Below are positions 1-64,000 of a stretch of DNA of 64,000 bases, piece after piece (position 1 is the first letter of the stretch; the number at the start of each line of letters is the position of its first letter). Under the pieces are notes generated by a model. It was not told where the DNA came from, did no database searches, and worked only from the letters and a program-made list of their open reading frames with translations. The translations under genes were made by a program, and so were the position numbers. This DNA comes from Mariniflexile gromovii (GTDB lineage Bacteria; Bacteroidota; Bacteroidia; Flavobacteriales; Flavobacteriaceae), in NCBI RefSeq assembly GCF_017814435.1, contig NZ_JAGJCB010000004.1:248001-312000 (forward strand), in the 5' to 3' direction.

Positions 1-269
1 ATACGTTCTCTAAAGTCCTTTAAATGGGGAGAAGTATACAAACCTACTTCATAACCTGCTTCTTGTAAAATAGATGCCAGCATGTGGCTTGTAGAACCTT
101 TTCCATTAGTGCCAGCAACATGGATACTTTTAAAATTGTTTTCCGGATGTTTTAATCTTTCGATTAATTTTATGGTATTGGATAAATCTTTTCTGAATGC
201 CGATTGACCCTGTCTTTGATACATTGGCAGTTGAGAAAACATCCAATTTAATGTATCTTGATACGTCAT
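1..269 (-). CDS. folC: Folylpolyglutamate/dihydrofolate synthase, N-terminal part (cut by window edge)
   Basis: The gene reads off the left edge, so only the first 89 codons are present. FolC adds glutamate to folates in the cytoplasm, using ATP. The visible part carries the Mur-ligase-type P-loop HVAGTNGKGST at about residues 49-59, followed by SPHLKDFRERI, where FolC proteins keep a conserved SPHL. The ATG at 269 lies one base beyond the stop codon of the TonB-like gene (271), so folC is the last gene of a tonB-folC transcript on the minus strand. What is known of the family makes this call firm despite truncation. Confidence 0.93.
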   Translation of the reverse strand, partial: MTYQDTLNWMFSQLPMYQRQGQSAFRKDLSNTIKLIERLKHPENNFKSIHVAGTNGKGSTSHMLASILQEAGYEVGLYTSPHLKDFRER

Positions 270-270
270 G

Positions 271-1119
271 TTACTGCCCTAATTTGAAGTTTACTTTCAC
301 AAAACCTATTTGTTTTGTAGGTGCGTTAGGGTCTGGTCGCCATTTGTGTGATAAAGCTATTTTTTTTGCAGGTTCCAACAAACAAGCTGCCGTATTAGTG
401 GTTCCTCGCACACCTGGCTCTGCTTCAATAACATTACCTGCTCTGTTTACAACAATTCTAACAATCACCATTCCAGATTCGTTACAATCTTGTTTTAACG
501 TTTGATATGATGCACTACCACGGCCATTTAACCCATAGCCTACACCACCGCTTCCGGCACCGCCAGAACCAAAATAACTTGGTGCATAAGGATCTCCATC
601 CAATTGCCCTTTATCACCTGCTTTATTATCATCGCCTTCCCCTCCAGAAGCAGTCCCTTCCGACTTACTAACACCTCCAATTAAAGCGTCCAGCTTCTTC
701 TTTTTTTCATCAAGCTCGCGCTTTTCTTTAGCTACCCTTTCAGCTTCTGCTTTTGCTTTAGCATCGGCATCAGCTTTTGCCTTTGCTTCTATGGCTTTTT
801 GTTTTTTAATAGCTATTTCCTCTGAGTTGTCAGAAGTTAAAACTTCTTCTTTAGTTTCGGCAGCTTTTGTAGGTTCTGCCTTAGTAGGTTCAACCTCCGC
901 TGGTTTATTAATATTGACAGGCTCTGACTTGATTGGTTTTAAAGGTTGTACTGTACCCGAACCAAAATCGGTAGTCCCAAAATTTACCTCCATACCATAT
1001 TCCTCTGGCGGATCCATATATTTGGTACCAACAACAAACAATAACAGCAAAATAATAACAGAAATTAATGCTGTTAATTTTGCTGAATCTCTTTCATGTT
1101 TGGTTTCAAAATACTTCAT
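271..1119 (-). CDS. TonB-family energy transducer
   Basis: This 282-residue protein has the TonB layout: one N-terminal membrane helix (about residues 16-34), a long Lys/Glu/Ala/Pro-rich periplasmic spacer (about 60-150, likely helical), a Gly-rich stretch (about 175-200), and a TonB C-terminal domain from about 205 containing GMVIVRIVVNRAGNV. TonB couples the proton gradient, through ExbB/ExbD, to outer-membrane receptors. The gene lies downstream of exbB and exbD on the same strand, so the three form a complete module. Bacteroidota carry many TonB paralogues and the receptor served cannot be read from sequence, so no symbol is given. Confidence 0.9.
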   Translation of the reverse strand: MKYFETKHERDSAKLTALISVIILLLLFVVGTKYMDPPEEYGMEVNFGTTDFGSGTVQPLKPIKSEPVNINKPAEVEPTKAEPTKAAETKEEVLTSDNSEEIAIKKQKAIEAKAKADADAKAKAEAERVAKEKRELDEKKKKLDALIGGVSKSEGTASGGEGDDNKAGDKGQLDGDPYAPSYFGSGGAGSGGVGYGLNGRGSASYQTLKQDCNESGMVIVRIVVNRAGNVIEAEPGVRGTTNTAACLLEPAKKIALSHKWRPDPNAPTKQIGFVKVNFKLGQ

Positions 1120-1181
1120 TGAGGCTTAAAATTTCTTGAATTAGTACAGTCTAAAATCGTGCCGTTTTCCGCGAAAGCGAA

Positions 1182-1574
1182 TTATTCAGGCTTTACAGCT
1201 AAAATAACTTTTAGCTTATTTCTATTGGCGATGTCCATAACTTTTACAACATTTTCAATAGGCACCGATTTTTCAGCTCTTAAAACAATGGTTGGTTTTT
1301 CTTCTGAAGCTAATGCAGCTAATAATTCGGTTTCTAAAACACTCTCACCTACACGCCTTTGATCTATATAATACGTTAGATCTTCCTTTATACTTACCGC
1401 AATAGATTTTTTATTTTCGGTTTTTCCACTGGCTTTTGGCAATAAAATATCAATAGCGTTTGTGGTTACCAATGTAGAAGCTAGCATGAAGAAAATCAAT
1501 AACAGAAACACAATATCTGTCATAGATGCCATACTAAACTCTGGCGTTACTTTATTTCTTCCTTTTAAGTTCAT
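1182..1574 (-). CDS. exbD: ExbD/TolR biopolymer transport protein
   Basis: This is a 130-residue protein with one N-terminal membrane helix and a small periplasmic domain. The motif SMTDIVFLLLIFFMLAS places the conserved membrane Asp at residue 20, the proton-path residue of ExbD/TolR proteins. Length is normal for the family. It starts 3 bp after exbB ends and precedes the tonB-like gene by 62 bp, so exbB-exbD-tonB-folC reads as one minus-strand operon. TolR is the alternative name, but the neighbouring TonB favours ExbD. Confidence 0.93.
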   Translation of the reverse strand: MNLKGRNKVTPEFSMASMTDIVFLLLIFFMLASTLVTTNAIDILLPKASGKTENKKSIAVSIKEDLTYYIDQRRVGESVLETELLAALASEEKPTIVLRAEKSVPIENVVKVMDIANRNKLKVILAVKPE

Positions 1575-1577
1575 TTT

Positions 1578-2279
1578 TTATGTAGGTTCATTTAAATGAT
1601 CTAAAAACTCTAATGAGTTCGCCTCCATTTGATATACTACTTTATCGGTTTTAACCACTAAATGGTTGTAAGTCATATAAGCAACAATGCCCACAATTAA
1701 ACCCGCCACTGTGGTTGTCATAGCCGTATACAAACCATCGGCAAGTAATTTTATATCTATTTGCCCTCCAGAATTTGCAATTTCAAAAATGGAAAGAATC
1801 ATACCTATTACAGTTCCTAAAAACCCAATCATAGGAGCTGCTCCAGAAATGGTTGCTAGAATACTTACGTTTTTTTCCAAACCATAAACTTCTAACCTAC
1901 CTGCGTTTTCAATAGCGGTATTAATGTCGGCTAAAGGTTTTCCTATTCTAGAAATGCCTTTACCTATTAATCTGGAAACTGGAGAATTTACCTGCGCACA
2001 AAGTATTTGAGCAGAATCAATTTTACCATGCGACACGTGATCTTTAATTTGGTTCATGAAATTTGCATCAATTTTTGATGCCGCTTTTATAGCAAACAAA
2101 CGTTCAAAGTAAATGTAAATAGCGCCCACCAACATAAGGAAAAGTAAAGCGATAATAACTTGTCCTGCAACACCACCACTACTAATTAATTCTATAATGG
2201 AAAGTGTTTTTTCTACAGGCTCAGTATCGGTTAGCAACTCTGCGCCTTCTTGTGTATTTTGTAATAATGTATTCAACAT
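1578..2279 (-). CDS. exbB: MotA/TolQ/ExbB proton channel family protein
   Basis: This 233-residue protein has three predicted membrane segments (about residues 35-57, 140-165 and 180-205). The motif ISGAAPMIGFLGTVIGMI is the hallmark of the MotA/TolQ/ExbB channel domain. It forms the pentameric proton channel around an ExbD dimer in the inner membrane and energises TonB. It is the first gene of the minus-strand exbB-exbD-tonB-folC run, with a possible -7 box at 2358-2365 upstream. Confidence 0.93.
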   Translation of the reverse strand: MLNTLLQNTQEGAELLTDTEPVEKTLSIIELISSGGVAGQVIIALLFLMLVGAIYIYFERLFAIKAASKIDANFMNQIKDHVSHGKIDSAQILCAQVNSPVSRLIGKGISRIGKPLADINTAIENAGRLEVYGLEKNVSILATISGAAPMIGFLGTVIGMILSIFEIANSGGQIDIKLLADGLYTAMTTTVAGLIVGIVAYMTYNHLVVKTDKVVYQMEANSLEFLDHLNEPT

Positions 2280-2357
2280 AAAAAATATATTTCTTGAACA
2301 GTATAACGATTCTTTTTGTGTTTAAGTATATAAAACTACTTTTTGCTTAAATTCTTT

Positions 2358-2365
2358 CAAACTTA
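2358..2365 (-). promoter_or_regulatory. Candidate -7 box upstream of exbB
   Basis: On the minus strand this reads TAAGTTTG, matching the Bacteroidota -7 consensus TAnnTTTG. It lies about 80 bp upstream of the exbB start, in the gap between nhaD and exbB. No TTG -33 element at the usual spacing was found, so the assignment is tentative. Confidence 0.3.
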
Positions 2366-2379
2366 AGAACAAAACTTTA

Positions 2380-3789
2380 TTAAAATAATGTTCTTGTAAC
2401 CATAAATGCTGCCGACCCCACAAGGAAACCAATTGCCGCAAGCCATGAAATCTTTTTTAGGTACCAGAAGAAATCGATTTTTTCCATTCCCATAGCAACA
2501 ACTCCTGCTGCAGAACCTATAATTAACATACTTCCTCCTGTACCTGCAGAAAATGCTACGAAATGCCAAAGTTCGTGGTCCATAGGCTCAGAGAACATCC
2601 CTAAACTAGCTGCTACTAATGGCACGTTATCAATAACTGCCGAACCAACTCCTAATAGAATCATCACTAAATCGGAAACACCTTTGCCTACTTCATTAGG
2701 ATAATGTAATTCTGTTCCAAGCATAGGCATACCTTCTTTCAACGAATCTGCAAATTGAAACAAAATACCTAAAGATTCTAAAGATGCAACCGCCATTAAA
2801 ATTCCTAAGAAGAATAAAATACTTGGCAATTCGATTTTAGATAATGAACTGTGAACTGGACTATGGTGTGCATGTGCTTCACTTTCTTCTGCATCATTGT
2901 AATCGCTCAAACTAAATTTTGAAGAACTGTATATTTCAGCAAAAACAGCCACAACACCTAAAGACAACATCATGCCTACATAAGGAGGTAAATGTGTTAC
3001 CATTTTAAATATGGGAACAAACACGATAGCTCCTAAACCTAAATACAACATAGTGCTGCTGTATTTTGATTTTTTTTGTTCCTCAACCTCTTCTATTTCT
3101 AAATCGCCTTTGAAAACTGGTAAAAAGGTAGCAATTAAAAATGGTACCGCCATACATAAGAACGATGGCACTAATAAATAACCCATTAAATGCCCTGTTG
3201 AAACTTTCTTACCAATCCAAAGCATGGTAGTTGTAACGTCTCCAATTGGAGACCAAGCACCTCCAGCATTTGCAGCTATAATGATTAAACCAGCATACCA
3301 AATACGAATATCTCTGTCCTTTACTATTTTTTGAAGAATAGAAATTAGCACGATGGTAGCCGTAAGGTTATCTATAATTGCCGATAAAATGAACGCTAAA
3401 AAGCCAAAAAGCCACAAAATTTTTGTTTTCTTTTTGGTTTTTACAAAGTCTTTTATAGTTGAAAACCCATCAAAATAATCAATAATTTCAACAATGGTCA
3501 TCGCACCTAAAAGGAACACCAATATTTCAGCTGTTTTTCCAAGGTGATGCAAAAGGGTTTCTTCCATTAAATGCATTTTCTCTTCGGGTGCAAACCCTGC
3601 AAAACCTTGTACCAAACCATGTTTTGCTGAATCGAACCAATTAGGAAAACTCTCTAAACCTAAAGATATTAATGCCCAACAGATAGCCATCATAACTAAA
3701 GCGGGGATAAGTTTATCTATTTTTAGGTTATGTTCTAGCGTGATTGCTAAATAACCTATTACAAATACTAAAATAATTGCTGCTTCCAT
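2380..3789 (-). CDS. nhaD: NhaD-type Na+/H+ antiporter
   Basis: This 469-residue polytopic membrane protein belongs to the ion-transporter superfamily, NhaD branch. It has about 12 hydrophobic segments. Two inverted half-repeats are visible through similar motifs: AIIDNLTATIVLI near residue 140 and AVIDNVPLVAASLG near residue 390. The Asp-Asn pair in each half is the expected ion-binding site. A His/Glu-rich loop (ESEAHAHHSP, near residue 305) lies between the halves. NhaD exports sodium in exchange for protons, in keeping with a marine bacterium. Its neighbour on the same strand is an amino-acid dehydrogenase ending 14 bp upstream, so the two may be cotranscribed. Confidence 0.92.
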   Translation of the reverse strand: MEAAIILVFVIGYLAITLEHNLKIDKLIPALVMMAICWALISLGLESFPNWFDSAKHGLVQGFAGFAPEEKMHLMEETLLHHLGKTAEILVFLLGAMTIVEIIDYFDGFSTIKDFVKTKKKTKILWLFGFLAFILSAIIDNLTATIVLISILQKIVKDRDIRIWYAGLIIIAANAGGAWSPIGDVTTTMLWIGKKVSTGHLMGYLLVPSFLCMAVPFLIATFLPVFKGDLEIEEVEEQKKSKYSSTMLYLGLGAIVFVPIFKMVTHLPPYVGMMLSLGVVAVFAEIYSSSKFSLSDYNDAEESEAHAHHSPVHSSLSKIELPSILFFLGILMAVASLESLGILFQFADSLKEGMPMLGTELHYPNEVGKGVSDLVMILLGVGSAVIDNVPLVAASLGMFSEPMDHELWHFVAFSAGTGGSMLIIGSAAGVVAMGMEKIDFFWYLKKISWLAAIGFLVGSAAFMVTRTLF

Positions 3790-3803
3790 AAAAAAAATTA
3801 AAA

Positions 3804-5030
3804 TTATATAAGTTGGCTTAGCGCAATTTCAAAAGCAGTTGCGCTAATGCCAGTTTTAGATTGGTTTTTATTATATACGTTTTCTATTGCTTCTCTAATT
3901 CTGTTAGATGTATCATTAAATATAGCTTCATCTGTCATTTGCACACGACGCTCCATAAAATAGGCGAATACGCGTGCCATTCCACAGTTTGAAATAAAAT
4001 CTGGCATTAAACTCACCCTGTAATCGGTATGTTCCATAATGGGTCCAAAGAAAATTTCTTTATCGGCAAAAGGTACATTGGCACCACAGGAAATAACTTC
4101 CAAACCGCTATCTATCATTTCATCTATTTGATGGATAGTAATTAAACGCGATGCTGCACATGGCGCAAATATCTCCGTTTTAATAGTCCAGATTTTTTGA
4201 TTAATCTCTTCAAAAGGAATTAAATTTTCACTTACCAATGTGTTTCCAGATTTAGCCAAAAACAAGTTTGTAACCTCTTCAAAAGTAAAACCTTTCTCAT
4301 TAATTAAACCGCCTGCAATATCGATAATTCCAACCACTTTTGCACCCATTTGGGACAAATAAAATGCTGCGGCTGCTCCAACATTTCCAAATCCTTGAAT
4401 TACAGCGCGTTTACCCTTTATCGATCCACCGTAAATATGATAGTATTGCTTAACGGCTTCAGCAACACCAAAGCCCGTAATCATATCGGCAACCGTATAT
4501 TTTCTTGAAACATTTGGAGAATAAACAGGGTTTTCAATTACTTTAACAACCCCTTGCCTTAACTGCCCAATGCGGTTTATTTTATCGGCTTCCGTTGGTT
4601 TAAAATGCCCATTGAAAACACCTTCTTGAGGATGCCAAACCCCACTCTCTTCGGTAATTGGAATCACTTCATGTATTTCATCTACATTTAAATCGCCACC
4701 TGTACCGTAATAACTTTTAAGTAAGGGCGACACCACTTTATACCAACGCTCTAAAACACCTTTTTTTCTCGGGTCTTTTGGATCGAAATTTATACCAGAT
4801 TTAGCACCACCAATGGCAGGCCCAGAAACCGTAAATTTAATTTCCATGGTTTTAGCCAAGGATAATACTTCATTCATATCAAGTCCTTTGCGCATACGTG
4901 TTCCCCCTCCGGCAGCACCACCTCGTAACGAATTTATAACCACCCAACCTTCGGCTTCGGTTTCAGAATCCTTCCAATTAAAAATAATTTCAGGAGATTT
5001 ATCTTCGTACTTCTTTAATAATTCTTTCAT
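3804..5030 (-). CDS. Glu/Leu/Phe/Val dehydrogenase family protein
   Basis: This 408-residue protein has both domains of the amino-acid dehydrogenase superfamily. The substrate domain contains PAIGGAKSGINFDP, with the catalytic-type Lys at residue 77. The Rossmann domain carries QGFGNVGAAAA at about 212-222. These enzymes reversibly deaminate an amino acid to a 2-oxoacid with NAD(P)H. Length fits either a short glutamate dehydrogenase or a branched-chain amino-acid dehydrogenase, and substrate choice cannot be settled by eye. A -7 box candidate lies at 5153-5160. Confidence 0.88.
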   Translation of the reverse strand: MKELLKKYEDKSPEIIFNWKDSETEAEGWVVINSLRGGAAGGGTRMRKGLDMNEVLSLAKTMEIKFTVSGPAIGGAKSGINFDPKDPRKKGVLERWYKVVSPLLKSYYGTGGDLNVDEIHEVIPITEESGVWHPQEGVFNGHFKPTEADKINRIGQLRQGVVKVIENPVYSPNVSRKYTVADMITGFGVAEAVKQYYHIYGGSIKGKRAVIQGFGNVGAAAAFYLSQMGAKVVGIIDIAGGLINEKGFTFEEVTNLFLAKSGNTLVSENLIPFEEINQKIWTIKTEIFAPCAASRLITIHQIDEMIDSGLEVISCGANVPFADKEIFFGPIMEHTDYRVSLMPDFISNCGMARVFAYFMERRVQMTDEAIFNDTSNRIREAIENVYNKNQSKTGISATAFEIALSQLI

Positions 5031-5152
5031 GTTTTTGTTTAATGAATCAATGATTCTTTTAAGCTAATTTATTTCACCGTTAGTTTATTTTCCATCTAAC
5101 TAGCATAGCTATAATTGAGTCATTTTTATGAAAGTATATTTAATTATTGTAA

Positions 5153-5160
5153 CAAATATA
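5153..5160 (-). promoter_or_regulatory. Candidate -7 box for the amino-acid dehydrogenase/nhaD transcript
   Basis: The minus strand reads TATATTTG, an exact TAnnTTTG match, in the 168-bp gap upstream of the dehydrogenase. It would give a leader of about 115 nt. No convincing -33 TTG was seen. Confidence 0.35.
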
Positions 5161-5198
5161 AAAAACTAAAATCCGTGAAGGTTAATTTTATATTATTT

Positions 5199-6260
5199 TT
5201 AAGGCAAATATATTTTACCTGAACTGTGATTTTCGCTTGCGCCTGTAACGCTTTTCAAACAATTTACCTCGTTACGCAACTTCAAAACTCCTAAAAAAGC
5301 AAAAATTAAAGCTTCTTTAAATTCTATGATGGATTTAGTAGGAATAACAATGTTGTTTTGAGTATAGGCCCTCAACCTTTCCACTAAATAGGTGTTATAC
5401 ACACCGCCGCCTGTCACCAAAACCGAAGCATTGTTTTTTTTGTTTATTTCTGAAGCAAGTTGAACAGCAATATGTTCTACAAATGTTTTTAAAATATCTT
5501 TAATTTCTAATTGAGAAGAATTTATTAAAGGAAAAATATTTTTATCTACCCACTCCAAACCTAGCGACTTGGGATATGCGGCTTTATAAAACTCTAAATT
5601 ATTGAGTTCAGTAAGTAAATCTACATTTATGGTTCCCGTTGAAGCAATTTGTCCTTTATCATCATAATCAAACCCCAATTGTTTTACGTAGTGGTTCAAA
5701 ACAATGTTTACTGGACAAATATCATAAGCAATGCGTTCAAAATTAAATTCGGTAGAAATGTTTGCAAAACCACCTAAATTCAAACAAAAATCATATTCAG
5801 AAAACAACAACTTATCGCCAATTGGCACTAGCGGCGCACCTTGACCGCCCAATTCAACATCTTGAACCCTAAAATCGCAAACAACCTTTTCCTCTAACAA
5901 AACCGCCAAATGTGGCATATTACCTATTTGGTAAGTAAGTCCTTTTTCTGGTTGATGCAAAGCTGTGTGCCCATGTGAACAGATAGCATCAACATCTTCA
6001 ATTTCATATGTATCCATAAAAGCTTTGATGCGCATGGATAAGAAATTGGTGTAATTATTATCCATTTCCTTGAGGCCATCCAAATTATAAGAAACCAAGC
6101 CTTTTAAGTTTTCTACCCATTGAGAAGTATATGGTATCGTTTCAGAATGCACTATTTTAAAATGCCATGTATCATCAAATTGAAATGTTACGTAAACAAA
6201 GTCTATCCCATCCAATGATGTTCCAGACATAACACCTATAACCTTATATTCGCTTTTCAT
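5199..6260 (-). CDS. anmK: Anhydro-N-acetylmuramic acid kinase
   Basis: The protein (353 residues from this start) has the AnmK N-terminal ATPase-fold motif GVMSGTSLDGIDFV, then GGQGAPLVPIGD and a C-terminal LVTGGGVYN. AnmK opens and phosphorylates 1,6-anhydroMurNAc to MurNAc-6-phosphate in cell-wall recycling. The open frame extends to 6323, but its extra 21 residues are a hydrophobic run running toward the divergent acyl-CoA dehydrogenase gene. The family begins just before the MSGTSLDG motif, so the ATG at 6260 (or the adjacent one at 6263) is preferred. It stands alone, divergent from the gene at 6358. Confidence 0.92.
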   Translation of the reverse strand: MKSEYKVIGVMSGTSLDGIDFVYVTFQFDDTWHFKIVHSETIPYTSQWVENLKGLVSYNLDGLKEMDNNYTNFLSMRIKAFMDTYEIEDVDAICSHGHTALHQPEKGLTYQIGNMPHLAVLLEEKVVCDFRVQDVELGGQGAPLVPIGDKLLFSEYDFCLNLGGFANISTEFNFERIAYDICPVNIVLNHYVKQLGFDYDDKGQIASTGTINVDLLTELNNLEFYKAAYPKSLGLEWVDKNIFPLINSSQLEIKDILKTFVEHIAVQLASEINKKNNASVLVTGGGVYNTYLVERLRAYTQNNIVIPTKSIIEFKEALIFAFLGVLKLRNEVNCLKSVTGASENHSSGKIYLP

Positions 6261-6357
6261 CATATGGAACAAAAATAACAATCCCAATTGAATAATTAAT
6301 ACTAAAAAGCTATATTTGTACATATTTTTTAATGAATCATCGTCTTAATTGAGAATT

Positions 6358-7500
6358 ATGAATTTTAACCTTTCCGAAGAACACATTATGATACGCGATG
6401 CTGCTCGCGATTTTGCTCAAACCGAACTACTCCCTGGCGTTATAGAACGGGATGAAAACCAACATTTCCCCAAAGAATTGGTTAAAAAAATGGGCGATTT
6501 AGGATTCCTCGGTATTATGGTAGACCCTAAATATGGCGGTAGCGGAATGGATACCTTATCTTATGTGTTAATCATGGAAGAATTATCAAAAATTGATGCT
6601 TCGGCTTCGGTTATTGTTTCGGTTAACAATTCATTGGTTTGTTATGGATTGGAAGCTTTTGGAACCGAAGAACAAAAGCAAAAATATTTAACTAAATTAG
6701 CTACAGGCGAGTTTGTTGGTGCGTTCTGTTTAAGCGAACCAGAAGCTGGAAGTGATGCCACGTCACAAAAAACCTCAGCCATAGATAAAGGTGACCATTA
6801 CTTATTAAACGGCACTAAAAACTGGATTACGAATGGCGGACGCGCCGATGTATACTTAGTAATAGCACAAACTGATAGAGATAAAGGGTCTCATGGCATT
6901 AACGCTTTTATTGTTGAAAAAGGAACAGAAGGTTTTCATGTTGGACCAAAAGAAAATAAATTAGGCATCCGCGGCAGCGACACGCATACATTACAATTTA
7001 ACGATGTAAAAGTACCAAAGGAAAACCGTATTGGAGATGATGGTTCTGGTTTCCGCTTTGCCATGAAAACACTTTCTGGCGGCAGAATTGGTATTGCTTC
7101 TCAAGCTTTAGGGATTGCTTCTGGTGCCTATGAATTAGCGTTAAAATACAGTAAAGAACGAAAATCTTTTGGCACCGAAATATGCAACCACCAAGCCATT
7201 GCATTCAAATTGGCCGATATGTATGTTGATATTGAAGCAGCACGTTATTTAGTAATGAAAGCCGCTTGGGATAAAGATCAAGGCAATAACTACGATGTAT
7301 CGAGTGCTATGGCAAAATTATACGCATCTAAAGTAGCTATGGAACATACGGTTGAAGCAGTTCAAATACATGGTGGTAATGGTTTTGTAAAAGATTACCA
7401 TGTGGAACGTTTAATGCGCGACGCCAAAATTACACAGATTTACGAAGGCACTTCCGAAATTCAGAAAATTGTGATTTCCAGAAGCTTAATCAAGCAATAG
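6358..7500 (+). CDS. Acyl-CoA dehydrogenase
   Basis: This 380-residue flavoprotein has the acyl-CoA dehydrogenase signatures GAFCLSEPEAGSDA (about 125-138) and, near the C-terminus, QIYEGTSEIQ, whose Glu is the catalytic base in short/medium-chain enzymes. It oxidises acyl-CoA to 2-enoyl-CoA and passes electrons to ETF. The frame is open back to a TTG at 6349, but the ATG at 6358 gives the family's usual start MNFNLSEEH. The gene ends with a strong intrinsic terminator at 7537-7576, separating it from the arsenosugar cluster. The exact acyl chain is not readable from sequence. Confidence 0.93.
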   Translation: MNFNLSEEHIMIRDAARDFAQTELLPGVIERDENQHFPKELVKKMGDLGFLGIMVDPKYGGSGMDTLSYVLIMEELSKIDASASVIVSVNNSLVCYGLEAFGTEEQKQKYLTKLATGEFVGAFCLSEPEAGSDATSQKTSAIDKGDHYLLNGTKNWITNGGRADVYLVIAQTDRDKGSHGINAFIVEKGTEGFHVGPKENKLGIRGSDTHTLQFNDVKVPKENRIGDDGSGFRFAMKTLSGGRIGIASQALGIASGAYELALKYSKERKSFGTEICNHQAIAFKLADMYVDIEAARYLVMKAAWDKDQGNNYDVSSAMAKLYASKVAMEHTVEAVQIHGGNGFVKDYHVERLMRDAKITQIYEGTSEIQKIVISRSLIKQ

Positions 7501-7536
7501 GATTTTTCTAAAATTCTTAAAATCAACATAACTTCC

Positions 7537-7576
7537 AAAGTTCATTATTTACAAAACTAAATAATGAACTTTTTTT
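7537..7576 (+). terminator. Intrinsic terminator after the acyl-CoA dehydrogenase
   Basis: Two perfectly complementary 14-nt arms (7537-7550 and 7559-7572) flank an 8-nt loop and run into a T tract ending at 7576. It lies 36 bp after the stop codon on the plus strand. Confidence 0.88.
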
Positions 7577-7619
7577 GTTAAGTAAATGATAAGCTTCCGA
7601 CTTAAAACCAATAGATTTT

Positions 7620-7627
7620 TATCTTTA
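7620..7627 (+). promoter_or_regulatory. Possible -7 box for the arsenosugar cluster
   Basis: TATCTTTA is one base from the Bacteroidota -7 consensus TAnnTTTG. It lies 14 bp before the first gene of the cluster and after the upstream terminator, where a promoter is required. The same octamer precedes meaB at 27646-27653. No clear -33 element was seen. Confidence 0.3.
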
Positions 7628-7641
7628 GAAAAAAATACTTT

Positions 7642-7977
7642 ATGCAAAAAACATATTACGATCCAGCCGATTTAAAAAAGTTTGGGAAAATCTCTGAATG
7701 GAATGAAGAATTAGGTGCTAAATTTTTTGACTACTACGGAAAGGTTTTTGAAGAAGGCGCACTTACCGAAAGAGAAAAATCGTTAATCGCATTAGCGGTT
7801 TCGCACACCATTCAATGTCCTTATTGTATTGATGCTTACACAGGCGATGGCTTGCAACGAGGCATCACCAAAGAAGAAATGATGGAAGCATTGCATGTAG
7901 CAGCAGCTATTCGTGGTGGCGCATCGTTGGTACATGGTGTTCAAATGATGAATAAAGTGAATAAGTTAGACATGTAA
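7642..7977 (+). CDS. Arsenosugar biosynthesis-associated peroxidase-like (CMD family) protein
   Basis: This 111-residue all-alpha protein belongs to the carboxymuconolactone decarboxylase/AhpD-like family. It has the redox-type CPYC pair in QCPYCIDAYTGDGLQ (about 52-66) and the typical AAAIRGGASLVHGVQM segment. In AhpD a His follows the CxxC by four residues; here that place is Tyr, as I recall for the subfamily that accompanies arsS. It opens the arsenosugar cluster, 94 bp before arsS. A thiol redox role, perhaps handling arsenic intermediates, is inference; its reaction is not established. Confidence 0.87.
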   Translation: MQKTYYDPADLKKFGKISEWNEELGAKFFDYYGKVFEEGALTEREKSLIALAVSHTIQCPYCIDAYTGDGLQRGITKEEMMEALHVAAAIRGGASLVHGVQMMNKVNKLDM

Positions 7978-7981
7978 ACTG

Positions 7982-8058
7982 AATTACGAATTGAGAATTA
8001 CGAATTACGATTGAAAGAAAAATCAAAATTCGTAATTCGTAATTCTCAATTCGTAACT
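7982..8058. repeat. Large inverted repeat of AATTACGA-type units
   Basis: Arms at 7982-8010 and 8030-8058 pair over 28 of 29 positions around a 19-nt loop. Each arm is itself built of repeated AATTACGA-like units. It fills the gap between the CMD-like gene and arsS, inside the cluster, and would form a strong RNA hairpin. Similar units recur at 36646-36676. No T tract follows, so it is not a typical terminator. Confidence 0.85.
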
Positions 8059-8071
8059 CCAAAATCAGCAT

Positions 8072-9124
8072 ATGATTAAATCCCTACATAAACGCGAAAG
8101 CGAATTAGCTAATAGCAAACGGCAATTAGAAATTTTATCAAACGGTATTTTCCAAAAAGGCGCATTACCAACTTTTAAGGAAAAAATATCGGAAACAAAT
8201 CAATTTCCCCTAAAAGCCAAAAAACTTGAAATTTTACAAATAAACGTTGGTTACATGTGCAACCAAGTTTGTTCGCATTGCCATGTAGATGCGGGACCTG
8301 ACCGAAAAGAAATTATGACGCGCGAAACCATGCAACAATGTTTAGACGTTATAAAAACTACAGGCGCCCACACACTGGATTTAACAGGAGGCGCACCCGA
8401 AATGAATCCCGATTTTCGTTGGTTTGTTGAAGAAGCTTCCAAAGTAGGTATTAAGGATTTTATTGTCCGTTCCAATTTAACCATCATTACAGCCAACAAA
8501 AAATACCACGATCTACCCGAATTTTTCAAAAAACACAACGTACACGTGGTAAGCTCTATGCCACATTGGACCAAAGGCAAAACAGACAAACAAAGGGGCG
8601 ATGGGGTTTTTAATGCCTCTATTGAAGCTTTAAAAATGCTTAACGCTGTTGGTTACGGCATGCCAGAAAGCAACTTGCGATTAGATTTGGTTTACAATCC
8701 ATCTGGTGCATTTTTACCTAGCAATCAAAAATCCATGGAAAAAGATTTTAAAAAAGGGCTTTTGGAAGAATTCAATGTGCAATTCCACAATTTATTCGCG
8801 ATAACCAATTTACCAATTAGCCGTTTTTTAGATTACTTAATTGCTTCTGAAAATTACGAAGACTATATGTACAATTTGGTAGAGGCCTACAACCCTTCTG
8901 CAGTAAAAAATGTGATGTGCACCAATACCCTTTCGGTAAGTTGGAATGGTTTTTTGTACGATTGTGATTTCAACCAAATGCTAGAACTCCCTGTAAATAG
9001 CAAGGCTAAACACATTTCAGACTATAATGAAGATTTATTAGAAGGCAGAAACATAGTAATTTCCCAACATTGTTATGGTTGTACTGCAGGTGCAGGAAGC
9101 AGTTGCCAAGGCAGTGTTATTTAA
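8072..9124 (+). CDS. arsS: Arsenosugar biosynthesis radical SAM protein ArsS
   Basis: This 350-residue radical SAM enzyme has the CxxxCxxC cluster motif CNQVCSHC at Cys63, Cys67 and Cys70, a GGAPEMNP segment typical of the SAM-binding strand, and a Cys-rich C-terminus (HCYGCTAGAGSSCQG). This layout is that of the rSAM/Cys-rich (selenodomain) family named ArsS, which attaches a 5'-deoxyadenosyl group to dimethylated arsenic. Some homologues contain selenocysteine; this frame has no internal TGA, so it is a Cys form. It lies in a cluster with arsM and both rSAM/selenodomain-associated transferases, which supports the role strongly. Confidence 0.92.
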   Translation: MIKSLHKRESELANSKRQLEILSNGIFQKGALPTFKEKISETNQFPLKAKKLEILQINVGYMCNQVCSHCHVDAGPDRKEIMTRETMQQCLDVIKTTGAHTLDLTGGAPEMNPDFRWFVEEASKVGIKDFIVRSNLTIITANKKYHDLPEFFKKHNVHVVSSMPHWTKGKTDKQRGDGVFNASIEALKMLNAVGYGMPESNLRLDLVYNPSGAFLPSNQKSMEKDFKKGLLEEFNVQFHNLFAITNLPISRFLDYLIASENYEDYMYNLVEAYNPSAVKNVMCTNTLSVSWNGFLYDCDFNQMLELPVNSKAKHISDYNEDLLEGRNIVISQHCYGCTAGAGSSCQGSVI

Positions 9125-9138
9125 ACGTTATTTATTAA

Positions 9139-9630
9139 ATGAAACAGCTCTTTCTAATTTTAATAGCACTTACAGCATCTGCTGGTTTTAGTCAAAATTC
9201 CCTATCTGATTTACTAAACAAATACAACAAAAAAAACATTGCTTATATATCTGTTCAAGAACTGACAATGCCAAAAACAAATGCAGTAATATTAGATGCA
9301 AGGGAAACTAATGAATTTAATACAAGTCATATTAAAAACGCTATTCATGTTGGCTATAATCATTTCAATATTGAAAGTATTCAAACCTTAATTCCAGATA
9401 AAACCACTCCAATAGTTGTATATTGTTCTATAGGAATACGATCGGAAACCATTGCTCACAAACTAAAAAAACAGGGCTATGCCCATGTTTCAAATCTATA
9501 TGGAGGTATTTTTGAATGGAAAAAAAATGATTTCCCTGTTTATGATTCCGAAGAAAAATTAACGGATGAAGTTCATGTGTTTTCCAAAGAATGGGGCAAA
9601 TGGCTAACCAAAGGTAAACAGGTCTATTAA
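9139..9630 (+). CDS. Secreted/periplasmic rhodanese-like protein
   Basis: This 163-residue protein has a signal peptide (cleavage likely after SAGFSQ, about residue 19) and a single rhodanese domain. The active-site loop is VYCSIGIRSE, with Cys in a CxxxxR loop. Rhodaneses carry a persulfide or bind anions such as arsenate in related Acr2 folds, but the loop here is of sulfurtransferase type. It sits 14 bp after arsS and its stop abuts the next ATG, so it belongs to the arsenosugar operon. Its substrate there is unknown. Confidence 0.85.
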   Translation: MKQLFLILIALTASAGFSQNSLSDLLNKYNKKNIAYISVQELTMPKTNAVILDARETNEFNTSHIKNAIHVGYNHFNIESIQTLIPDKTTPIVVYCSIGIRSETIAHKLKKQGYAHVSNLYGGIFEWKKNDFPVYDSEEKLTDEVHVFSKEWGKWLTKGKQVY

Positions 9631-10299
9631 ATGGGATTAATTAGCACAAAGGATACCGAGAATGATAATGAAATAACTTTTCATTTTCCAACCTCAAAAA
9701 AGGCATTGATTGTTTTTACAAGAAACCCAGAATTGGGCAAATGCAAAACCCGACTTGCCAAAACTGTTGGCGACAAATCTGCTTTAGAAATTTACAAGCA
9801 TCTTTTAAAATACACCGCCAACATTGCAAAAAACACCAATGCCGATAAGTATGTGTTTTATTCTGAAACCATTCAAAAAAACGATCTTTGGGATGCTTCC
9901 ATTTTTAGAAAAAAATTGCAGGAAGGCCCAGATTTAGGAGAAAAAATGCAAAATGCCTTTTCTTATGTTTTTTCATTAGGCTACCAAAAAGTTATTATTA
10001 TTGGTAGCGATTTGCTCGATTTAACTCCAAAACACATTCAATTGGCTTTTGAAGCTTTAGATAAAAACAACGTTGTTATAGGTCCAGCAAAAGACGGCGG
10101 CTACTACCTTCTAGGGATGACATCCATAAACCAAAACCTTTTTAAAAACAAAGCTTGGGGAACCTCAACGGTATTAAAAGACACCTTAAACGAACTACAA
10201 AAAAGTAACGTTTTCTTATTAGAAGAATTAAACGATATTGATACCTTTGAAGATATGGAACACTATCAAGAATTAGAAAAATATTATAAAAATGATTAA
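9631..10299 (+). CDS. TIGR04282-type transferase (rSAM/selenodomain-associated transferase 1)
   Basis: This 222-residue GT-A-fold protein has the CofC-like nucleotidyl/glycosyl-transferase start RNPELGKCKTRLAKTVG (about 31-47), a central IIGSDLLDLTP and GPAKDGGYYLLG. The family is named rSAM/selenodomain-associated transferase 1 because it neighbours arsS-type genes. The start codon follows the rhodanese stop directly and the end overlaps the phosphorylase gene by 8 bp, showing tight cotranscription. By analogy with CofC it might activate a sugar phosphate with a nucleotide, or transfer a sugar; this is inference. Confidence 0.88.
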   Translation: MGLISTKDTENDNEITFHFPTSKKALIVFTRNPELGKCKTRLAKTVGDKSALEIYKHLLKYTANIAKNTNADKYVFYSETIQKNDLWDASIFRKKLQEGPDLGEKMQNAFSYVFSLGYQKVIIIGSDLLDLTPKHIQLAFEALDKNNVVIGPAKDGGYYLLGMTSINQNLFKNKAWGTSTVLKDTLNELQKSNVFLLEELNDIDTFEDMEHYQELEKYYKND

Positions 10300-11104
10300 A
10301 TATATAGATGAAACCGTATCCTATTTACAAAACAAAGGATTCGAAAACCCTGAAATTGGTATCATATTAGGCACAGGACTCGGGCAATTAATAAATGAAA
10401 TCGACATACTAAAAGAAGTTAGCTATAACCACATCCCTAACTTCCCAACAGCCACGGTTGAGTTCCACAAAGGCAAACTCATTTACGGCACTTTAGAAGG
10501 CAAAAAAGTAGTGGTTATGCAAGGGCGTTTTCATATTTACGAAGGCTACACCCTACAAGATGTTACATACCCCGTTCGCATTATGGAAAAATTGGGCATC
10601 AAAACCCTATTGGTTTCCAACGCATCGGGCGCCATCAATTTAAACTTCAAAAAAGGAGAACTCATGCTTATTGAGGATCATATTAATCTTCAAGGCAGTT
10701 CGCCATTGGCATTTAAAGGTGTCGAACTTTTGGGCGAACGTTTTACCGACATGAGCGCACCTTACGATGCTGAAATCAACTCAAAATTTAAAACCATTGC
10801 AAAAACCAACAACATCACTTTACACGAAGGCGTTTATGCCAGTGTTGTGGGGCCGCAATTGGAAACCCGTGCTGAATACCGCATGCTAAAAACCATTGGC
10901 GCCGATGCTGTGGGCATGAGCACCGTTCCCGAAATTATTGTAGCAAACCATTTAAAATTAAAAGTAGCCGCGGTGTCAGTTCTCACCGATGAATGCGACC
11001 CAAATAACCTAAAACCTGTAGACATTGCCGAAATTATAGCCATGGCAGAAAAAGCAGAACCAAACATGATTACATTATTTAAAGAATTGATAAAAACATT
11101 ATAG
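10292..11104 (+). CDS. Purine-nucleoside phosphorylase
   Basis: This 270-residue protein matches the trimeric PNP/MTAP family: GIILGTGLGQL near residue 25, GRFHIYEGY (about 78-86), LLVSNASGAINL, GVYASVVGPQLETRAEYRM, and the purine-site Asn replaced as LTDECDP. It cleaves a nucleoside with phosphate to base and (deoxy)ribose-1-phosphate. It could be a general salvage enzyme, but its place between the two arsS-associated genes suggests that it removes adenine from the arsenic-bearing deoxyadenosine. That step is inference. Confidence 0.92.
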   Translation: MIKYIDETVSYLQNKGFENPEIGIILGTGLGQLINEIDILKEVSYNHIPNFPTATVEFHKGKLIYGTLEGKKVVVMQGRFHIYEGYTLQDVTYPVRIMEKLGIKTLLVSNASGAINLNFKKGELMLIEDHINLQGSSPLAFKGVELLGERFTDMSAPYDAEINSKFKTIAKTNNITLHEGVYASVVGPQLETRAEYRMLKTIGADAVGMSTVPEIIVANHLKLKVAAVSVLTDECDPNNLKPVDIAEIIAMAEKAEPNMITLFKELIKTL

Positions 11105-11108
11105 CATT

Positions 11109-11266
11109 TGGGCGTTACCACAAGGGTCGGGCTTTCGGCTATATCTTTTGGTTTTTTTGTCATTCCTGCGAAAGCAGGAATCCACAATTAAAATTAAATC
11201 TTTCTTTTTAAGGTCATTTCCTTGTCAAAAGAAAACCAAAAGGATGTCGCCTCAATCCCTAACGCA
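11109..11266. repeat. GGGCGTTA...TAACGC dispersed element, copy A
   Basis: The element starts GGGCGTTACC and ends ATCCCTAACGC, so its ends are short inverted repeats (GCGTTA/TAACGC). An inner pair (CTTTTGG near 11144 and CCAAAAGG near 11235) is also inverted. A separate palindrome (11159-11183) is embedded in it. Related shorter copies lie at 25465-25526 and 35063-35169. It fills most of the gap between the phosphorylase and arsM; no protein is encoded. Confidence 0.8.
11159..11183. repeat. CCTGCGAAAGCAGG palindromic dispersed repeat
   Basis: The core ATTCCTGCGAAAGCAGGAAT (11162-11181) is a perfect palindrome apart from its centre. Related copies lie at 12291-12311 and 12346-12368, all within the arsenosugar cluster gaps. 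This copy is nested in the larger GGGCGTTA element. Confidence 0.8.
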
Positions 11267-11271
11267 AAACA

Positions 11272-11304
11272 AGACCTCACAGGTTTTAAAAACCTGTGAG
11301 GTCT
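11272..11304. repeat. Perfect 16-bp-arm hairpin upstream of arsM
   Basis: Arms 11272-11287 and 11289-11304 are perfectly complementary around one central A, with core CCTCACAGG/CCTGTGAGG. It ends 16 bp before the arsM start codon, so the hairpin would sit just ahead of the translation start. No T tract follows it on the plus strand. Confidence 0.85.
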
Positions 11305-11320
11305 AAAAAACAGAAAAAAA

Positions 11321-12289
11321 ATGAGCTATTTAGAAACCACACACAACGTTTACAAAGAAGCAGCATTAACCCCAGATGTTGGCTTATGCTGCACAACCAA
11401 TCCTATTTGGGAGTTACCAGGATTAAAAATTCCGAAAATAATGCAGGAAATGAACTATGGCTGTGGTTCTACAGTACATGCACGCGATTTAACCAACAAC
11501 CCAAAAATGCTCTATGTTGGCGTTGGCGGCGGTATGGAATTACTGCAATTCGCTTATTTCAATCGTCAAAAAAGCGGGGTCATAGGTATTGATGTGGTAG
11601 ATGAAATGTTGGAAGCATCACGCAAAAACTTTATAGAAGCCGAAGTATTGAACCCTTGGTTTAAAAGCGATTTTATTGACCTTAAAAAAGGCGATGCCAT
11701 GAATCTTCCTGTAGAAGATAACAGTATTGATGTAGCAGCACAAAACTGCTTGTTCAATATTTTTAAAGCAGACGATTTAAAACAGGCCATTGCCGAAATG
11801 TACCGCGTACTAAAACCACATGGTAAACTGGTAATGAGCGACCCTACCTGCGAACAAGAAATGAACGACACCTTAAGAAACGACGAACGTTTACGTGCAC
11901 TTTGCCTAAGCGGAAGTTTACCAATTGCCGACTATGTAAAAGCACTAACCGATGCCGGTTTTGGCACCATTGAAATTAGAGCCAGAAAACCATACAGAAT
12001 CTTAGACCCAAAACATTATCCAACAAGCGAACTTATTTATATAGAATCTATTGAAGTAGCCGCTATAAAAGATCCGATGCCAAATGATGGCCCTTGTATA
12101 TTTACAGGAAAAGCAGCTATTTACTACGGAGAAAACGATTATTTTGATGACAAAAAAGGACACGTTTTATTAAAAAATCAACCATTAGCTATTTGTGACA
12201 AAACCGCAGGGGCTTTAGCATCCTTAAACAGAGATGATATTTTTATTAGCGAATCCACTTATCATTATGATGGTGGCGGGTGTTGTTAA
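11321..12289 (+). CDS. arsM: Arsenosugar-type arsenite methyltransferase ArsM
   Basis: This 322-residue SAM-dependent methyltransferase has the SAM motif MLYVGVGGGMELL (about 63-75) and the motif IGIDVVDEML. Cysteines for As(III) binding are visible at Cys23-Cys24 (GLCCTTNP), Cys48 (NYGCGST) and a terminal GGCC (319-322). This matches the arsenosugar-associated ArsM branch, which methylates arsenite to dimethylarsenic for ArsS. It lies downstream of arsS in the same cluster, separated by two repeats. The ATG at 11321 follows an A-rich leader without a Shine-Dalgarno sequence. Confidence 0.92.
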   Translation: MSYLETTHNVYKEAALTPDVGLCCTTNPIWELPGLKIPKIMQEMNYGCGSTVHARDLTNNPKMLYVGVGGGMELLQFAYFNRQKSGVIGIDVVDEMLEASRKNFIEAEVLNPWFKSDFIDLKKGDAMNLPVEDNSIDVAAQNCLFNIFKADDLKQAIAEMYRVLKPHGKLVMSDPTCEQEMNDTLRNDERLRALCLSGSLPIADYVKALTDAGFGTIEIRARKPYRILDPKHYPTSELIYIESIEVAAIKDPMPNDGPCIFTGKAAIYYGENDYFDDKKGHVLLKNQPLAICDKTAGALASLNRDDIFISESTYHYDGGGCC

Positions 12290-12290
12290 G

Positions 12291-12368
12291 TTCCTGCGAA
12301 AGCAGGAATCTCAAAAATAAGATTAAAAAAAAGGAAACTAAAAAAGATTCCTGCCTTCGCAGGAATTC
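12291..12368. repeat. Two copies of the CCTGCGAAAGCAGG-type palindrome
   Basis: Copy one is at 12291-12311 and copy two, a variant with centre CCTTCGC, at 12346-12368. Together they fill the 82-bp gap between arsM and the desaturase-like gene. The second ends three bases before the next start codon, so it may affect translation of that gene. Confidence 0.75.
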
Positions 12369-12371
12369 AGC

Positions 12372-13259
12372 ATGGAAAAATACATAGACATCATAAAAAA
12401 ATCATATTCTGGTTATTGGAATTACTTAAAGCAAGAGTTAATTTCAATCAACCATTGGGATAACTTTTTTTATGGCTTAATTATTATTTCCTTAGTGGTT
12501 TGGCTTTTGGAAATCATATTCCCATGGCGAAAAAACCAATCTATTTTTAGGAAAGATTTTTGGCTGGACACCTTTTACATGTTTTTCAACTTCTTCCTTT
12601 TAAATTTAATTGTGCTCATGGCTCTATCAAATACCGCCGCCCAATTATTGGACGATGGTTTAAAAACCATAGGACTCTCGGTTGCAAAACTTCAATTGTT
12701 TGATGTTGATGATTTACCCAAATGGTTAGGCTTATTTATTTTCTTTATCGTCTCCGATTTTGTTCAATGGAATACCCACCGACTATTACACCGTATACCT
12801 TTTCTGTGGAATTTCCATAAAGTACATCATTCCGTAAAAGAAATGGGGTTTGCTGCACACTTGCGTTACCATTGGATGGAACCTGTGGTTTACAAATCAT
12901 TACTCTACATTCCCATCGCTATAATCGGTGGTTTTGATGCACAAGATGTGGCTATCGTGTATTTTTTCACCATTGCCGTTGGTCATCTAAACCACGCCAA
13001 TTTAGGTTGGGATTATGGTTTTTTAAAATACGTGTTCAACAACCCTAAAATGCATATTTGGCACCATGCAAAAAAACTTCCAAATCACGCAAGGTATGGT
13101 GTTAACTACGGACTCACCTTAAGCCTTTGGGATTATATTTTTAAAACAGATTATATTCCGTACAACGGAAAAGACATCGAGCTTGGTTTTGAAGGCGATG
13201 AAACCTTTCCGAAAGATTTTATTAGTCAGGAAATTTACCCACTTAACGAAAAATCATGA
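12372..13259 (+). CDS. Sterol desaturase / fatty acid hydroxylase family membrane protein
   Basis: This 295-residue membrane protein has about four to five hydrophobic segments and the di-iron histidine boxes of the fatty acid hydroxylase superfamily: HRLLH, HKVHH, and HIWHHAKKLPNH near the C-terminus. Such enzymes hydroxylate or desaturate lipids using O2. It overlaps the next gene by 4 bp (ATGA) and follows arsM, so it belongs to the arsenosugar cluster by position. A link to arsenolipid formation is possible but is inference; a general lipid hydroxylase is the alternative. Confidence 0.85.
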   Translation: MEKYIDIIKKSYSGYWNYLKQELISINHWDNFFYGLIIISLVVWLLEIIFPWRKNQSIFRKDFWLDTFYMFFNFFLLNLIVLMALSNTAAQLLDDGLKTIGLSVAKLQLFDVDDLPKWLGLFIFFIVSDFVQWNTHRLLHRIPFLWNFHKVHHSVKEMGFAAHLRYHWMEPVVYKSLLYIPIAIIGGFDAQDVAIVYFFTIAVGHLNHANLGWDYGFLKYVFNNPKMHIWHHAKKLPNHARYGVNYGLTLSLWDYIFKTDYIPYNGKDIELGFEGDETFPKDFISQEIYPLNEKS

Positions 13260-13957
13260 AAAAATACTATTACGTTATTATTGTTTTGCTTTTAAGTTTT
13301 TCAGGAACTTCGCAAAATTCCAACCATGATGCTTGGGATAAACTTTTGAAAAAACATGTTTCAAACGATGGCCTTGTAAATTATAAAACCTTCAAAACCG
13401 ATAATAAAGCTTTAAATAATTACATAACATCTTTAAGTGAGCACACACCTAATGATGCTACTTCAAAAGAAGAAAAATTAACCTATTGGATAAACGCCTA
13501 CAACGCCTTAACCATCGATTTGATTTTACGCCATTACCCCACAAAGAGCATCAAAGACATTAAAGACCCGTGGGACCAACGCCTTTGGAAATTGGGCAGA
13601 ACATGGTATAATTTAAACGATATAGAACACAAAATTTTACGTAAAATGAATGAACCGCGCATTCATTTAGCTATTGTTTGCGCATCCGTTTCTTGTCCAA
13701 AATTATCAAACGAGGCCTTTTCTACTGTAAGTTTAGAACAACAACTTACTAAAGCTACCAAAGATTTTTTAACCGATACTAGTAAAAATTCCATTTCAGA
13801 AGACACTTTGGAACTTTCTAAAATATTTCAATGGTTCGCTAAAGATTTCAAACAAAATGGCGATTTAATTGATTTCTTAAATAAATATTCAAGCATTAAA
13901 ATTTCTGGGAAAGCCAAAATAAATTATAAAGATTACAATTGGGGTTTGAATGAATAA
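13256..13957 (+). CDS. DUF547 domain-containing secreted protein
   Basis: This 233-residue protein begins with a signal peptide (MKKYYYVIIVLLLSFSGTSQ) and is otherwise a DUF547 domain, recognisable from YWINAYNALTIDLIL and HLAIVCASVSCPKL. DUF547 has no established reaction; its conserved Cys and His residues and a papain-like fold suggestion make a transferase or hydrolase plausible. It is translationally coupled to the desaturase-like gene by a 4-bp overlap, so the two likely act together at the envelope. Confidence 0.85.
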   Translation: MKKYYYVIIVLLLSFSGTSQNSNHDAWDKLLKKHVSNDGLVNYKTFKTDNKALNNYITSLSEHTPNDATSKEEKLTYWINAYNALTIDLILRHYPTKSIKDIKDPWDQRLWKLGRTWYNLNDIEHKILRKMNEPRIHLAIVCASVSCPKLSNEAFSTVSLEQQLTKATKDFLTDTSKNSISEDTLELSKIFQWFAKDFKQNGDLIDFLNKYSSIKISGKAKINYKDYNWGLNE

Positions 13958-13963
13958 GTTAAA

Positions 13964-13990
13964 TGTCATGCTGAAATTGTTTCAGTATCT
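13964..13990. repeat. GCTGAAAnnnnTTTCAG-type dispersed palindrome
   Basis: This copy reads TGTCATGCTGAAATTGTTTC onward and belongs to the family seen at 35232, 35633 and 37597. It occupies most of the 44-bp gap between the DUF547 gene and the glycosyltransferase. Confidence 0.7.
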
Positions 13991-14001
13991 CCTACACAAT
14001 T

Positions 14002-14751
14002 ATGAATAAAATCACCATCATAATTCCCATATTCAATGAAGCGAAAAACATTGAAATTCTGCTTAATTATTTATTAGAAAATTCTCTAGAAAAAAACATT
14101 TCTGAAATTATTGTTGTTGATGGTGGTAGTACCGATGGTTCCCAAAACATTATTGCCAACTTTCTGTTTGGTCGAACGCAGTCGAGACCTACAAACAACC
14201 TCTCGACTTGGCTCGATGAGACATCAATAATAGTATTAAATTCCAAAAAAGGTCGTGCCAAACAAATGAATTTGGGTGCACAACATGCCACGGGCAACAT
14301 TCTATATTTTCTACATGCCGATTCATTTCCTCCCAAAAATTTCGATCAATTCATTAGTGATGAAGTTACAAAAGGTAATCTTGCTGGATGCTTTAGAATG
14401 CAATTTAACAGCAAGCATTGGTGGCTAAAATTAGCTGGTTGGTTCACACAATTTAGTTGGCGCGCTTGCCGTGGCGGCGACCAAAGTCAGTTTATAACCA
14501 AAAATCTGTTTCAAGAAATTGGCGGTTTTAACGAGGACTATAGTACATATGAAGACAACATGCTCATCAATGCTTTATACCAAAAAAAGCAATTTGTGGT
14601 TATCAATAAAAAACTTAAAACTTCAGCCAGATTGTACCAAAAACATGGTGTTTTTAAGGTTCAGTACCATTTCTATATCATATATTTAAAAAAGTGGTTA
14701 GGTGCTTCAGCCGAAGAACTATATATTTATTACGCAAAGCATCTATCTTAA
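14002..14751 (+). CDS. TIGR04283-type glycosyltransferase 2 (rSAM/selenodomain-associated transferase 2)
   Basis: This 249-residue GT2-fold protein has the nucleotide-sugar motif VVDGGSTDGS (about 36-45), the family motif GRAKQMNLGA, then LHADS (a DxD equivalent) and GGDQSQFI. The family is named for its neighbourhood with arsS-type radical SAM genes. It closes the cluster. Residues about 57-74 (GRTQSRPTNNLSTWLDE) are encoded by dispersed-repeat DNA (14170-14223) and separate two motifs that are normally close; the frame stays open. A role in attaching the arsenosugar to an acceptor is inference. Confidence 0.88.
   Translation: MNKITIIIPIFNEAKNIEILLNYLLENSLEKNISEIIVVDGGSTDGSQNIIANFLFGRTQSRPTNNLSTWLDETSIIVLNSKKGRAKQMNLGAQHATGNILYFLHADSFPPKNFDQFISDEVTKGNLAGCFRMQFNSKHWWLKLAGWFTQFSWRACRGGDQSQFITKNLFQEIGGFNEDYSTYEDNMLINALYQKKQFVVINKKLKTSARLYQKHGVFKVQYHFYIIYLKKWLGASAEELYIYYAKHLS
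14170..14223. repeat. In-frame dispersed repeats inside the transferase-2 gene
   Basis: Two GTCGA-type repeat units (GGTCGAACGCAGTCGAGACC at 14170-14189 and a TCTCGAC...GATGAGAC unit at 14201-14223) lie within the coding sequence in frame. Related units sit at 30284-30309, 39405-39437 and 29499-29552. Confidence 0.75.
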
Positions 14752-14828
14752 TATTTTTTTCGTATTTTCAAGCCATTCTTTAAATATTCCTTTCTATAAA
14801 AGAACCAACTTTAAACTACTTCATCTAT

Positions 14829-17800
14829 ATGAAAATCAAAAAAGTACTTGTAGCAAACAGAGGCGAAATTGCCATTAGAATTTTTAGAGCTTGCACAGAA
14901 ATCAGCATTAAAACCGTTGGTGTTTACACTTTTGAAGACAGGTACTCGCTACATAGATACAAAGCTGATGAATCATACCAGATTGGTGAAGATCATGAGC
15001 CTTTAAAGCCATACTTAAACATGGACGCTATTATAAAAGTAGCTTTAGATAGTGGTGCCGATGCCATACATCCAGGATATGGTTTTCTTTCTGAAAATGC
15101 CACCTTTGCTCAAAAATGTGAAGATAACGGAATCATTTTTGTCGGACCAAAAGTATCTGTTTTAAAATCTTTAGGCGATAAAATTACGGCTAAAGAAGTT
15201 GCTTTGGCCAACAACATTCCCATCATTAGAAGTAACGAAAAACCATTAACGGATATTACAGTGGCTTTAAGTGAAGCTAAAAAAATTGGTTACCCTATCA
15301 TGCTAAAAGCAGCTTCAGGTGGTGGTGGTAGAGGCATGCGTGTTATTAGAGAAGAAGCCGAACTTAAAGGCGCCTACAATGAAAGTAAGCGCGAAGCTTT
15401 AAATGCGTTTGGTGATGACACCGTATTTTTGGAAAAATTTGTAGAAAACCCCAAACATATTGAAATTCAAATTGTTGCTGATAATTACGGTCATACGGTT
15501 CATTTATTTGAACGCGATTGTTCTGTACAACGTCGCTACCAAAAAGTAATTGAATTTGCACCTTCATATGGTTTAAAAGATGAAACCAAAAATGCGCTTT
15601 ACGATTATGCCATAAAAATATGTAAAGCCGTAAATTACAACAATATTGGTACGGTAGAATTTTTGGTAGATGATGATGATTCTATCTATTTCATTGAAGT
15701 AAACCCCAGAATACAAGTTGAACATACCGTTACCGAGGTTATAACCAATATCGATTTAGTTAAAACACAATTATTTATAGCTGGTGGTTATAAATTATCT
15801 GATGAACAAATTAAAATAGCCAATCAGGAATCCATCCAAATAAATGGCTACGCACTGCAATGTAGAATCACAACAGAAGATCCACAAAACGATTTCAAAC
15901 CAGATTATGGAACGGTTTTGGCTTACCGTAGTGCTTCTGGTTTTGGTATTCGTTTAGATGCGGGAAGCATCTATCAAGGAGCTAAAATTTCACCTTTTTT
16001 CGATTCTATGTTGGTAAAAGTAACTGCTCATGGACGAACACTAGACGGTGCGAGCAGAAAAATACGCCGTGCCTTAGCAGAATTTAGAATTAGAGGCGTA
16101 AAAACAAACATGCCTTTTCTCGACAATATTTTAGTGCACGAAACCTTTAGACAAGGAAAGGTTACAGTAAATTTCATAAAATCAAATCCAGATTTATTCA
16201 AGTTTAAAGCACCAAGGAATCGAGCAACAAAATTACTAAACTATTTAGGCGAGGTTACGGTAAACGGCAATCCAGACGTTAAAAAAATAGATACCTGTAA
16301 AACATTTATAAAACCCAAAGTACCTAAGTTTGATGCTAATGCCAGTTTTCCAGAAGGCACAAAAGATTTGCTAACAAAACTTGGCCCAGAAAAATTTTCG
16401 CAATGGTTATTAAATGAAAAGAAAGTTCATTTTACCGATACTACCATGCGTGATGCGCACCAAAGTTTACTAGCAACTAGAATGCGTACGTTTGATATGT
16501 TGGCGGTTGCAGAGGGTTACGCCAAGAACCATCCCGATATTTTTAGTATGGAAGTATGGGGCGGTGCTACTTTTGATGTTTGTTTGCGCTTTCTTCAAGA
16601 AAACCCCTGGGAACGATTACGTTTGTTGCGTAAAGCGATGCCAAATTTACTTTTACAAATGCTTATTAGAGGTTCTAATGGTGTGGGATACAAAGCCTAT
16701 TCCGATAATTTAATAGGTGAATTTGTTGAACAATCTTGGGAAAACGGCGTGGATGTTTTTAGAATTTTCGACTCGCTTAACTGGATGAAATCGTTGGCGC
16801 CTTGTATCGAACATGTACGCACCCGAACCAAAGGTTTAGCCGAAGGTTCCATCTGCTATACCAATGATATTCTAAATCCTGCAAACAAGAAATACGATTT
16901 AAAATATTACATCAATCTTGCCAAAGAAATTGAAGGGGCTGGCGCCCATATTTTAGGGGTTAAGGATATGGCAGGTTTATTAAAACCTTATGCAGCTTTC
17001 GAGCTTATTTCAGCTTTAAAATCGGAGTTAAAAATCCCGATTCATTTACATACACACGATACCTCATCCATCCAGTCTGCCACCTATTTAAAAGCTATTG
17101 AAGCAGGTGTTGATGTTGTAGATGTGGCTTTGGGAGGTTTGTCCGGGTTAACATCGCAACCTAATTTCAATTCAATTGTTGAGATGATGAAATTTCAAGA
17201 CAGGGCCAGCAGCATAAATATTGATTCTTTAAATGAATATTCCAATTATTGGGAAACCGTTCGGGAGTATTATTATCCATTTGAGTCTGGTTTAAAAGCA
17301 GGTTCAGGTGAAGTTTTCAAACATGAAATTCCGGGTGGGCAATACTCCAACTTAAAACCTCAAGCGAGAGGTTTAGGACTGGAAGAACGCTTTCATGAAA
17401 TTACCCAAATGTATGGTGATGTGAATATGCTTTTTGGAGATATTGTAAAAGTAACCCCTAGTTCTAAAGTTGTTGGTGATATGGCGCAATACTTGGTCAG
17501 CAATAATTTAACCATTCAAGATGTTCTGGAAAAAGGAGACACTTTGTCTTTTCCCCAATCGGTAGTCGACTTTTTTAGAGGCGATTTAGGGCAACCTGTT
17601 GGCGGGTTCCCAAAAGGGCTTCAAAAAATAATTTTAAAGGATCAGAAACCGTATACCGATAGACCGAACGCACACATGCCACCGTTAGATCTTGAAAAAG
17701 AATACGAAGAATTTAAGAAAATATTTGAACACGATTTAAGTAGAACTATAGAGTACACCGATTTCCTTTCCTATCAATTATACCCTAAAGTGTTTTCAGA

Positions 17801-18281
17801 TGCTTATTACAACCATTTAAGGTACGATAACCTTATGAAATTGCCTACCAAAAATTTCTTTTACGGTATTGATATAGAAGAAGAAATTATTGTGGAGCTG
17901 GATAAAGGAAAAAACATACTGATTACTTTAGATTCCATAAGCAAACCGAACAGTGACGGCATAGTTACACTTTATTTTAAACTAAATGGACAAGGACGCT
18001 CTGTGGAAGTTAAAGACAAGAGCATTAAAGTTGATAAAGTGGAAAATGTTAAGGCAGATAAAGCAGATCCGCTTCAAATTGGGGCGCCATTACAAGGTAT
18101 GCTCTCTAATATTTTAGTAAAAAAAGGTGATAAAGTAGTAAGAAACCAACCGCTGTTCATTATTGAAGCCATGAAAATGGAAACCACCATAGCAGCAACC
18201 GAAGATGCTACCATAAAACAAGTGGTGTTAAAACCAGGTTTTATGGTAAACGCAGAAGATTTGGTAATTAAGCTAAACTAA
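14829..18281 (+). CDS. pyc: Pyruvate carboxylase
   Basis: This 1150-residue protein has the full pyruvate carboxylase order: biotin carboxylase (about 1-450, glycine-rich loop KAASGGGGRGMR), carboxyltransferase (about 530-800, starting TDTTMRDAHQSLLATRMR) and biotin carrier (about 1080-1150, EAMKMET with biotinyl-Lys1116). It makes oxaloacetate from pyruvate, bicarbonate and ATP. Length is normal. It overlaps the end of the convergent phosphatase gene by 4 bp. It has no operon partner. Confidence 0.96.
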   Translation: MKIKKVLVANRGEIAIRIFRACTEISIKTVGVYTFEDRYSLHRYKADESYQIGEDHEPLKPYLNMDAIIKVALDSGADAIHPGYGFLSENATFAQKCEDNGIIFVGPKVSVLKSLGDKITAKEVALANNIPIIRSNEKPLTDITVALSEAKKIGYPIMLKAASGGGGRGMRVIREEAELKGAYNESKREALNAFGDDTVFLEKFVENPKHIEIQIVADNYGHTVHLFERDCSVQRRYQKVIEFAPSYGLKDETKNALYDYAIKICKAVNYNNIGTVEFLVDDDDSIYFIEVNPRIQVEHTVTEVITNIDLVKTQLFIAGGYKLSDEQIKIANQESIQINGYALQCRITTEDPQNDFKPDYGTVLAYRSASGFGIRLDAGSIYQGAKISPFFDSMLVKVTAHGRTLDGASRKIRRALAEFRIRGVKTNMPFLDNILVHETFRQGKVTVNFIKSNPDLFKFKAPRNRATKLLNYLGEVTVNGNPDVKKIDTCKTFIKPKVPKFDANASFPEGTKDLLTKLGPEKFSQWLLNEKKVHFTDTTMRDAHQSLLATRMRTFDMLAVAEGYAKNHPDIFSMEVWGGATFDVCLRFLQENPWERLRLLRKAMPNLLLQMLIRGSNGVGYKAYSDNLIGEFVEQSWENGVDVFRIFDSLNWMKSLAPCIEHVRTRTKGLAEGSICYTNDILNPANKKYDLKYYINLAKEIEGAGAHILGVKDMAGLLKPYAAFELISALKSELKIPIHLHTHDTSSIQSATYLKAIEAGVDVVDVALGGLSGLTSQPNFNSIVEMMKFQDRASSINIDSLNEYSNYWETVREYYYPFESGLKAGSGEVFKHEIPGGQYSNLKPQARGLGLEERFHEITQMYGDVNMLFGDIVKVTPSSKVVGDMAQYLVSNNLTIQDVLEKGDTLSFPQSVVDFFRGDLGQPVGGFPKGLQKIILKDQKPYTDRPNAHMPPLDLEKEYEEFKKIFEHDLSRTIEYTDFLSYQLYPKVFSDAYYNHLRYDNLMKLPTKNFFYGIDIEEEIIVELDKGKNILITLDSISKPNSDGIVTLYFKLNGQGRSVEVKDKSIKVDKVENVKADKADPLQIGAPLQGMLSNILVKKGDKVVRNQPLFIIEAMKMETTIAATEDATIKQVVLKPGFMVNAEDLVIKLN

Positions 18282-19012
18282 ACTTTATTCCTACCCTTTT
18301 CATTTGGATATAAACCGGGCAAATCATCACTTTGATGAAATGCCTTGGTTTCAATATTCATCGCGGTAATTTTACCCCTAAAGGCAGCACCTGTATCAAT
18401 ATTCCAAACATTATAGGCATGCATTGGTTTGTCATGATTAAAATTGGTAGTTGGCGTATGTCCAATAAAGATTTCTTTATAGTGTTTTAAACGATTTGGA
18501 AACATGGGCGAATCTTCTTTTATGGAAGATTGCTCCAAAGCCAAAGCCATTTCCCAAAGGGTTCTATCAAAGTAAAATGTTTGTTTGAACACTTCTTTTT
18601 CAACACCATGCATGGATGTAAAACCAGCATGAATAAACAATCGGTTTTCGCTATCAATATGATATAAAGGCATTTTTTGGAAAAATTCTAAATGCATTTT
18701 CTTTTCTTCATCTGAAAACCCATCATAACTTTCCATGGTTTCTTTACCTCCATGAATATACCAAGTCATATCTACATGCCCGGTGTCCAACCAATTTTCA
18801 CACCAAACATCATGATTCCCCTTAATAAAAATGCAATTTATTTTTTCTGAAAGTTCGATTAAAAAGGCAATAACTTGTGCCGATTCACTCCAACCATCCA
18901 CATAATCGCCAACAAAAATCAGGGTATCTTCTTCTTTAACTTCTATCTTATTTAATACTTGTACAAGGGCTTTTAACCCACCGTGAATATCGCCAATAGC
19001 ATATACGCTCAT
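18278..19012 (-). CDS. PPP-type metallophosphoesterase
   Basis: This 244-residue cytoplasmic protein has the five metal-site motifs of the PPP phosphatase family: GDIHGG (Asp8, His10), GDYVDG, KGNHDVW, FIHAGF and GHTPTT. The family includes Ser/Thr phosphatases and ApaH-like dinucleotide hydrolases; the substrate is not readable here. It is a lone gene, convergent with pyc with a 4-bp overlap. A -7 box candidate lies 19 bp upstream. Confidence 0.88.
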   Translation of the reverse strand: MSVYAIGDIHGGLKALVQVLNKIEVKEEDTLIFVGDYVDGWSESAQVIAFLIELSEKINCIFIKGNHDVWCENWLDTGHVDMTWYIHGGKETMESYDGFSDEEKKMHLEFFQKMPLYHIDSENRLFIHAGFTSMHGVEKEVFKQTFYFDRTLWEMALALEQSSIKEDSPMFPNRLKHYKEIFIGHTPTTNFNHDKPMHAYNVWNIDTGAAFRGKITAMNIETKAFHQSDDLPGLYPNEKGRNKV

Positions 19013-19030
19013 AAATCCAATAATTTATTG

Positions 19031-19038
19031 CAAAACTA
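19031..19038 (-). promoter_or_regulatory. Candidate -7 box of the phosphatase gene
   Basis: The minus strand reads TAGTTTTG, an exact TAnnTTTG match, 19 bp upstream of the start codon. No clear -33 TTG was seen. Confidence 0.35.
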
Positions 19039-19104
19039 AAAGATTATAATGAGAATACTAAAAATGAAGATTAAGTTTAGATTAAAAAATGAAAAAAAAT
19101 AAAT

Positions 19105-20112
19105 TCAATATTTAGAATACTGTGCTTGTATTAAGGCTTCAACTGGTTTGTTTTGGGGTGTGAATCGGTCATCATACAACCCACCAGATTTTTCATGATT
19201 ATGGAACCATTTCCATACAAAACCACCAGCAAACCAAGGTTCATCCCAAAATTCCTCAAAAAGCACTTGCATGGTATTTGTTTGTGCTTCCAAATTAAGA
19301 GCATTCATATCGCGGTCGCTTCTCCAAGGTTCTTTACCAGCAAAATCGACACTTCTATAACCATACTCGGCAAACAAAATGGGTTTATTATACTTTTCTG
19401 AAAAGGCTTTTATAGTAGGTTTGTGTTTTAGCCAGCCTTTTCTACAAGCTTCAACAGTTGGAGTTTGTTCATCACTTACCGGAAAATAGGCATCCATACC
19501 TATGTAATCCAACTGCTCCCAAAAAGGGGTTCTATCATATTCATTCCAATTGGCAGCGTAGGTTAATTTCCCTTTATAGACTTTTCTAATTTCTGAAATA
19601 AGTTGTTTCCAATACTCGGGTCGGTTATCAATAAACGTTTCCAATTCGGTGCCAACACAAAAAATTTCAGCCTTTACTTCTTGGGCTACTTTTGCATATT
19701 CTAAAATAAATTGGGAATAGGAAACTTCTAAAACTTTCCAATCGGCTTCCGAAGTCATTTTAATGCCACCCGTAAATTCACCTCTACGTACCCAAATTTG
19801 AGGTTTTATCATGATACTTATGTGATGTTTTTTCAAACTTTCAACATATTGTTTCACACCTACTTTTGTTTCACCAAACCATTGTCTGTTTGTGTTAAAC
19901 ATAATCTCGGGATGTGATAATTCCCTAATAAACCCAAAAGGCATAATGGCAGCATAATTCGCATGAATATTAAGAAGCGGTTTTATGTGCGTATCGTTTA
20001 TGGAGTCTCTCGATGCCACAAAACTAACACCATTTATTTTTTCAGGTTTATTAGGCATCATAGCGCAAGAACATATCATAAAAAACAAACCCACTCTTAA
20101 AATAATCTTCAT
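19105..20112 (-). CDS. Lipoprotein, GH113/GTA-TIM-barrel-like glycosidase
   Basis: This 335-residue protein has a lipoprotein signal peptide (lipobox ICSC, Cys16) and a TIM-barrel of the GH113-like type. Candidate catalytic acids are Glu156 in CVGTELE (acid/base position after strand 4) and Glu249 in ILFAEYGYRS (nucleophile position after strand 7). GH113 members are beta-mannanases. The motif order supports a retaining glycosidase, but the substrate is not known. It is monocistronic, divergent from the FAD oxidoreductase gene. Confidence 0.75.
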   Translation of the reverse strand: MKIILRVGLFFMICSCAMMPNKPEKINGVSFVASRDSINDTHIKPLLNIHANYAAIMPFGFIRELSHPEIMFNTNRQWFGETKVGVKQYVESLKKHHISIMIKPQIWVRRGEFTGGIKMTSEADWKVLEVSYSQFILEYAKVAQEVKAEIFCVGTELETFIDNRPEYWKQLISEIRKVYKGKLTYAANWNEYDRTPFWEQLDYIGMDAYFPVSDEQTPTVEACRKGWLKHKPTIKAFSEKYNKPILFAEYGYRSVDFAGKEPWRSDRDMNALNLEAQTNTMQVLFEEFWDEPWFAGGFVWKWFHNHEKSGGLYDDRFTPQNKPVEALIQAQYSKY

Positions 20113-20213
20113 ATCTTGTATTTAATCTTAATCTTTAAATTTAAACAAAATAAACAATCCTTTTTAAGGTTTTAGTATATCCTTCGACCTATTAAAAAAA
20201 TACATTACTATTT

Positions 20214-21518
20214 ATGGAGCATATCGTAATTATTGGCAACGGCATTTCTGGCGTAACTGCAGCTAGACATATTCGAAAACTTTCAGATAAGAAAATCACC
20301 ATCATTTCTGCCGAAACCGATTATTTTTTCTCTCGTACCGCTTTGATGTATGTGTATATGGGCCATATGAATTTTGAACACACCCAACCTTACGAAAATT
20401 GGTTTTGGGAAAAAAACAACATCAACCTTAAAAAAGGCTATGTAAAAACCATAGACACCAATTCCAAAACACTCCATTTTGCTGAAGGCGACACCTTAAC
20501 TTACAACAAACTTATTATTGCCACAGGAAGCAAACCCAATAAATTTGGTTGGCCGGGGCAAGATCTAAAAGGCGTTATGGGCATGTACCACAAACAAGAT
20601 TTAGAAAACTTAGAGTTTTATGCGCCCAATAACAAAGTTTGTAAACATGCGGTGATAGTTGGTGGTGGTTTAATTGGTATTGAATTGGCCGAAATGCTAA
20701 ATTCCCGAAACATCCCTGTTACCTTTTTAGTGCGGGAATCTAGTTTTTGGAACGGTGTTTTACCTGATGGCGAAAGCGAAATGATTAACCGCCATATAAA
20801 AAACCATCACATCGATTTACGCTTAGCAACCAATTTAAAAGAAATTATTCCGGATGAAAATGGTAAAGTAAAGTCGGTTATTATAGAAGAAACAGGTGAG
20901 GAAATTTTATGCGATTCGGTTGGATTGACCGCTGGCGTAACTCCAAACATCGATTTTATAAAAGACTCCAATATTGAAACCGGTAAAGGGGTTAAAGTAA
21001 ACCGTTTTCTTGAAACCAACATACCAGATATTTACGCCATTGGCGATTGCGCCGAACAACACGAGGCCATTGGTAACCGAAGACCTATTGAAGCCGTTTG
21101 GTATACAGGCAGGATGATGGGCGAAACCATTGCACAAACTATTTGTGGCAACAAAATGCCGTACAATCCTGGACATTGGTTCAATTCTGCCAAATTTTTT
21201 GATATTGAATACCAAACCTATGGTTGGGTTCATGGCTCTAAAAACAAACCAGATTATGAGCAACATTTCCATTGGAAACATGATGATGACACCAAATGCA
21301 TTACCATAGCTTTTGATAAAAATACCAACGCGTTTCTAGGCATTAACACTTTTGGAATTAGAATGCGGCATGAAACTTTTAACACATGGCTTACCGAAAA
21401 ACGCCCTGTCGATTACGTGATAAATCATTTAGCTGAAGCCAATTTTGACCCCGAGTTTTACAAACGTTATGAAAAGGATGTTTTGAAGGCTTATACCAAT
21501 CAATTCCAAACTGTATAA
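20214..21518 (+). CDS. NAD(P)/FAD-dependent oxidoreductase
   Basis: This 434-residue flavoprotein has two dinucleotide-binding motifs, IIGNGISGVTAARHI near the N-terminus (FAD) and VIVGGGLIGIELAE near residue 150 (NAD(P)H), and the second FAD motif YAIGDCAE near 280. This is the layout of ferredoxin/rubredoxin reductases and of the NirB N-terminal domain. It ends 1 bp before a gene for a membrane iron-sulfur protein, so it probably feeds electrons to that protein. Confidence 0.88.
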   Translation: MEHIVIIGNGISGVTAARHIRKLSDKKITIISAETDYFFSRTALMYVYMGHMNFEHTQPYENWFWEKNNINLKKGYVKTIDTNSKTLHFAEGDTLTYNKLIIATGSKPNKFGWPGQDLKGVMGMYHKQDLENLEFYAPNNKVCKHAVIVGGGLIGIELAEMLNSRNIPVTFLVRESSFWNGVLPDGESEMINRHIKNHHIDLRLATNLKEIIPDENGKVKSVIIEETGEEILCDSVGLTAGVTPNIDFIKDSNIETGKGVKVNRFLETNIPDIYAIGDCAEQHEAIGNRRPIEAVWYTGRMMGETIAQTICGNKMPYNPGHWFNSAKFFDIEYQTYGWVHGSKNKPDYEQHFHWKHDDDTKCITIAFDKNTNAFLGINTFGIRMRHETFNTWLTEKRPVDYVINHLAEANFDPEFYKRYEKDVLKAYTNQFQTV

Positions 21519-21519
21519 T

Positions 21520-23124
21520 ATGAGCAATCAAACAACACATAAAAGCATGTCCTTAGTAAAACCAGAAGCTAACGACTTATCAGTAAAACAAAAAATTGCG
21601 GTTGCCATAGGTGCTATGGGACTTCTCGTTCTTGCCTTGGCTATTTTCAATACCAATTTCCCAAACAAAACCACATTCTTAACCTTATCGCTTGCCGCTA
21701 TAGCATTAGGAACTATTTTATTTGCAAACGATGCCTATTTAACAAAATCCGAGGGTATAAAAAACGATGGTGTTTGGTTTAAATCCATCTCATCACGAGG
21801 GGTTTTAGCTTGGATAACAGGCATATTACTTACGGGCTTTTACATCATTCTTTATTTTTTTCCGCAGTATTTAGGACAAACACCTAGCGGCGAACCCAAT
21901 ACAGGATTAATATCCCTATTCGACCCACTTAGTTACTTATTAAGCGGAAATCCTGCAAGCCAATGGTTTGTGTATGGCACACTGTATACCGTAGCCATTT
22001 TAGTGTTCGGATATAAATTCATGCTTAAATACCGTCACAATCGCTACGAACAATTGCGAACCATTTCGGTTATGTTTTTCCAATTGGGCTTTGCTTTTCT
22101 TATTCCAGAATTAATGTCGCGCCTTAATGCAAGTCCCGATTATAATTTACCTTATTACGACTTAAAAAGCATGTGGCCACTTAACTATTATTTATTTGAT
22201 AGTTGGTCTATAAACGGATTGCTATCATCTGGCGCACTTGGTTTTATCATGTTGATGTTTGGCATCATTTCCATTTTTGTTATTTCTCCTTTTTTAACAT
22301 ATAAATATGGAAAACGCTGGTATTGCTCATGGGTTTGTGGTTGTGGTGGTTTAGCCGAAACCGCTGGCGATTCTTTCCGCCACCTTAGCAGCAAAAAACT
22401 TTCCGCTTGGAAACTGGAACGTTGGCTAATCCACACGGTTTTGGTGTTTTCAGTGGTGATGACGACTGCCGTGATCTACACCTATTTAGGAAGCGATCCG
22501 AATAAATTTTGGCTTACCCGAAGTGCTTTTCTTTTAGGCGTGGGCATCTTGTTAACCTTGGTTTTTTCTATAACCATGATTTTTAAAAGACATGAATTGG
22601 GTAAAGACGCACGCTATGGCGCCATTGGTTATTTTGTATTGATAGCTGCATTATTCATCATGCATTATACCGGAACTTCCGATAAAATATTCTTAATAAA
22701 AGCAAGCGCCTTACGTTCTGTTTACGGCTTATATATTGGCTCCATTTTTTCTGGGGTTATTGGTACGGGCTTCTACCCTATTTTGGGCAACCGTGTTTGG
22801 TGCCGTTTTGGTTGCCCTATGGCAGCAATTTTAGGGTTTCAACAGCGTATGTTTTCAAAATTCAGAATTACTACTAATGGCGGCCAATGTATTTCTTGTG
22901 GCAACTGTTCTACCTACTGCGAAATGGGTATTGATGTGCGCGCCTATGCCCAAAAAGGCGAAAATATTGTACGTTCCAGTTGCGTAGGCTGTGGTATATG
23001 TTCTGCCGTTTGCCCTCGTGGGGTTTTAAAATTAGAGAACGATTCCTTGAAAGGGCGCATCAATGCTAATGAAATTCTTCTTGGAAATGATGTTGATTTA
23101 TTGGACTTAATCAACTCAAAATAA
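21520..23124 (+). CDS. Membrane-bound 4Fe-4S protein, NapH/NosR/CcoG-like
   Basis: This 534-residue protein has about seven hydrophobic segments, a YCSWVCGCGG motif near residue 268, CRFGCPM near 428, and two ferredoxin 4Fe-4S motifs near the C-terminus (CISCGNCSTYC and CVGCGICSAVCPRG). The order matches the polyferredoxin group of NapH, NosR and CcoG. It likely passes electrons across or along the inner membrane. It is cotranscribed with the FAD oxidoreductase. No nitrate, nitrous-oxide or oxidase gene is nearby, so the final acceptor is open. Confidence 0.87.
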   Translation: MSNQTTHKSMSLVKPEANDLSVKQKIAVAIGAMGLLVLALAIFNTNFPNKTTFLTLSLAAIALGTILFANDAYLTKSEGIKNDGVWFKSISSRGVLAWITGILLTGFYIILYFFPQYLGQTPSGEPNTGLISLFDPLSYLLSGNPASQWFVYGTLYTVAILVFGYKFMLKYRHNRYEQLRTISVMFFQLGFAFLIPELMSRLNASPDYNLPYYDLKSMWPLNYYLFDSWSINGLLSSGALGFIMLMFGIISIFVISPFLTYKYGKRWYCSWVCGCGGLAETAGDSFRHLSSKKLSAWKLERWLIHTVLVFSVVMTTAVIYTYLGSDPNKFWLTRSAFLLGVGILLTLVFSITMIFKRHELGKDARYGAIGYFVLIAALFIMHYTGTSDKIFLIKASALRSVYGLYIGSIFSGVIGTGFYPILGNRVWCRFGCPMAAILGFQQRMFSKFRITTNGGQCISCGNCSTYCEMGIDVRAYAQKGENIVRSSCVGCGICSAVCPRGVLKLENDSLKGRINANEILLGNDVDLLDLINSK

Positions 23125-23171
23125 TTTATCAAAATAGAAACATTTTTTTAACCAACTAAACAAAAGTATTG

Positions 23172-23179
23172 TACTTTTG
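23172..23179 (+). promoter_or_regulatory. Candidate -7 box of the glycosyltransferase pair
   Basis: TACTTTTG matches the TAnnTTTG consensus exactly and lies 21 bp upstream of the first glycosyltransferase gene, after the end of the polyferredoxin gene. No clear -33 TTG was seen. Confidence 0.4.
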
Positions 23180-23200
23180 CTCACTGTAAGTTAGTTCTTT

Positions 23201-23893
23201 ATGCACAAAATAAAAGTAATTATACCTGCTTATAACGAAGCAGATTCTATTACCCATGTGATAAACGATATACCCGAATTTGTTGATGAAGTTATTGTTG
23301 TTAACAATAATTCCACCGACAAAACTGAAGAAAATGCAAAAAAAGCAGGCGCAACTGTTCTAACCGAAAAAAACAAAGGCTACGGCAATGCCTGTCTTAA
23401 AGGTTTAGAATACATTGCAAACACACCTGAAAAACCAAATATTATTGTATTTTTGGATGGCGACTATAGCGATTATCCTGAAGAATTAACCAAAATTGTA
23501 GCACCAATTATCGAAAAAGATATCGATTTTGTTATTGGAGCTCGCGTTAAAAGTTTAAGAGAAGCTGGTTCTATGACAATGCCTCAAATTTTCGGCAATT
23601 GGTTAGCAACCTCTTTAATGAAACTTTTTTTTCGTGCAACATTTACCGATTTAGGCCCATTTAGAGCCATAAAATACGATAAGTTGCTAAAGTTGAATAT
23701 GATTGACAAAACCTATGGTTGGACTGTAGAGATGCAACTAAAAGTTTTAAAACATAAATTTACCTATTTGGAAGTGCCTGTAAATTATAGAAACAGAATT
23801 GGTGTATCAAAAGTATCAGGAACCATAAAAGGTGCTATATTTGCCGGCGTTAAAATCTTAAGTTGGATTTTTAAATACAGTATTAAAAAATGA
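23201..23893 (+). CDS. Family 2 glycosyltransferase, DPM1/DpgS-like
   Basis: This 230-residue GT2 protein has IIPAYNEADSI at its start, the acceptor motif VVNNNSTDKT, and the DxD motif LDGDYSDYPEE. Its size and lack of a long membrane region match the dolichyl/polyprenyl-phosphate sugar transferase group. It overlaps the next glycosyltransferase gene by 4 bp, so both are translated together. The sugar and lipid carrier are not readable. Confidence 0.88.
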   Translation: MHKIKVIIPAYNEADSITHVINDIPEFVDEVIVVNNNSTDKTEENAKKAGATVLTEKNKGYGNACLKGLEYIANTPEKPNIIVFLDGDYSDYPEELTKIVAPIIEKDIDFVIGARVKSLREAGSMTMPQIFGNWLATSLMKLFFRATFTDLGPFRAIKYDKLLKLNMIDKTYGWTVEMQLKVLKHKFTYLEVPVNYRNRIGVSKVSGTIKGAIFAGVKILSWIFKYSIKK

Positions 23894-25380
23894 TTATAGA
23901 AACAACAATCATCATTATCTACACCATTTCGCTTTTGCTTATTTTCATGTATGCTTTAGCTCAATTGAATTTATTGTTAAATTATTTAGCTTCCAAAAAA
24001 AAGGTAGATAACTCACCAAAATTCGACTTTTCAAAACCAGAAGAAATCCCTTTTGTTACCATTCAACTTCCTGTGTATAACGAGATGTATGTTATGGAAC
24101 GCCTGTTGGATAACATTGCCAAAATAGACTACCCTTCCGATAAACTGGAAATACAAGTATTGGACGATTCTACCGATGAAACTGTAGAGTCTACCCGTGC
24201 CCATGTAGAAAAATTGGCCGCAACAGGTTTAGACATTAAGCACATAACACGCGTAGATAGAACCGGTTTTAAAGCTGGTGCCTTAAAAGAAGGTTTAAAA
24301 ATAGCCAAAGGCGAATTCATTGCTATTTTCGATTCCGATTTTTTACCAGAACCAGATTGGTTAAAACGTACCGTACCTTATTTTAAGGATGATAAAATTG
24401 GCGTGGTACAAACCCGTTGGGGGCATTTAAACCGCAACTATTCCATACTAACAAAAATTCAGGCCTTTGCTCTAGATGCGCATTTTACTTTAGAGCAAGT
24501 AGGCAGAAACAGTAAAGGACACTTCATCAATTTCAATGGTACCGCAGGACTTTGGAGAAAAACCTGCATTATAGATGCCGGAAATTGGGAAGGCGACACC
24601 CTAACTGAAGATTTGGATTTAAGCTACCGTGCCCAACTAAAAAACTGGAAATTCAAGTATTTAGAAAATGTTGAAACCCCAGCAGAGTTACCTATTGTAA
24701 TAAGTGCAGCCCGTTCGCAACAATTTAGATGGAACAAAGGTGGTGCCGAAAACTTTAGAAAAATGCTTGGTCGCGTTTTAAAAAGCAAAAACATTTCACC
24801 CAAAACAAAATTACACGGTTTACTACATTTATTAAACAGCACCATGTTTTTAAACGTGCTTGTGGTGGCCATACTCAGCATCCCGATGCTTTATATAAAA
24901 AATGAGTACACACACTTAAAACCATACTTTTATGTTATGAGTTTCTTTGTGGTAAGCTCTATCATATTTTTTGTATGCTATTGGTTTATGTACAAAAACA
25001 TTTATGGTGGCGGATTTAAAAACTTCGTTCGTTATATAGGGATGTTTTTCATATTTTTCTCAATCGCCATGGGCTTTTCACTGCATAATTCCATAGCAGT
25101 TTTAGAAGGGCATTGGGGTAAGAAAAGTGAATTTGTACGCACACCAAAATTCAACATCAGCTCTATAAAAGACAGCTGGAAGAAAAACAAATACATTAAA
25201 AAAACCATATCCATACACGTTATTTTCGAAGGTTTATTAATGGCATATTTTGCATTTGGCATGTATAGCGCCTTTATAGTGGGCAACCAAGGTGGCGATT
25301 TCGGGTTGTTCCCATTCCACTTAATGTTGTTCTTAGGTTTTGGTTTCGTATTTGTAAAATCAATCACTTCAAAAGTATAG
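23890..25380 (+). CDS. Cellulose-synthase-like family 2 glycosyltransferase
   Basis: This 496-residue membrane GT2 protein has an N-terminal helix, the processive-type motifs VLDDSTDET, DSDFLPEPDW, EDLDLSYR and QQFRWNKGG (QxxRW form), and several C-terminal membrane helices (about 310-495). These are the D,D,D,QxxRW marks of CesA-like enzymes. It is coupled to the DPM1-like gene and ends at a strong terminator (25411-25453). A role in glycan or glycolipid synthesis is likely; the product is unknown. Confidence 0.9.
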   Translation: MIIETTIIIIYTISLLLIFMYALAQLNLLLNYLASKKKVDNSPKFDFSKPEEIPFVTIQLPVYNEMYVMERLLDNIAKIDYPSDKLEIQVLDDSTDETVESTRAHVEKLAATGLDIKHITRVDRTGFKAGALKEGLKIAKGEFIAIFDSDFLPEPDWLKRTVPYFKDDKIGVVQTRWGHLNRNYSILTKIQAFALDAHFTLEQVGRNSKGHFINFNGTAGLWRKTCIIDAGNWEGDTLTEDLDLSYRAQLKNWKFKYLENVETPAELPIVISAARSQQFRWNKGGAENFRKMLGRVLKSKNISPKTKLHGLLHLLNSTMFLNVLVVAILSIPMLYIKNEYTHLKPYFYVMSFFVVSSIIFFVCYWFMYKNIYGGGFKNFVRYIGMFFIFFSIAMGFSLHNSIAVLEGHWGKKSEFVRTPKFNISSIKDSWKKNKYIKKTISIHVIFEGLLMAYFAFGMYSAFIVGNQGGDFGLFPFHLMLFLGFGFVFVKSITSKV

Positions 25381-25410
25381 AGTAACATTCAACATCATAA
25401 GAATTAATCA

Positions 25411-25453
25411 ATCTCAAAACGGACTTTACATAGTGGTTTTGAGATTTTTTTTT
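25411..25453 (+). terminator. Intrinsic terminator after the glycosyltransferase pair
   Basis: Ten-nt arms ATCTCAAAAC (25411-25420) and GTTTTGAGAT (25436-25445) are perfectly complementary and run into a T tract to 25453. Confidence 0.85.
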
Positions 25454-25464
25454 AGGATGTATTT

Positions 25465-25526
25465 GGGCGTTACCCTGCGGGTCGCGCTTTCCGCACTACA
25501 CGGTAGTTTGCTTCAATCACTAACGC
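25465..25526. repeat. GGGCGTTA...TAACGC dispersed element, copy B
   Basis: This short copy starts GGGCGTTACC and ends TCACTAACGC, with the same GCGTTA/TAACGC ends as copies A and C. It lies directly after the terminator, next to the ASCH/PIN-GNAT pair. Confidence 0.75.
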
Positions 25527-25583
25527 GGAAATATTCATGTAATTATTATGGCAACAAAAAAGAAATAATAAGAATACAGTACT

Positions 25584-25955
25584 CTATTTTATATATGCAA
25601 AAGATTGAGGTGGATGTAAATTAAAATCTGTCTTCAAACATTTTGGAACTTTGTATTTTTTCATACTTTTTACTTGAATTGCAAAACCCTTTTCCCTTTC
25701 AGAAAAATACTGATAAAAAAAATCCTCAGTAATTCCTGAATATTCTCTAGTTAAAGCCCAAAGAGTTTCAAGATCATTATTGAATATTTTACCAATTTCA
25801 AATTCACCGATTACTTTTTGAACAGGAGAAGAAGCATAAACGATTATTGATTTTACATTCTCATTTTTAAAAATAGCTTTTCTAAATTCGAATCGTTTTG
25901 TTCCGTCAAAAATTTTATATGCAAATTCAGGTTTAATCGATAAAACTACTTTCAT
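25584..25955 (-). CDS. ASCH/PUA-like domain protein
   Basis: This 123-residue protein has the ASCH-type start VVLSIKPEFAYKIFDGTKR followed by FEFRK and a compact beta-rich domain (SIIVYASSPVQKVIGEFEI). ASCH domains bind nucleic acids or modified nucleotides, and some are ribonucleases. The gene starts 4 bp after the PIN-GNAT gene ends and so shares its transcript. A role as partner of the PIN protein is inference. The pair is compositionally AT-rich and lies between a repeat and meaB. Confidence 0.75.
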   Translation of the reverse strand: MKVVLSIKPEFAYKIFDGTKRFEFRKAIFKNENVKSIIVYASSPVQKVIGEFEIGKIFNNDLETLWALTREYSGITEDFFYQYFSEREKGFAIQVKSMKKYKVPKCLKTDFNLHPPQSFAYIK

Positions 25956-25959
25956 TTTC

Positions 25960-27477
25960 TTATTTTAGCTTATATGCAAATTTAACCAAACTCTTGAATT
26001 GATTATTATCAATTTCAATAAATCCTAATGGCATATTCATTATATCAGGGATAACACCAATTTTATTCAAATCATTAAGTGTTGGTTTTGGTGTAGGAAA
26101 AGAATGTGCATAGAGAAATTTAATCACAAAAGGTTTGTATTTCTTTTTATTCCACCATTTTTTTTCTAATTCATCTTTCTTAATCATTGTTCGTCTATTA
26201 CACGCTTGATAAAAACTCTCAAATGAACTAAAATTTAAAACAACATCTTCCACTATACAAATTGAAGTTACAGTACTGGAATATTTCTTAGGACTTGTAT
26301 CCCCAATTCGATAAATAACTATGATATCACCTCTTTGAAGATGTCTATCTTTTGAATGAGATATATACACTTTTCCAATCCTATTGCGATGTGGTTCATT
26401 CTCTATATACTTTGTCTCATCTTCACGAGTATTGATGCTGTCCGGAAACAATTCTGTATGATATTGCGATTCTATCTTGATTATGTATTTCCTTGTTTTT
26501 CTTGAAAAGAAAGGATATGAATATTTAGGGTTATTAATATTTACAGGTAAGTTTTTATCGAAGGGTCTAACAAAAACAATTTCATCTCCATTCTTTGTCG
26601 TTTTTATACCATATTCGACAAAACCCCATTCCGTAAGCATATCAATAAGTTGTACCTGTTCCTGTCTTTTATTAAATACAGTTACATAAATTTCCTGTAC
26701 TTTATATTGAATTGCATTATCAAATACAATTTTCAGAAATCTTTCCCCTATTTTATATCCATTACTTATTACTTTTAGTGTTCCTATTTTCAGCCTCTTC
26801 TTGTTCGAAAATACAGGACTTATTTCTGAATAATTTTCTTTTTCGTCCTCAACTTTCACATATAAAAAAGCAGTTAAATTATTATCACTGTAGCATACAT
26901 AACAAATTTTATCAAACTTTGAAATAAACCAATCATTGAATTCACAATAATCTTCTCTAAAACTATCAAAAAAACTGTCATTTATATCTACCTCAGCAAA
27001 ATCAACTTTTTTTACTGCCAAAACACTATACTCGACTAAACCAGGGTTCTCTGAAGTGGATTTTTCGAGAAAAGTTTGAATTTTAAATACTTTGCCAGAT
27101 ATACCAAGCCTATTGGCCTTTATATGAATCTTCTTATCCTGAGTAATCAATAAATCTATTCTACCATTATAAACTTCATTAAGTAAATGGCTATCATTAA
27201 TGTCATTTTCATTAATATCAATCTCTGAGCTAACCTGTTGAACATCTTTTGAAAATGGCAGTGGGTGTTTAATTAGATTATAACTATCCAATTTAATTGA
27301 AAAAGTAGCGACTACTTGCTTATTTTTATACGTCTCGATTTCTGAAACTGTAATAGGATGTATATACTTTTCATAATGCAACTTATCTATCCAATTAAAA
27401 AGCTGTCCAATTTCATGTTCAATAATTTTATTGGATTCTCTGTGAATTATTATGTTGGTATCTAATAAGACTTTCAT
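25960..27477 (-). CDS. PIN - GNAT - PUA-like fusion protein
   Basis: This 505-residue protein joins three domains. Residues 1-140 form a PIN nuclease with acidic residues in the right order (Asp6 in LLDTN, Glu46 in VSEIE, Asp95 in NDSHLL, Asp114 in ITQDKK). Residues about 155-306 look like a GNAT acetyltransferase, with the acetyl-CoA loop SNGYKIGERFLKI. Residues about 330-505 look like a PUA/ASCH-type domain. Together with the ASCH protein next to it, this suggests an RNA-directed enzyme or a toxin-like system. Function is not established for this domain combination. Confidence 0.75.
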   Translation of the reverse strand: MKVLLDTNIIIHRESNKIIEHEIGQLFNWIDKLHYEKYIHPITVSEIETYKNKQVVATFSIKLDSYNLIKHPLPFSKDVQQVSSEIDINENDINDSHLLNEVYNGRIDLLITQDKKIHIKANRLGISGKVFKIQTFLEKSTSENPGLVEYSVLAVKKVDFAEVDINDSFFDSFREDYCEFNDWFISKFDKICYVCYSDNNLTAFLYVKVEDEKENYSEISPVFSNKKRLKIGTLKVISNGYKIGERFLKIVFDNAIQYKVQEIYVTVFNKRQEQVQLIDMLTEWGFVEYGIKTTKNGDEIVFVRPFDKNLPVNINNPKYSYPFFSRKTRKYIIKIESQYHTELFPDSINTREDETKYIENEPHRNRIGKVYISHSKDRHLQRGDIIVIYRIGDTSPKKYSSTVTSICIVEDVVLNFSSFESFYQACNRRTMIKKDELEKKWWNKKKYKPFVIKFLYAHSFPTPKPTLNDLNKIGVIPDIMNMPLGFIEIDNNQFKSLVKFAYKLK

Positions 27478-27645
27478 TTACCTTAGTTTCATATTTTTAT
27501 CATTTCGTTAAAAACTCGTGGTGTTTTAATTAAAACCAATTTAGTATTTTTTTCTCACATAAATAATAAGTAAAACCATTTTGTTTACAATACAGTTTTT
27601 ATAAAAAACACACCATAAAACCACCTCTCTTTTTCACATAATCTG

Positions 27646-27653
27646 TATCTTTA
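27646..27653 (+). promoter_or_regulatory. Possible -7 box of meaB
   Basis: TATCTTTA differs from the TAnnTTTG consensus only at the last base and lies 23 bp upstream of meaB. The same octamer precedes the arsenosugar cluster. Confidence 0.28.
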
Positions 27654-27676
27654 AAACTGGTAAAGCTTATTAAAAA

Positions 27677-28681
27677 ATGACACCCTACAAACACAAAAAC
27701 AGACTCACAGCACAAGCCTATATTGATGGAGTTTTAAAGGGCGACCGCGTTATTCTATCCAGAGCCATTACCGTTATAGAAAGCCATTTGGAAAGCGACA
27801 AAGTGCTAACTAAAACCATTATTCAATCCATTTTACCCAACTCGGGCAATTCCATTCGTATTGGTATTACCGGTGTTCCGGGTGTGGGCAAAAGCACCTT
27901 TATTGAGGCTTTTGGCAAGCATCTTATAAACCAAGGTCATAAAGTAGCCGTTTTATCTATAGACCCCAGTAGTCAACGTTCTAAAGGCAGTATTTTGGGC
28001 GATAAAACCCGTATGGAAGCATTGAGCACTTTAGAAAGTGTCTATATACGACCATCGGCTTCCGGGGACACTCTTGGTGGTGTTGCCAACAAAACAGCTG
28101 AAAGTATGCTGCTTTGCGAAGCTGCCGGATACGATGTTATTTTAATTGAAACTGTTGGCGTAGGGCAATCTGAAACCGCAGTTCATGGGATGACCGATTT
28201 TTTCCTGTTATTAATGTTGGCTGGAGCTGGCGATGAACTTCAAGGTATTAAAAAAGGAATTATGGAAATGGCAGATATGCTAGTCATCAATAAAGCAGAC
28301 GGTGACAACATTAAAAAAAGCGAACAGGCACGATTGCAGTACCAAAACACCTTGCATATTTTTCCACCTTCGGAATCTGGTTGGGAAACGGTGGTTACCA
28401 CAGCTTCATCCACCAAAAACACAGGTATTGATACTGTGTGGAATACCATTTTAAACTATCAAGCATTAGTGAATGCAAATGGTTATTTTACAAAAAACAG
28501 GCAGCGCCAAAACATCCGTTGGATGTACGACACCATTAACAACGAACTGAAACAACTATTTTACGGTTCTGAAGCCATTACCAAGGAGCTTTCTATTTTG
28601 GAAAAAGAGGTGATATCCTCTAAAATATCGCCATTAAAAGCGGCAAACCATGTTATTGAAATGTTTAAAAAACGACTCTAA
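27677..28681 (+). CDS. meaB: Methylmalonyl-CoA mutase-associated GTPase MeaB
   Basis: This 334-residue G3E-type GTPase has the P-loop GVPGVGKST (66-74), the MeaB motif DPSSQRSKGSILGDKTRM, the Walker B-like ETVGVGQSE, and the base motif NKAD near residue 206. MeaB protects and gates adenosylcobalamin use by methylmalonyl-CoA mutase. The mutase itself is not in the window. The next gene on the same strand starts 25 bp downstream but is functionally unrelated. Confidence 0.94.
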   Translation: MTPYKHKNRLTAQAYIDGVLKGDRVILSRAITVIESHLESDKVLTKTIIQSILPNSGNSIRIGITGVPGVGKSTFIEAFGKHLINQGHKVAVLSIDPSSQRSKGSILGDKTRMEALSTLESVYIRPSASGDTLGGVANKTAESMLLCEAAGYDVILIETVGVGQSETAVHGMTDFFLLLMLAGAGDELQGIKKGIMEMADMLVINKADGDNIKKSEQARLQYQNTLHIFPPSESGWETVVTTASSTKNTGIDTVWNTILNYQALVNANGYFTKNRQRQNIRWMYDTINNELKQLFYGSEAITKELSILEKEVISSKISPLKAANHVIEMFKKRL

Positions 28682-28706
28682 TAACGTTCCATAAGTATTT
28701 TTAAAC

Positions 28707-30224
28707 ATGTTAAACACAGCCATACTAAAACACAACAAACTTCCATTACTATTAGCGTTTTTAAGTGTACTCTTCTACTTTGCTTTCGCCTATAATTTAG
28801 TCCGAACCGACTATATAAAATTGATAACACTTTATACAGCCTTGTTTTTTGTGTTCTACAAATTGGTTCAACTTTTAAAAACACACATAGTATTTTTAAC
28901 TTGGTTAGCCTTTGTATTTAGGGCTGTTTTTATTTTAGCCATTCCAAACCTATCGCAAGATTTTTACCGTTTTATTTGGGATGGCAGAATGTTTTTAGCT
29001 GGTTTTAACCCCTATTTACATAGTGTTGAATCTTTTATCAGCATGGGTGAATTTCCTGTAGCGCAAGCCCAAGAACTACACCAAGGCATGGGCGCATTGA
29101 ACGCCAGCCACTTTACCAATTACCCACCTATAAACCAATTATGTTTTGTGATGGCTGGTTTATTTGCAGACAAAAGTATTTTAGGTTCGGTGGTGGTGAT
29201 GCGCCTTCTTATAATTGCTGCCGATTTTGGCACTCTTTATTATGGAAAGAAGCTTTTAGAACGACTGAATATTCCTGTTCATAATATCTTTTGGTATATT
29301 TTAAATCCGTTTATTATTATTGAATTAACAGGCAACCTTCATTTTGAAGGCGTGATGATTTTCTTTTTAGTTTGGAGTTTGTATCTCCTGCATTTGGGAA
29401 AATGGCAAATGGCCGCTGTTATTTTAGCGTTTTCTATTGCAACAAAACTGGTTCCTTTGATGTTTTTACCTTTGTTTTTTTGGTGGTTTTTAAAACGACC
29501 TCTCGACAGCACTCTAGGTGACATAAATAAAACGACTGCGCTAAACCTGACAACCGACGATGAGAAGCTGAAACAAGTTCAGCTTGACAAAACGAAAGGC
29601 GTCATTACGAATGAAATGAAGCAATCGCTAGCCTTTGACAAGATTGCTTCGTCGCTTACTCCTCGCAGTAGCGGATTATTAAAATTGACAGGTTTTTACA
29701 GTATAGTTGGTATTACAACACTGCTATTGTTTGTTCCGTTTTACTCAAAGCAATTCATAACCAATTATACAAAAACCGTTGGCTTATGGTTTCAAGATTT
29801 TGAGTTTAATGCCAGTTTATACTACATAGCACGGGAAATAGGGTATTTGTTTAGAGGTTACAACGAAATTGCCATAATAGGTAAAGCCATCCCGATTCTT
29901 GTAATTCTTTTGGTGCTGTGCATCGCTTTACTAAGAAAAAACAATAATACCTTACAGCTTATTACCAGCATGCTTTTGGTATTGTCATTTTACTATTTTA
30001 CGGCTACTACGGTGCATCCTTGGTACGTGGCAACACTTTTAATACTGTCGGTTTTTACCAATTATAAATTTCCTTTAGTGTGGAGTTTTATAATTATACT
30101 AAGCTATTTAGCATACATGAACACGAACAACACCGAAAACTTGTGGATTATTGGATTGGAGTACACCATTGTTTATGGCGTATGTATTTGGGAGGTTTTT
30201 ACAAACAAAAAAAAGGCTTTTTAA
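28707..30224 (+). CDS. Multi-spanning membrane glycosyltransferase (GT87/mannosyltransferase-like) with repeat-derived insert
   Basis: This 505-residue protein has about ten membrane helices and an early periplasmic-side DFYRFIWDGRMFLAGFNPYL motif like that of lipid-phosphate-dependent GT-C transferases. Residues about 264-325 form a hydrophilic, low-similarity insert encoded entirely by tandem dispersed repeats (29497-29680); the reading frame stays open through it. The stop codon lies inside an intrinsic terminator. It may work with the glycosyltransferases at 23201-25380. Donor and acceptor are unknown. Confidence 0.82.
   Translation: MLNTAILKHNKLPLLLAFLSVLFYFAFAYNLVRTDYIKLITLYTALFFVFYKLVQLLKTHIVFLTWLAFVFRAVFILAIPNLSQDFYRFIWDGRMFLAGFNPYLHSVESFISMGEFPVAQAQELHQGMGALNASHFTNYPPINQLCFVMAGLFADKSILGSVVVMRLLIIAADFGTLYYGKKLLERLNIPVHNIFWYILNPFIIIELTGNLHFEGVMIFFLVWSLYLLHLGKWQMAAVILAFSIATKLVPLMFLPLFFWWFLKRPLDSTLGDINKTTALNLTTDDEKLKQVQLDKTKGVITNEMKQSLAFDKIASSLTPRSSGLLKLTGFYSIVGITTLLLFVPFYSKQFITNYTKTVGLWFQDFEFNASLYYIAREIGYLFRGYNEIAIIGKAIPILVILLVLCIALLRKNNNTLQLITSMLLVLSFYYFTATTVHPWYVATLLILSVFTNYKFPLVWSFIIILSYLAYMNTNNTENLWIIGLEYTIVYGVCIWEVFTNKKKAF
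29497..29680. repeat. Tandem array of four dispersed-repeat types inside a glycosyltransferase gene
   Basis: Four units follow each other in frame: a CTCGACAGCACTC...GTGACA unit (29499-29523), a CGACTGCGCTAAACCTGACA unit (29533-29552), a GCTGAAACAAGTTCAGC unit within 29559-29588, and a GTCATTACGAATGAAATGAAG...GATTGCTTCGTCGC unit (29599-29673). Each resembles a repeat seen between genes elsewhere in this window or common in flavobacterial genomes. Confidence 0.8.
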
Positions 30225-30235
30225 AAAGCCTTTTT
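30210..30235 (+). terminator. Intrinsic terminator overlapping the glycosyltransferase stop codon
   Basis: Thirteen-nt arms (30210-30222 and 30223-30235, core AAGGC/GCCTT) form a perfect palindrome ending in a T run. The TAA stop of the gene at 28707 lies in the centre. The palindrome could also act for the convergent minus-strand transcript. Confidence 0.8.
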
Positions 30236-30283
30236 AATATCTATTTAAGCGTAATCGAGAACTTCAATAGTTAATTTACACAT

Positions 30284-30309
30284 AGGTTTCGACTGCGCTC
30301 AACCAGACA
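30284..30309. repeat. TTTCGACTGCGCTCAA dispersed repeat
   Basis: This intergenic copy (AGGTTTCGACTGCGCTCAAC, running on to the ACA at 30309) lies between the convergent glycosyltransferase and VOC genes. A closely related unit is inside mvaD at 39405-39437. Confidence 0.7.
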
Positions 30310-30314
30310 TAACA

Positions 30315-30728
30315 TTATTTTTTAAAAATGGATCCTGGGTTTTTAAAACTTTTAAATTCCAACATATAATCGTTTGGGTCCTTTATAAAGAAAGAAACGT
30401 GCTCACCAGCTTTACTTTCCAAAAACCTTATTTGGCTAACCATGTCTAGTTTTTGTTGTTTACATTTTTCGTAAATCTGTTCCCAATCTTTTAACTCTAC
30501 AATAACTCCGAAATGAAACGAGGGCAATATTTTACCTTCGAAAACATAATTAGGACTGTTAAAGTTAAATTTTTCGGCCTTTATAAATGTTATTTGATTG
30601 CCAAATAAATCTATATCGACCCAACTTTGTGTTTTCCTTCCTAAGGAAGCGCCAATATTATCCACATAAAAGCTTTCTGTACCTTTTACGCTTAAACAAG
30701 GCAACGACATATGAAATGATGCGCCCAT
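30315..30728 (-). CDS. VOC-family (glyoxalase/dioxygenase fold) protein
   Basis: This 137-residue protein has a bipartite VOC-like fold: MSLPCLSVKGTESFYVDNIG at the start and SFFIKDPNDYMLEFKSF at the end, the latter containing the Glu usually used for metal binding. His6 and His75 could complete the site. Members include glyoxalases, dioxygenases and antibiotic-binding proteins; the substrate cannot be named. It is the last gene in a minus-strand series that contains the polyamine genes. Confidence 0.8.
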   Translation of the reverse strand: MGASFHMSLPCLSVKGTESFYVDNIGASLGRKTQSWVDIDLFGNQITFIKAEKFNFNSPNYVFEGKILPSFHFGVIVELKDWEQIYEKCKQQKLDMVSQIRFLESKAGEHVSFFIKDPNDYMLEFKSFKNPGSIFKK

Positions 30729-30740
30729 AATATAATAGTA

Positions 30741-30971
30741 TTAAAGAGGTTTTAAACTTTCAACTCTGTAAATTACAAAATCTTCGTCATCATCTTCAAA
30801 ATCTTCAACAAAAGTTATTCTAAAACTTTTATCAACATAACTTTTGTCGTTCTTTAAATCGTATTGCTTTAATACTCTTGGGTGTACTTCCTCGAATACT
30901 AATTCTTCTCCATTTTCAAACCAAAACGTAAAATAACCGTTTTTGTAAGACTTAAAAACAGCTGTTCTCAT
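30741..30971 (-). CDS. Small conserved hypothetical protein
   Basis: This 76-residue protein begins MRTAVFKSYKNGYFTFWFEN and has an acidic patch (EDFEDDDEDF). I do not recognise a named domain. The ORF has a sensible start, lies in line between the acidic protein and the VOC gene with 12-19 bp spacings, and looks like a real small gene in the same transcript. Confidence 0.65.
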   Translation of the reverse strand: MRTAVFKSYKNGYFTFWFENGEELVFEEVHPRVLKQYDLKNDKSYVDKSFRITFVEDFEDDDEDFVIYRVESLKPL

Positions 30972-30990
30972 AACACTTACTAACTAAGAA

Positions 30991-31404
30991 TTAATCAATA
31001 TCATCATCATCGTCTTCATCATCATCGTAGTCTGAATCCGAGTCATCCATATCATCGTCGTCGTCTTCGTCGTCATCCGAACTTGGTTTTTTAACAACCA
31101 CATCATCGTCTTCATCGTCACCTAAACTCGCGTCGGCATCATCAACTTTAACTTCTTCAAAATCATCATCAGCAACATCGTCTGTATCATCTCCAAAGTC
31201 TTCCATAGCTTGTACAAGGCGTTTACCAACTTTTACTAAGTAAATCGTATCATCAGTTCTAACCTCTACAGCTTCAATTATTTCATTTTGTGCATTTCTA
31301 AACGAAATCACATCGGTTTCGTCGTATCCATCAGGAAACTTTTCAACAAGAAGATTTAAAATATCTTCATTTAGTTTTTTGTAATCTACAATTTTGCGTA
31401 ACAT
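30991..31404 (-). CDS. Conserved protein with an Asp-rich C-terminal tail
   Basis: This 137-residue protein has a structured N-terminal part (about 1-70, LRKIVDYKKLNEDILNLL) and a tail from about residue 71 that is mostly Asp and Glu with few Lys. Family members in this group are sometimes labelled DNA primase without basis. The extreme negative charge suggests binding of basic partners such as polyamines or proteins, but this is inference. It follows the deoxyhypusine-synthase-like gene by 16 bp in the polyamine operon. Confidence 0.75.
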   Translation of the reverse strand: MLRKIVDYKKLNEDILNLLVEKFPDGYDETDVISFRNAQNEIIEAVEVRTDDTIYLVKVGKRLVQAMEDFGDDTDDVADDDFEEVKVDDADASLGDDEDDDVVVKKPSSDDDEDDDDDMDDSDSDYDDDEDDDDDID

Positions 31405-31420
31405 TTTTATTTGGGTTGAG

Positions 31421-32398
31421 TTATTGGTCTAACAAATATGCAAAAATTAATGGAGCAACAATGGTTGCATCACTTTCTATGATGTATTTTGGGGTATCTA
31501 TATCTAATTTACCCCAAGTAATTTTTTCGTTTGGAACGGCACCTGAGTAGGAACCGTAACTGGTTGTTGAGTCGCTAATTTGGCAAAAATAGCTCCAAAA
31601 TGGAATATCGTGCATTTCCATATCTTGGTAAAGCATTGGCACCACACATATTGGGAAATCGCCCGCTATACCACCGCCAATTTGGAAGAAACCTACACCT
31701 TTTCCACCTGAATTTTTTGGATACCAATCGGCCAACCACATCATATATTCTATACCGCTTTTGGTAGTAGACGCTTTAAATTCACCTTTGATGCAGTACG
31801 ATGCGAAAATATTACCCATAGTACTATCTTCCCATCCTGGAACTACAATTGGCAAGTTTTTTTCGGCAGCAGCTACCATCCAAGAATCTTTTGGATCGAT
31901 TTCATAATACTGCTCTAAAACACCTGAATTTATCATTTGATACATAAATTCATGAGGAAAATAACGTTCCCCAGATTTATCTGCTTTGTTCCAAATATCG
32001 TATAAATGCGATTGTAAACGTCTAAACGCTTCCTCTTCAGGAATACAGGTATCTGTAACACGATTATAATGGTTTTCCAATAAATCCCACTCTTCTTGTG
32101 GCGATAAATCTCTGTAGTTTGGTACTCTTTTGTATGAATTGTGCGCCACTAAATTCATAATATCCTCTTCAAGGTTTGCACCTGTACAAGAAATAATTTG
32201 AATTTTATCTTGACGGATCATTTCAGCTAACGATTTGCCTAACTCGGCAGTACTCATCGCTCCTGCTAAAGTAACCATCATTTTACCACCTTCCAGCAAA
32301 TGGGTTTCGTAACCTTTTGCAGCGTCTACCAAAGCAGCCGCATTAAAGTGTAAATAATTTTTTTCTATAAATTGTGATATGGGTCCTTTAGTACTCAT
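31421..32398 (-). CDS. Deoxyhypusine synthase-like protein (probable homospermidine synthase)
   Basis: This 325-residue protein has the NAD-binding pattern of deoxyhypusine synthases (VTLAGAMSTAELGKSL, ISCTGANLEEDIMNL) and the catalytic-Lys motif ITWGKLD near the C-terminus. Bacteria lack eIF5A, so bacterial members make homospermidine or related polyamines from putrescine. The open frame starts at 32467, but the ATG at 32398 (MSTKGPISQFIEKNYLHFN) fits the family, overlapping the speB-like gene by 11 bp. It completes arginine to agmatine to putrescine to homospermidine with the two upstream genes, if the SpeB step is supplied. Confidence 0.88.
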   Translation of the reverse strand: MSTKGPISQFIEKNYLHFNAAALVDAAKGYETHLLEGGKMMVTLAGAMSTAELGKSLAEMIRQDKIQIISCTGANLEEDIMNLVAHNSYKRVPNYRDLSPQEEWDLLENHYNRVTDTCIPEEEAFRRLQSHLYDIWNKADKSGERYFPHEFMYQMINSGVLEQYYEIDPKDSWMVAAAEKNLPIVVPGWEDSTMGNIFASYCIKGEFKASTTKSGIEYMMWLADWYPKNSGGKGVGFFQIGGGIAGDFPICVVPMLYQDMEMHDIPFWSYFCQISDSTTSYGSYSGAVPNEKITWGKLDIDTPKYIIESDATIVAPLIFAYLLDQ

Positions 32399-33326
32399 CG
32401 TCGTCGTTAAATTTTGAAGCGTTATTTTTTTGTTTCGAATTATCGTAAGCGTTATCGTAATCATCACCTACCTCTTCGTCCATAAATTTATAACTTAACA
32501 TTTTATAATACAATTTTGCGGCTAAAAAATCGGAAGATTTTTGTTTTTCATTGGGGCATAAATCAACAATATCAAACCCAACTACATTTTTTTCAGCAAA
32601 AACTTGTTTTAAGAAATCTAAAGTTTCGTACCAAAACAACCCACCAGGTAAAGGCGAAGCAGTATTTGGCATGATGGATAGATCTAAACCGTTCAAGCTA
32701 AAATTGATGAATACGTTATCGGTCATCTGGTCTATAGCAGAATCCATCCATGTATCATCAACCGCCATTTCATGGGCAAAATATGTTTTATCGGTATCTG
32801 CAATTGTTTTTTCTTTTGCACTCATAGAGCGAATACCAACTTGAATTAAATTGGTGGTTTGGTTGGCCTCGTTAAGCGCGCACGCATTGTTTAAAGACGA
32901 CCCGTTATGCGATTTTCTTAAATTGGCATGTGCACCAATGTGCAATACTGTTAAGCTTGGGAACATTTCGTTAAAAGCGCGAATGGTTCCTATAGAAATA
33001 GCATGTTCGCCACCAAAAACGGTAACAAACTTATTTTTTTTGATATATTTTTTTGTGGTTTGGTGAACAGCTTCAACCAAAGCTTCTGGCGAATTGTTTA
33101 CATCAACAGCATCTGTTAAATGGATACCTTGTTGGTACACTTCAGTGTCTGTTTCAATATCATAAAGCTCCATATTGTTTGAAGCGTTTAAAAAGGCTTC
33201 TGGCCCTTTACTGGCTCCTTTTTGTATTGTACTTGTTCCATCAAAAGGTACTGGAATTAAAACAATTTTTGATTGCTCCAACTTTGCAAACTCCTCAGGA
33301 ATTCCAGCATACGTGTTATTTGTCAT
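32388..33326 (-). CDS. Agmatinase/arginase-fold protein lacking most metal ligands (SpeB-like pseudoenzyme)
   Basis: This 312-residue protein aligns end to end with the ureohydrolase family (GGEHAISIG at 106-113). The catalytic positions are altered: the DAHxD motif reads GAHAN (Gly131, His133, Asn135), the following His is Asn147, the SxDxD-type motif reads FSLNG (Ser210, Asn212), and the late Glu is Asp254. Only His108 and His133 of the usual ligands remain. The frame is intact and the C-terminus has an extra acidic tail (about 281-312). It lies between speA and the DHS-like gene in the agmatinase position. It is probably not a normal agmatinase. Confidence 0.85.
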   Translation of the reverse strand: MTNNTYAGIPEEFAKLEQSKIVLIPVPFDGTSTIQKGASKGPEAFLNASNNMELYDIETDTEVYQQGIHLTDAVDVNNSPEALVEAVHQTTKKYIKKNKFVTVFGGEHAISIGTIRAFNEMFPSLTVLHIGAHANLRKSHNGSSLNNACALNEANQTTNLIQVGIRSMSAKEKTIADTDKTYFAHEMAVDDTWMDSAIDQMTDNVFINFSLNGLDLSIMPNTASPLPGGLFWYETLDFLKQVFAEKNVVGFDIVDLCPNEKQKSSDFLAAKLYYKMLSYKFMDEEVGDDYDNAYDNSKQKNNASKFNDDDEY

Positions 33327-34713
33327 AACCTAAAATTTTAAGTAAGTCTTCACTTTTTTGTTGTTCGCTAAATAATTTTGTGGTGATGTTTCCATCAGTA
33401 TCCCTATCTATTAAAATATGCTTTGGTGAGGGGATTAAACAGTGTTGCAATCCTCCAAATCCACCAACGGTTTCTTGGTATGCACCGGTATTAAAAAACC
33501 CAATATATAAAGGTTTTTCTTTATTATATTTTGGCAGATAAATAGCATTCATGTGCTGTTCGCTATTGTAATAATCGTCGCTATCGCAAGTTAAACCTCC
33601 TAACAATACACGCTCGTAACTTTCGTGCCATCTGTTAATTGGCAACATCACAAAACGTTTATTAATAGCCCAAGTATCGGGCAACGTAGTAATGAACGAT
33701 GAATTGATCATGTTCCATTTTTCACGGTCGTTTTGTTGTTTTTGGTACAACACTTCATAAATAGCGCCACCACTTTCACCTACTGTAAAACTTCCAAATT
33801 CTGTAAAAATATTTGGTACCGGCACTTCTTCTTCTTCACAAACCAGTTGGATTTGATTGATAATTTCACCAACCATATATTCGTAATCAAAATCAAAAGC
33901 CAACGAGTTTTTTATAGGGAAACCTCCGCCAATATTCAAACTATCCAAACTTGGGCAAATACGTTTTAAGCTTGTGTAAACCTTTAAACATTTGGTTAAC
34001 TCGTTCCAGTAATACGCATTGTCTCGAATACCCGTATTAATGAAAAAATGAAGCATTTTAAGTTTCACTTTTTTATTCTCTTTAATCTGGCTTCTGTAAA
34101 AAGGTAAAATATTTTTATAGCCAATACCTAAACGCGAGGTATAAAACTCAAATTTTGGTTCTTCTTCCGAAGCAATACGTATACCTATATTGAATTTTCC
34201 TTTTATTTCTTTTGAAAGTAAATCTATCTCCTCATAATTATCAATAATCGGAATGCAGTTTTTATGTCCGCTATTAATTAACCTTGCAATATTTTGAATG
34301 TATTGATCTCTCTTAAAACCATTACTTATTACATAAGTTTTATCGGTTATTTTTCCTTCGGCTTTTAAGCTTTCAACAATATCGATATCAAAAGCTGATG
34401 ATGTTTCAATATGAATATCATTCTTTAGAGCTTCGTCAAGAACATGCTTAAAATGCGAACTCTTAGTGCAGTAACAATAGCTATACTTTCCTTTGTATTT
34501 ATTGGCTTTTATGGCTTTATCAAACCAACCTTTCGCTCTATTAATGTTGTTTGAAATTTGCGGTAAATACGTAAACTTTAAAGGCGCTCCATATTGTTCA
34601 ACCAAGCCCATTAGGTCTATACCATGAAATTCTAAATGTCTATCTTTTAGATCAAATTCTTCTTGAGGAAAGTAAAAAGATTGATTAATTAAATCAATGT
34701 ATTTGGTATTCAT
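33316..34713 (-). CDS. speA: PLP-dependent arginine decarboxylase
   Basis: This 465-residue protein belongs to the alanine-racemase-fold (type III) decarboxylases. The PLP-Lys motif is CYCTKSSHFKHVL and the Gly-rich phosphate loop LNIGGGFP. The C-terminal motif LTCDSDDYYN holds the conserved Cys and Asp of the second subunit site. It converts arginine to agmatine. It is shorter than E. coli SpeA, as usual for flavobacterial forms. It is the first gene of the operon, overlapping the speB-like gene by 11 bp. Confidence 0.92.
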   Translation of the reverse strand: MNTKYIDLINQSFYFPQEEFDLKDRHLEFHGIDLMGLVEQYGAPLKFTYLPQISNNINRAKGWFDKAIKANKYKGKYSYCYCTKSSHFKHVLDEALKNDIHIETSSAFDIDIVESLKAEGKITDKTYVISNGFKRDQYIQNIARLINSGHKNCIPIIDNYEEIDLLSKEIKGKFNIGIRIASEEEPKFEFYTSRLGIGYKNILPFYRSQIKENKKVKLKMLHFFINTGIRDNAYYWNELTKCLKVYTSLKRICPSLDSLNIGGGFPIKNSLAFDFDYEYMVGEIINQIQLVCEEEEVPVPNIFTEFGSFTVGESGGAIYEVLYQKQQNDREKWNMINSSFITTLPDTWAINKRFVMLPINRWHESYERVLLGGLTCDSDDYYNSEQHMNAIYLPKYNKEKPLYIGFFNTGAYQETVGGFGGLQHCLIPSPKHILIDRDTDGNITTKLFSEQQKSEDLLKILGYDK

Positions 34714-35231
34714 TCTTTATTTTTTGATGTAATAGTTTAATATTAATTTTTTTAAAGTTAAGAAACATTCGTTTCTAATCAAATAATATCTTCCTATTAA
34801 TCAAATACGGATTTGGCTCTGTGTAGTTGGAACAAAGCCATATATATGCTGGCTACCAGCAATAACATACGCAGAAGTTAGCTCTAAAATTCGGTTACTT
34901 TTTCTGTAAGCTGCTTTTGAAAATAACTTCTCAAATTTCAAAAACCCGAACATATAAACACGTTTCAATTTGTTCAGCAATTACATTACAAATGAAATAT
35001 AAAAAATTTAATTATGAAGTAATTTAGATTTTTTTTTTGGATTTTTTTTGAAAGCTGTTTTTGGGCGTTACCCACAAGGGGTCGGGCTAGTAGTTTAGCC
35101 TGAGCGCAGACGAAGGACTACAAGTCCTCGCTCCTGCGTCGCTGTGGTCTTTTCGCTTCTATCCCTAACGTGGGCATATAGCAAACCAAAAAGTTTTAGT
35201 AAAAGAAAAACTAAGCTAAAATCAACCCGTT
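34714..35231. other. Intergenic region upstream of speA with a dispersed element
   Basis: No convincing gene or RNA was seen. 34714-35062 is AT-rich with small potential hairpins (for example GCTGGCTACCAGC near 34849). 35063-35169 is a copy of the GGGCGTTA element. The remainder leads into a direct repeat at 35232. The speA promoter must lie near 34714-34800 but no clear TAnnTTTG box was found. Confidence 0.6.
35063..35169. repeat. GGGCGTTA...TAACG dispersed element, copy C
   Basis: The left end is GGGCGTTACC and the right end is ATCCCTAACG. The interior differs from copies A and B and contains GGACTACAAGTCC, a short palindrome, and a TTAGCCTGAGCGCAGACGAA stretch. No coding potential was seen. 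Confidence 0.75.
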
Positions 35232-35320
35232 AAAGATGCTGAAACAAGTTCAGCATGACACTAAGTTGTCAGTTTAGAAATATCCAAAGAGCTTGTCATT
35301 CCGAACTTGTTTCGGAATCT
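35232..35320. repeat. Left direct repeat flanking the GIY-YIG gene
   Basis: About 88 bp starting AAGATGCTGAAACAAGTTCA and ending GAACTTGTTTCGGAATCT. It contains two palindromic units (GCTGAAACAAGTTCAGC and TTCCGAACTTGTTTCGGAA). It matches 35633-35720 over roughly 80 percent of positions in the same orientation. It includes the last codons and stop of the GIY-YIG gene. Confidence 0.85.
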
Positions 35321-35616
35321 AATGGTTTCCACAAGTTATCCCAATTTGGATTCTCTTTTTCTATCAAATTAATTTTCCATTGTCTGTGCCAATTCTTCAA
35401 TTGTTTTTCTCTTGCAATAGCATCTTCAACATATTGAAATTCTTCATAATAAACCAAATGCTTTAATTTGTATTTTGATGCAAATTTACCGCCTATTTCT
35501 TGCATGTGCCTTTCCATTCTATCATCAATTCCTCCAGTCACCCCTATATACAGAACACCATTTGGTTTATTTGTAATAATGTAGACCCAATAGTTATGAT
35601 AATCGCGTTTCGGCAT
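35296..35616 (-). CDS. GIY-YIG nuclease-domain protein
   Basis: This 106-residue protein is a single GIY-YIG domain with VYIITNKPNGVLYIGVTGGI (the GVLYIGVT strand is the YIG part) and a downstream Arg/His (RMERHMQE) and Glu region (YYEEF). These small UPF0213/YhbQ-like proteins are putative endonucleases. Its last residues, SETSSE, and stop codon are read from a dispersed palindromic repeat (35296-35320). It is flanked by direct repeats at 35232-35320 and 35633-35720. Function in the cell is unknown. Confidence 0.85.
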   Translation of the reverse strand: MPKRDYHNYWVYIITNKPNGVLYIGVTGGIDDRMERHMQEIGGKFASKYKLKHLVYYEEFQYVEDAIAREKQLKNWHRQWKINLIEKENPNWDNLWKPLDSETSSE

Positions 35617-35632
35617 TTTTGGTTATTTGATT

Positions 35633-35720
35633 GAAGATGCTGAAACAAGTTCAGCATGACATTAAGCTGGCTTTATAGAAATGCCAAAAGGGCTTGTAAT
35701 TCCAAACTTGTTTCGGAACC
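35633..35720. repeat. Right direct repeat flanking the GIY-YIG gene
   Basis: This 88-bp copy starts GAAGATGCTGAAACAAGTTC and ends CAAACTTGTTTCGGAACC. It is a diverged direct copy of 35232-35320. It lies between the GIY-YIG start and the end of the RluB-like gene. Confidence 0.85.
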
Positions 35721-35730
35721 TTTTAAAACC

Positions 35731-36612
35731 CTAAAGCATCTTCAAATTATTCAACTCTTGCTCTGTTAAATGTTTCCAATGCCCTCGTGGAATGTCTTTT
35801 TTGGTAAGTGGCCCAATGGCAACACAATCCAAACTAATAATTTCGTATTTAAAATGATCAAAAATAGTTCGTATCAAAGTATTACCAATATTCTTGATTT
35901 TTAAACCTATTTGGTTTTTAGGCTCTCCATCAATATAGCTAATTTCTTCAACCGCTATAAGCTTTCCTTCAACTTTAAAACCTGCTTGAATGGCTTTTAA
36001 ATCTTCCAGTTTTAAATTTTTATCTAATTCTATTTGAAACAAACGTGGCACACCATTTTTAGAATTGGTGAATTTGGCTGCTATAACATCATCGTTTGTA
36101 AATAATAATAAACCTTTAGAGTTTCTACCCAAACGCCCAATAGGCTTTATTCTAGAAGAGGTAGCATTGGCAACCAAATCCATTACAGTTCTTCCTTTAC
36201 CTTCGCTGGTGGTAGTTGCAAAACCTTTTGGTTTATTCAATAAAACGTATGCTTTCTTTTCTGGGTTGATGCGGGCACCGTCGTAACGCACTTCGTCATC
36301 CAACTTTACTTTATAACCCATTTCGGTAATTACTTTTCCGTTTACCGTTACAAGACCGGTGGCAATATGCACATCGGCCTCTCTACGAGAACACATACCC
36401 GAATTGGCAACGTATTTGTTCAAACGGATTTCATCCGGATTTGAAGCTTGTTTTTTTGATGGCGGATTTACATTTCGAATAGGCGCATTTCCTCTAGCAA
36501 TGCTTTTTTTATGGGAACTGGCACCGCCTCTGCTTGCGCTACGACCATTACCGTTTTGCTGTCCTCTAGCTGAAGGTTTCCCTTTTCCACTTGTTCCTTG
36601 CGTTCTGCTCAT
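35731..36612 (-). CDS. RsuA/RluB-family pseudouridine synthase-like protein without the catalytic Asp
   Basis: This 293-residue protein has a Lys/Arg/Gly/Ser-rich N-terminus (1-58), an S4 RNA-binding domain (about 60-107, LNKYVANSGMCSRREAD), and the RsuA/RluB domain. In this family the catalytic Asp is in the GRLD motif; here it reads PIGRLGRNSKGLLLFTND, with Gly162 (codon GGT at 36127-36129). The late arginine-rich segment expected as RNRxVRR reads GNTLIRT. The frame is intact. The open frame starts at a TTG (36630), but the ATG at 36612 gives the family start MSRTQG. It may be an RNA-binding pseudoenzyme or paralogue. Confidence 0.82.
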   Translation of the reverse strand: MSRTQGTSGKGKPSARGQQNGNGRSASRGGASSHKKSIARGNAPIRNVNPPSKKQASNPDEIRLNKYVANSGMCSRREADVHIATGLVTVNGKVITEMGYKVKLDDEVRYDGARINPEKKAYVLLNKPKGFATTTSEGKGRTVMDLVANATSSRIKPIGRLGRNSKGLLLFTNDDVIAAKFTNSKNGVPRLFQIELDKNLKLEDLKAIQAGFKVEGKLIAVEEISYIDGEPKNQIGLKIKNIGNTLIRTIFDHFKYEIISLDCVAIGPLTKKDIPRGHWKHLTEQELNNLKML

Positions 36613-36627
36613 CACTATTATTTTTTG

Positions 36628-36635
36628 CAAAGATA
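36628..36635 (-). promoter_or_regulatory. Candidate -7 box of the RluB-like gene
   Basis: The minus strand reads TATCTTTG, an exact TAnnTTTG match, 15 bp upstream of the ATG at 36612. It supports that start and a very short leader. No -33 TTG was seen. Confidence 0.4.
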
Positions 36636-36645
36636 CTTTTAAAAT

Positions 36646-36676
36646 TTACGAATTACGATTTTTGAATTACGATTTT
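36646..36676. repeat. AATTACGA tandem units at the ubiA 3' end
   Basis: Two to three ATTACGA units (TTACGAATTACGATTTTTGA and onward) lie just past the RluB-like gene start. The UbiA stop codon is formed within this repeat. The same unit builds the inverted repeat at 7982-8058. Confidence 0.65.
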
Positions 36677-37580
36677 ACAAAATCCTATTCAATAACAAAT
36701 CAATATCAATCAATAAAATACTAAAAACACCTAAAACGATTATGAATTTTAAAATATTGTGCCCTATTAAATAATGCAATTTGGTTTTCGACTTCCACAA
36801 CAATATCAAAAAAGCCAATATTAAAACAATGCTCAAATAAAAATAGATGTACATGTAACCAATTTCAAATTTAAACAACAACAAATAAATTGGAACAAGT
36901 GTTAATAGAGATAATACGGTAAGCATTCGTTTTGAAACCACTTCGCCATAAACAATGGGAATGGTATGGTAATTTTGGGTTAAATCGCCCGTAATGTTTT
37001 CCAAATCTTTGGTTAGTTCGCGCATGGAAATAAGCAAAAACAAAAAAATGGCATGTACAAAAATGACCGTTTCAAAATTTTTGTAGTACATAAAAATGGC
37101 AAAAAACGGTGTAATGGTTAAAATAGCCGAAACCAAATTACCAATAAACGGCAATTTTTTTAATTTGTGTGAATAAAACCAAATACCGAAAATGTACAAT
37201 GAAAAGAAAACAACCGCCTTAAAAGACACATAACTTACCATAATAACCGCTAAAAAATTTAGCACGAAATAAAATGAAAGCTTCGTGTTTTGACTCACCA
37301 ATTTATCTAACCTAGATTTCATTGGTCTGTTGATTAAATCTTTCTCGGAATCGTAAAAATTATTGATGATGTATCCGCCAGCAATGGTGGCTGCCGAAGC
37401 TAAAACCAACAGAAATAAATTAACATCAAAAACCACTTTACGTAAGGGTTTATCGTGTGCCAAAATATAAATTGATGCCAAATATTGCGCTAACACTATA
37501 ACAAGAATATTATAGCCTCTAATTACAGAAAACATGCTGAAAAACTTAAGAAGTATGTGTTTTTGTTTTCTGGAGAACAT
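36675..37580 (-). CDS. UbiA-family prenyltransferase
   Basis: This 301-residue polytopic protein has the two Asp-rich prenyl-diphosphate/Mg motifs of UbiA enzymes: NNFYDSEKDLINRP (about 86-99) and LTKDLENITGD (about 188-198). About eight membrane helices are visible. Family members attach prenyl chains to quinone rings, haem or glycerol phosphate. It lies next to the mevalonate kinase gene, which supplies prenyl units; the acceptor is not readable. A shorter start (Met16, 37535) is possible. Confidence 0.85.
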   Translation of the reverse strand: MFSRKQKHILLKFFSMFSVIRGYNILVIVLAQYLASIYILAHDKPLRKVVFDVNLFLLVLASAATIAGGYIINNFYDSEKDLINRPMKSRLDKLVSQNTKLSFYFVLNFLAVIMVSYVSFKAVVFFSLYIFGIWFYSHKLKKLPFIGNLVSAILTITPFFAIFMYYKNFETVIFVHAIFLFLLISMRELTKDLENITGDLTQNYHTIPIVYGEVVSKRMLTVLSLLTLVPIYLLLFKFEIGYMYIYFYLSIVLILAFLILLWKSKTKLHYLIGHNILKFIIVLGVFSILLIDIDLLLNRIL

Positions 37581-37596
37581 GAAAATATATTTTGAT

Positions 37597-37622
37597 GAGA
37601 TTCTGAAACATGTTCAGTACAA
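37597..37622. repeat. CTGAAACATGTTCAG-type palindrome
   Basis: GATTCTGAAACATGTTCAGT is a diverged copy of the palindrome family at 13964, 35232 and 35633. It fills most of the short gap between mvk and ubiA. Confidence 0.6.
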
Positions 37623-37632
37623 CAAAAGGACT

Positions 37633-38562
37633 TTAGAAATTATAAACTACTTCTAATTTATAATCTTTTAACGCGTTTTTTGCTTTCTCAATATCCTCTG
37701 TAAAACCAAGAATATAGCCGCCGCCACCAGAACCACAAAGCTTTAAGTAATACTCGTTGGTTTCAATACCTTTTTTCCAAAGTTCATGAAACTGTGCTGG
37801 AATCATGGGTTTGAAATGGTTTAACACCACTTTTGAAAGTTGCTTTGTGTTTTTAAATAAAGACTTTACATCACCTTTCAAGAAATCATCCACACAAGCA
37901 TCGGTATGTTTTATAAATTGGTCTTTAAGCATGTTACGGAATCCTTCCTGCTTCATATTTTCCATAAAAATACTTACCATAGGAGCGGTTTCACCAATAA
38001 TGCCGCTATCCAGTAAAAACACAGCCCCTTTTCCATCGGCTTTTTGTGATGGAATACCGGTTGCTTCAATATTATCTTTTGAATTGATAAGAATTGGAAT
38101 GCTCAAATAGCTATTTAAAGGATCTAAACCTGAAGATTTCCCATGAAAAAAAGATTCCATTTCAGAGAAAACAGATTTTAACGTCAGTAACTTTTCACGA
38201 GTTAAATTCTCTAAAACCGTTATTTTATTATGCGCATAATTATAGTAAATAGCTGCTACTAAAGCACCACTACTACCTACTCCATAACCTTGCGGAATAG
38301 ACGAATCGAAATACATGCCTTCATTCACATCATTCTTCAAAGCTTCAATATCAAAAGTTACCAATTCAGGATTGATAGCCTCTAAATACGTAACAAAACG
38401 CTTTAAACTTTCGTTTGATTTTATGGCAGCTTCCGATGGATTTTTATCGGTTTTTAGGGCTCCATTATAAAAATTATAAGGAATAGATAATCCTTTAGAA
38501 TCTTTAATGATTCCATACTCACCAAAGAGTAGAATTTTAGAGTAAAATAATGGTCCTTTCAC
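37633..38562 (-). CDS. mvk: Mevalonate kinase (GHMP family)
   Basis: This 309-residue GHMP kinase begins with KILLFGEYGII, has the phosphate-loop PQGYGVGSSGALVAAIYY (about 100-117) and a C-terminal GSGGGGYILGF motif. GHMP kinases of this size next to mevalonate diphosphate decarboxylase act in the mevalonate route to isopentenyl diphosphate. Phosphomevalonate kinase is an alternative but the overall pattern favours mevalonate kinase. A -7/-33 pair lies upstream at 38588-38622. Confidence 0.85.
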   Translation of the reverse strand: MKGPLFYSKILLFGEYGIIKDSKGLSIPYNFYNGALKTDKNPSEAAIKSNESLKRFVTYLEAINPELVTFDIEALKNDVNEGMYFDSSIPQGYGVGSSGALVAAIYYNYAHNKITVLENLTREKLLTLKSVFSEMESFFHGKSSGLDPLNSYLSIPILINSKDNIEATGIPSQKADGKGAVFLLDSGIIGETAPMVSIFMENMKQEGFRNMLKDQFIKHTDACVDDFLKGDVKSLFKNTKQLSKVVLNHFKPMIPAQFHELWKKGIETNEYYLKLCGSGGGGYILGFTEDIEKAKNALKDYKLEVVYNF

Positions 38563-38587
38563 TTAATTTAATTAAAAATTAATAATG

Positions 38588-38622
38588 CAAAGTTAATAAT
38601 TATTCTTTAGATGATTTAACAA
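38588..38622 (-). promoter_or_regulatory. Candidate promoter of mvk
   Basis: On the minus strand a TTG (38620-38622) is followed 24 bp later by TAACTTTG (38588-38595), close to the Bacteroidota TTG/TAnnTTTG pattern, slightly longer than the usual spacing. It lies 26 bp upstream of the mvk start. Confidence 0.45.
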
Positions 38623-38749
38623 TACTAATCAATAATCTCAACATTTACTGATATTTACGTTTAAATGCATCAAATCCTGTTTTGTTCAGAAAATTTGCAG
38701 CATATTACAAATAATACTTTGGTTTCTATAAATCCTTCATTGTCAATTA

Positions 38750-39868
38750 TCAATTGTCAATTGTTAATTGCTTTGCTCCAAAACCAATTTGGTCGCAAAT
38801 GTAATGCCCGTTTTGACAATATGCAACCAATTCATTTTTAATGAATTCTAAAATTTTAACCGATTCATTTTTTGGATATAACACATGTACATTAGCCCCT
38901 GCATCTAAAGTAAAACTAATATGTAAACCCGTTTTTTGACGGAACATCCATATTTTATTAATGATTTCCAAAGTGTTTGGTTTCATCAAAATAAAATATG
39001 GCATACTGGTCATCATCATCGCATGAAGTGTTAAGGCTTCACTTTCTATCAAGGCTATAAATGCATCCAAATCGCCCGATTCTAGAATGGGCTTTAATTT
39101 TTCCAAATGATTGTGCGCTTGCTGAAATCGGTTTTTTGCGTATGGGTGGTTATGCATTAAATTATGTCCAACCGTACTGCTTACTTGTTTTTCGCCCTTA
39201 TCAACTAACAAAATAGTGTCTTGATAGTCTTTAAAATTGTCATGGACTTTATACGGGTATTTTACACCAAACAAATCGCTGCTACCGTCAACCACTTCGT
39301 TTTCTCCCCAAACAATTAAATCGCCTTCTATACTTCTACAAGCAGAACCAGAACCTAAACGCGCTAAAAATGATGCTTTTTGGTTGAAATAGTTATCGCT
39401 TAAAGACCTTTCGACTGCGCTCAAGGTGACATCTGACAATAATTGTTTTTCAATACTCATTAAACACAATGCCAATGCGCTCATCCCTGATGCAGACGAT
39501 GCAATTCCAGAGCTGTGCGGAAATGTGTTTTTGGTTTCAATTTTGAACTTATATGCTTTTAAAAAAGGCAAATAAACTTCAACGCGCTTAAAAAACGTTT
39601 CAATTTTCGGTTTGAAATCATCTTTCTTTTCGCCATCTAAAAACACATCAAATTCGAAATCAGAAATATTTTCTTTTTTTGAAAAAGTTACCGTTGTGAT
39701 GGTTTTACAATGATTAAGCGTAAAACTGATGGATGGATTTTCAGGAATTTGGTCTTTCTTTTTCCCCCAATACTTAATCAAAGCAATGTTACTGGGCGAT
39801 TCCCAAGTGACTTTTCCGCTTTCAACTGTATTGGAATATGTTTTAGGTATAAATTGTTGTTCAGTCAT
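38750..39868 (-). CDS. mvaD: Diphosphomevalonate decarboxylase
   Basis: This 372-residue GHMP-fold enzyme has SPSNIALIKYWGKK (about 25-38), the phosphate loop SSGIASSASGMSALALC, LGSGSACRS and the catalytic Asp in SFTLDAGANVHVLYP. It makes isopentenyl diphosphate with ATP. Residues about 144-155 (TLSAVERSL) are encoded by an in-frame dispersed repeat (39405-39437), and the last residues QLTIDN by an AATTG repeat at the 3' end. The active-site motifs are undisturbed, so the enzyme is likely active. It heads the mevalonate gene group. Confidence 0.93.
   Translation of the reverse strand: MTEQQFIPKTYSNTVESGKVTWESPSNIALIKYWGKKKDQIPENPSISFTLNHCKTITTVTFSKKENISDFEFDVFLDGEKKDDFKPKIETFFKRVEVYLPFLKAYKFKIETKNTFPHSSGIASSASGMSALALCLMSIEKQLLSDVTLSAVERSLSDNYFNQKASFLARLGSGSACRSIEGDLIVWGENEVVDGSSDLFGVKYPYKVHDNFKDYQDTILLVDKGEKQVSSTVGHNLMHNHPYAKNRFQQAHNHLEKLKPILESGDLDAFIALIESEALTLHAMMMTSMPYFILMKPNTLEIINKIWMFRQKTGLHISFTLDAGANVHVLYPKNESVKILEFIKNELVAYCQNGHYICDQIGFGAKQLTIDN
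39405..39437. repeat. In-frame dispersed repeat inside mvaD
   Basis: The plus strand reads GACCTTTCGACTGCGCTCAA and on through GGTGACATCTGAC, the same family as 30284-30309. It encodes a short surface segment in MvaD without breaking the frame. Confidence 0.75.
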
Positions 39869-39937
39869 TTCATATGTGCATTTTATTTGCTTTTAAAAGG
39901 TCATATGCAATCGCCTTATCTTTATTGGGTTAGTTTG

Positions 39938-39945
39938 CAAAGTTA
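39938..39945 (-). promoter_or_regulatory. Candidate -7 box of mvaD
   Basis: The minus strand reads TAACTTTG, an exact TAnnTTTG match, 70 bp upstream of the mvaD start and just after the end of the DUF1697 gene. No well-spaced TTG was seen. Confidence 0.38.
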
Positions 39946-39959
39946 TTAATAGCGATTTC

Positions 39960-40493
39960 TTAATTTTCAGCAGACAAAGATAACAGTTTTACCATAGTTT
40001 TGTAATTTCTTGAGGTGCCAACAACCTTTAATTTGCGTTCGGAAGTATTCATATTAAATTTTGTACGCCCATAACCTGTTGAACTGTAAAAATAAAGCGC
40101 ATCTTTTTTTATTATAACTTCTTCGTTTTCATAGGCTATTTTTGCGACTTCATCCACCAAACTGGTATCCGGAATTTTATTCAACATTATAAAATAACTT
40201 TCCATTTTCTTTTCTTCTGAAAACGGACAATTATTTAGAATAGCTTGAAGTTCTTTATTGGTTTTTAAAATTACAGAAACTTCAAACCCAAAATGATTTA
40301 AAATAAGATTTTGAATGGTTTTCTCTAATTCTGAAGCTTCTGCAGTAGATTGAAAAATAACGTTTCCACTTTGAATATAGGTTTGCACCTTTTGAAAACC
40401 TGCCGCAGTTAGTAAATCGCGCAATGTTGCCATGGGGACTTTTTTATGGCCTCCCACATTGACACCTCTTAAAAGCGCGATGTATATGGGCAT
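39960..40493 (-). CDS. DUF1697 family protein
   Basis: This 177-residue protein has the DUF1697 start YIALLRGVNVGGHKKVPMA and the later motif TYIQSGNVIF, with SSTGYGRTKF near the C-terminus. The family has no known reaction. It starts 2 bp after the toxin-like gene ends, on the same strand, so it may be read from the same transcript. Confidence 0.88.
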   Translation of the reverse strand: MPIYIALLRGVNVGGHKKVPMATLRDLLTAAGFQKVQTYIQSGNVIFQSTAEASELEKTIQNLILNHFGFEVSVILKTNKELQAILNNCPFSEEKKMESYFIMLNKIPDTSLVDEVAKIAYENEEVIIKKDALYFYSSTGYGRTKFNMNTSERKLKVVGTSRNYKTMVKLLSLSAEN

Positions 40494-40494
40494 T

Positions 40495-40764
40495 TTAGAA
40501 ATCTTGATTTTGGTTTAGGATTCTTAGAATGATAATGCGTTTATTATAAACTGTATAATGAATTGAAAAATTGAAATGTTCTAAATTTACAATTCTTACT
40601 TTTTTATACCGAAGTTGAAATGCTTTGGGCATCGAACAAATAAGTCTTAACTGGTTGAGCAAATCATCCATAAAAAATTCTTCCTTGTTATATAATTTAA
40701 AATAGCAAATTGCCCTTTGCAGTTCTATATCTGCTTCTTTGGAAATCTCATAATTCACGCCCAT
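40495..40764 (-). CDS. RelE/ParE-type toxin
   Basis: This 89-residue protein has the small RelE/ParE layout: a helical hairpin (residues 10-50) and a beta sheet ending in FSIHYTVYNKRIIILRILNQ, where the last strand is typical of ParE-like toxins. The gene overlaps the antitoxin gene by 17 bp. RelE types cleave mRNA on the ribosome and ParE types inhibit gyrase; the catalytic residues do not settle which. Confidence 0.78.
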   Translation of the reverse strand: MGVNYEISKEADIELQRAICYFKLYNKEEFFMDDLLNQLRLICSMPKAFQLRYKKVRIVNLEHFNFSIHYTVYNKRIIILRILNQNQDF

Positions 40765-40999
40765 AACGTTTTAAAACCTCAGAAACCGGCATGGTTTCCA
40801 ATGTTCCATTTTCCATTTTCTCCAGCATATCATCCATCATTTTTTTATATGCCTCAGAGGGTTCGCTGTAACGCATTGCTGTATCTTCCAAAGTATATTC
40901 TAAATAATTTTTGAGTGAGCGTTTTTGGAGTTTAGCTTGTTTTTCAAGAATTTCTAAAGCTTTATCGTCTAACTCGATTAATTTTTTTGTCTTTCCCAT
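40748..40999 (-). CDS. Antitoxin of the RelE/ParE-type pair
   Basis: This 83-residue protein has an N-terminal ribbon-helix-helix-like region (KLIELDDKALEILEKQAKLQ) and an acidic C-terminal part (SEAYKKMMDDMLEKMENG) that fits a toxin-wrapping tail. It precedes and overlaps the toxin gene, the normal order, and probably represses its own operon. Confidence 0.75.
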   Translation of the reverse strand: MGKTKKLIELDDKALEILEKQAKLQKRSLKNYLEYTLEDTAMRYSEPSEAYKKMMDDMLEKMENGTLETMPVSEVLKRYGREL

Positions 41000-41038
41000 G
41001 ACATATCAATTATATATAGTAAATATATAAAAAATATA

Positions 41039-42280
41039 TTAATCTGAAATAGATTTAGCTACAATATAAGCCCCAGTCCATGCATTTTGAAAGTTAAAAC
41101 CTCCCGTAATGGCATCCACATTAATCACTTCACCCGCAAAATACAGGTTTTTATGAAGTTTACTTTCAAAGGTTTTGAAGTTGATTTCTTTTAAATCGAC
41201 GCCCCCTGCAGTTACAAATTCCTCTTTAAATGTGCTTTTACCATCTACATTAAAAACAGCTTTTGTAAGTTGAACCGCTAAATTTTCTAACTGATTTTTG
41301 TTTAAATCGGCCCATCGGGTTTCTGGGTTCATGTTGGAAGCCAACACCAATTTTTGCCACAGTCGCTTAGGCAAATCAAATTGAGTTGATTTGAATACTG
41401 TTTTTTTAGCTAAATCGTGTTTTAAGTCTTTAAGAACCTCTAAACAATCTTCAAAAGTTTGTCTGATAAAATTTATTTCGATTTGAAATTTATAGTTTCT
41501 TTTAGCCAACTCCACAGCGCCAAACGCCGATAATTTTAAAATAGCGGGCGCACTAAAACCTACGTGGGTAACAAGCAAAGGTCCTTCACTCCATAAATCG
41601 GTTCCTAAAACCTTAACCTCAACATGTAAAGCCACAACTCCTGGAATGTCTTTAATGCGCTCATCTTTCACATCAAAGGTGAAAAGCGATGGCACAGGTT
41701 GTGAAATGGTATGCCCTAAATTTTCTAAAAGATTCCAGATTTTAGGATTGCTACCCGTGGCTATTATTAATTTTTGGCAAGAATATATATGGTCTTTGGT
41801 TGAAATTTCAAAACCATTTGATCGCACTTCGACAGGCTCAGTGTGACTAGATTGTGGAGAAATGGCTGTTACACTTTGGTTATATAAAACCTCCACCTGG
41901 TGCTTTTCAGCCTCACTTAAAAAACAGTCGATAATGGTTTGCGATGAATTGGACACAGGAAACATCCTGCCATCTTCTTCAATCTTAAGTTCAACACCTC
42001 TTTTTTCAAACCACTCGATGGTATCGCCAGTCATAAATTGATGAAAAGGTCCTAACAACTCCTTTTCTCCGCGCGGGTAATTTTTTATTAATTCTTGAGG
42101 AATAAATTCTGCATGGGTTACGTTGCAGCGTCCACCACCAGACACCTTTACCTTTTGCAAGCCTTCATTTCCACGTTCTAGGATGGCTACTTTTAAGTGC
42201 GGATTTTGTTCTGCAATGTTAATGGCCGCAAAAAAACCTGCTGCACCACCGCCAATAACAATCACATCTTTTTTAATCAT
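41039..42280 (-). CDS. BaiN/HI0933-family NAD(P)/FAD-dependent oxidoreductase
   Basis: This 413-residue flavoprotein has the FAD motif VIVIGGGAAGFFAAINIA near the N-terminus (about 5-21), the family motif KVSGGGRCNVTHAEF, and the C-terminal GGFNFQNAWTGAYIVA. Residues about 145-153 (HTEPVEVRS) come from an in-frame dispersed repeat (41824-41847), an insert-like surface loop. It overlaps the GDPD gene by 4 bp. Reactions in this family are mostly unknown; BaiN is a bile-acid reductase homologue. Confidence 0.88.
   Translation of the reverse strand: MIKKDVIVIGGGAAGFFAAINIAEQNPHLKVAILERGNEGLQKVKVSGGGRCNVTHAEFIPQELIKNYPRGEKELLGPFHQFMTGDTIEWFEKRGVELKIEEDGRMFPVSNSSQTIIDCFLSEAEKHQVEVLYNQSVTAISPQSSHTEPVEVRSNGFEISTKDHIYSCQKLIIATGSNPKIWNLLENLGHTISQPVPSLFTFDVKDERIKDIPGVVALHVEVKVLGTDLWSEGPLLVTHVGFSAPAILKLSAFGAVELAKRNYKFQIEINFIRQTFEDCLEVLKDLKHDLAKKTVFKSTQFDLPKRLWQKLVLASNMNPETRWADLNKNQLENLAVQLTKAVFNVDGKSTFKEEFVTAGGVDLKEINFKTFESKLHKNLYFAGEVINVDAITGGFNFQNAWTGAYIVAKSISD
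41824..41847. repeat. In-frame CTTCGACAGGCTCAGTG repeat inside the BaiN-like gene
   Basis: GCACTTCGACAGGCTCAGTG plus a few bases is a common dispersed motif in flavobacterial genomes. It encodes HTEPVEV on the minus strand and keeps the frame. Confidence 0.7.
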
Positions 42281-42963
42281 AATCTGTCAGGAAAGTCTGA
42301 AATAATACCATCTACACCATAAGATTTTATTCGCTTTATGGGTTTTAAATTGTTTACGGTATAAGTGAATACTTTAAAATCTTCTTTTAAATTTTGAACA
42401 ATTTCTTCGGTTAACATGGTATAATCTGGATGGATAGCAACCGCATTGATGGTTTTCGCAAAATCTATTGCTTTTTCCAAGTTGGAATCGGTAAGAACAC
42501 CTAAAGGTATATTGGGGTTTGATTGAAAAACCGTTTCCAATAAGTTTTCTTGAAAACTAGAAACGATGATATTACTGTAGTCCCAACCTTTTTTTTCTAC
42601 AAAAAATGTAATAAGTCTACTGGCTTCTTGGGCTGTATCCAATCCTTTTAACTCAACGTTTAACAGGCATTTATTGTTTACAAAGGTTAAAACTTCAGAC
42701 AGTGTAGGTATTTGGCAATGCCCTTTTACTTCAACACGTTTTAATTGATTTAATGTGAATTTTGAAATCTCGCCAGAAGTGTTTGTCATTCTATCTAAAG
42801 TAAAATCATGAAAAACAACCAACTGCCCCGAAGCACAACGATGTACGTCTATTTCTACACCATCAACACCTAAACTCAATGCTTTTTTAATAGACTCTAA
42901 CGTATTTTCGGCCAAATGTCCTTTAGCTCCTCGGTGACCTATGCGCAGTATCTTTTTATCCAC
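42277..42963 (-). CDS. Glycerophosphodiester phosphodiesterase
   Basis: This 228-residue TIM-barrel enzyme has the GDPD motif IGHRGAKGHLAENTLESI with the catalytic His8, then GVEIDVHR (Glu and Asp metal ligands) and FHDFTLDR (second catalytic His). It hydrolyses glycerophosphodiesters to glycerol-3-phosphate and an alcohol. No signal peptide is seen, so it is likely cytoplasmic. It is cotranscribed with the flavoprotein gene (4-bp overlap). Confidence 0.92.
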   Translation of the reverse strand: MDKKILRIGHRGAKGHLAENTLESIKKALSLGVDGVEIDVHRCASGQLVVFHDFTLDRMTNTSGEISKFTLNQLKRVEVKGHCQIPTLSEVLTFVNNKCLLNVELKGLDTAQEASRLITFFVEKKGWDYSNIIVSSFQENLLETVFQSNPNIPLGVLTDSNLEKAIDFAKTINAVAIHPDYTMLTEEIVQNLKEDFKVFTYTVNNLKPIKRIKSYGVDGIISDFPDRL

Positions 42964-43018
42964 TTTTTATTCTTATTAGAAATATCGCTGTAAATTTAAC
43001 ACTATTAAAACACATATT

Positions 43019-43894
43019 ATGCATAAGCACCTAATCTTAATTATTTTTACCCTCATTATATCCTGTAATCATGGGAATTTAAAAAAATTGTCCAATTTAC
43101 CAACAAAGCTTAATGAAGTTTCTGGCATTGAAACCGTGTTAAATTCAGATTTGATATGGATGATAAATGATGGAGGCAACCCAGCATCCATTTATGGGGT
43201 TAATAAAAAGGGTGATATTAAAAAAGAACTAAAAATTAAAGCCAAAAATAACGATTGGGAAGATTTAACATCAGACGACAAAAGAAATATCTACATTGGT
43301 GATTTTGGAAACAACAATAACGATAGAAAAAACCTAAGTGTATTAAAAGTAAATAATGACGCTTTAAACGAATCTAAAAAAATTAAGGTTGAAAAAATAC
43401 AATTTAAATATCCTGATCAAAATGAATTTCCGCCACATAAAGACAATTGGCATTTTGATTGTGAAGCCTTTTTTTATTACAAAGACAGTTTGTTCTTGTT
43501 TACAAAAAGCAGAACAAACAAAAATTTTGGACAAACAAGCCTTTATAAAATACCTGCAAAATCTGGCAAATACATAGCGCAATATATAGCTACTTTTAAC
43601 ACTGGAAACGGTATGGAATCGTGGGTAACAGCCGCCGACATTAGTGAAGATGGAAAAATGGTAACATTGTTAACCCCAAAATTTGTTTGGATATTTTCCA
43701 ATTACAAAAGCACTAACTTTTTTAATGGCACTGTTGCTAAATTGACATTAGAAGAAAACTCTCAAAAAGAAGGTATTTGTTTTAAAAACAATAACACTCT
43801 ATATATTACCGACGAGAAATCCCATGGTTTTGAAGGCAGCCTATACAGCCTAAAACTGCAACAACCCAATCAATTATTAGAAACCAAACCCTAA
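43019..43894 (+). CDS. Lipoprotein, probable beta-propeller
   Basis: This 291-residue protein has a lipoprotein signal peptide ending in LIISC (Cys at about 16). The rest is repeat-like beta structure with YGVNKKGDIKKEL and NIYIGDFGNNNNDRKN, resembling YjiK/SdiA-regulated or SMP-30-like propellers. No reliable catalytic set was seen. It stands alone and overlaps the convergent 1225-residue gene by 18 bp. Confidence 0.7.
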   Translation: MHKHLILIIFTLIISCNHGNLKKLSNLPTKLNEVSGIETVLNSDLIWMINDGGNPASIYGVNKKGDIKKELKIKAKNNDWEDLTSDDKRNIYIGDFGNNNNDRKNLSVLKVNNDALNESKKIKVEKIQFKYPDQNEFPPHKDNWHFDCEAFFYYKDSLFLFTKSRTNKNFGQTSLYKIPAKSGKYIAQYIATFNTGNGMESWVTAADISEDGKMVTLLTPKFVWIFSNYKSTNFFNGTVAKLTLEENSQKEGICFKNNNTLYITDEKSHGFEGSLYSLKLQQPNQLLETKP

Positions 43895-46800
43895 TTTAAA
43901 AGCAATAAGAAAACCATCTTTACTATGAAAAACAGAAAGATTCCCTGTAACCATATTAGCAGCATTGGCAAACACACCACCGCCCACTGCTGTATTCCAT
44001 ATATTTGAATCTTCATTTTCTACCCAAACTCTTCCATAATCCATACCTCCATACACACCTATATTTAATGGCAATAAGGTAGTTTTTACTTTACTTATAT
44101 TTAAACGCAAATCGGTACTTTGTACAAAAGCGCTTTTTCCTGTAAACCGTTCATTTCTATAACCCCTTAAACCATTATTTGCACCTATGTTTGCGGCTTG
44201 ATAAAACTCAAAACCATCACCCACATTAATTTGCGCTTTAAGTTTGGTTGCTAAAACCAACTCTCCGCTAGGTATCAACCTATAATCGAACGCTAATTCT
44301 GGTATTATATAACCAAAACTATGGGATGTTTCTATATTATTTTTATATCCTGTTTCTAGGGCCACTTGCATACCAAGTGTTGGAAATGCATTATTGTTTG
44401 CATTGCGGTACTCGTATTTGGCTTGTATACCATAAAAGCTTTTACCAGCTTCAATAATATCATTTAAAACCAGATTTACAAAACGTCCTTCAGTTTGTTC
44501 TACTTCATTGTTTTCATAAGACAGACCCACTTCAAAAATAGCCCCTAAACGCCCATGCCAAATTAACGAAGGCTCCAACTTAAACAACCTAATTTTAACG
44601 CGGTTATAATCTAAACCTACATCTACCCCATCGTTATCATCAGCTTCGTAATTTAGTGTTTCGTTTCCAAAACCAAAGTAATTCATTGCAAAATTAGGAC
44701 TTGTAAAACGTATTTTTACCCCTAAGTTCATGTTGCCTACAACATTTGCAAATTCACCTTTATAACCTAAATCGAAACCATTGGTTGCAAAATAATAAGC
44801 CCCAGATAGGATGTGTTGCGATGTAAATGGATTACGCTCAAAATCATATTTTGTATAGGTGTTTGAGAGCCCCAGTTTAAGTCCGTCATCTGGATTTGCA
44901 CCTATAATAGGGATGAGTTGATTGGTGTTGTTTTTAAGTTTTTTATAGTCGTAAACATTCGTTTCATAATCATCTGTTAACTTCACCCTTCCGTTAGAAG
45001 TTTTAAAAGTGTTTTCTTTTGATTTATAATCATAAATCTTAACTTTTTTTCCGTTTATTATACTGTATGTGTCATTATTTTGACCGCCAACTAATATTAT
45101 TTTAATTAGCTTATCGCCGTTACCAGTTACTTTAAACACATCTTTATCATCTAAACCATAAATCCAAATCTCTTTGGTGTTATTTGAATTATATACGCGT
45201 TGATGAAACACTTCACCTTTATTGCCATTTTTAATTCTATAGGCGGTAACTTTTGTTTGTCCATCCTGCATACGCTCAATTTCAAACCAATCATCTTTAT
45301 TTGTTCCCTTTACAATACCAAATTTATTCATGTGGTTGTAATAAGCATCTGAGATTTTTTGAAGGTTGCTTCGCCTGCCCTGAAGTTTTCGCTTTATATC
45401 TTGAATGCTTTCATCACTTACTTCCTTAGGGAAATTTGCAAATGCATTATCTATAACAGCATCGGTTAAATTCTCTGAAATTTGTTTTACTTGGGCATTC
45501 CAAACCTCTCGATTTGATTGATTAATTAATGCCATATCCAAAGAATAGGGCTCTAAATTAAACCACTTCGGTTTTTTTAAATCTTCATCATAGGACTTCA
45601 TTAACCGCAAACCAGGAATTAACGAAGTAACAGCCCCTAGCAAAGCACCATCAGCCATTTTAGAAAACGCCTGATCTCTATCTCTGGGAATAGGTCTATA
45701 TACTTTTCTACCTTTTTCTTTAAATTCTGCCCAGCGCCATTGGTCTTCATGCCGGTCCCAATCACCAATGAGCATATCAAATAAGCGCGCTCGAATGTAT
45801 GCGACTTCATCTAAAATAAAATCTTCATCTTCATTAATTTTATTCAACAAATCGTCGGTACTAATCATGGCGTTTGAAAAACCAAAACTAGCTTTATTGC
45901 CATGACCCTCATCTGTACGTTCTTCAATCATGTACAATTCGTCGCCAAATTCGTCATTAAAACCCTCAATAGCTTTTTGTTTCGGCACATAATACAGTAC
46001 GGGGTTTGTATGATAAACACCTACAGCATCTGCTAAATCTCCTATTACAAAAGGCGCATAGGGATGCGACCCTGTAAAAACATCTTGTAACAATTCTTGT
46101 GTAACAGTATCTTCAAACTGACCTTCTATATACTGATCTTTAAATGCCACAGCTTGCAAGTACTGAATGGCATTTTTTCGAAGCGCACGCATTACATACT
46201 CTCTTCCTTGCTTATCTTTTAACCTCAAAGATTTTGATTGATGCCCTCCACCTTTTCGAATAGGGGTTAGACCTCCAAATAGTGTGTCTAAATTTACCGT
46301 GGGCGCTTCTATTTCTATACCGTAATACTTTCTAAAACGCTCTCCCCAAAGTGTTTTGTATATACCATTTTTATCTATTTCTTCATTCGTATAGATAGAA
46401 GCTATTTTTGTTTGTGGAAACGCTTTTGGATAAATAACCTCTTTTTCTTTTTCATCATTTGAAAACACTTCTGCTTGAAAAACCACTTTATTCTCTTCAG
46501 CTGTGTAAAAACGCACTTGAGACGACCCATCAGTATAAACATCCAACACCGCATAACCAGGGGATCCATAAGAAAACAAACCTGTACCAACATTTCTGGT
46601 TGCTGTTGTTTTAGACCCCGACCCGCTAACTATTTGTGGTAAATTATCTCGAACTATGTATTGTAAATTATGGTCGTGCCCAGATACAAAAATTACTTTA
46701 TCGTTTTCTTGTGAAAGGGTAATAATACGCTTTCTAAATTCGTTGTAAAGTTTATTCTGCACATCTACGGTTGCAACGCCCCCAGCTTTTCTAATCAAAT

Positions 46801-47554
46801 TTTTTAAGGTCCCTAATACCGGTAATGGCTTTAAATAATTTGAAAATGCATATTGTCCACCATGAGATCCATTGGTAAACATAGGATGGTGAACTGCAAT
46901 TAATGTTGTTTTTCCGTCAGCTTTTTTAATTTCACCTTCCAACTCATCAAAAAACTTGGATCTGGTTTTTATTTCACATTCATCATTAATAATGGGGTGC
47001 TTATCCCAATCGGTTAAATACCATTCCGAATCTATAACAATCAAAACAATATCATCTGAAATGTTCACTTTCTCTATTGGGCAGCCGTTCTCTGGCAGAA
47101 AAGTATTTTTCCCTAATTTGTCTTCAACATAATCTTCTTGCCGTTTCAAACCGTTAATGCCAGAATACCAATCGTGATTTCCAGGAATGAAAATAGTTTT
47201 TCCTTTAAAATGAGCAACAGCTTCTGTTTGAACATCTAGTTGATGTTCTGCAAACGCTCTTCTTTCATCATCCTTCTTAGGCAATCCTTTTGGATATATA
47301 TTATCCCCTAAAAAAATAGCCGTACTATTTTTTTTAGCTTTACTTAAGGTATTTTTGAATGCTTGCAATGCTTTTGAAGATGTGCCCAAAGGTGAATTTC
47401 CTGCATCGCCAATTAAGTAAAACGAATGAGCAATACTTTTTTGAGACGCCTCGTTTTTCCAACTTGTGTTTTTATATTGGGGATTATAAGTGGCACAGGC
47501 GTTAAAAAATAAAACTGAAAAAAAAACAGCAAGTATTCTTATTTTAAAAATCAT
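43877..47554 (-). CDS. Outer-membrane metallophosphoesterase - kinase-like - BamA-type barrel fusion
   Basis: This 1225-residue protein starts with a lipoprotein-type signal (FFNAC, Cys20). Residues 40-380 are a calcineurin-type phosphoesterase with GDAG (Asp50), GDN (Asp84), GNHD (126-128), AVHH and GHDH. Residues about 430-650 resemble a CotH/HipA-like kinase fold with a possible Lys in VMRALRK, a catalytic-loop-like GDWDRHEDQW (597-606) and RDRDQAF (624-630). From about 880 to the end it is a BamA/Omp85-type beta barrel ending in KLGFGF. The phosphatase would face the periplasm or outside, tethered by its barrel. Substrate is unknown. Confidence 0.8.
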   Translation of the reverse strand: MIFKIRILAVFFSVLFFNACATYNPQYKNTSWKNEASQKSIAHSFYLIGDAGNSPLGTSSKALQAFKNTLSKAKKNSTAIFLGDNIYPKGLPKKDDERRAFAEHQLDVQTEAVAHFKGKTIFIPGNHDWYSGINGLKRQEDYVEDKLGKNTFLPENGCPIEKVNISDDIVLIVIDSEWYLTDWDKHPIINDECEIKTRSKFFDELEGEIKKADGKTTLIAVHHPMFTNGSHGGQYAFSNYLKPLPVLGTLKNLIRKAGGVATVDVQNKLYNEFRKRIITLSQENDKVIFVSGHDHNLQYIVRDNLPQIVSGSGSKTTATRNVGTGLFSYGSPGYAVLDVYTDGSSQVRFYTAEENKVVFQAEVFSNDEKEKEVIYPKAFPQTKIASIYTNEEIDKNGIYKTLWGERFRKYYGIEIEAPTVNLDTLFGGLTPIRKGGGHQSKSLRLKDKQGREYVMRALRKNAIQYLQAVAFKDQYIEGQFEDTVTQELLQDVFTGSHPYAPFVIGDLADAVGVYHTNPVLYYVPKQKAIEGFNDEFGDELYMIEERTDEGHGNKASFGFSNAMISTDDLLNKINEDEDFILDEVAYIRARLFDMLIGDWDRHEDQWRWAEFKEKGRKVYRPIPRDRDQAFSKMADGALLGAVTSLIPGLRLMKSYDEDLKKPKWFNLEPYSLDMALINQSNREVWNAQVKQISENLTDAVIDNAFANFPKEVSDESIQDIKRKLQGRRSNLQKISDAYYNHMNKFGIVKGTNKDDWFEIERMQDGQTKVTAYRIKNGNKGEVFHQRVYNSNNTKEIWIYGLDDKDVFKVTGNGDKLIKIILVGGQNNDTYSIINGKKVKIYDYKSKENTFKTSNGRVKLTDDYETNVYDYKKLKNNTNQLIPIIGANPDDGLKLGLSNTYTKYDFERNPFTSQHILSGAYYFATNGFDLGYKGEFANVVGNMNLGVKIRFTSPNFAMNYFGFGNETLNYEADDNDGVDVGLDYNRVKIRLFKLEPSLIWHGRLGAIFEVGLSYENNEVEQTEGRFVNLVLNDIIEAGKSFYGIQAKYEYRNANNNAFPTLGMQVALETGYKNNIETSHSFGYIIPELAFDYRLIPSGELVLATKLKAQINVGDGFEFYQAANIGANNGLRGYRNERFTGKSAFVQSTDLRLNISKVKTTLLPLNIGVYGGMDYGRVWVENEDSNIWNTAVGGGVFANAANMVTGNLSVFHSKDGFLIAFKLGFGF

Positions 47555-47741
47555 TCGGTTGGTTACTTTTTTTATAAAGATAAATTATCACTAAATATCC
47601 TGCAATTTACTATACTTACTTTTTCCTCATGTAAGTAGATATTTTTAGTATCACCTTACAAAACTAAATGCATAAGAACCAGAAAGCATTTTGTAAATTT
47701 ACGACAAATAACCACGAACCCTTAAATTCGCTAAAGTTTAG

Positions 47742-47749
47742 TATTTTTA
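47742..47749 (+). promoter_or_regulatory. Possible -7 box of the HD-Pycsar gene
   Basis: TATTTTTA is one base from TAnnTTTG and lies 18 bp upstream of the start codon at 47768. No clear -33 TTG was seen. Confidence 0.25.
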
Positions 47750-47767
47750 CCTAAATCACATTCCCGA

Positions 47768-48964
47768 ATGGACCATCTTATTGAAGCATCTGAAAAATAC
47801 GTTATTCATTTATTAAATGAAAAGCTGAACAGCAACTTTACATATCATAATGTATCGCATACCCAACGCGTGGTAAAAAAAACAAAAGAATTATCCGAGT
47901 TATCTCAACTAACCGATTTTGAAAAAACGACTGTGGCAATAGCTTCCTGGTTTCATGATACGGGCTATACACAAAGCATAGAAAAACACGAAGAGAAAAG
48001 TGCTGCAATTGCTGAAGAATTTTTAAAAAGCCAAAATGCTTCTGAAGACATTATCACAACTGTTAAAGATTTAATTATAGCCACAAAAAAAGATTACATC
48101 CCCAAAAACATAAGTGAAAAAATTATTCGTGATGCCGATTGTTCCCATATTGGAAGCAAAGATTTTGAAAATATAACCGAATTGCTAAAAAAAGAATTGG
48201 AACTTACTTGTAACAAAACTTTAACCAGTGCAGAATGGTTAGAAGAAAACATCAACTTTTTAACTAACGTTCATCGATTTTACTCTGAGGCCGCCACAAC
48301 CAACTGGACTGCGGCAAAGGCAAAAAATTTATCTAGATTACTAAAACTTCAAAATAAAACGAAACAAAACGCTGTTAAATTAAAACAAAAAAAGGCAGAA
48401 TTAAGTTTTAAAAAAAACAAAACAGAAATACCAGAACGCGGTATTGAAACCATGTTTAGGGTTACCCTAAGAAATCACATTACTTTAAGTAATATAGCAG
48501 ATACAAAAGCGAACATTTTACTGTCTGTTAACGCTATCATTGTATCATTAGTTATATCTAATTTAGTATCAAAATTAGACAATGCATCAAACCATTACCT
48601 AATTATACCCACTGTTATTTTTGTACTTTTTACGGTAGCTTCTATTGTTTTATCCATTTTAGCAACACGCCCTAATGTTACCAGTGGAAAGTTTACCAAG
48701 GAAGATGTTGCAAACAAAAAAGTAAATTTACTTTTCTTTGGAAATTTCCATAAAATGAGCCTTAAAGATTTTGAATGGGCTATGGGAGAAATGATGGTGG
48801 ACAGAGATTATTTATACGCATCCATGAAAAAAGACCTGTATTTTTTAGGTTTAGTGCTTGATAAAAAATACAAAATACTCCGACTAACATACACTGTTTT
48901 TATGGTAGGTATAATTGTAAGTGTTATTTCTTTTGCATTAGCCTTTAAACTGTATGCACGTTAA
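47768..48964 (+). CDS. HD phosphohydrolase - Pycsar effector (PycTM, DUF5706) fusion
   Basis: This 398-residue protein has an N-terminal HD domain (metal residues visible as His31, His63-Asp64 in WFHDTG, His74, and Asp122/Asp124 in RDADCSHIG) and a C-terminal membrane domain of the PycTM/DUF5706 type. Its signature FRVTLRNHITLSNIADTKAN begins near residue 230. Hydrophobic helices lie at about 250-267, 278-299 and 372-394. PycTM effectors of Pycsar phage defence respond to cyclic CMP/UMP and damage membranes. No cyclase is next to it, so this one may be controlled by the HD domain instead. The end overlaps the convergent GAF gene by 4 bp. Confidence 0.85.
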   Translation: MDHLIEASEKYVIHLLNEKLNSNFTYHNVSHTQRVVKKTKELSELSQLTDFEKTTVAIASWFHDTGYTQSIEKHEEKSAAIAEEFLKSQNASEDIITTVKDLIIATKKDYIPKNISEKIIRDADCSHIGSKDFENITELLKKELELTCNKTLTSAEWLEENINFLTNVHRFYSEAATTNWTAAKAKNLSRLLKLQNKTKQNAVKLKQKKAELSFKKNKTEIPERGIETMFRVTLRNHITLSNIADTKANILLSVNAIIVSLVISNLVSKLDNASNHYLIIPTVIFVLFTVASIVLSILATRPNVTSGKFTKEDVANKKVNLLFFGNFHKMSLKDFEWAMGEMMVDRDYLYASMKKDLYFLGLVLDKKYKILRLTYTVFMVGIIVSVISFALAFKLYAR

Positions 48965-51333
48965 TTATTAATTTCTTTAATTAAGTCGTTATAAGAATAA
49001 AATGTTTTTTCTTTATTATTTGCACTATACAAGAGGCTTACCCGAATGGCTTTAAGCCCAGTTACAGATTGTAAATCTTGAAGCTCTACAATTTCCACAT
49101 CGGTATCTAAATAATTTTTAGATTGTAAAAATTTTATATAACGTAAGTACTCCAACTCGTCTTGTTTTTGGGAATAAATAATACTGATTTTCCCTTTTTG
49201 GGTAACACGTTCCTTCGTGCCTTTTATATACGCCTTATCCACGCGTTTTTTTACAATTTCATAGCGTGCATTATAAGTGCCGTCTACATCAAACTGTTTT
49301 TCATCCATTCTAAAACTAATAGATAATGGTTGGTTAAATACCAAAACCATAGAAGCCACATCTAACCCAATAGAAAATGTTGATTGCATTTTGTAATAAG
49401 CGTTTTCCATTTCGCACATAACCTGTAATTGCCACAGCCTTAAATTATATAAATATATAAGATTAAAGCTATCTTCTTTGGTTATAGATTCTCCTATATA
49501 CATGTTATGCTCTACACCATCTGTTTTAAAACGTTCAAAATAATGCGGATACATTTTTTGTGCTTCTACTTGCTTTTTATCAAGAAGTGACGCCATTTTT
49601 TTATTGATGCTGGCAATAGTATCATCATAATTTTTTCTGTGCTTGTAAAAAGCACCCACCTTGGCATCAATGGTTTCTTGGTAACTCTTTATAAGCGTAG
49701 TTAAAGCTTCAAATTTTGATAAGTACTCAAATAATGGATTGATATCATTCTTTAAAAAAACAGAAATTTGCTGCTCACTATCTACTTGAAAATCTATATT
49801 TAACTTTTCTAAATAACCATCTATTTGAAATATAAATTGCTCATATATAGGAAAGGCTTCTTCTTTAAAGGCAGCCTCCAAAATAGTTTTTACACTGTTA
49901 AGTTGTAGTGACAAATCTTGTTGGGTTGCCCAATTTCTAGCTTCTGAAGACCCTTTAATATCTATTTGACCATATAAAGGATAAATATCTTCGAACGAAA
50001 TTTTATTAAATACCGCTTGATTGCCTTTTAATTGCTCTTGAATAAAAACTTTAGCCTCTTTTCTAAATTTCCACGAAACACTTGGATGTATAGACGTGCA
50101 TTCTTGCTGAATTACGGCTTCTATTAGGTTTTCTTCTTCCTTTTTTGAACGTAAGACCGCCGAAACGATATACGGCATCACATCTATTAATTTATTGGCA
50201 TTGATGCTGTTTAAAACCTTCGCATTGTTAGAAACAATTTCCAAAATACCCAATAACTCATTATCATCTGCAATGGGTGCCAAAATAGCACTTTTAATAC
50301 CTTGGTTTTTTAATACGGCTATTTGAGGTGCTTTTCCTTTAGATAGTTCATAATATTTATCAACATCTGAAAGGGTGTAGAATTTTTTCTCTTCAAGCAG
50401 CTGCTTATAAGACCCCGCACATAAAGCACTTTTACACGGGGTTGTTTCATTCGCATTCAATAAAAAACTATGCATCCCCTCACCATAAACTGGTTCGAAT
50501 GAGTCTTCTTCCTTATTGTAGATTGAAAAACCTACGCGAATATCTTTAATTCCTAATAGCGAGCTAAAAACACCTTGAAATCTTTCTATAAAGTTTTCAT
50601 CGCTACGTTTATCTTTTGAAATAAGACTTGATTTAACATTTGAAATAGACTGATCATCCGTTACATCAAAAATATTTGAGATAACCAACCCTTTAAAAAT
50701 GTAACTATTCGGTGGAAATTTCTCTTTCCAAAGTTCTATATTATCGTAATTATCCAATAGTACATCATAGTCTTCTTGGGTAATTTTTACGGCTTTTTCT
50801 GTTGGTATAATTTCACAAAAATCGGCATTGTACAAAATTTTATAATACCTTAAAATACCGTTTTCGTCTGGAATTTCATAAAAAAACGGTCGTTTTAAAT
50901 TTAAATTATAGCCATAACAATAGTTTAAAATAACGGTACATGTAGCAATATATGTATCGTGTTCTGGCATGTTTTCTATTTTTAAAACAAAATCATCACC
51001 AGCATTTTTTAAAATTTTTTGAAACCTATTTGAAGCATTATAAATAATATTTTGAAACGGCACCGTTGCGGTTTTAATTTCATTATTAGTTAAAATAGGG
51101 CTGAAAGAATCTTGAAGAATAATGGCTATTTCTTTTTTATACGTTTCAAGCAACGATAAATCTGTAAAGCCCTCTCTTAATTCAGGATAGGGTTTTTGAA
51201 TTTCTAGAATACGCTTCGCTTTAGCTGCAAGAATCTCATCATCACTATGCAGCATCTGCTCGTAAGTTTTAAGAAGTTCATTAAAACTTATTTTTAAAAT
51301 CATTGGAGATTCTAAATGTTTATACAAATCCAT
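48961..51333 (-). CDS. GAF-domain protein
   Basis: This 790-residue cytoplasmic protein has a recognisable GAF-like region at about 230-400, including KNQGIKSAILAPIADDNELL followed by LGILEIVS. The flanking parts are long, mainly helical and not recognised. GAF domains bind small ligands such as cyclic nucleotides, but no ligand motif is readable. It is convergent with the HD-Pycsar gene (4-bp overlap). I cannot assign a function. Confidence 0.75.
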   Translation of the reverse strand: MDLYKHLESPMILKISFNELLKTYEQMLHSDDEILAAKAKRILEIQKPYPELREGFTDLSLLETYKKEIAIILQDSFSPILTNNEIKTATVPFQNIIYNASNRFQKILKNAGDDFVLKIENMPEHDTYIATCTVILNYCYGYNLNLKRPFFYEIPDENGILRYYKILYNADFCEIIPTEKAVKITQEDYDVLLDNYDNIELWKEKFPPNSYIFKGLVISNIFDVTDDQSISNVKSSLISKDKRSDENFIERFQGVFSSLLGIKDIRVGFSIYNKEEDSFEPVYGEGMHSFLLNANETTPCKSALCAGSYKQLLEEKKFYTLSDVDKYYELSKGKAPQIAVLKNQGIKSAILAPIADDNELLGILEIVSNNAKVLNSINANKLIDVMPYIVSAVLRSKKEEENLIEAVIQQECTSIHPSVSWKFRKEAKVFIQEQLKGNQAVFNKISFEDIYPLYGQIDIKGSSEARNWATQQDLSLQLNSVKTILEAAFKEEAFPIYEQFIFQIDGYLEKLNIDFQVDSEQQISVFLKNDINPLFEYLSKFEALTTLIKSYQETIDAKVGAFYKHRKNYDDTIASINKKMASLLDKKQVEAQKMYPHYFERFKTDGVEHNMYIGESITKEDSFNLIYLYNLRLWQLQVMCEMENAYYKMQSTFSIGLDVASMVLVFNQPLSISFRMDEKQFDVDGTYNARYEIVKKRVDKAYIKGTKERVTQKGKISIIYSQKQDELEYLRYIKFLQSKNYLDTDVEIVELQDLQSVTGLKAIRVSLLYSANNKEKTFYSYNDLIKEINN

Positions 51334-51428
51334 GTTTTTAAATTAAGATATTGTAAAAATACAATTAATTTGATTAGTCTTAATTTCCTAAAGCAAATTA
51401 CAAATTTTTAAAAATCGTTATATTATTT

Positions 51429-52295
51429 TCACTTAACAATAGGTCGCACTAATCCTTCTTGGGCTACCGATGCTATTAATTTTCCATCTCTTGTAAATAT
51501 GTTTCCTCTTGCAAAACCTCTGGCACTGGTTGCGCTTGGAGACTCCATCGAGTACAACATCCAATCATCAAAATCGAAATCCCGAAAATACCACATAGAA
51601 TGATCTAAACTAGCGGTTTGTGTATTGCCCCAATGCGCTTTACTGGCATGCGGATACAAGGTAGAACTTAAAATATTATAGTCTGAAATATAGGTAAGCA
51701 CCTGCTGTTTTGTGGCTAAATCTAAATCTTTAGTACTTCCCTTCAACTTAAACCACACGTTGCTAAATGGTGGTAAATCTTTTTTGTCTAGGGGGTTCAC
51801 TATTTCAGTGGGTTTAAATTCTACCGGACGTTCTATTTTCAAAAATGTTTTCATACTACTAGGTAAAAAATCTCCATATTGTTGAAGAATTTCTGTCCAA
51901 CTCAATAGCTCCTCGGGTTGCTTTAAACCAGATTCCATAGGTATTTGATGGTCGTAACCTTCCTCTTCTTTATGAAACGATGCCGATAATATAAAAATAG
52001 TCCTATTTTTTTGATGTGCTGTAACCCTGCGCACCGAAAAACTACCACCATCTCTCACAACACTTACGTTATAGGTAATGGGTAATTCTAAATTTCCAGC
52101 CTCTAAAAAATAGGAATGCATTGAGTGCAACACCCTATTATTGGTTATGGTTCTACTGGCAGCATTTATGGCTTGCGCTAACACCTGTCCACCAAAAACA
52201 ATGGGGCTACCAATGGTTTTACTAATACCATTAAATTCGGTATCACTAATTTTTTCCAAAACCAATAAATTTAATAAATCGTTTACAGTAGTCAT
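51429..52295 (-). CDS. tesB: Acyl-CoA thioesterase II family protein
   Basis: This 288-residue double-hotdog protein has the TesB pattern: FGGQVLAQAINAASRTI, HSMHSYFLEAGN and, in the second half, SLDHSMWYFRDFDFDDWMLY. Family catalytic residues (an Asp, Thr or Ser, and Gln) appear in place, with the Asp in SLDHSMWF-type context. It hydrolyses acyl-CoAs. A well-spaced promoter candidate lies upstream at 52323-52354. It is the last minus-strand gene of its block, and its upstream gap is shared with the MsrA-like gene. Confidence 0.88.
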   Translation of the reverse strand: MTTVNDLLNLLVLEKISDTEFNGISKTIGSPIVFGGQVLAQAINAASRTITNNRVLHSMHSYFLEAGNLELPITYNVSVVRDGGSFSVRRVTAHQKNRTIFILSASFHKEEEGYDHQIPMESGLKQPEELLSWTEILQQYGDFLPSSMKTFLKIERPVEFKPTEIVNPLDKKDLPPFSNVWFKLKGSTKDLDLATKQQVLTYISDYNILSSTLYPHASKAHWGNTQTASLDHSMWYFRDFDFDDWMLYSMESPSATSARGFARGNIFTRDGKLIASVAQEGLVRPIVK

Positions 52296-52322
52296 ATGTT
52301 TAATTCAATGTATGATTCTTTA

Positions 52323-52354
52323 CAAAAATACGTTAGTTCCCTTTTTTAAAACAA
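52323..52354 (-). promoter_or_regulatory. Candidate promoter of tesB
   Basis: On the minus strand TTG (52352-52354) and TATTTTTG (52323-52330) are 21 bp apart, within the usual Bacteroidota spacing of about 17-23. The -7 box lies 28 bp upstream of the tesB start. Confidence 0.5.
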
Positions 52355-52360
52355 CAAAAC

Positions 52361-52891
52361 CTATGTTATCTGCTCTTGTTTAATTAAATGTTTTAATTTT
52401 TTGATATTGGTTTGTTTTGAAAAGTGTTCTAACAAGAATTTTAATTTTGGGTTGATAAACGTTTCACAAAATGGTTTCTCAGGATTATTTTGATAATAAT
52501 TCTGAATCGATTTTCTAGAGGCTTTAAAAGACTGAAACGGATACACCTTGGTTATTAATTTGCTACCAAATGCCTTTTGAAAATTATTAACAATAGCTTT
52601 TGATTGTTGATTTTGCTCTTCTGAAAACGTATAAATAGCCGAACGGTATTTGGTACGCATGGAATGATTGCTCGTGCTTTTATGGGTATGCAGATGTACT
52701 TCGATGAGTGTTTCTAATGAAATGACCTCTGGCTTAAAATGAACAATAACAGCTTCAGAGAAGGCTGTATTTTCATTAACCGATGCTACGTAACCTTGCT
52801 CTACGTTCTCAACGCCAAGTAAGGATTGAAAAACAGCTTCGGTACACCAATGGCAACCACCACCTAAGGCTATTTTAGAAATTAATTCCAT
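52361..52891 (-). CDS. Divergent MsrA-family protein
   Basis: This 176-residue protein aligns with peptide methionine-(S)-sulfoxide reductases. The catalytic motif is GGGCHWCTEAVF (Cys13), where classical MsrA has GCFWC, so Phe is His. Length and the later YRSAIYTFSEEQN fit the family. It lies at the end of a transcript with the AKR, SelO, MsrA and MsrB genes, overlapping the AKR gene by 10 bp. It may have a substrate different from the normal MsrA at 55412. Confidence 0.85.
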   Translation of the reverse strand: MELISKIALGGGCHWCTEAVFQSLLGVENVEQGYVASVNENTAFSEAVIVHFKPEVISLETLIEVHLHTHKSTSNHSMRTKYRSAIYTFSEEQNQQSKAIVNNFQKAFGSKLITKVYPFQSFKASRKSIQNYYQNNPEKPFCETFINPKLKFLLEHFSKQTNIKKLKHLIKQEQIT

Positions 52892-53826
52892 TGTAATTGC
52901 TTACGCTCCTTCCAATAATCAAAGGGTTCAACACTAAAACTTTTTAAAAGCATAACATCTTCTTCACTTAAAACGAAAGTGTTTACTTTTAAATTTTCTT
53001 CTAACTGACTTATTGTACTCGCACCACTCAAAACCATACTTTCTGGAATGGTTGCATTACAAAACTGTAGCGCAATGGCATCTACACTCACAGCATATTT
53101 ATTAGAAAGACTTTCTAAAGCACTATAGAACATATCATACTTAGGGTAATTTTTGTTTCTAAAAATCCTGCCGTTTGCCAAAGCTTCTTTAACTATTAAC
53201 TGTTTGCCATTTTCTTTCAATTGAGTACGAATACCTAAAATACTTTGTTCTAAAATATTATAGGTACTCTGAAAGGTATCGAACAGTAACTCGCCTTCTA
53301 CATGAACATCCAATGCTTTTTTAATAACCTCTACTTGGTTATCGCCCGTTGTGGAAATTCCAATTTTAATTTGATGTTCGTTCTTTAAAAAAGCCAACTG
53401 GTTTAACACTTCTGCATTTTCCAAAACCCCGGTTTCTAAGGTTGCGGAATGAATTTGATAGGTGGTTAAAAAAGGCAACAGCTTTTTGGATACCTGCCAT
53501 TGTTCTTTTAATTTCGAAATACTGTGTTCTTTCACTTCATGAACAGTGGCATTTTTATCAAAATTGGCAGTATAGGTATACCCCCATTTTGTCCCTACTT
53601 GAAGGCTTTTATCATTTTTTGTCGCCAACCATTGAATCAACAAATCTTCGGCTAAACCGTAACCCGGCGCCGTATCAAAATACCGAACACCCAAATTGTA
53701 AGCTGCATCCAGCACTTTAAAACCATTGGCTTTAAGCTCGTTTACATCACTTTTTGCAATGGTATTGGTTCTTACGTTAATATAATGCGGTCTTCCTATG
53801 GCCGCCATTCCTAATCCTAAAGCCAT
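52882..53826 (-). CDS. Aldo/keto reductase family protein
   Basis: This 314-residue TIM-barrel oxidoreductase has the AKR N-terminal pattern LGLGMAAIGRP, the Asp/Tyr of RYFDTAPGYGLAEDLL, the Lys of VGTKWGYTY and His of YQIHSATLE. The open frame begins at 53877, but the ATG at 53826 gives the family start MALGLGMAAIGRP and avoids a 28-bp overlap with selO. It sits between selO and the MsrA-like gene. Physiological substrate is unknown. Confidence 0.85.
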   Translation of the reverse strand: MALGLGMAAIGRPHYINVRTNTIAKSDVNELKANGFKVLDAAYNLGVRYFDTAPGYGLAEDLLIQWLATKNDKSLQVGTKWGYTYTANFDKNATVHEVKEHSISKLKEQWQVSKKLLPFLTTYQIHSATLETGVLENAEVLNQLAFLKNEHQIKIGISTTGDNQVEVIKKALDVHVEGELLFDTFQSTYNILEQSILGIRTQLKENGKQLIVKEALANGRIFRNKNYPKYDMFYSALESLSNKYAVSVDAIALQFCNATIPESMVLSGASTISQLEENLKVNTFVLSEEDVMLLKSFSVEPFDYWKERKQLQWN

Positions 53827-53849
53827 CTCTTTTTGATTAATCAAATTTT

Positions 53850-55415
53850 TTACGAACTGCACGACAGCATGGAACAACCTACTTTATGCCGTGCCCAATC
53901 CGGACGTTTAGCAAACCATTTTTCGTATTCGGGTTGTTCATCATATGGTTTTTTAAGCATTTGAAACAATTCGTCAATCAACTTATAATCGCCTTTATCG
54001 GCGTCATCAATAGCTAATTGCGCCATATAATTCCTCAAAATATATTTCGGATTTACCCTGTTCATGTTTTCTTTCCTTACTTCGGAAGTTGTTTGTTCCT
54101 GTTCCAAACGCTTGGCATAACGTTGAAACCAAGTTTCCCATTTTTGCTGAATTTCCTCGGTTATTTCCGTTGAAACATAAAAAGCATCCTTGATAAGTTC
54201 TATAGATTCGGAAGGTTTTTCTATATTGAAATCGCTTAGTTTTCTAAAGAAAATGGTCATATCGGTTTCGGCAAGCAATAAATTATCTTCCAAATTCTGA
54301 ATCAAAGAAGCGTCTAGCGCATCTTCAACTTCCAAACCTAATTTTGAACGCATCATGGCTAAAGACTTTGTTTCAAAATCTATTTTGTATTGGTCTAAAA
54401 TAGCTTCTAAAGGCTCAGTTTCTTTAATTAAAGGGTATAAGGCATTGGCCAATTTGTATAAATTCCAAAGCCCAATATTAGGCTGATTCCCGAAACGGTA
54501 CCGTTTATGTTGACGGTCGGTGGTATTTGGGGTCCAACCAAAATCAAAACCTTCTAGCCAACCGTAAGGTCCGTAATCGATGGTTAAACCTAAAATAGAC
54601 ATATTATCGGTATTCATAACGCCATGTACAAAACCAACACGTTGCCAGTGGATGATCATATCCAAAGTACGTTCAGAAACTTCACTAAAAAAAGCTAAAT
54701 AGGTGTCTTTTGAAGGTTCGCCCAAATGACCAAAAAAATGTTTAATGGTATAATCCACTAAGGTTTTTAGTGTTTTAAAATCTTGTCTAGCTGCAAAAAT
54801 TTCATAATTCCCGAAGCGCAAAAATGATGGCGCTACCCTACAAACAACCGCTCCTTTTTCATATTCGGGATTGCCATTGTACAACACATCGCGCAATACT
54901 TGGTCGCCAGTTAATGCCAACGATAAGGCTCGGGTAGTAGGCACACCTAAATGGTTCATGGCTTCGCTACACAAATACTCCCGAATGGATGAACGTAACA
55001 CCGCCAACCCATCGGCAGTTCTGGAATAGGGCGTTTCACCGGCACCTTTCAATTGAAGTGCCCAATGGTTGTTACCGTGTTCAACTTCTGCTAAATTAAT
55101 AGCGCGACCATCACCCAATTGTCCTGCCCAATTTCCAAATTGATGGCCACCATAACACATGGCATAAGGCTTCGTATTTGGCAAAACGGCGTTTCCTGTA
55201 AAGGTTTTCAAAAACGCTTCACTTTGGGCATCATCGTTTGAAAGCCCTAAATTATCTAACATGTTGGGCGACACGTGAATCATCTCGGGTTTTGCGGTTT
55301 TCTTTGGATTTACAAATGAAAAACAGGCTTTTTCAACCTGTCTTCTTGTGTTTTCTAAAACGCTATCTGCCGGTAATTCTTTATTAAAAGTATCTTTTAT
55401 GTTTAAGTTCATCAT
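53850..55415 (-). CDS. selO: Protein adenylyltransferase SelO (YdiU)
   Basis: This 521-residue pseudokinase-fold AMPylator has YGGHQFGNWAGQLGDGRA, LKGAGETPYSRTADG and HGVMNTDNMSILGLTIDYG (metal-site motifs). The C-terminus GCSMLSCSS holds a conserved Cys (519) at the place where animal SelO has selenocysteine. SelO AMPylates proteins in redox responses. It starts 4 bp into the msrA stop region and lies with MsrA and MsrB, in keeping with a redox role. Confidence 0.93.
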   Translation of the reverse strand: MMNLNIKDTFNKELPADSVLENTRRQVEKACFSFVNPKKTAKPEMIHVSPNMLDNLGLSNDDAQSEAFLKTFTGNAVLPNTKPYAMCYGGHQFGNWAGQLGDGRAINLAEVEHGNNHWALQLKGAGETPYSRTADGLAVLRSSIREYLCSEAMNHLGVPTTRALSLALTGDQVLRDVLYNGNPEYEKGAVVCRVAPSFLRFGNYEIFAARQDFKTLKTLVDYTIKHFFGHLGEPSKDTYLAFFSEVSERTLDMIIHWQRVGFVHGVMNTDNMSILGLTIDYGPYGWLEGFDFGWTPNTTDRQHKRYRFGNQPNIGLWNLYKLANALYPLIKETEPLEAILDQYKIDFETKSLAMMRSKLGLEVEDALDASLIQNLEDNLLLAETDMTIFFRKLSDFNIEKPSESIELIKDAFYVSTEITEEIQQKWETWFQRYAKRLEQEQTTSEVRKENMNRVNPKYILRNYMAQLAIDDADKGDYKLIDELFQMLKKPYDEQPEYEKWFAKRPDWARHKVGCSMLSCSS

Positions 55416-55951
55416 TTCAATCTATCTCCATACAATTTTCTAAGCTTCGACAACTTAGGCATAATTACAAAACTGCAATAACCCTGTTCTTTGTTATTTC
55501 TATAATAGTTTTGATGATAATCTTCAGCTTTATAGAATGTTTTTAAAGGACTTATTTCAGTCACAATAGGATCATCATAATACTCAGCCACTTTTTCAAC
55601 CACTTTTTCAGCTATTTCCTTTTGATTTTCATCATGATAATAAATTACCGAACGGTATTGCGTACCTATATCGGCACCTTGTTTGTTCAAGGTTGTTGGA
55701 TTGTGGGTGGTCATGAAAATGATTAAAATATCTTCATAAGAAATGATATCCGCATCAAAAGTGATTTGAACTACTTCGGCATGACCCGTTAAACCCGAAC
55801 AAATTTCACGATAGGTTGGATGCCCAGGCGCATTACCTCCAGAATAACCGGACACTACTTTTTCAACGCCTTTTAATTCTTGAAATACCGCTTCAGTACA
55901 CCAAAAACAACCACCACCAAAAGTGGCTATTTGCAAATTTTTATTTTCCAT
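55412..55951 (-). CDS. msrA: Peptide methionine-(S)-S-oxide reductase
   Basis: This 179-residue protein has the classical MsrA motif ATFGGGCFWCTEAVF with the catalytic Cys in GCFWC, and the family's YSGGNAPGHPTYREIC and QYRSVIYYHDENQ. It reduces methionine-S-sulfoxide with thioredoxin electrons. It abuts msrB (shared base at 55951) and overlaps selO by 4 bp. No signal peptide is seen. Confidence 0.95.
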   Translation of the reverse strand: MENKNLQIATFGGGCFWCTEAVFQELKGVEKVVSGYSGGNAPGHPTYREICSGLTGHAEVVQITFDADIISYEDILIIFMTTHNPTTLNKQGADIGTQYRSVIYYHDENQKEIAEKVVEKVAEYYDDPIVTEISPLKTFYKAEDYHQNYYRNNKEQGYCSFVIMPKLSKLRKLYGDRLK

Positions 55952-56409
55952 TATTTAACGTCCCTTTCTGTTTCCAATACCATGGATTCCGAATTAATAC
56001 AATAGCGCAACCCACTAGGCTCAGGCCCATCAGGAAATACGTGCCCTAAATGCGCATCGCAGGTATTGCACATCACTTCTACCCTTACCATTCCATAGGC
56101 GGTATCTCTTTCATACTTTATAGCATTTGGCTTAATAGGTTGCGTAAAACTAGGCCAACCAGTACCAGATTCAAACTTAATTGTTGAATCGAACAGTGGT
56201 GTATTACAACATACACAATTGTACTTACCTGCTTCATGAATGGTACAAAGCGCACCACTATGCGGGCGCTCCGTTCCTTTATGTCTTGTAATTCTAAACT
56301 GTTCTGGGGTTAATATGTTTCTCCATTCAGCATCGGTTTTTTCAACACGTTTATCTGGAGTTAGATTTCCTTTTACGGAAAAGTTGATGACATCTTTCCA
56401 AGTGAGCAT
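55951..56409 (-). CDS. msrB: Peptide methionine-(R)-S-oxide reductase
   Basis: This 152-residue protein has the MsrB zinc pairs CVCC and CNTC, FESGTGWPSF and the catalytic Cys in GLRYCINSESM. It reduces methionine-R-sulfoxide. It is the first gene of the minus-strand msrB-msrA-selO-AKR-msrA-like run. Confidence 0.95.
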   Translation of the reverse strand: MLTWKDVINFSVKGNLTPDKRVEKTDAEWRNILTPEQFRITRHKGTERPHSGALCTIHEAGKYNCVCCNTPLFDSTIKFESGTGWPSFTQPIKPNAIKYERDTAYGMVRVEVMCNTCDAHLGHVFPDGPEPSGLRYCINSESMVLETERDVK

Positions 56410-56529
56410 ATGAATGTTTTCCTTTCTTTAATTAATATTTATCTTCTATTGAAGTCAAAGTTCAGTCGTCAAATAAGTGATTTACTTTCAAAACCAATTG
56501 TTTTAAAAATTCAACTTCTGAAAAATAAA

Positions 56530-56559
56530 AAACCATCAAAAAGTAAATTTTGATGGTTT
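56530..56559 (-). terminator. Intrinsic terminator of the symporter gene
   Basis: Perfect 12-nt arms AAACCATCAAAA (56530-56541) and TTTTGATGGTTT (56548-56559) lie about 80 bp beyond the symporter stop. On the minus strand a T-rich run follows. It separates the symporter from msrB. Confidence 0.8.
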
Positions 56560-56639
56560 AAATTTAAGATTATTTTAATTAAGAAGCTAAAACCCTGAAT
56601 TGTTTCAATTCAAGAAACTTTTATTGGGATAAAATTGGC

Positions 56640-58211
56640 TTACGATAAATAAATATAAAGTCCTATAACTGCAGCAACAACTGTATATCCAACGGGTTTT
56701 AAATATATCCAGTTTGTAATATCCACTTGTTTGGTATATTCCTGTTCGTAATCTGTTGCTCTTGGATAAAATTTACTTACAACAAACATGATGATGATAG
56801 TTAACACAAACAAAACACCCATGAGATGCAAGAAGTGCATATCGGGCTTAATCACATATAAAGTAACTAAATAAGTAACGGCACTAAACAAAATAGAGAT
56901 ATTTGCTGCTTTAGCTGAAACCCGTTTAGAGAATATCCCAACTAATATAATAGCTAAAATAGGCACACTGTGCGTACCGTTTAATTGTTGTAAATATGTA
57001 AAAATACCACCTTGAACACCATATAATAGCGGCGCTATAGCCATAGAGAATATTGCTAGAACGATACCGAAAATTTTACCCGCTTTTACAACTTGTTTTT
57101 CCGAAGCGTCTTTATTGACATATTCTTTATAAAAATCCAAACCAAATAGTGTAACCGAACTATTTAAAGCACTATTGAACGAGCTTAAAATAGCTCCAAA
57201 AAGTACCGCTGCAAAGAAACCAATAAATGCAATTGGCAATACTGCTTTTACTACCATTGGGTATGCTTCATCTGGATTTGCTAAATCACCATTAAAAATA
57301 TAAAATGCAATAATACCTGGGAGCACTACAATAAATGGCCCTAATATTTTTATGAATGCCGCCAACAAAAGACCTTTTTGACCTTCTTTTAAATTTTTAG
57401 CACCAAGCGCTCTTTGAATAATGGCTTGATTGGTTCCCCAATAATAGAAATTCACAATAATCATTCCCGTAAAAAGTGTCCAAAATGGCACATCAGAACC
57501 AGGCCCTCCTATAATATCAAATTTTTCAGGAAGCTTTGTTACCAATCTATCTAAGCCAGTAAACACATTGCCATCTCCAATTTTCATTAAACCAAAGATT
57601 GGAATTAAAGAGCCTCCTATAATTAACCCTACCGCATTAATAGAGTCGGATACCGCAACCGCTTTCAAGCCACCAAAAATAGCATAGATACTTCCTATGA
57701 TTCCTATAGACCAAACGGTTATCCAAAGTGTAGTTTCTGGACCAGTGCCTAACATCTCCGGAATTTCAAACATGGTATTTATAGCCAATGCACCAGAATA
57801 TAACACGGTGGGCAGCATAGAAATAGCATAGCCTAACAAAAACAATAACGACACAATGGTTTTTGTACTTTTACCATAGCGATTTTCCAGAAATTGAGGT
57901 ATGGTTGCAATACCACTCTTTAGGTACTTAGGCAACAAAACAAAAGCCGTAAAAACCATGGCTATGGCAGCTAAAACCTCATAAGCCATAATTGGGATAC
58001 CATCTCTGAATGACACACCATTCATACCTACAATTTGTTCGGTAGATAAATTAGTTAATAATAATGATCCTGCAATAACGGGGCCTGTTAAACTTCTTCC
58101 CCCTAAGAAATAGCCATCAGACGAATTCTCATCCGTTTTTCGTGTAGACCACCAAGCAATTACAGCTACAAGTAAAGTGAATGCAGCAAAAGATAAAATA
58201 CCCATATTCAA
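56640..58211 (-). CDS. Sodium/solute symporter (SSS family, vSGLT-like)
   Basis: This 523-residue membrane protein has about 14 hydrophobic segments and SSS family motifs such as LLTNLSTEQIVGMNG near the start, GGLKAVAVSDSINAVGLI and AAVLFGAILSSFNSALNSS. Likely substrate is a sugar or related solute driven by sodium. It lies downstream of fsa/tkt on the same strand but after a terminator at 58490-58541. Transport of the hydrolysis products of the GH2 enzyme is inference. Confidence 0.9.
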   Translation of the reverse strand: MNMGILSFAAFTLLVAVIAWWSTRKTDENSSDGYFLGGRSLTGPVIAGSLLLTNLSTEQIVGMNGVSFRDGIPIMAYEVLAAIAMVFTAFVLLPKYLKSGIATIPQFLENRYGKSTKTIVSLLFLLGYAISMLPTVLYSGALAINTMFEIPEMLGTGPETTLWITVWSIGIIGSIYAIFGGLKAVAVSDSINAVGLIIGGSLIPIFGLMKIGDGNVFTGLDRLVTKLPEKFDIIGGPGSDVPFWTLFTGMIIVNFYYWGTNQAIIQRALGAKNLKEGQKGLLLAAFIKILGPFIVVLPGIIAFYIFNGDLANPDEAYPMVVKAVLPIAFIGFFAAVLFGAILSSFNSALNSSVTLFGLDFYKEYVNKDASEKQVVKAGKIFGIVLAIFSMAIAPLLYGVQGGIFTYLQQLNGTHSVPILAIILVGIFSKRVSAKAANISILFSAVTYLVTLYVIKPDMHFLHLMGVLFVLTIIIMFVVSKFYPRATDYEQEYTKQVDITNWIYLKPVGYTVVAAVIGLYIYLS

Positions 58212-58563
58212 TAAATTTAATTAGTTTTAAGTTAGTATTTGGTTTTAATTGGACGTTTTAAAAGCATCATTCTGCCTTCAATACAATTTGGAAAGCTTTA
58301 ATGTGACACTAATAACTCGCAATATAAACATCTTTCATTATTGTTTACACAATGAAAACAAAAAATTAAAATGATTGGTTTAAATAAAAATAAAAACGAA
58401 CGATTCCTATTCACACAAAACCAAGCAGTTCCTAAACCCTAGCTATTTATTATCTCAATTAACTTAAAATAAGATTTAAAGGCATAAAAAAATCTATAAT
58501 TTTAACAAGTCCTTTTAAAACTTTATTAAAATTATAGATTTAGTATTCTATTAAATTTTAGGC
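58212..58563. other. Intergenic region upstream of the symporter
   Basis: This AT-rich gap holds the transaldolase terminator (58490-58541). No gene or clear promoter box for the symporter was seen elsewhere. Confidence 0.6.
58490..58541 (-). terminator. Intrinsic terminator of the tkt-fsa operon
   Basis: Perfect 16-nt arms (58490-58505 and 58526-58541, core ATCTATAAT/ATTATAGAT) flank a 20-nt loop. On the minus strand it runs into a T stretch. It lies 22 bp after the transaldolase stop codon. Confidence 0.82.
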
Positions 58564-59220
58564 TTATTTATTCCCCTTTTGGTAATCGGCCAAGAACTGA
58601 GCGAGACCACTATCGGTTAAAGGATGTTTTAACAAACCTTTGATGGCTGATAAAGGCCCCGTCATAACATCAGACCCTAACTTGGCACAATCGATAATAT
58701 GCATGGTGTGACGTACTGATGCTGCCAAAATTTGAGTTTGGAAACCGTAGTTATCATAGATTAATCGGATTTCTGAGATTAGGTTCAATCCATCGGTAGA
58801 AATATCATCCAATCTTCCAATAAATGGAGACACATAGGTAGCTCCTGCCTTGGCTGCCAATAATGCTTGACCTGGAGAGAACACCAACGTTACATTGGTT
58901 CTAATACCTTTATCTGAAAAATATTTACATGCTTTAATACCATCGGCAATTAATGGTAATTTCACCACGATTTGTGGGTGTAAAGCCGCTAAAGCTTCAC
59001 CTTCTTTTACCATACCTTCAAAATCGGTTGAGATAACTTCTGCACTTACGTCACCTTCTACTAAATCGCATATTTTTTTGTAGTGCGCAATAATATTATC
59101 AGTTCCTGTAATGCCTTCTTTTGCCATTAACGATGGGTTTGTGGTAACACCATCTAAAACTCCCAATGCTTGCGCTTCTGCGATATCATTTAGGTTTGCT
59201 GTATCAATAAAAAATTTCAT
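58564..59220 (-). CDS. Small transaldolase / fructose-6-phosphate aldolase family protein
   Basis: This 218-residue TIM-barrel protein has the short-form TalC/FSA pattern: [18 protein letters not shown] at the start, [13 protein letters not shown], the Schiff-base Lys in [10 protein letters not shown], and the later FIGRLDDIS. It acts in the non-oxidative pentose phosphate pathway or as fructose-6-phosphate aldolase; which activity cannot be read. It follows transketolase by 10 bp, favouring transaldolase. Confidence 0.92.
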
Positions 59221-59230
59221 AATTATATTT

Positions 59231-61267
59231 TTATACTGTTTTTAAATATTCCAATACTTGTTGGCTTACTTTTTCGCCTGTAAAGCCGAATTTATCGTCC
59301 AATACATTGGCAGGTGCCGAATATCCAAAATGCTCCAATCCGAACACTTTTCCATTCTCTCCCACAAGTCCTTCTAAATTTACTGGTAAACCTGCCGTTA
59401 AACCAAATAATGGTTTGTTTTTAGGAATTACCGCGTTTTGATACTCTTTTGATTGTAATCTGAATACCCCTTCTGAAATAATTGAAGCGATATTTACCTT
59501 CAATCCGTTTTGGGTTTCTAAAATTTCAGCGGCAGCAAATAATGTTGCTACTTCCGATCCGTTTGCGATTAAAACCACATCTGGATTTTCAACTTCCTTC
59601 ACTAAATACCCACCTTTTTCAGCAGCTAAGGCATCACTGTATCTTGAAGCTCCTTTTGCTGGTAAATCTTTAATATTTTGTCTAGAAAGGATCAAACCAG
59701 TTGGAGTGTTTTTGTTTTCCAAAGCCATTTTCCAAGCAACACTTGTTTCAGCTGAATCTGCAGGACGTAACGCCATAAAACTTGGTCTGCCACTGTGGTT
59801 TTTCAATTTTTCCAACAAACGGATTTGAGCTTCTTGCTCTACAGGTTGGTGTGTTGGTCCGTCTTCACCTACTCTAAAGGCATCGTGCGTCCAAACGTAT
59901 TTCACGCCTAATTCTTGAATACCGCTCAAACGAATGGCTGGTTTCATATAATCTGAAAACACAAAGAATGTTGCTACTACGGGAATAATCCCTCCGTGCA
60001 GCGCCAAACCATTTGCGATACATGCCATGGTTAATTCGGCAACACCTGCTTGCAAGAAAGAACCACTAAAGTCCCCTTTTTGAAGTGCCTGTGTTTTCTT
60101 TAAGAAACCATCCGTTTTATCAGAGTTCGATAAATCGGCAGAAGACACAATCATGTTTTCCACTTTTCCAGCTAAATAACCCAATACACCTGAAGATGCT
60201 GCTCTTGATGCTAAACCTGCTTTATGTTCGATGGATTCAAAATCCAGTTCTGGCAATTCTCCTGACAAGAAGAAATCCAATTTATCTGAAAGTTCTTTAT
60301 TTGAAGCTTTCCAAGAAGCAATTTCTGCTTTCTTTTCGGCCGCTTTTGCTGTTTTAGCTTTTATAACATCTTTATAGAATGCCTCAACCTCTGGATAAAT
60401 ATCGAATGGGCTTTCAGGATTTGCACCCAAGTTCAATAAGGTTTTGGTATAATCCGCACCGGTATGTCCAATGGGTTGTCCGTGCAGTTCACAATGTCCT
60501 TCAAACATACTACCATCTGCCGCAACGGCACCTTTACCCATAATGGTTTTACCAACGATCAGCGTTGGTTTTTCGGTTTCGTTATTGGCATCGGTTAATG
60601 CTTTTCTTATTTCGTCGTGGTTGTGCGCATCTATTGTAACTACCTTCCAACCCCATGCTTCGTATTTCATGGCGGTATCTTCACTGGTTACTTCATCGGT
60701 AGAAGTTGACAATTGGATATCGTTGGAATCAAAAAACATAATAAAATTGCTCAACCCTAAATGGCCCGCAATTCTTCCTGCTCCCTGTGAAATTTCTTCT
60801 TGGATACCTCCATCGGAAATAAAACCGTATATTTTATGGTTCATCCAATCTCCAAAACGGGCCTGTAAAAATTTGGCTCCTATTGCTGCTCCAACACCCA
60901 TAGTATGTCCTTGCCCTAATGGCCCCGACGTATTTTCTATACCTCGTTTAACATCTACTTCTGGATGCCCTGGTGTGATGGATCCCCATTGTCTAAAATT
61001 AGCAACATCATCTTTTGCATAGTTCCCTAAAAGATAATACTGAGCGTACATTAAGGTAGATAAGTGACCTGCATCCATGAAAAAACGGTCTCTAAAAGGC
61101 CATTCCATATCGGTTGGATCGAAATTGAAGAACTCGGAGTATAAGATGTGCATAAAATCTGCACCGCCCATTGGGCCTCCTGGGTGTCCTGAATTCGCTT
61201 TTTCTACCATCGCCACAGCTAATGCTCTAATATTATCTGCTGCCTGTTGATCTAATTTTTTGTTCAT
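59231..61267 (-). CDS. tkt: Transketolase
   Basis: This 678-residue thiamine-diphosphate enzyme has [17 protein letters not shown] (about 27-43), the ThDP/Mg region [11 protein letters not shown] with FFDSND, and the pyrimidine domain with [13 protein letters not shown]. Length is normal. It exchanges two-carbon units in the pentose phosphate pathway. It is cotranscribed with the small transaldolase. A promoter candidate lies at 61338-61373. Confidence 0.95.
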
Positions 61268-61599
61268 TTTTTAATAGTGGTTAATTAAAATAACCAGAAA
61301 TTTAATTCGTATTATTTGTGTTTTTTAAATCGGTTCACAAAACTAAAACATTTTATCTAAAACCACTTATCAAAAAGACGATATTATGTATTAAATATGA
61401 GTTATGTATGAGCTTGTCAATATTTTATAACTATTTAGGATGTAAGGTTTTATTGAAGATTATTCAATTTAAGTAATTATTAAAACAATTACATGGATTT
61501 ATGAAGCTATGTGAAGTAACCATTAATTATGGAAAAAGCTAAAATTTATGCAACAGCTAAACTAAAATTCACCTGTTTTTTAAAAGACTGAATTTTATA
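61268..61599. other. Intergenic region between tkt and the GH2 gene
   Basis: This AT-rich stretch contains the tkt promoter candidate (61338-61373) and, near the GH2 stop, a weak 9-bp stem (61563-61571 with 61589-61597) that might end GH2 transcription but has no T tract. No gene was seen. Confidence 0.55.
61338..61373 (-). promoter_or_regulatory. Candidate promoter of tkt
   Basis: The minus strand has TTG (61371-61373) and TAGTTTTG (61338-61345), 25 bp apart. The -7 box is exact and the spacing is slightly long. It lies about 70 bp upstream of tkt. Confidence 0.42.
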
Positions 61600-64000
61600 T
61601 TAATCTTTTACCGTATCAATTTCTAGAGAAGCTTTTATAGCTCCATCATCAGTTGAAACATTAAGTTTTATATCATCATCTTTTCCGTTAGACTGGATGA
61701 TAACCACACATTTACCATTAAAGGCCTTAATTTCTTTTGCTTTAAATGAAGTTAAATTTGCTTGATAACCATTATCTACACCTACTATTTTGCCACCGCC
61801 TTCAACTTCAAAATGAATTAAATTGTCTGCTTTTGGAACAAAATTGCCTTCAGCATCCAACATATTAACGGTTACATATACCAAATCGTAATGATCTCTT
61901 TTAATGCTTTCTTTGTGCGGAATTAATTCAATTTTCGAAGTTTCGCCTGCGGTATGGATTTCTTTTTCCAAAACCACTTTTCCATTTTTTCTTGAAACGG
62001 CTTTAAGGGTTCCAGGTTGAAAAGTTACTTGCCAACATAAGTGCAAATCATCATCTTGTTTTGACTTAGCACCTAAAGATTCACCATTTAAAAACAACTC
62101 CACCTCATCAGCATTATTATAATATGCCCAAACATCCACTTCTTGCCCTTCTTCCCAATTCCAATGTGGAAATACGTGTAAAACGGGCTTGTTGGTCCAC
62201 TCACTTTGATACATGTAGTACGCATCTTTTGGAAACCCTGCCAAATCAACAATACCAAAATATGAACTTCTAGCGGGATAACCGTAAGGCGTTGGTTCAC
62301 CTAAATAATCAAATCCTGTCCAAACAAACAATCCTGCAACAAAATCCAATTTCTTAATCATTTTCCAAGTTTCTTCGTGGGTAGACCCCCAAGGGGTAGA
62401 GACTTGATCGAAGGCTGAAACTGTAAAATCTTCATTTCCGAATGCCTCTTTGTTTGCTTCTGGCCATCTATGGATACTATCGGAAGGCATGGTATAATGA
62501 CCCCGAGTTGCTAAAGCCGACATACTTTCTGAAGCTATTATTTTTTCACCTTTGAAATTTTCAGGAAAATCTTGATAAACTTGATGCTTATAATTAAAGC
62601 CTAAAACATCTAGTTGACCAGATTTGTAAATGAAATTTTTATCTGGGTCTATTTCGTTTAAAGCACAAGTTACAGGACGGTTAGCATCTAAACCTTTTAC
62701 AATATCCACCAATTCTTTAGTGATGGCTGTACCTGATTTATCGTATTGTTCACGAATTTCGTTGCCAATACTCCACATAATTACCGAAGGATGGTTTCTA
62801 TCGCGTTTTATTAAATCTTCTAAATCTTTTTTATGCCATTTATCCCAATCTTGACTATAATCGTAGGCTACTTTCTTCTTTTTCCAAACATCAAAAGCTT
62901 CGTCTTGAACTAAAAACCCCATTTGGTCGCATAGTTCCAATAACTCTGTAGAAGGCGGGTTGTGCGCGGTACGAATGGCATTTACGCCCATTTCCTTTAA
63001 AATATTCAACTTTCTTTCGATAGCGTATTTGTTGGCAACCGCTCCTAAAGCGCCATTGTCGTGATGCAAACAAACCCCAAGAATTTTAGTTGGTTTGCCA
63101 TTGAGTGAAAAACCTTTTTCGACATCAAAATTAAAATAGCGGATACCCGTTGTGGTTGTATAATTATCTACCAATTCGGAATCTTCGTAAATTCTGGTTA
63201 CAATGCGATACATATACGGATCTTCCAAACTCCATAATTTTGGGTTGGAAATTTCTATATCCGATAGCTTTGTTAATGTTTTTTTAGGATAAAGTTTTTC
63301 TAAAGTTGTGGCTTTCCCTACTTCTCTGCCTTTGGCATCATAAATTTTGGTTTCCAATTTAAACTTTTTGATAAGTCTGGAATTGTTTTGAACCGTTACT
63401 TCATAACTAACCAATGCTTTATCTTCGGAAACTTTGGGCGTTTTAACGTAAGTACCCCAGTGCGCTACATGTAATTTCTCTGAAGCAACCAAACGCACAT
63501 TCCTGTAAATACCAGAACCTGTGTACCATCTAGAGTTTGGCTGTTCGGAATTATTAACCTTAACGGCAATAACGTTTTCTTGTTCGCCGTAGTTTAGATG
63601 GTCTGTTAAATCGTAAGCAAGGGATATATAGCCGTTAGGACGTTTCCCTAGATAACGCCCGTTGATCCAAACCTCACTGTTTCTGTAAACGCCACCAAAC
63701 TCTATAGAAACCGATTTATCTACCCAATCTTCAGAAATGGTAAATGTTTTACGGTACCAGCCAATTCCTGCTGGCAAAGCACCACCTTCAGGTCTGGTTG
63801 GGTGCTCTTCACTAAACGCACCTTCAATACTCCAATCGTGAGGTAAATTGAGTTTTTGCCAATCTGAATCTTGAAATGCCAATTTACTGGCGCCTGGGTT
63901 TTCTCCCAATTTAAAACGCCAATCAAAATTAAAATCTTCAACAATTCGAATGTCCTTTTCTTCGAAATTACACGCTACCAATAAGCAAAATATGGCACTT
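61600..64000 (-). CDS. Glycoside hydrolase family 2 lipoprotein (5' end beyond the window)
   Basis: The frame stays open to the right edge; the residues upstream of the first possible start read SAIFCLLVACNFEE, which is the end of a lipoprotein signal (LVAC), so the true start lies outside. The protein has GH2 sugar-binding (WINGRYLGKRPNGY), immunoglobulin-like and TIM-barrel domains. The acid/base Glu is in MWSIGNEI and the nucleophile Glu is in IIASESMSAL. A DUF4982-type region (VELFLNGESLG) and an Ig-like end follow. It is probably a beta-galactosidase-like surface or periplasmic enzyme; the substrate is unknown. Confidence 0.9.
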   Translation of the reverse strand, partial: SAIFCLLVACNFEEKDIRIVEDFNFDWRFKLGENPGASKLAFQDSDWQKLNLPHDWSIEGAFSEEHPTRPEGGALPAGIGWYRKTFTISEDWVDKSVSIEFGGVYRNSEVWINGRYLGKRPNGYISLAYDLTDHLNYGEQENVIAVKVNNSEQPNSRWYTGSGIYRNVRLVASEKLHVAHWGTYVKTPKVSEDKALVSYEVTVQNNSRLIKKFKLETKIYDAKGREVGKATTLEKLYPKKTLTKLSDIEISNPKLWSLEDPYMYRIVTRIYEDSELVDNYTTTTGIRYFNFDVEKGFSLNGKPTKILGVCLHHDNGALGAVANKYAIERKLNILKEMGVNAIRTAHNPPSTELLELCDQMGFLVQDEAFDVWKKKKVAYDYSQDWDKWHKKDLEDLIKRDRNHPSVIMWSIGNEIREQYDKSGTAITKELVDIVKGLDANRPVTCALNEIDPDKNFIYKSGQLDVLGFNYKHQVYQDFPENFKGEKIIASESMSALATRGHYTMPSDSIHRWPEANKEAFGNEDFTVSAFDQVSTPWGSTHEETWKMIKKLDFVAGLFVWTGFDYLGEPTPYGYPARSSYFGIVDLAGFPKDAYYMYQSEWTNKPVLHVFPHWNWEEGQEVDVWAYYNNADEVELFLNGESLGAKSKQDDDLHLCWQVTFQPGTLKAVSRKNGKVVLEKEIHTAGETSKIELIPHKESIKRDHYDLVYVTVNMLDAEGNFVPKADNLIHFEVEGGGKIVGVDNGYQANLTSFKAKEIKAFNGKCVVIIQSNGKDDDIKLNVSTDDGAIKASLEIDTVKD

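Follow-up and report, generated by a model that had tools for sequence, protein, structure and literature searches.

A nine-gene cluster of Mariniflexile gromovii that very probably builds arsenic-containing sugars, with candidate enzymes for its late steps

Gene content of the locus

The window, by which we mean the whole 64,000-nucleotide stretch of the Mariniflexile gromovii genome that was analysed, contains nine open reading frames at positions 7642-14751, every one on the + strand. Gene identities were assigned from NCBIfam and Pfam profile matches against curated cut-offs, and the features are as follows:

7642..7977, + strand: TIGR04169, CMD/AhpD-like "arsenosugar biosynthesis-associated peroxidase-like protein", 111 aa, with a CPYC motif
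8072..9124, + strand: ArsS (TIGR04167), radical SAM protein with a Cys-rich C-terminal DUF3641 domain
9139..9630, + strand: single-domain rhodanese (NF045521) with a probable export signal, judged by eye
9631..10299, + strand: TIGR04282 (DUF2064, CofC-like), candidate arsenoribose-1-phosphate nucleotidylyltransferase, from profiles and fold
10292..11104, + strand: PunA-like PNP (NF006054, TIGR01700), candidate phosphorylase of the 5'-substituted adenosine from ArsS
11321..12289, + strand: ArsM of the arsenosugar type (AsSugarArsM, NF038099)
12372..13259, + strand: fatty-acid-hydroxylase/sterol-desaturase superfamily protein (PF04116)
13256..13957, + strand: DUF547 protein (PF04784) with a probable export signal, judged by eye
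14002..14751, + strand: TIGR04283 GT2 glycosyltransferase, candidate arsenoribosyltransferase, from profile and co-occurrence
14165..14223, + strand: dispersed palindromic repeat, in frame inside the TIGR04283 gene at a length-variable stretch

The initial annotation had described a nine-gene, one-strand run with overlaps; the run and its coordinates were borne out, but the overlaps amount to two short ones (8 bp between TIGR04282 and the PNP, 4 bp between the hydroxylase-like and DUF547 genes), while elsewhere one pair abuts and the remaining neighbours are 14-216 bp apart. The motifs it had named are present, namely CNQVCSHC in ArsS and, by eye, CC, C48 and a terminal GGCC in ArsM. Five of the nine genes fall in NCBIfam families already named for arsenosugar synthesis, and the PNP, the DUF547 protein and the hydroxylase-like protein lie outside such families. 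These genes turn up again near arsS in other genera, so the gene set is not a chance one. The run very probably builds arsenic-containing sugars, a reading of the initial annotation that is well supported.

Arsenic front end and accessory genes

ArsM matched NF038099 over its whole length (571.8 bits, cut-off 400), and ArsS matched TIGR04167 (444.3 bits, cut-off 300) together with the Pfam DUF3641 domain; the cysteines of its CxxxCxxC radical SAM motif (C63, C67 and C70) are invariant among 19 aligned ArsS proteins. Homologues of ArsM methylate arsenite and homologues of ArsS add a 5'-deoxyadenosyl group to dimethylarsenic, and by analogy the ArsM of the window is expected to methylate arsenite and its ArsS to adenosylate dimethylarsenic.

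The TIGR04169 protein (194.4 bits, cut-off 120) and the rhodanese (NF045521, 204.1 bits, cut-off 145) both scored above their family cut-offs. The protein first described as desaturase-like matched FA_hydroxylase (PF04116, 92.8, cut-off 31), one of four such matches in the genome, and fell below the cut-off for the OlsE ornithine lipid hydroxylase (NF052566, 88.4 bits vs 475). The DUF547 protein is the sole PF04784 match in the genome (92.3, cut-off 27), and its invariant residues are N80, Y82, N83, E124, H137, C142 and C147.

Linkage to arsS in other genomes

Gene neighbourhoods were compared in 80 named arsS loci and in 80 further loci spread over 25 family codes. The initial annotation would have been refuted by flanking genes that are not conserved near arsS elsewhere; several of them do recur there, so that arsS keeps company with the same partners from genome to genome, as in an arsenosugar biosynthetic cluster. 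TIGR04169 lies near arsS in 77 of the 80 named loci and 73 of the 80 loci of the 25-family-code sample, the rhodanese in 40/80 and 11/80, and the hydroxylase-like gene in 20/80 and 6/80, respectively; DUF547 was found near arsS in 18/80 loci and in 7 of the 25 family codes sampled. The linkage of the PNP to arsS is mostly flavobacterial: it occurs in one of the 25 sampled family codes and in a few named loci outside the Flavobacteriaceae. Where the PNP is not beside arsS it is still accompanied by TIGR04282, in 24/24 loci examined; these split loci were picked by reading listed coordinates and are not exhaustive, and one of them (L241) has arsS approximately 13 kb away.

Proposed route to an arsenoriboside

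The initial annotation had also held that the other genes finish the product. This is supported for TIGR04282, TIGR04283 and the PNP, on the grounds of linkage, split-cluster linkage, co-occurrence and a chemically ordered route, and not for the hydroxylase-like gene, which is linked to arsS in a minority of loci, or for the rhodanese and the DUF547 protein, whose export-like N-termini are a poor fit to a cytosolic step. Genome comparison suggests that, among the finishing genes, one may free the sugar as a phosphate, one activate it and one attach it. We put at roughly 0.5 the probability that the cluster makes an arsenoriboside, glycerol-type or lipid-linked, through the PNP, TIGR04282 and TIGR04283 in that order. 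Arsenite would be methylated by ArsM and the 5'-deoxyadenosyl group then put on dimethylarsenic by ArsS; the PNP would exchange adenine for phosphate, giving 5-deoxy-5-dimethylarsinoyl-alpha-ribose-1-phosphate; TIGR04282 would convert this arsenoribose phosphate, with an NTP, to NDP-arsenoribose; and TIGR04283, as an inverting GT2 enzyme, would pass the sugar on to an acceptor such as glycerol or phosphatidylglycerol to yield a beta-ribofuranoside. Such a beta-ribofuranoside is known from nature, and the three-enzyme route proposed from the split clusters, the co-occurrence and the TIGR04282 fold is stereochemically consistent. The CMD-like protein, the seemingly exported rhodanese and the DUF547 protein would be accessory, and in some genera the hydroxylase-like protein may modify the lipid moiety.

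For the attaching step, TIGR04283 (216.7 bits, cut-off 182) tracks ArsS across 199 genomes of the family, with both present in 130, ArsS only in 18, TIGR04283 only in eight and neither in 43. The 18 of the 148 ArsS-positive genomes without TIGR04283 count against the route. TIGR04282 (215 bits, cut-off 134) is a single match in the genome. Its structure model (pLDDT 92.0) is matched better by guanylyl- and cytidylyltransferases than by glycosyltransferases, and the closest characterised folds are nucleotidylyltransferases. Among known enzymes, the CofC/FbiD guanylyltransferases and 3-phosphoglycerate guanylyltransferase come closest; it would work like CofC but is not filed as one, scoring below that cut-off (TIGR03552, 41.1 bits vs 105).

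The PNP exceeded the NF006054 cut-off (344.2 bits vs 218) and the cut-off of the inosine/guanosine-specific family TIGR01700 barely (298.6 vs 293.35). Its base-specificity residue is Asp, and the 5'-OH-binding His is replaced by Ile. In both it resembles MTAP, which has Asp and a hydrophobic residue at these two positions; by sequence it is nevertheless a PNP, below the MTAP cut-off (TIGR01694, 98.3 bits vs 274.85). The His was missing from the PNP in 82/82 rows; of the 30 best-scoring TIGR01697 matches in 395 genomes of the phylum, 29 had it. In an ordinary PNP the 5'-OH-binding role belongs to His257, according to the available portion of one report (PMC12648331). Both residues were considered as marks of a link to arsenic. 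Asp at the base position was rejected, being shared by 26 of the 30 best-scoring PNPs of the phylum. The lost His was weakened as an arsS-linked mark, as the change to a hydrophobic residue is found in 15/15 arsS-negative loci examined and Leu occupies this position in 4lna, the nearest solved structure; the loss is therefore not arsenic-specific and is a trait of this flavobacterial PNP subfamily. These points and the mostly flavobacterial linkage of the PNP to arsS weigh against the route, as does the Synechococcus control, in which PF01048 had no match: either some other enzyme would have to do the step there or the search overlooked the family.

A somewhat unlikely alternative is that the cluster makes arsenosugars with TIGR04282 as a glycosyltransferase, housekeeping enzymes freeing and activating the ribose and the PNP a mere neighbour. 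NCBIfam does name TIGR04282 a glycosyltransferase, but its modelled fold and its sequence put it closer to CofC-type guanylyltransferases, a shared fold in itself showing no function. The PNP is linked to arsS mainly in Flavobacteriaceae and relatives and also occurs without arsS (matches at E <= 1e-40, some of them ordinary PNPs, in 175 of the 199 family genomes, and ArsS in 148); its pairing with TIGR04282 in all the split loci examined argues against a mere neighbour. If the three-enzyme route is true, two labels would need correcting: TIGR04282 would count as a nucleotidylyltransferase, and the PNP filed in flavobacteria as "inosine/guanosine-specific" would be one that phosphorolyses 5'-substituted adenosines.

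Late genes in genomes without ArsS

Among the 51 ArsS-negative genomes, 15 arsS-negative PNP loci were chosen by eye from the listed PNP matches. The rhodanese, TIGR04282, the PNP and TIGR04283 occur together in six of them (six genomes), four with DUF547 as well. The arsenosugar ArsM exceeded its cut-off in none of these six genomes and was below it in all eight TIGR04283-positive, ArsS-negative genomes (89.8 bits for the match in G495). One of four ArsS-positive genomes checked (G304) also gave no match to the window ArsM at E <= 1e-20. The persistence of the PNP and its neighbours in some genomes without ArsS and arsenosugar ArsM counts against the proposed route and means that they may have a second job.

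This bears on an unlikely reading in which the rhodanese, TIGR04282, PNP, DUF547 and TIGR04283 genes make up a route of general use that starts from 5'-modified adenosines and ends in ribose glycoconjugates: MTA, 5'-deoxyadenosine or the arsenic adduct would become NDP-5-deoxyribose sugars and then ribose glycoconjugates, and ArsM/ArsS, because the module is kept in some genomes without them, would be an exchangeable front end, lost in some. The hydrophobic 5' site in all PNPs of the arsS-negative loci examined is consistent with it, as is the composition of the three PF01048 hits in the window genome, which include no MTA nucleosidase or MTAP. Against this reading stands the strong co-occurrence of TIGR04283 with ArsS, and so does the PNP tree, which was built from 57 PNPs (14 of the 15 arsS-negative loci, 24 split loci, 18 more arsS-positive loci and the window) and three outgroup rows, leaving out L222, which shares its genome with L172. 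All six module-keeping genomes sit in the clade with arsS at a separate locus; five changes in arsS fit the tree and well-supported branches force no more than one. A single origin of the loss is thus possible, and the six may be relics.

Known systems and uptake genes

Seaweed arsenic occurs mainly as arsenosugars (PMC5478658), and a chemical pathway to an algal arsenolipid has been proposed (PMC10456119), as far as the available text of each source goes. The cyanobacterial ArsM-ArsS arsenosugar pathway (Xue 2019; Cheng 2021), as cited in other papers, shares with the window an ArsM and an ArsS with intact radical SAM cysteines; the window differs in having an ArsM of the NF038099 type and seven further clustered genes. 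The arsinothricin cluster arsQML likewise combines an ArsM with a radical SAM enzyme but, in the accessible text (PMC8552651), that enzyme is a different one (ArsL) and the product is different. Gene assignments for the steps after ArsS were not found in the open-licence literature searched, and may exist in subscription papers.

That the cluster degrades or salvages algal arsenosugars after uptake is very unlikely: phosphorolysis and nucleotidyl transfer can in principle run backwards, and 17 of the 160 loci have a block of SusC, SusD, symporter and phosphoesterase genes close to arsS, but the homologues of ArsM and ArsS are synthetic enzymes in the available portions of the literature, and the uptake block is absent from the open reading frames of the window listed between 5.5 and 17.5 kb. 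In four cases the phosphoesterase of this block forms a fusion with the TIGR04169 protein.

Gene content and family assignment

The initial annotation had placed nine genes on one strand, and nine ORFs were indeed present at 7642-14751, all on the + strand; its mention of overlaps held for two junctions (8 and 4 bp) and for no others among the nine. Seven of the nine ORFs matched NCBIfam families over curated cut-offs, and five of these families carry "arsenosugar biosynthesis" in their descriptions (TIGR04169, TIGR04167, TIGR04282, NF038099, and TIGR04283), so the core annotation already resides in public family libraries. The rhodanese matched NF045521 (short name rhoda_near_glyco), the purine nucleoside phosphorylase (PNP) was identified by NF006054 while barely passing the TIGR01700 cut-off, and the two remaining ORFs, the hydroxylase-like protein and DUF547, belong to PF04116 and PF04784 of Pfam. 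TIGR04282 and DUF547 each had a single match in the genome (52 contigs, 4.28 Mb, 99.98% complete), which lay within the cluster. Among the matches listed, the best ArsS relatives were 84-88% identical and included Confluentibacter, Winogradskyella, Algibacter, and Gelidibacter. Clusters of this type are already known, and what goes beyond existing family annotation is a proposal for how the late steps are ordered and what chemistry they perform; its interpretation as an arsenosugar cluster with late-step genes is partly supported by the comparisons below.

Neighbourhoods of arsS in other genomes

ArsS exceeded the TIGR04167 cut-off in 156 of 395 phylum genomes and 148 of 199 family genomes. 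A phylum set of 80 arsS loci from 25 families was hand-picked from the phylum-wide ArsS match list, with partners counted when centred ≤9 kb from arsS, and a named-species set comprised the best 80 of at least 589 ArsS relatives, a choice that biases it to close kin, with up to 10 kb taken on each side of arsS. The two sets (160 loci) may share genomes, and the counts are lower bounds because some loci end at contig ends.

Partners near arsS: phylum set (loci of 80, families); named-species set (loci of 80)
TIGR04169: 73, 23 families; 77
TIGR04282: 44, 13 families; 66
TIGR04283: 28, 9 families; 25
ArsM: 21, 8 families; 42
DUF547: 18, 7 families; 34
PNP: 11, 1 family (2 more at 9.1 kb); 54
Rhodanese: 11, 2 families; 40
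Hydroxylase: 6, 5 families; 20

Several flanking genes recur near arsS elsewhere, the hydroxylase in only 20/80 named-species and 6/80 phylum-set loci. Loci holding all nine genes numbered nine in the named-species set (Winogradskyella, Kordia, and Aequorivita are among the genera) and one in the phylum set.

The late genes as a unit

Split loci, in which PNP is not beside arsS, were taken from arsS-positive genomes (24 loci, ~9 kb on each side of PNP or to the contig end); in one, L241, arsS lay ~13 kb from PNP. Beside PNP were TIGR04282 (24/24), TIGR04283 (22/24), rhodanese (21/24), DUF547 (20/24), and ArsM (18/24), the usual order in the split loci displayed being rhodanese, TIGR04282, PNP, ArsM, DUF547, TIGR04283. 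Because PNP keeps its partners away from arsS, the late genes form a unit that does not depend only on proximity to arsS. One ArsS-positive genome (G304) kept rhodanese, TIGR04282, DUF547, and TIGR04283 at its PNP locus, and no arsenosugar-type ArsM was matched in it at E ≤ 1e-20.

Across the 199 family genomes, ArsS and TIGR04283 occurred together in 130, ArsS only in 18, TIGR04283 only in 8, and neither in 43 (Fisher p 3.6e-21, uncorrected for kinship). Synechococcus elongatus was the sole match for either protein among 14 control genomes, and TIGR04282 matched in Synechococcus and in three archaea, with one of these four genomes passing the cut-off. DUF547 had no match in any of the 14 and arsenosugar ArsM exceeded its cut-off in none, which indicates that the cyanobacterial set differs; PF01048 had no match in the Synechococcus control, which lends no support to a PNP-type step as general.

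The late module was also sought in ArsS-negative genomes (15 PNP loci sampled from 51 genomes). Rhodanese, TIGR04282, and TIGR04283 were kept with PNP in six, four of which had DUF547, and the remaining nine had PNP without TIGR04282 or TIGR04283. Arsenosugar ArsM was over the cut-off in 0 of 8 TIGR04283-positive, ArsS-negative genomes. The six module-keeping loci, which weigh against the route proposed below, fall in a clade with split clusters, and independent losses of arsS among them are possible, not forced; they are either relics, or the late module has another substrate.

The PNP and a proposed route

Three PF01048 proteins were found in the genome: the cluster PNP, a DeoD-type PNP, and a uridine-phosphorylase-like protein under the cut-off of the uridine-phosphorylase family. 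In alignment, the cluster PNP has Ile where the solved PNPs 8swt and 8swu carry His; 4lna, the nearest solved PNP, has Leu there. Human PNP binds the 5'-OH through His257 (PMC12648331) and the base through Asn243 (PMC4308819). On the HEEV register, we take these to be the matching positions. Ile, Val, Leu, or Phe occupied the His257-type position in all 82 rows of the cluster's PNP subfamily (30 best matches plus 15 arsS-negative, 24 split, and 13 arsS loci, a few genomes entering twice), and among the 30 top-scoring TIGR01697 matches in phylum genomes, 29 had His. Such a hydrophobic residue would suit a hydrophobic 5' substituent, e.g., methylthio or dimethylarsinoyl; its presence in arsS-negative genomes as well makes it a mark of the subfamily, not of arsenic. 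Since the three PF01048 matches include neither an MTAP nor an MTA nucleosidase, MTA phosphorolysis in this cell may fall to the cluster PNP, which would have been recruited to act on the arsenic adduct.

In the route that we propose, ArsM and ArsS would yield dimethylarsinoyl-adenosine, from which PNP would release the alpha-ribose-1-phosphate; TIGR04282 would convert this to an NDP-alpha-sugar, and TIGR04283 would form the beta-riboside. PNP and GT2 enzymes both act with inversion. Natural arsenosugars are beta-ribofuranosides (PMC10456119). Family assignments, linkage, co-occurrence, fold, and residues are observed directly; every reaction after ArsS is inferred, as are the acceptor and what the CMD-like protein, rhodanese, DUF547, and hydroxylase do. 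The open-access literature searched yielded no description of the ordered late steps, the split clusters, or the phosphoesterase fusion described below.

Uptake-type genes, fusion, and repeats

A block encoding a SusC-like receptor, a SusD-like lipoprotein, a sodium:solute symporter (SSF), and a metallophosphoesterase was present in 17 of the 160 arsS loci, the phylum-set loci among them falling in families f1, f5, and f10; the proteins identified for the block were those of locus L265. In L051, L059, L285, and L287 the metallophosphoesterase and the TIGR04169 protein are one fused polypeptide, and this fusion links the block with the pathway.

L265, 11888-18807: SusC/SusD/SSF-symporter/metallophosphoesterase block
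L285, 2753-9939: the same block (15 more arsS loci also carry it)
L051, 10216-11445: metallophosphoesterase-TIGR04169 fusion
L059, 10127-11368: the same fusion
L285, 8734-9939: the same fusion
L287, 8661-9896: the same fusion
Window, 14165-14223: dispersed palindromic repeat, in frame inside the TIGR04283 gene

TIGR04282 was duplicated in several arsS loci with the block. Locus L249 carries a PiT-type phosphate transporter (16569-17678); counting L249, similar proteins lay in 7/160 arsS loci, and a link to arsenate or phosphate uptake is possible. Neither the block nor a PiT-type transporter was among the ORFs at 5.5-17.5 kb of the window.

The repeat core CTCGACTNNGCTCGA occurred 48 times in the genome versus 0 for the reversed control. 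The stretch of TIGR04283 that the repeat encodes varied in length among the readable rows of 61, many rows giving no reading. The repeat is much like the Rickettsia palindromic elements. Intergenic inverted sequences of the AATTACGAATT and TTCCTGCGAAAGCAGGAAT types were recognized by eye at 7984-8060, 11160-11190, and 12290-12370 of the window.
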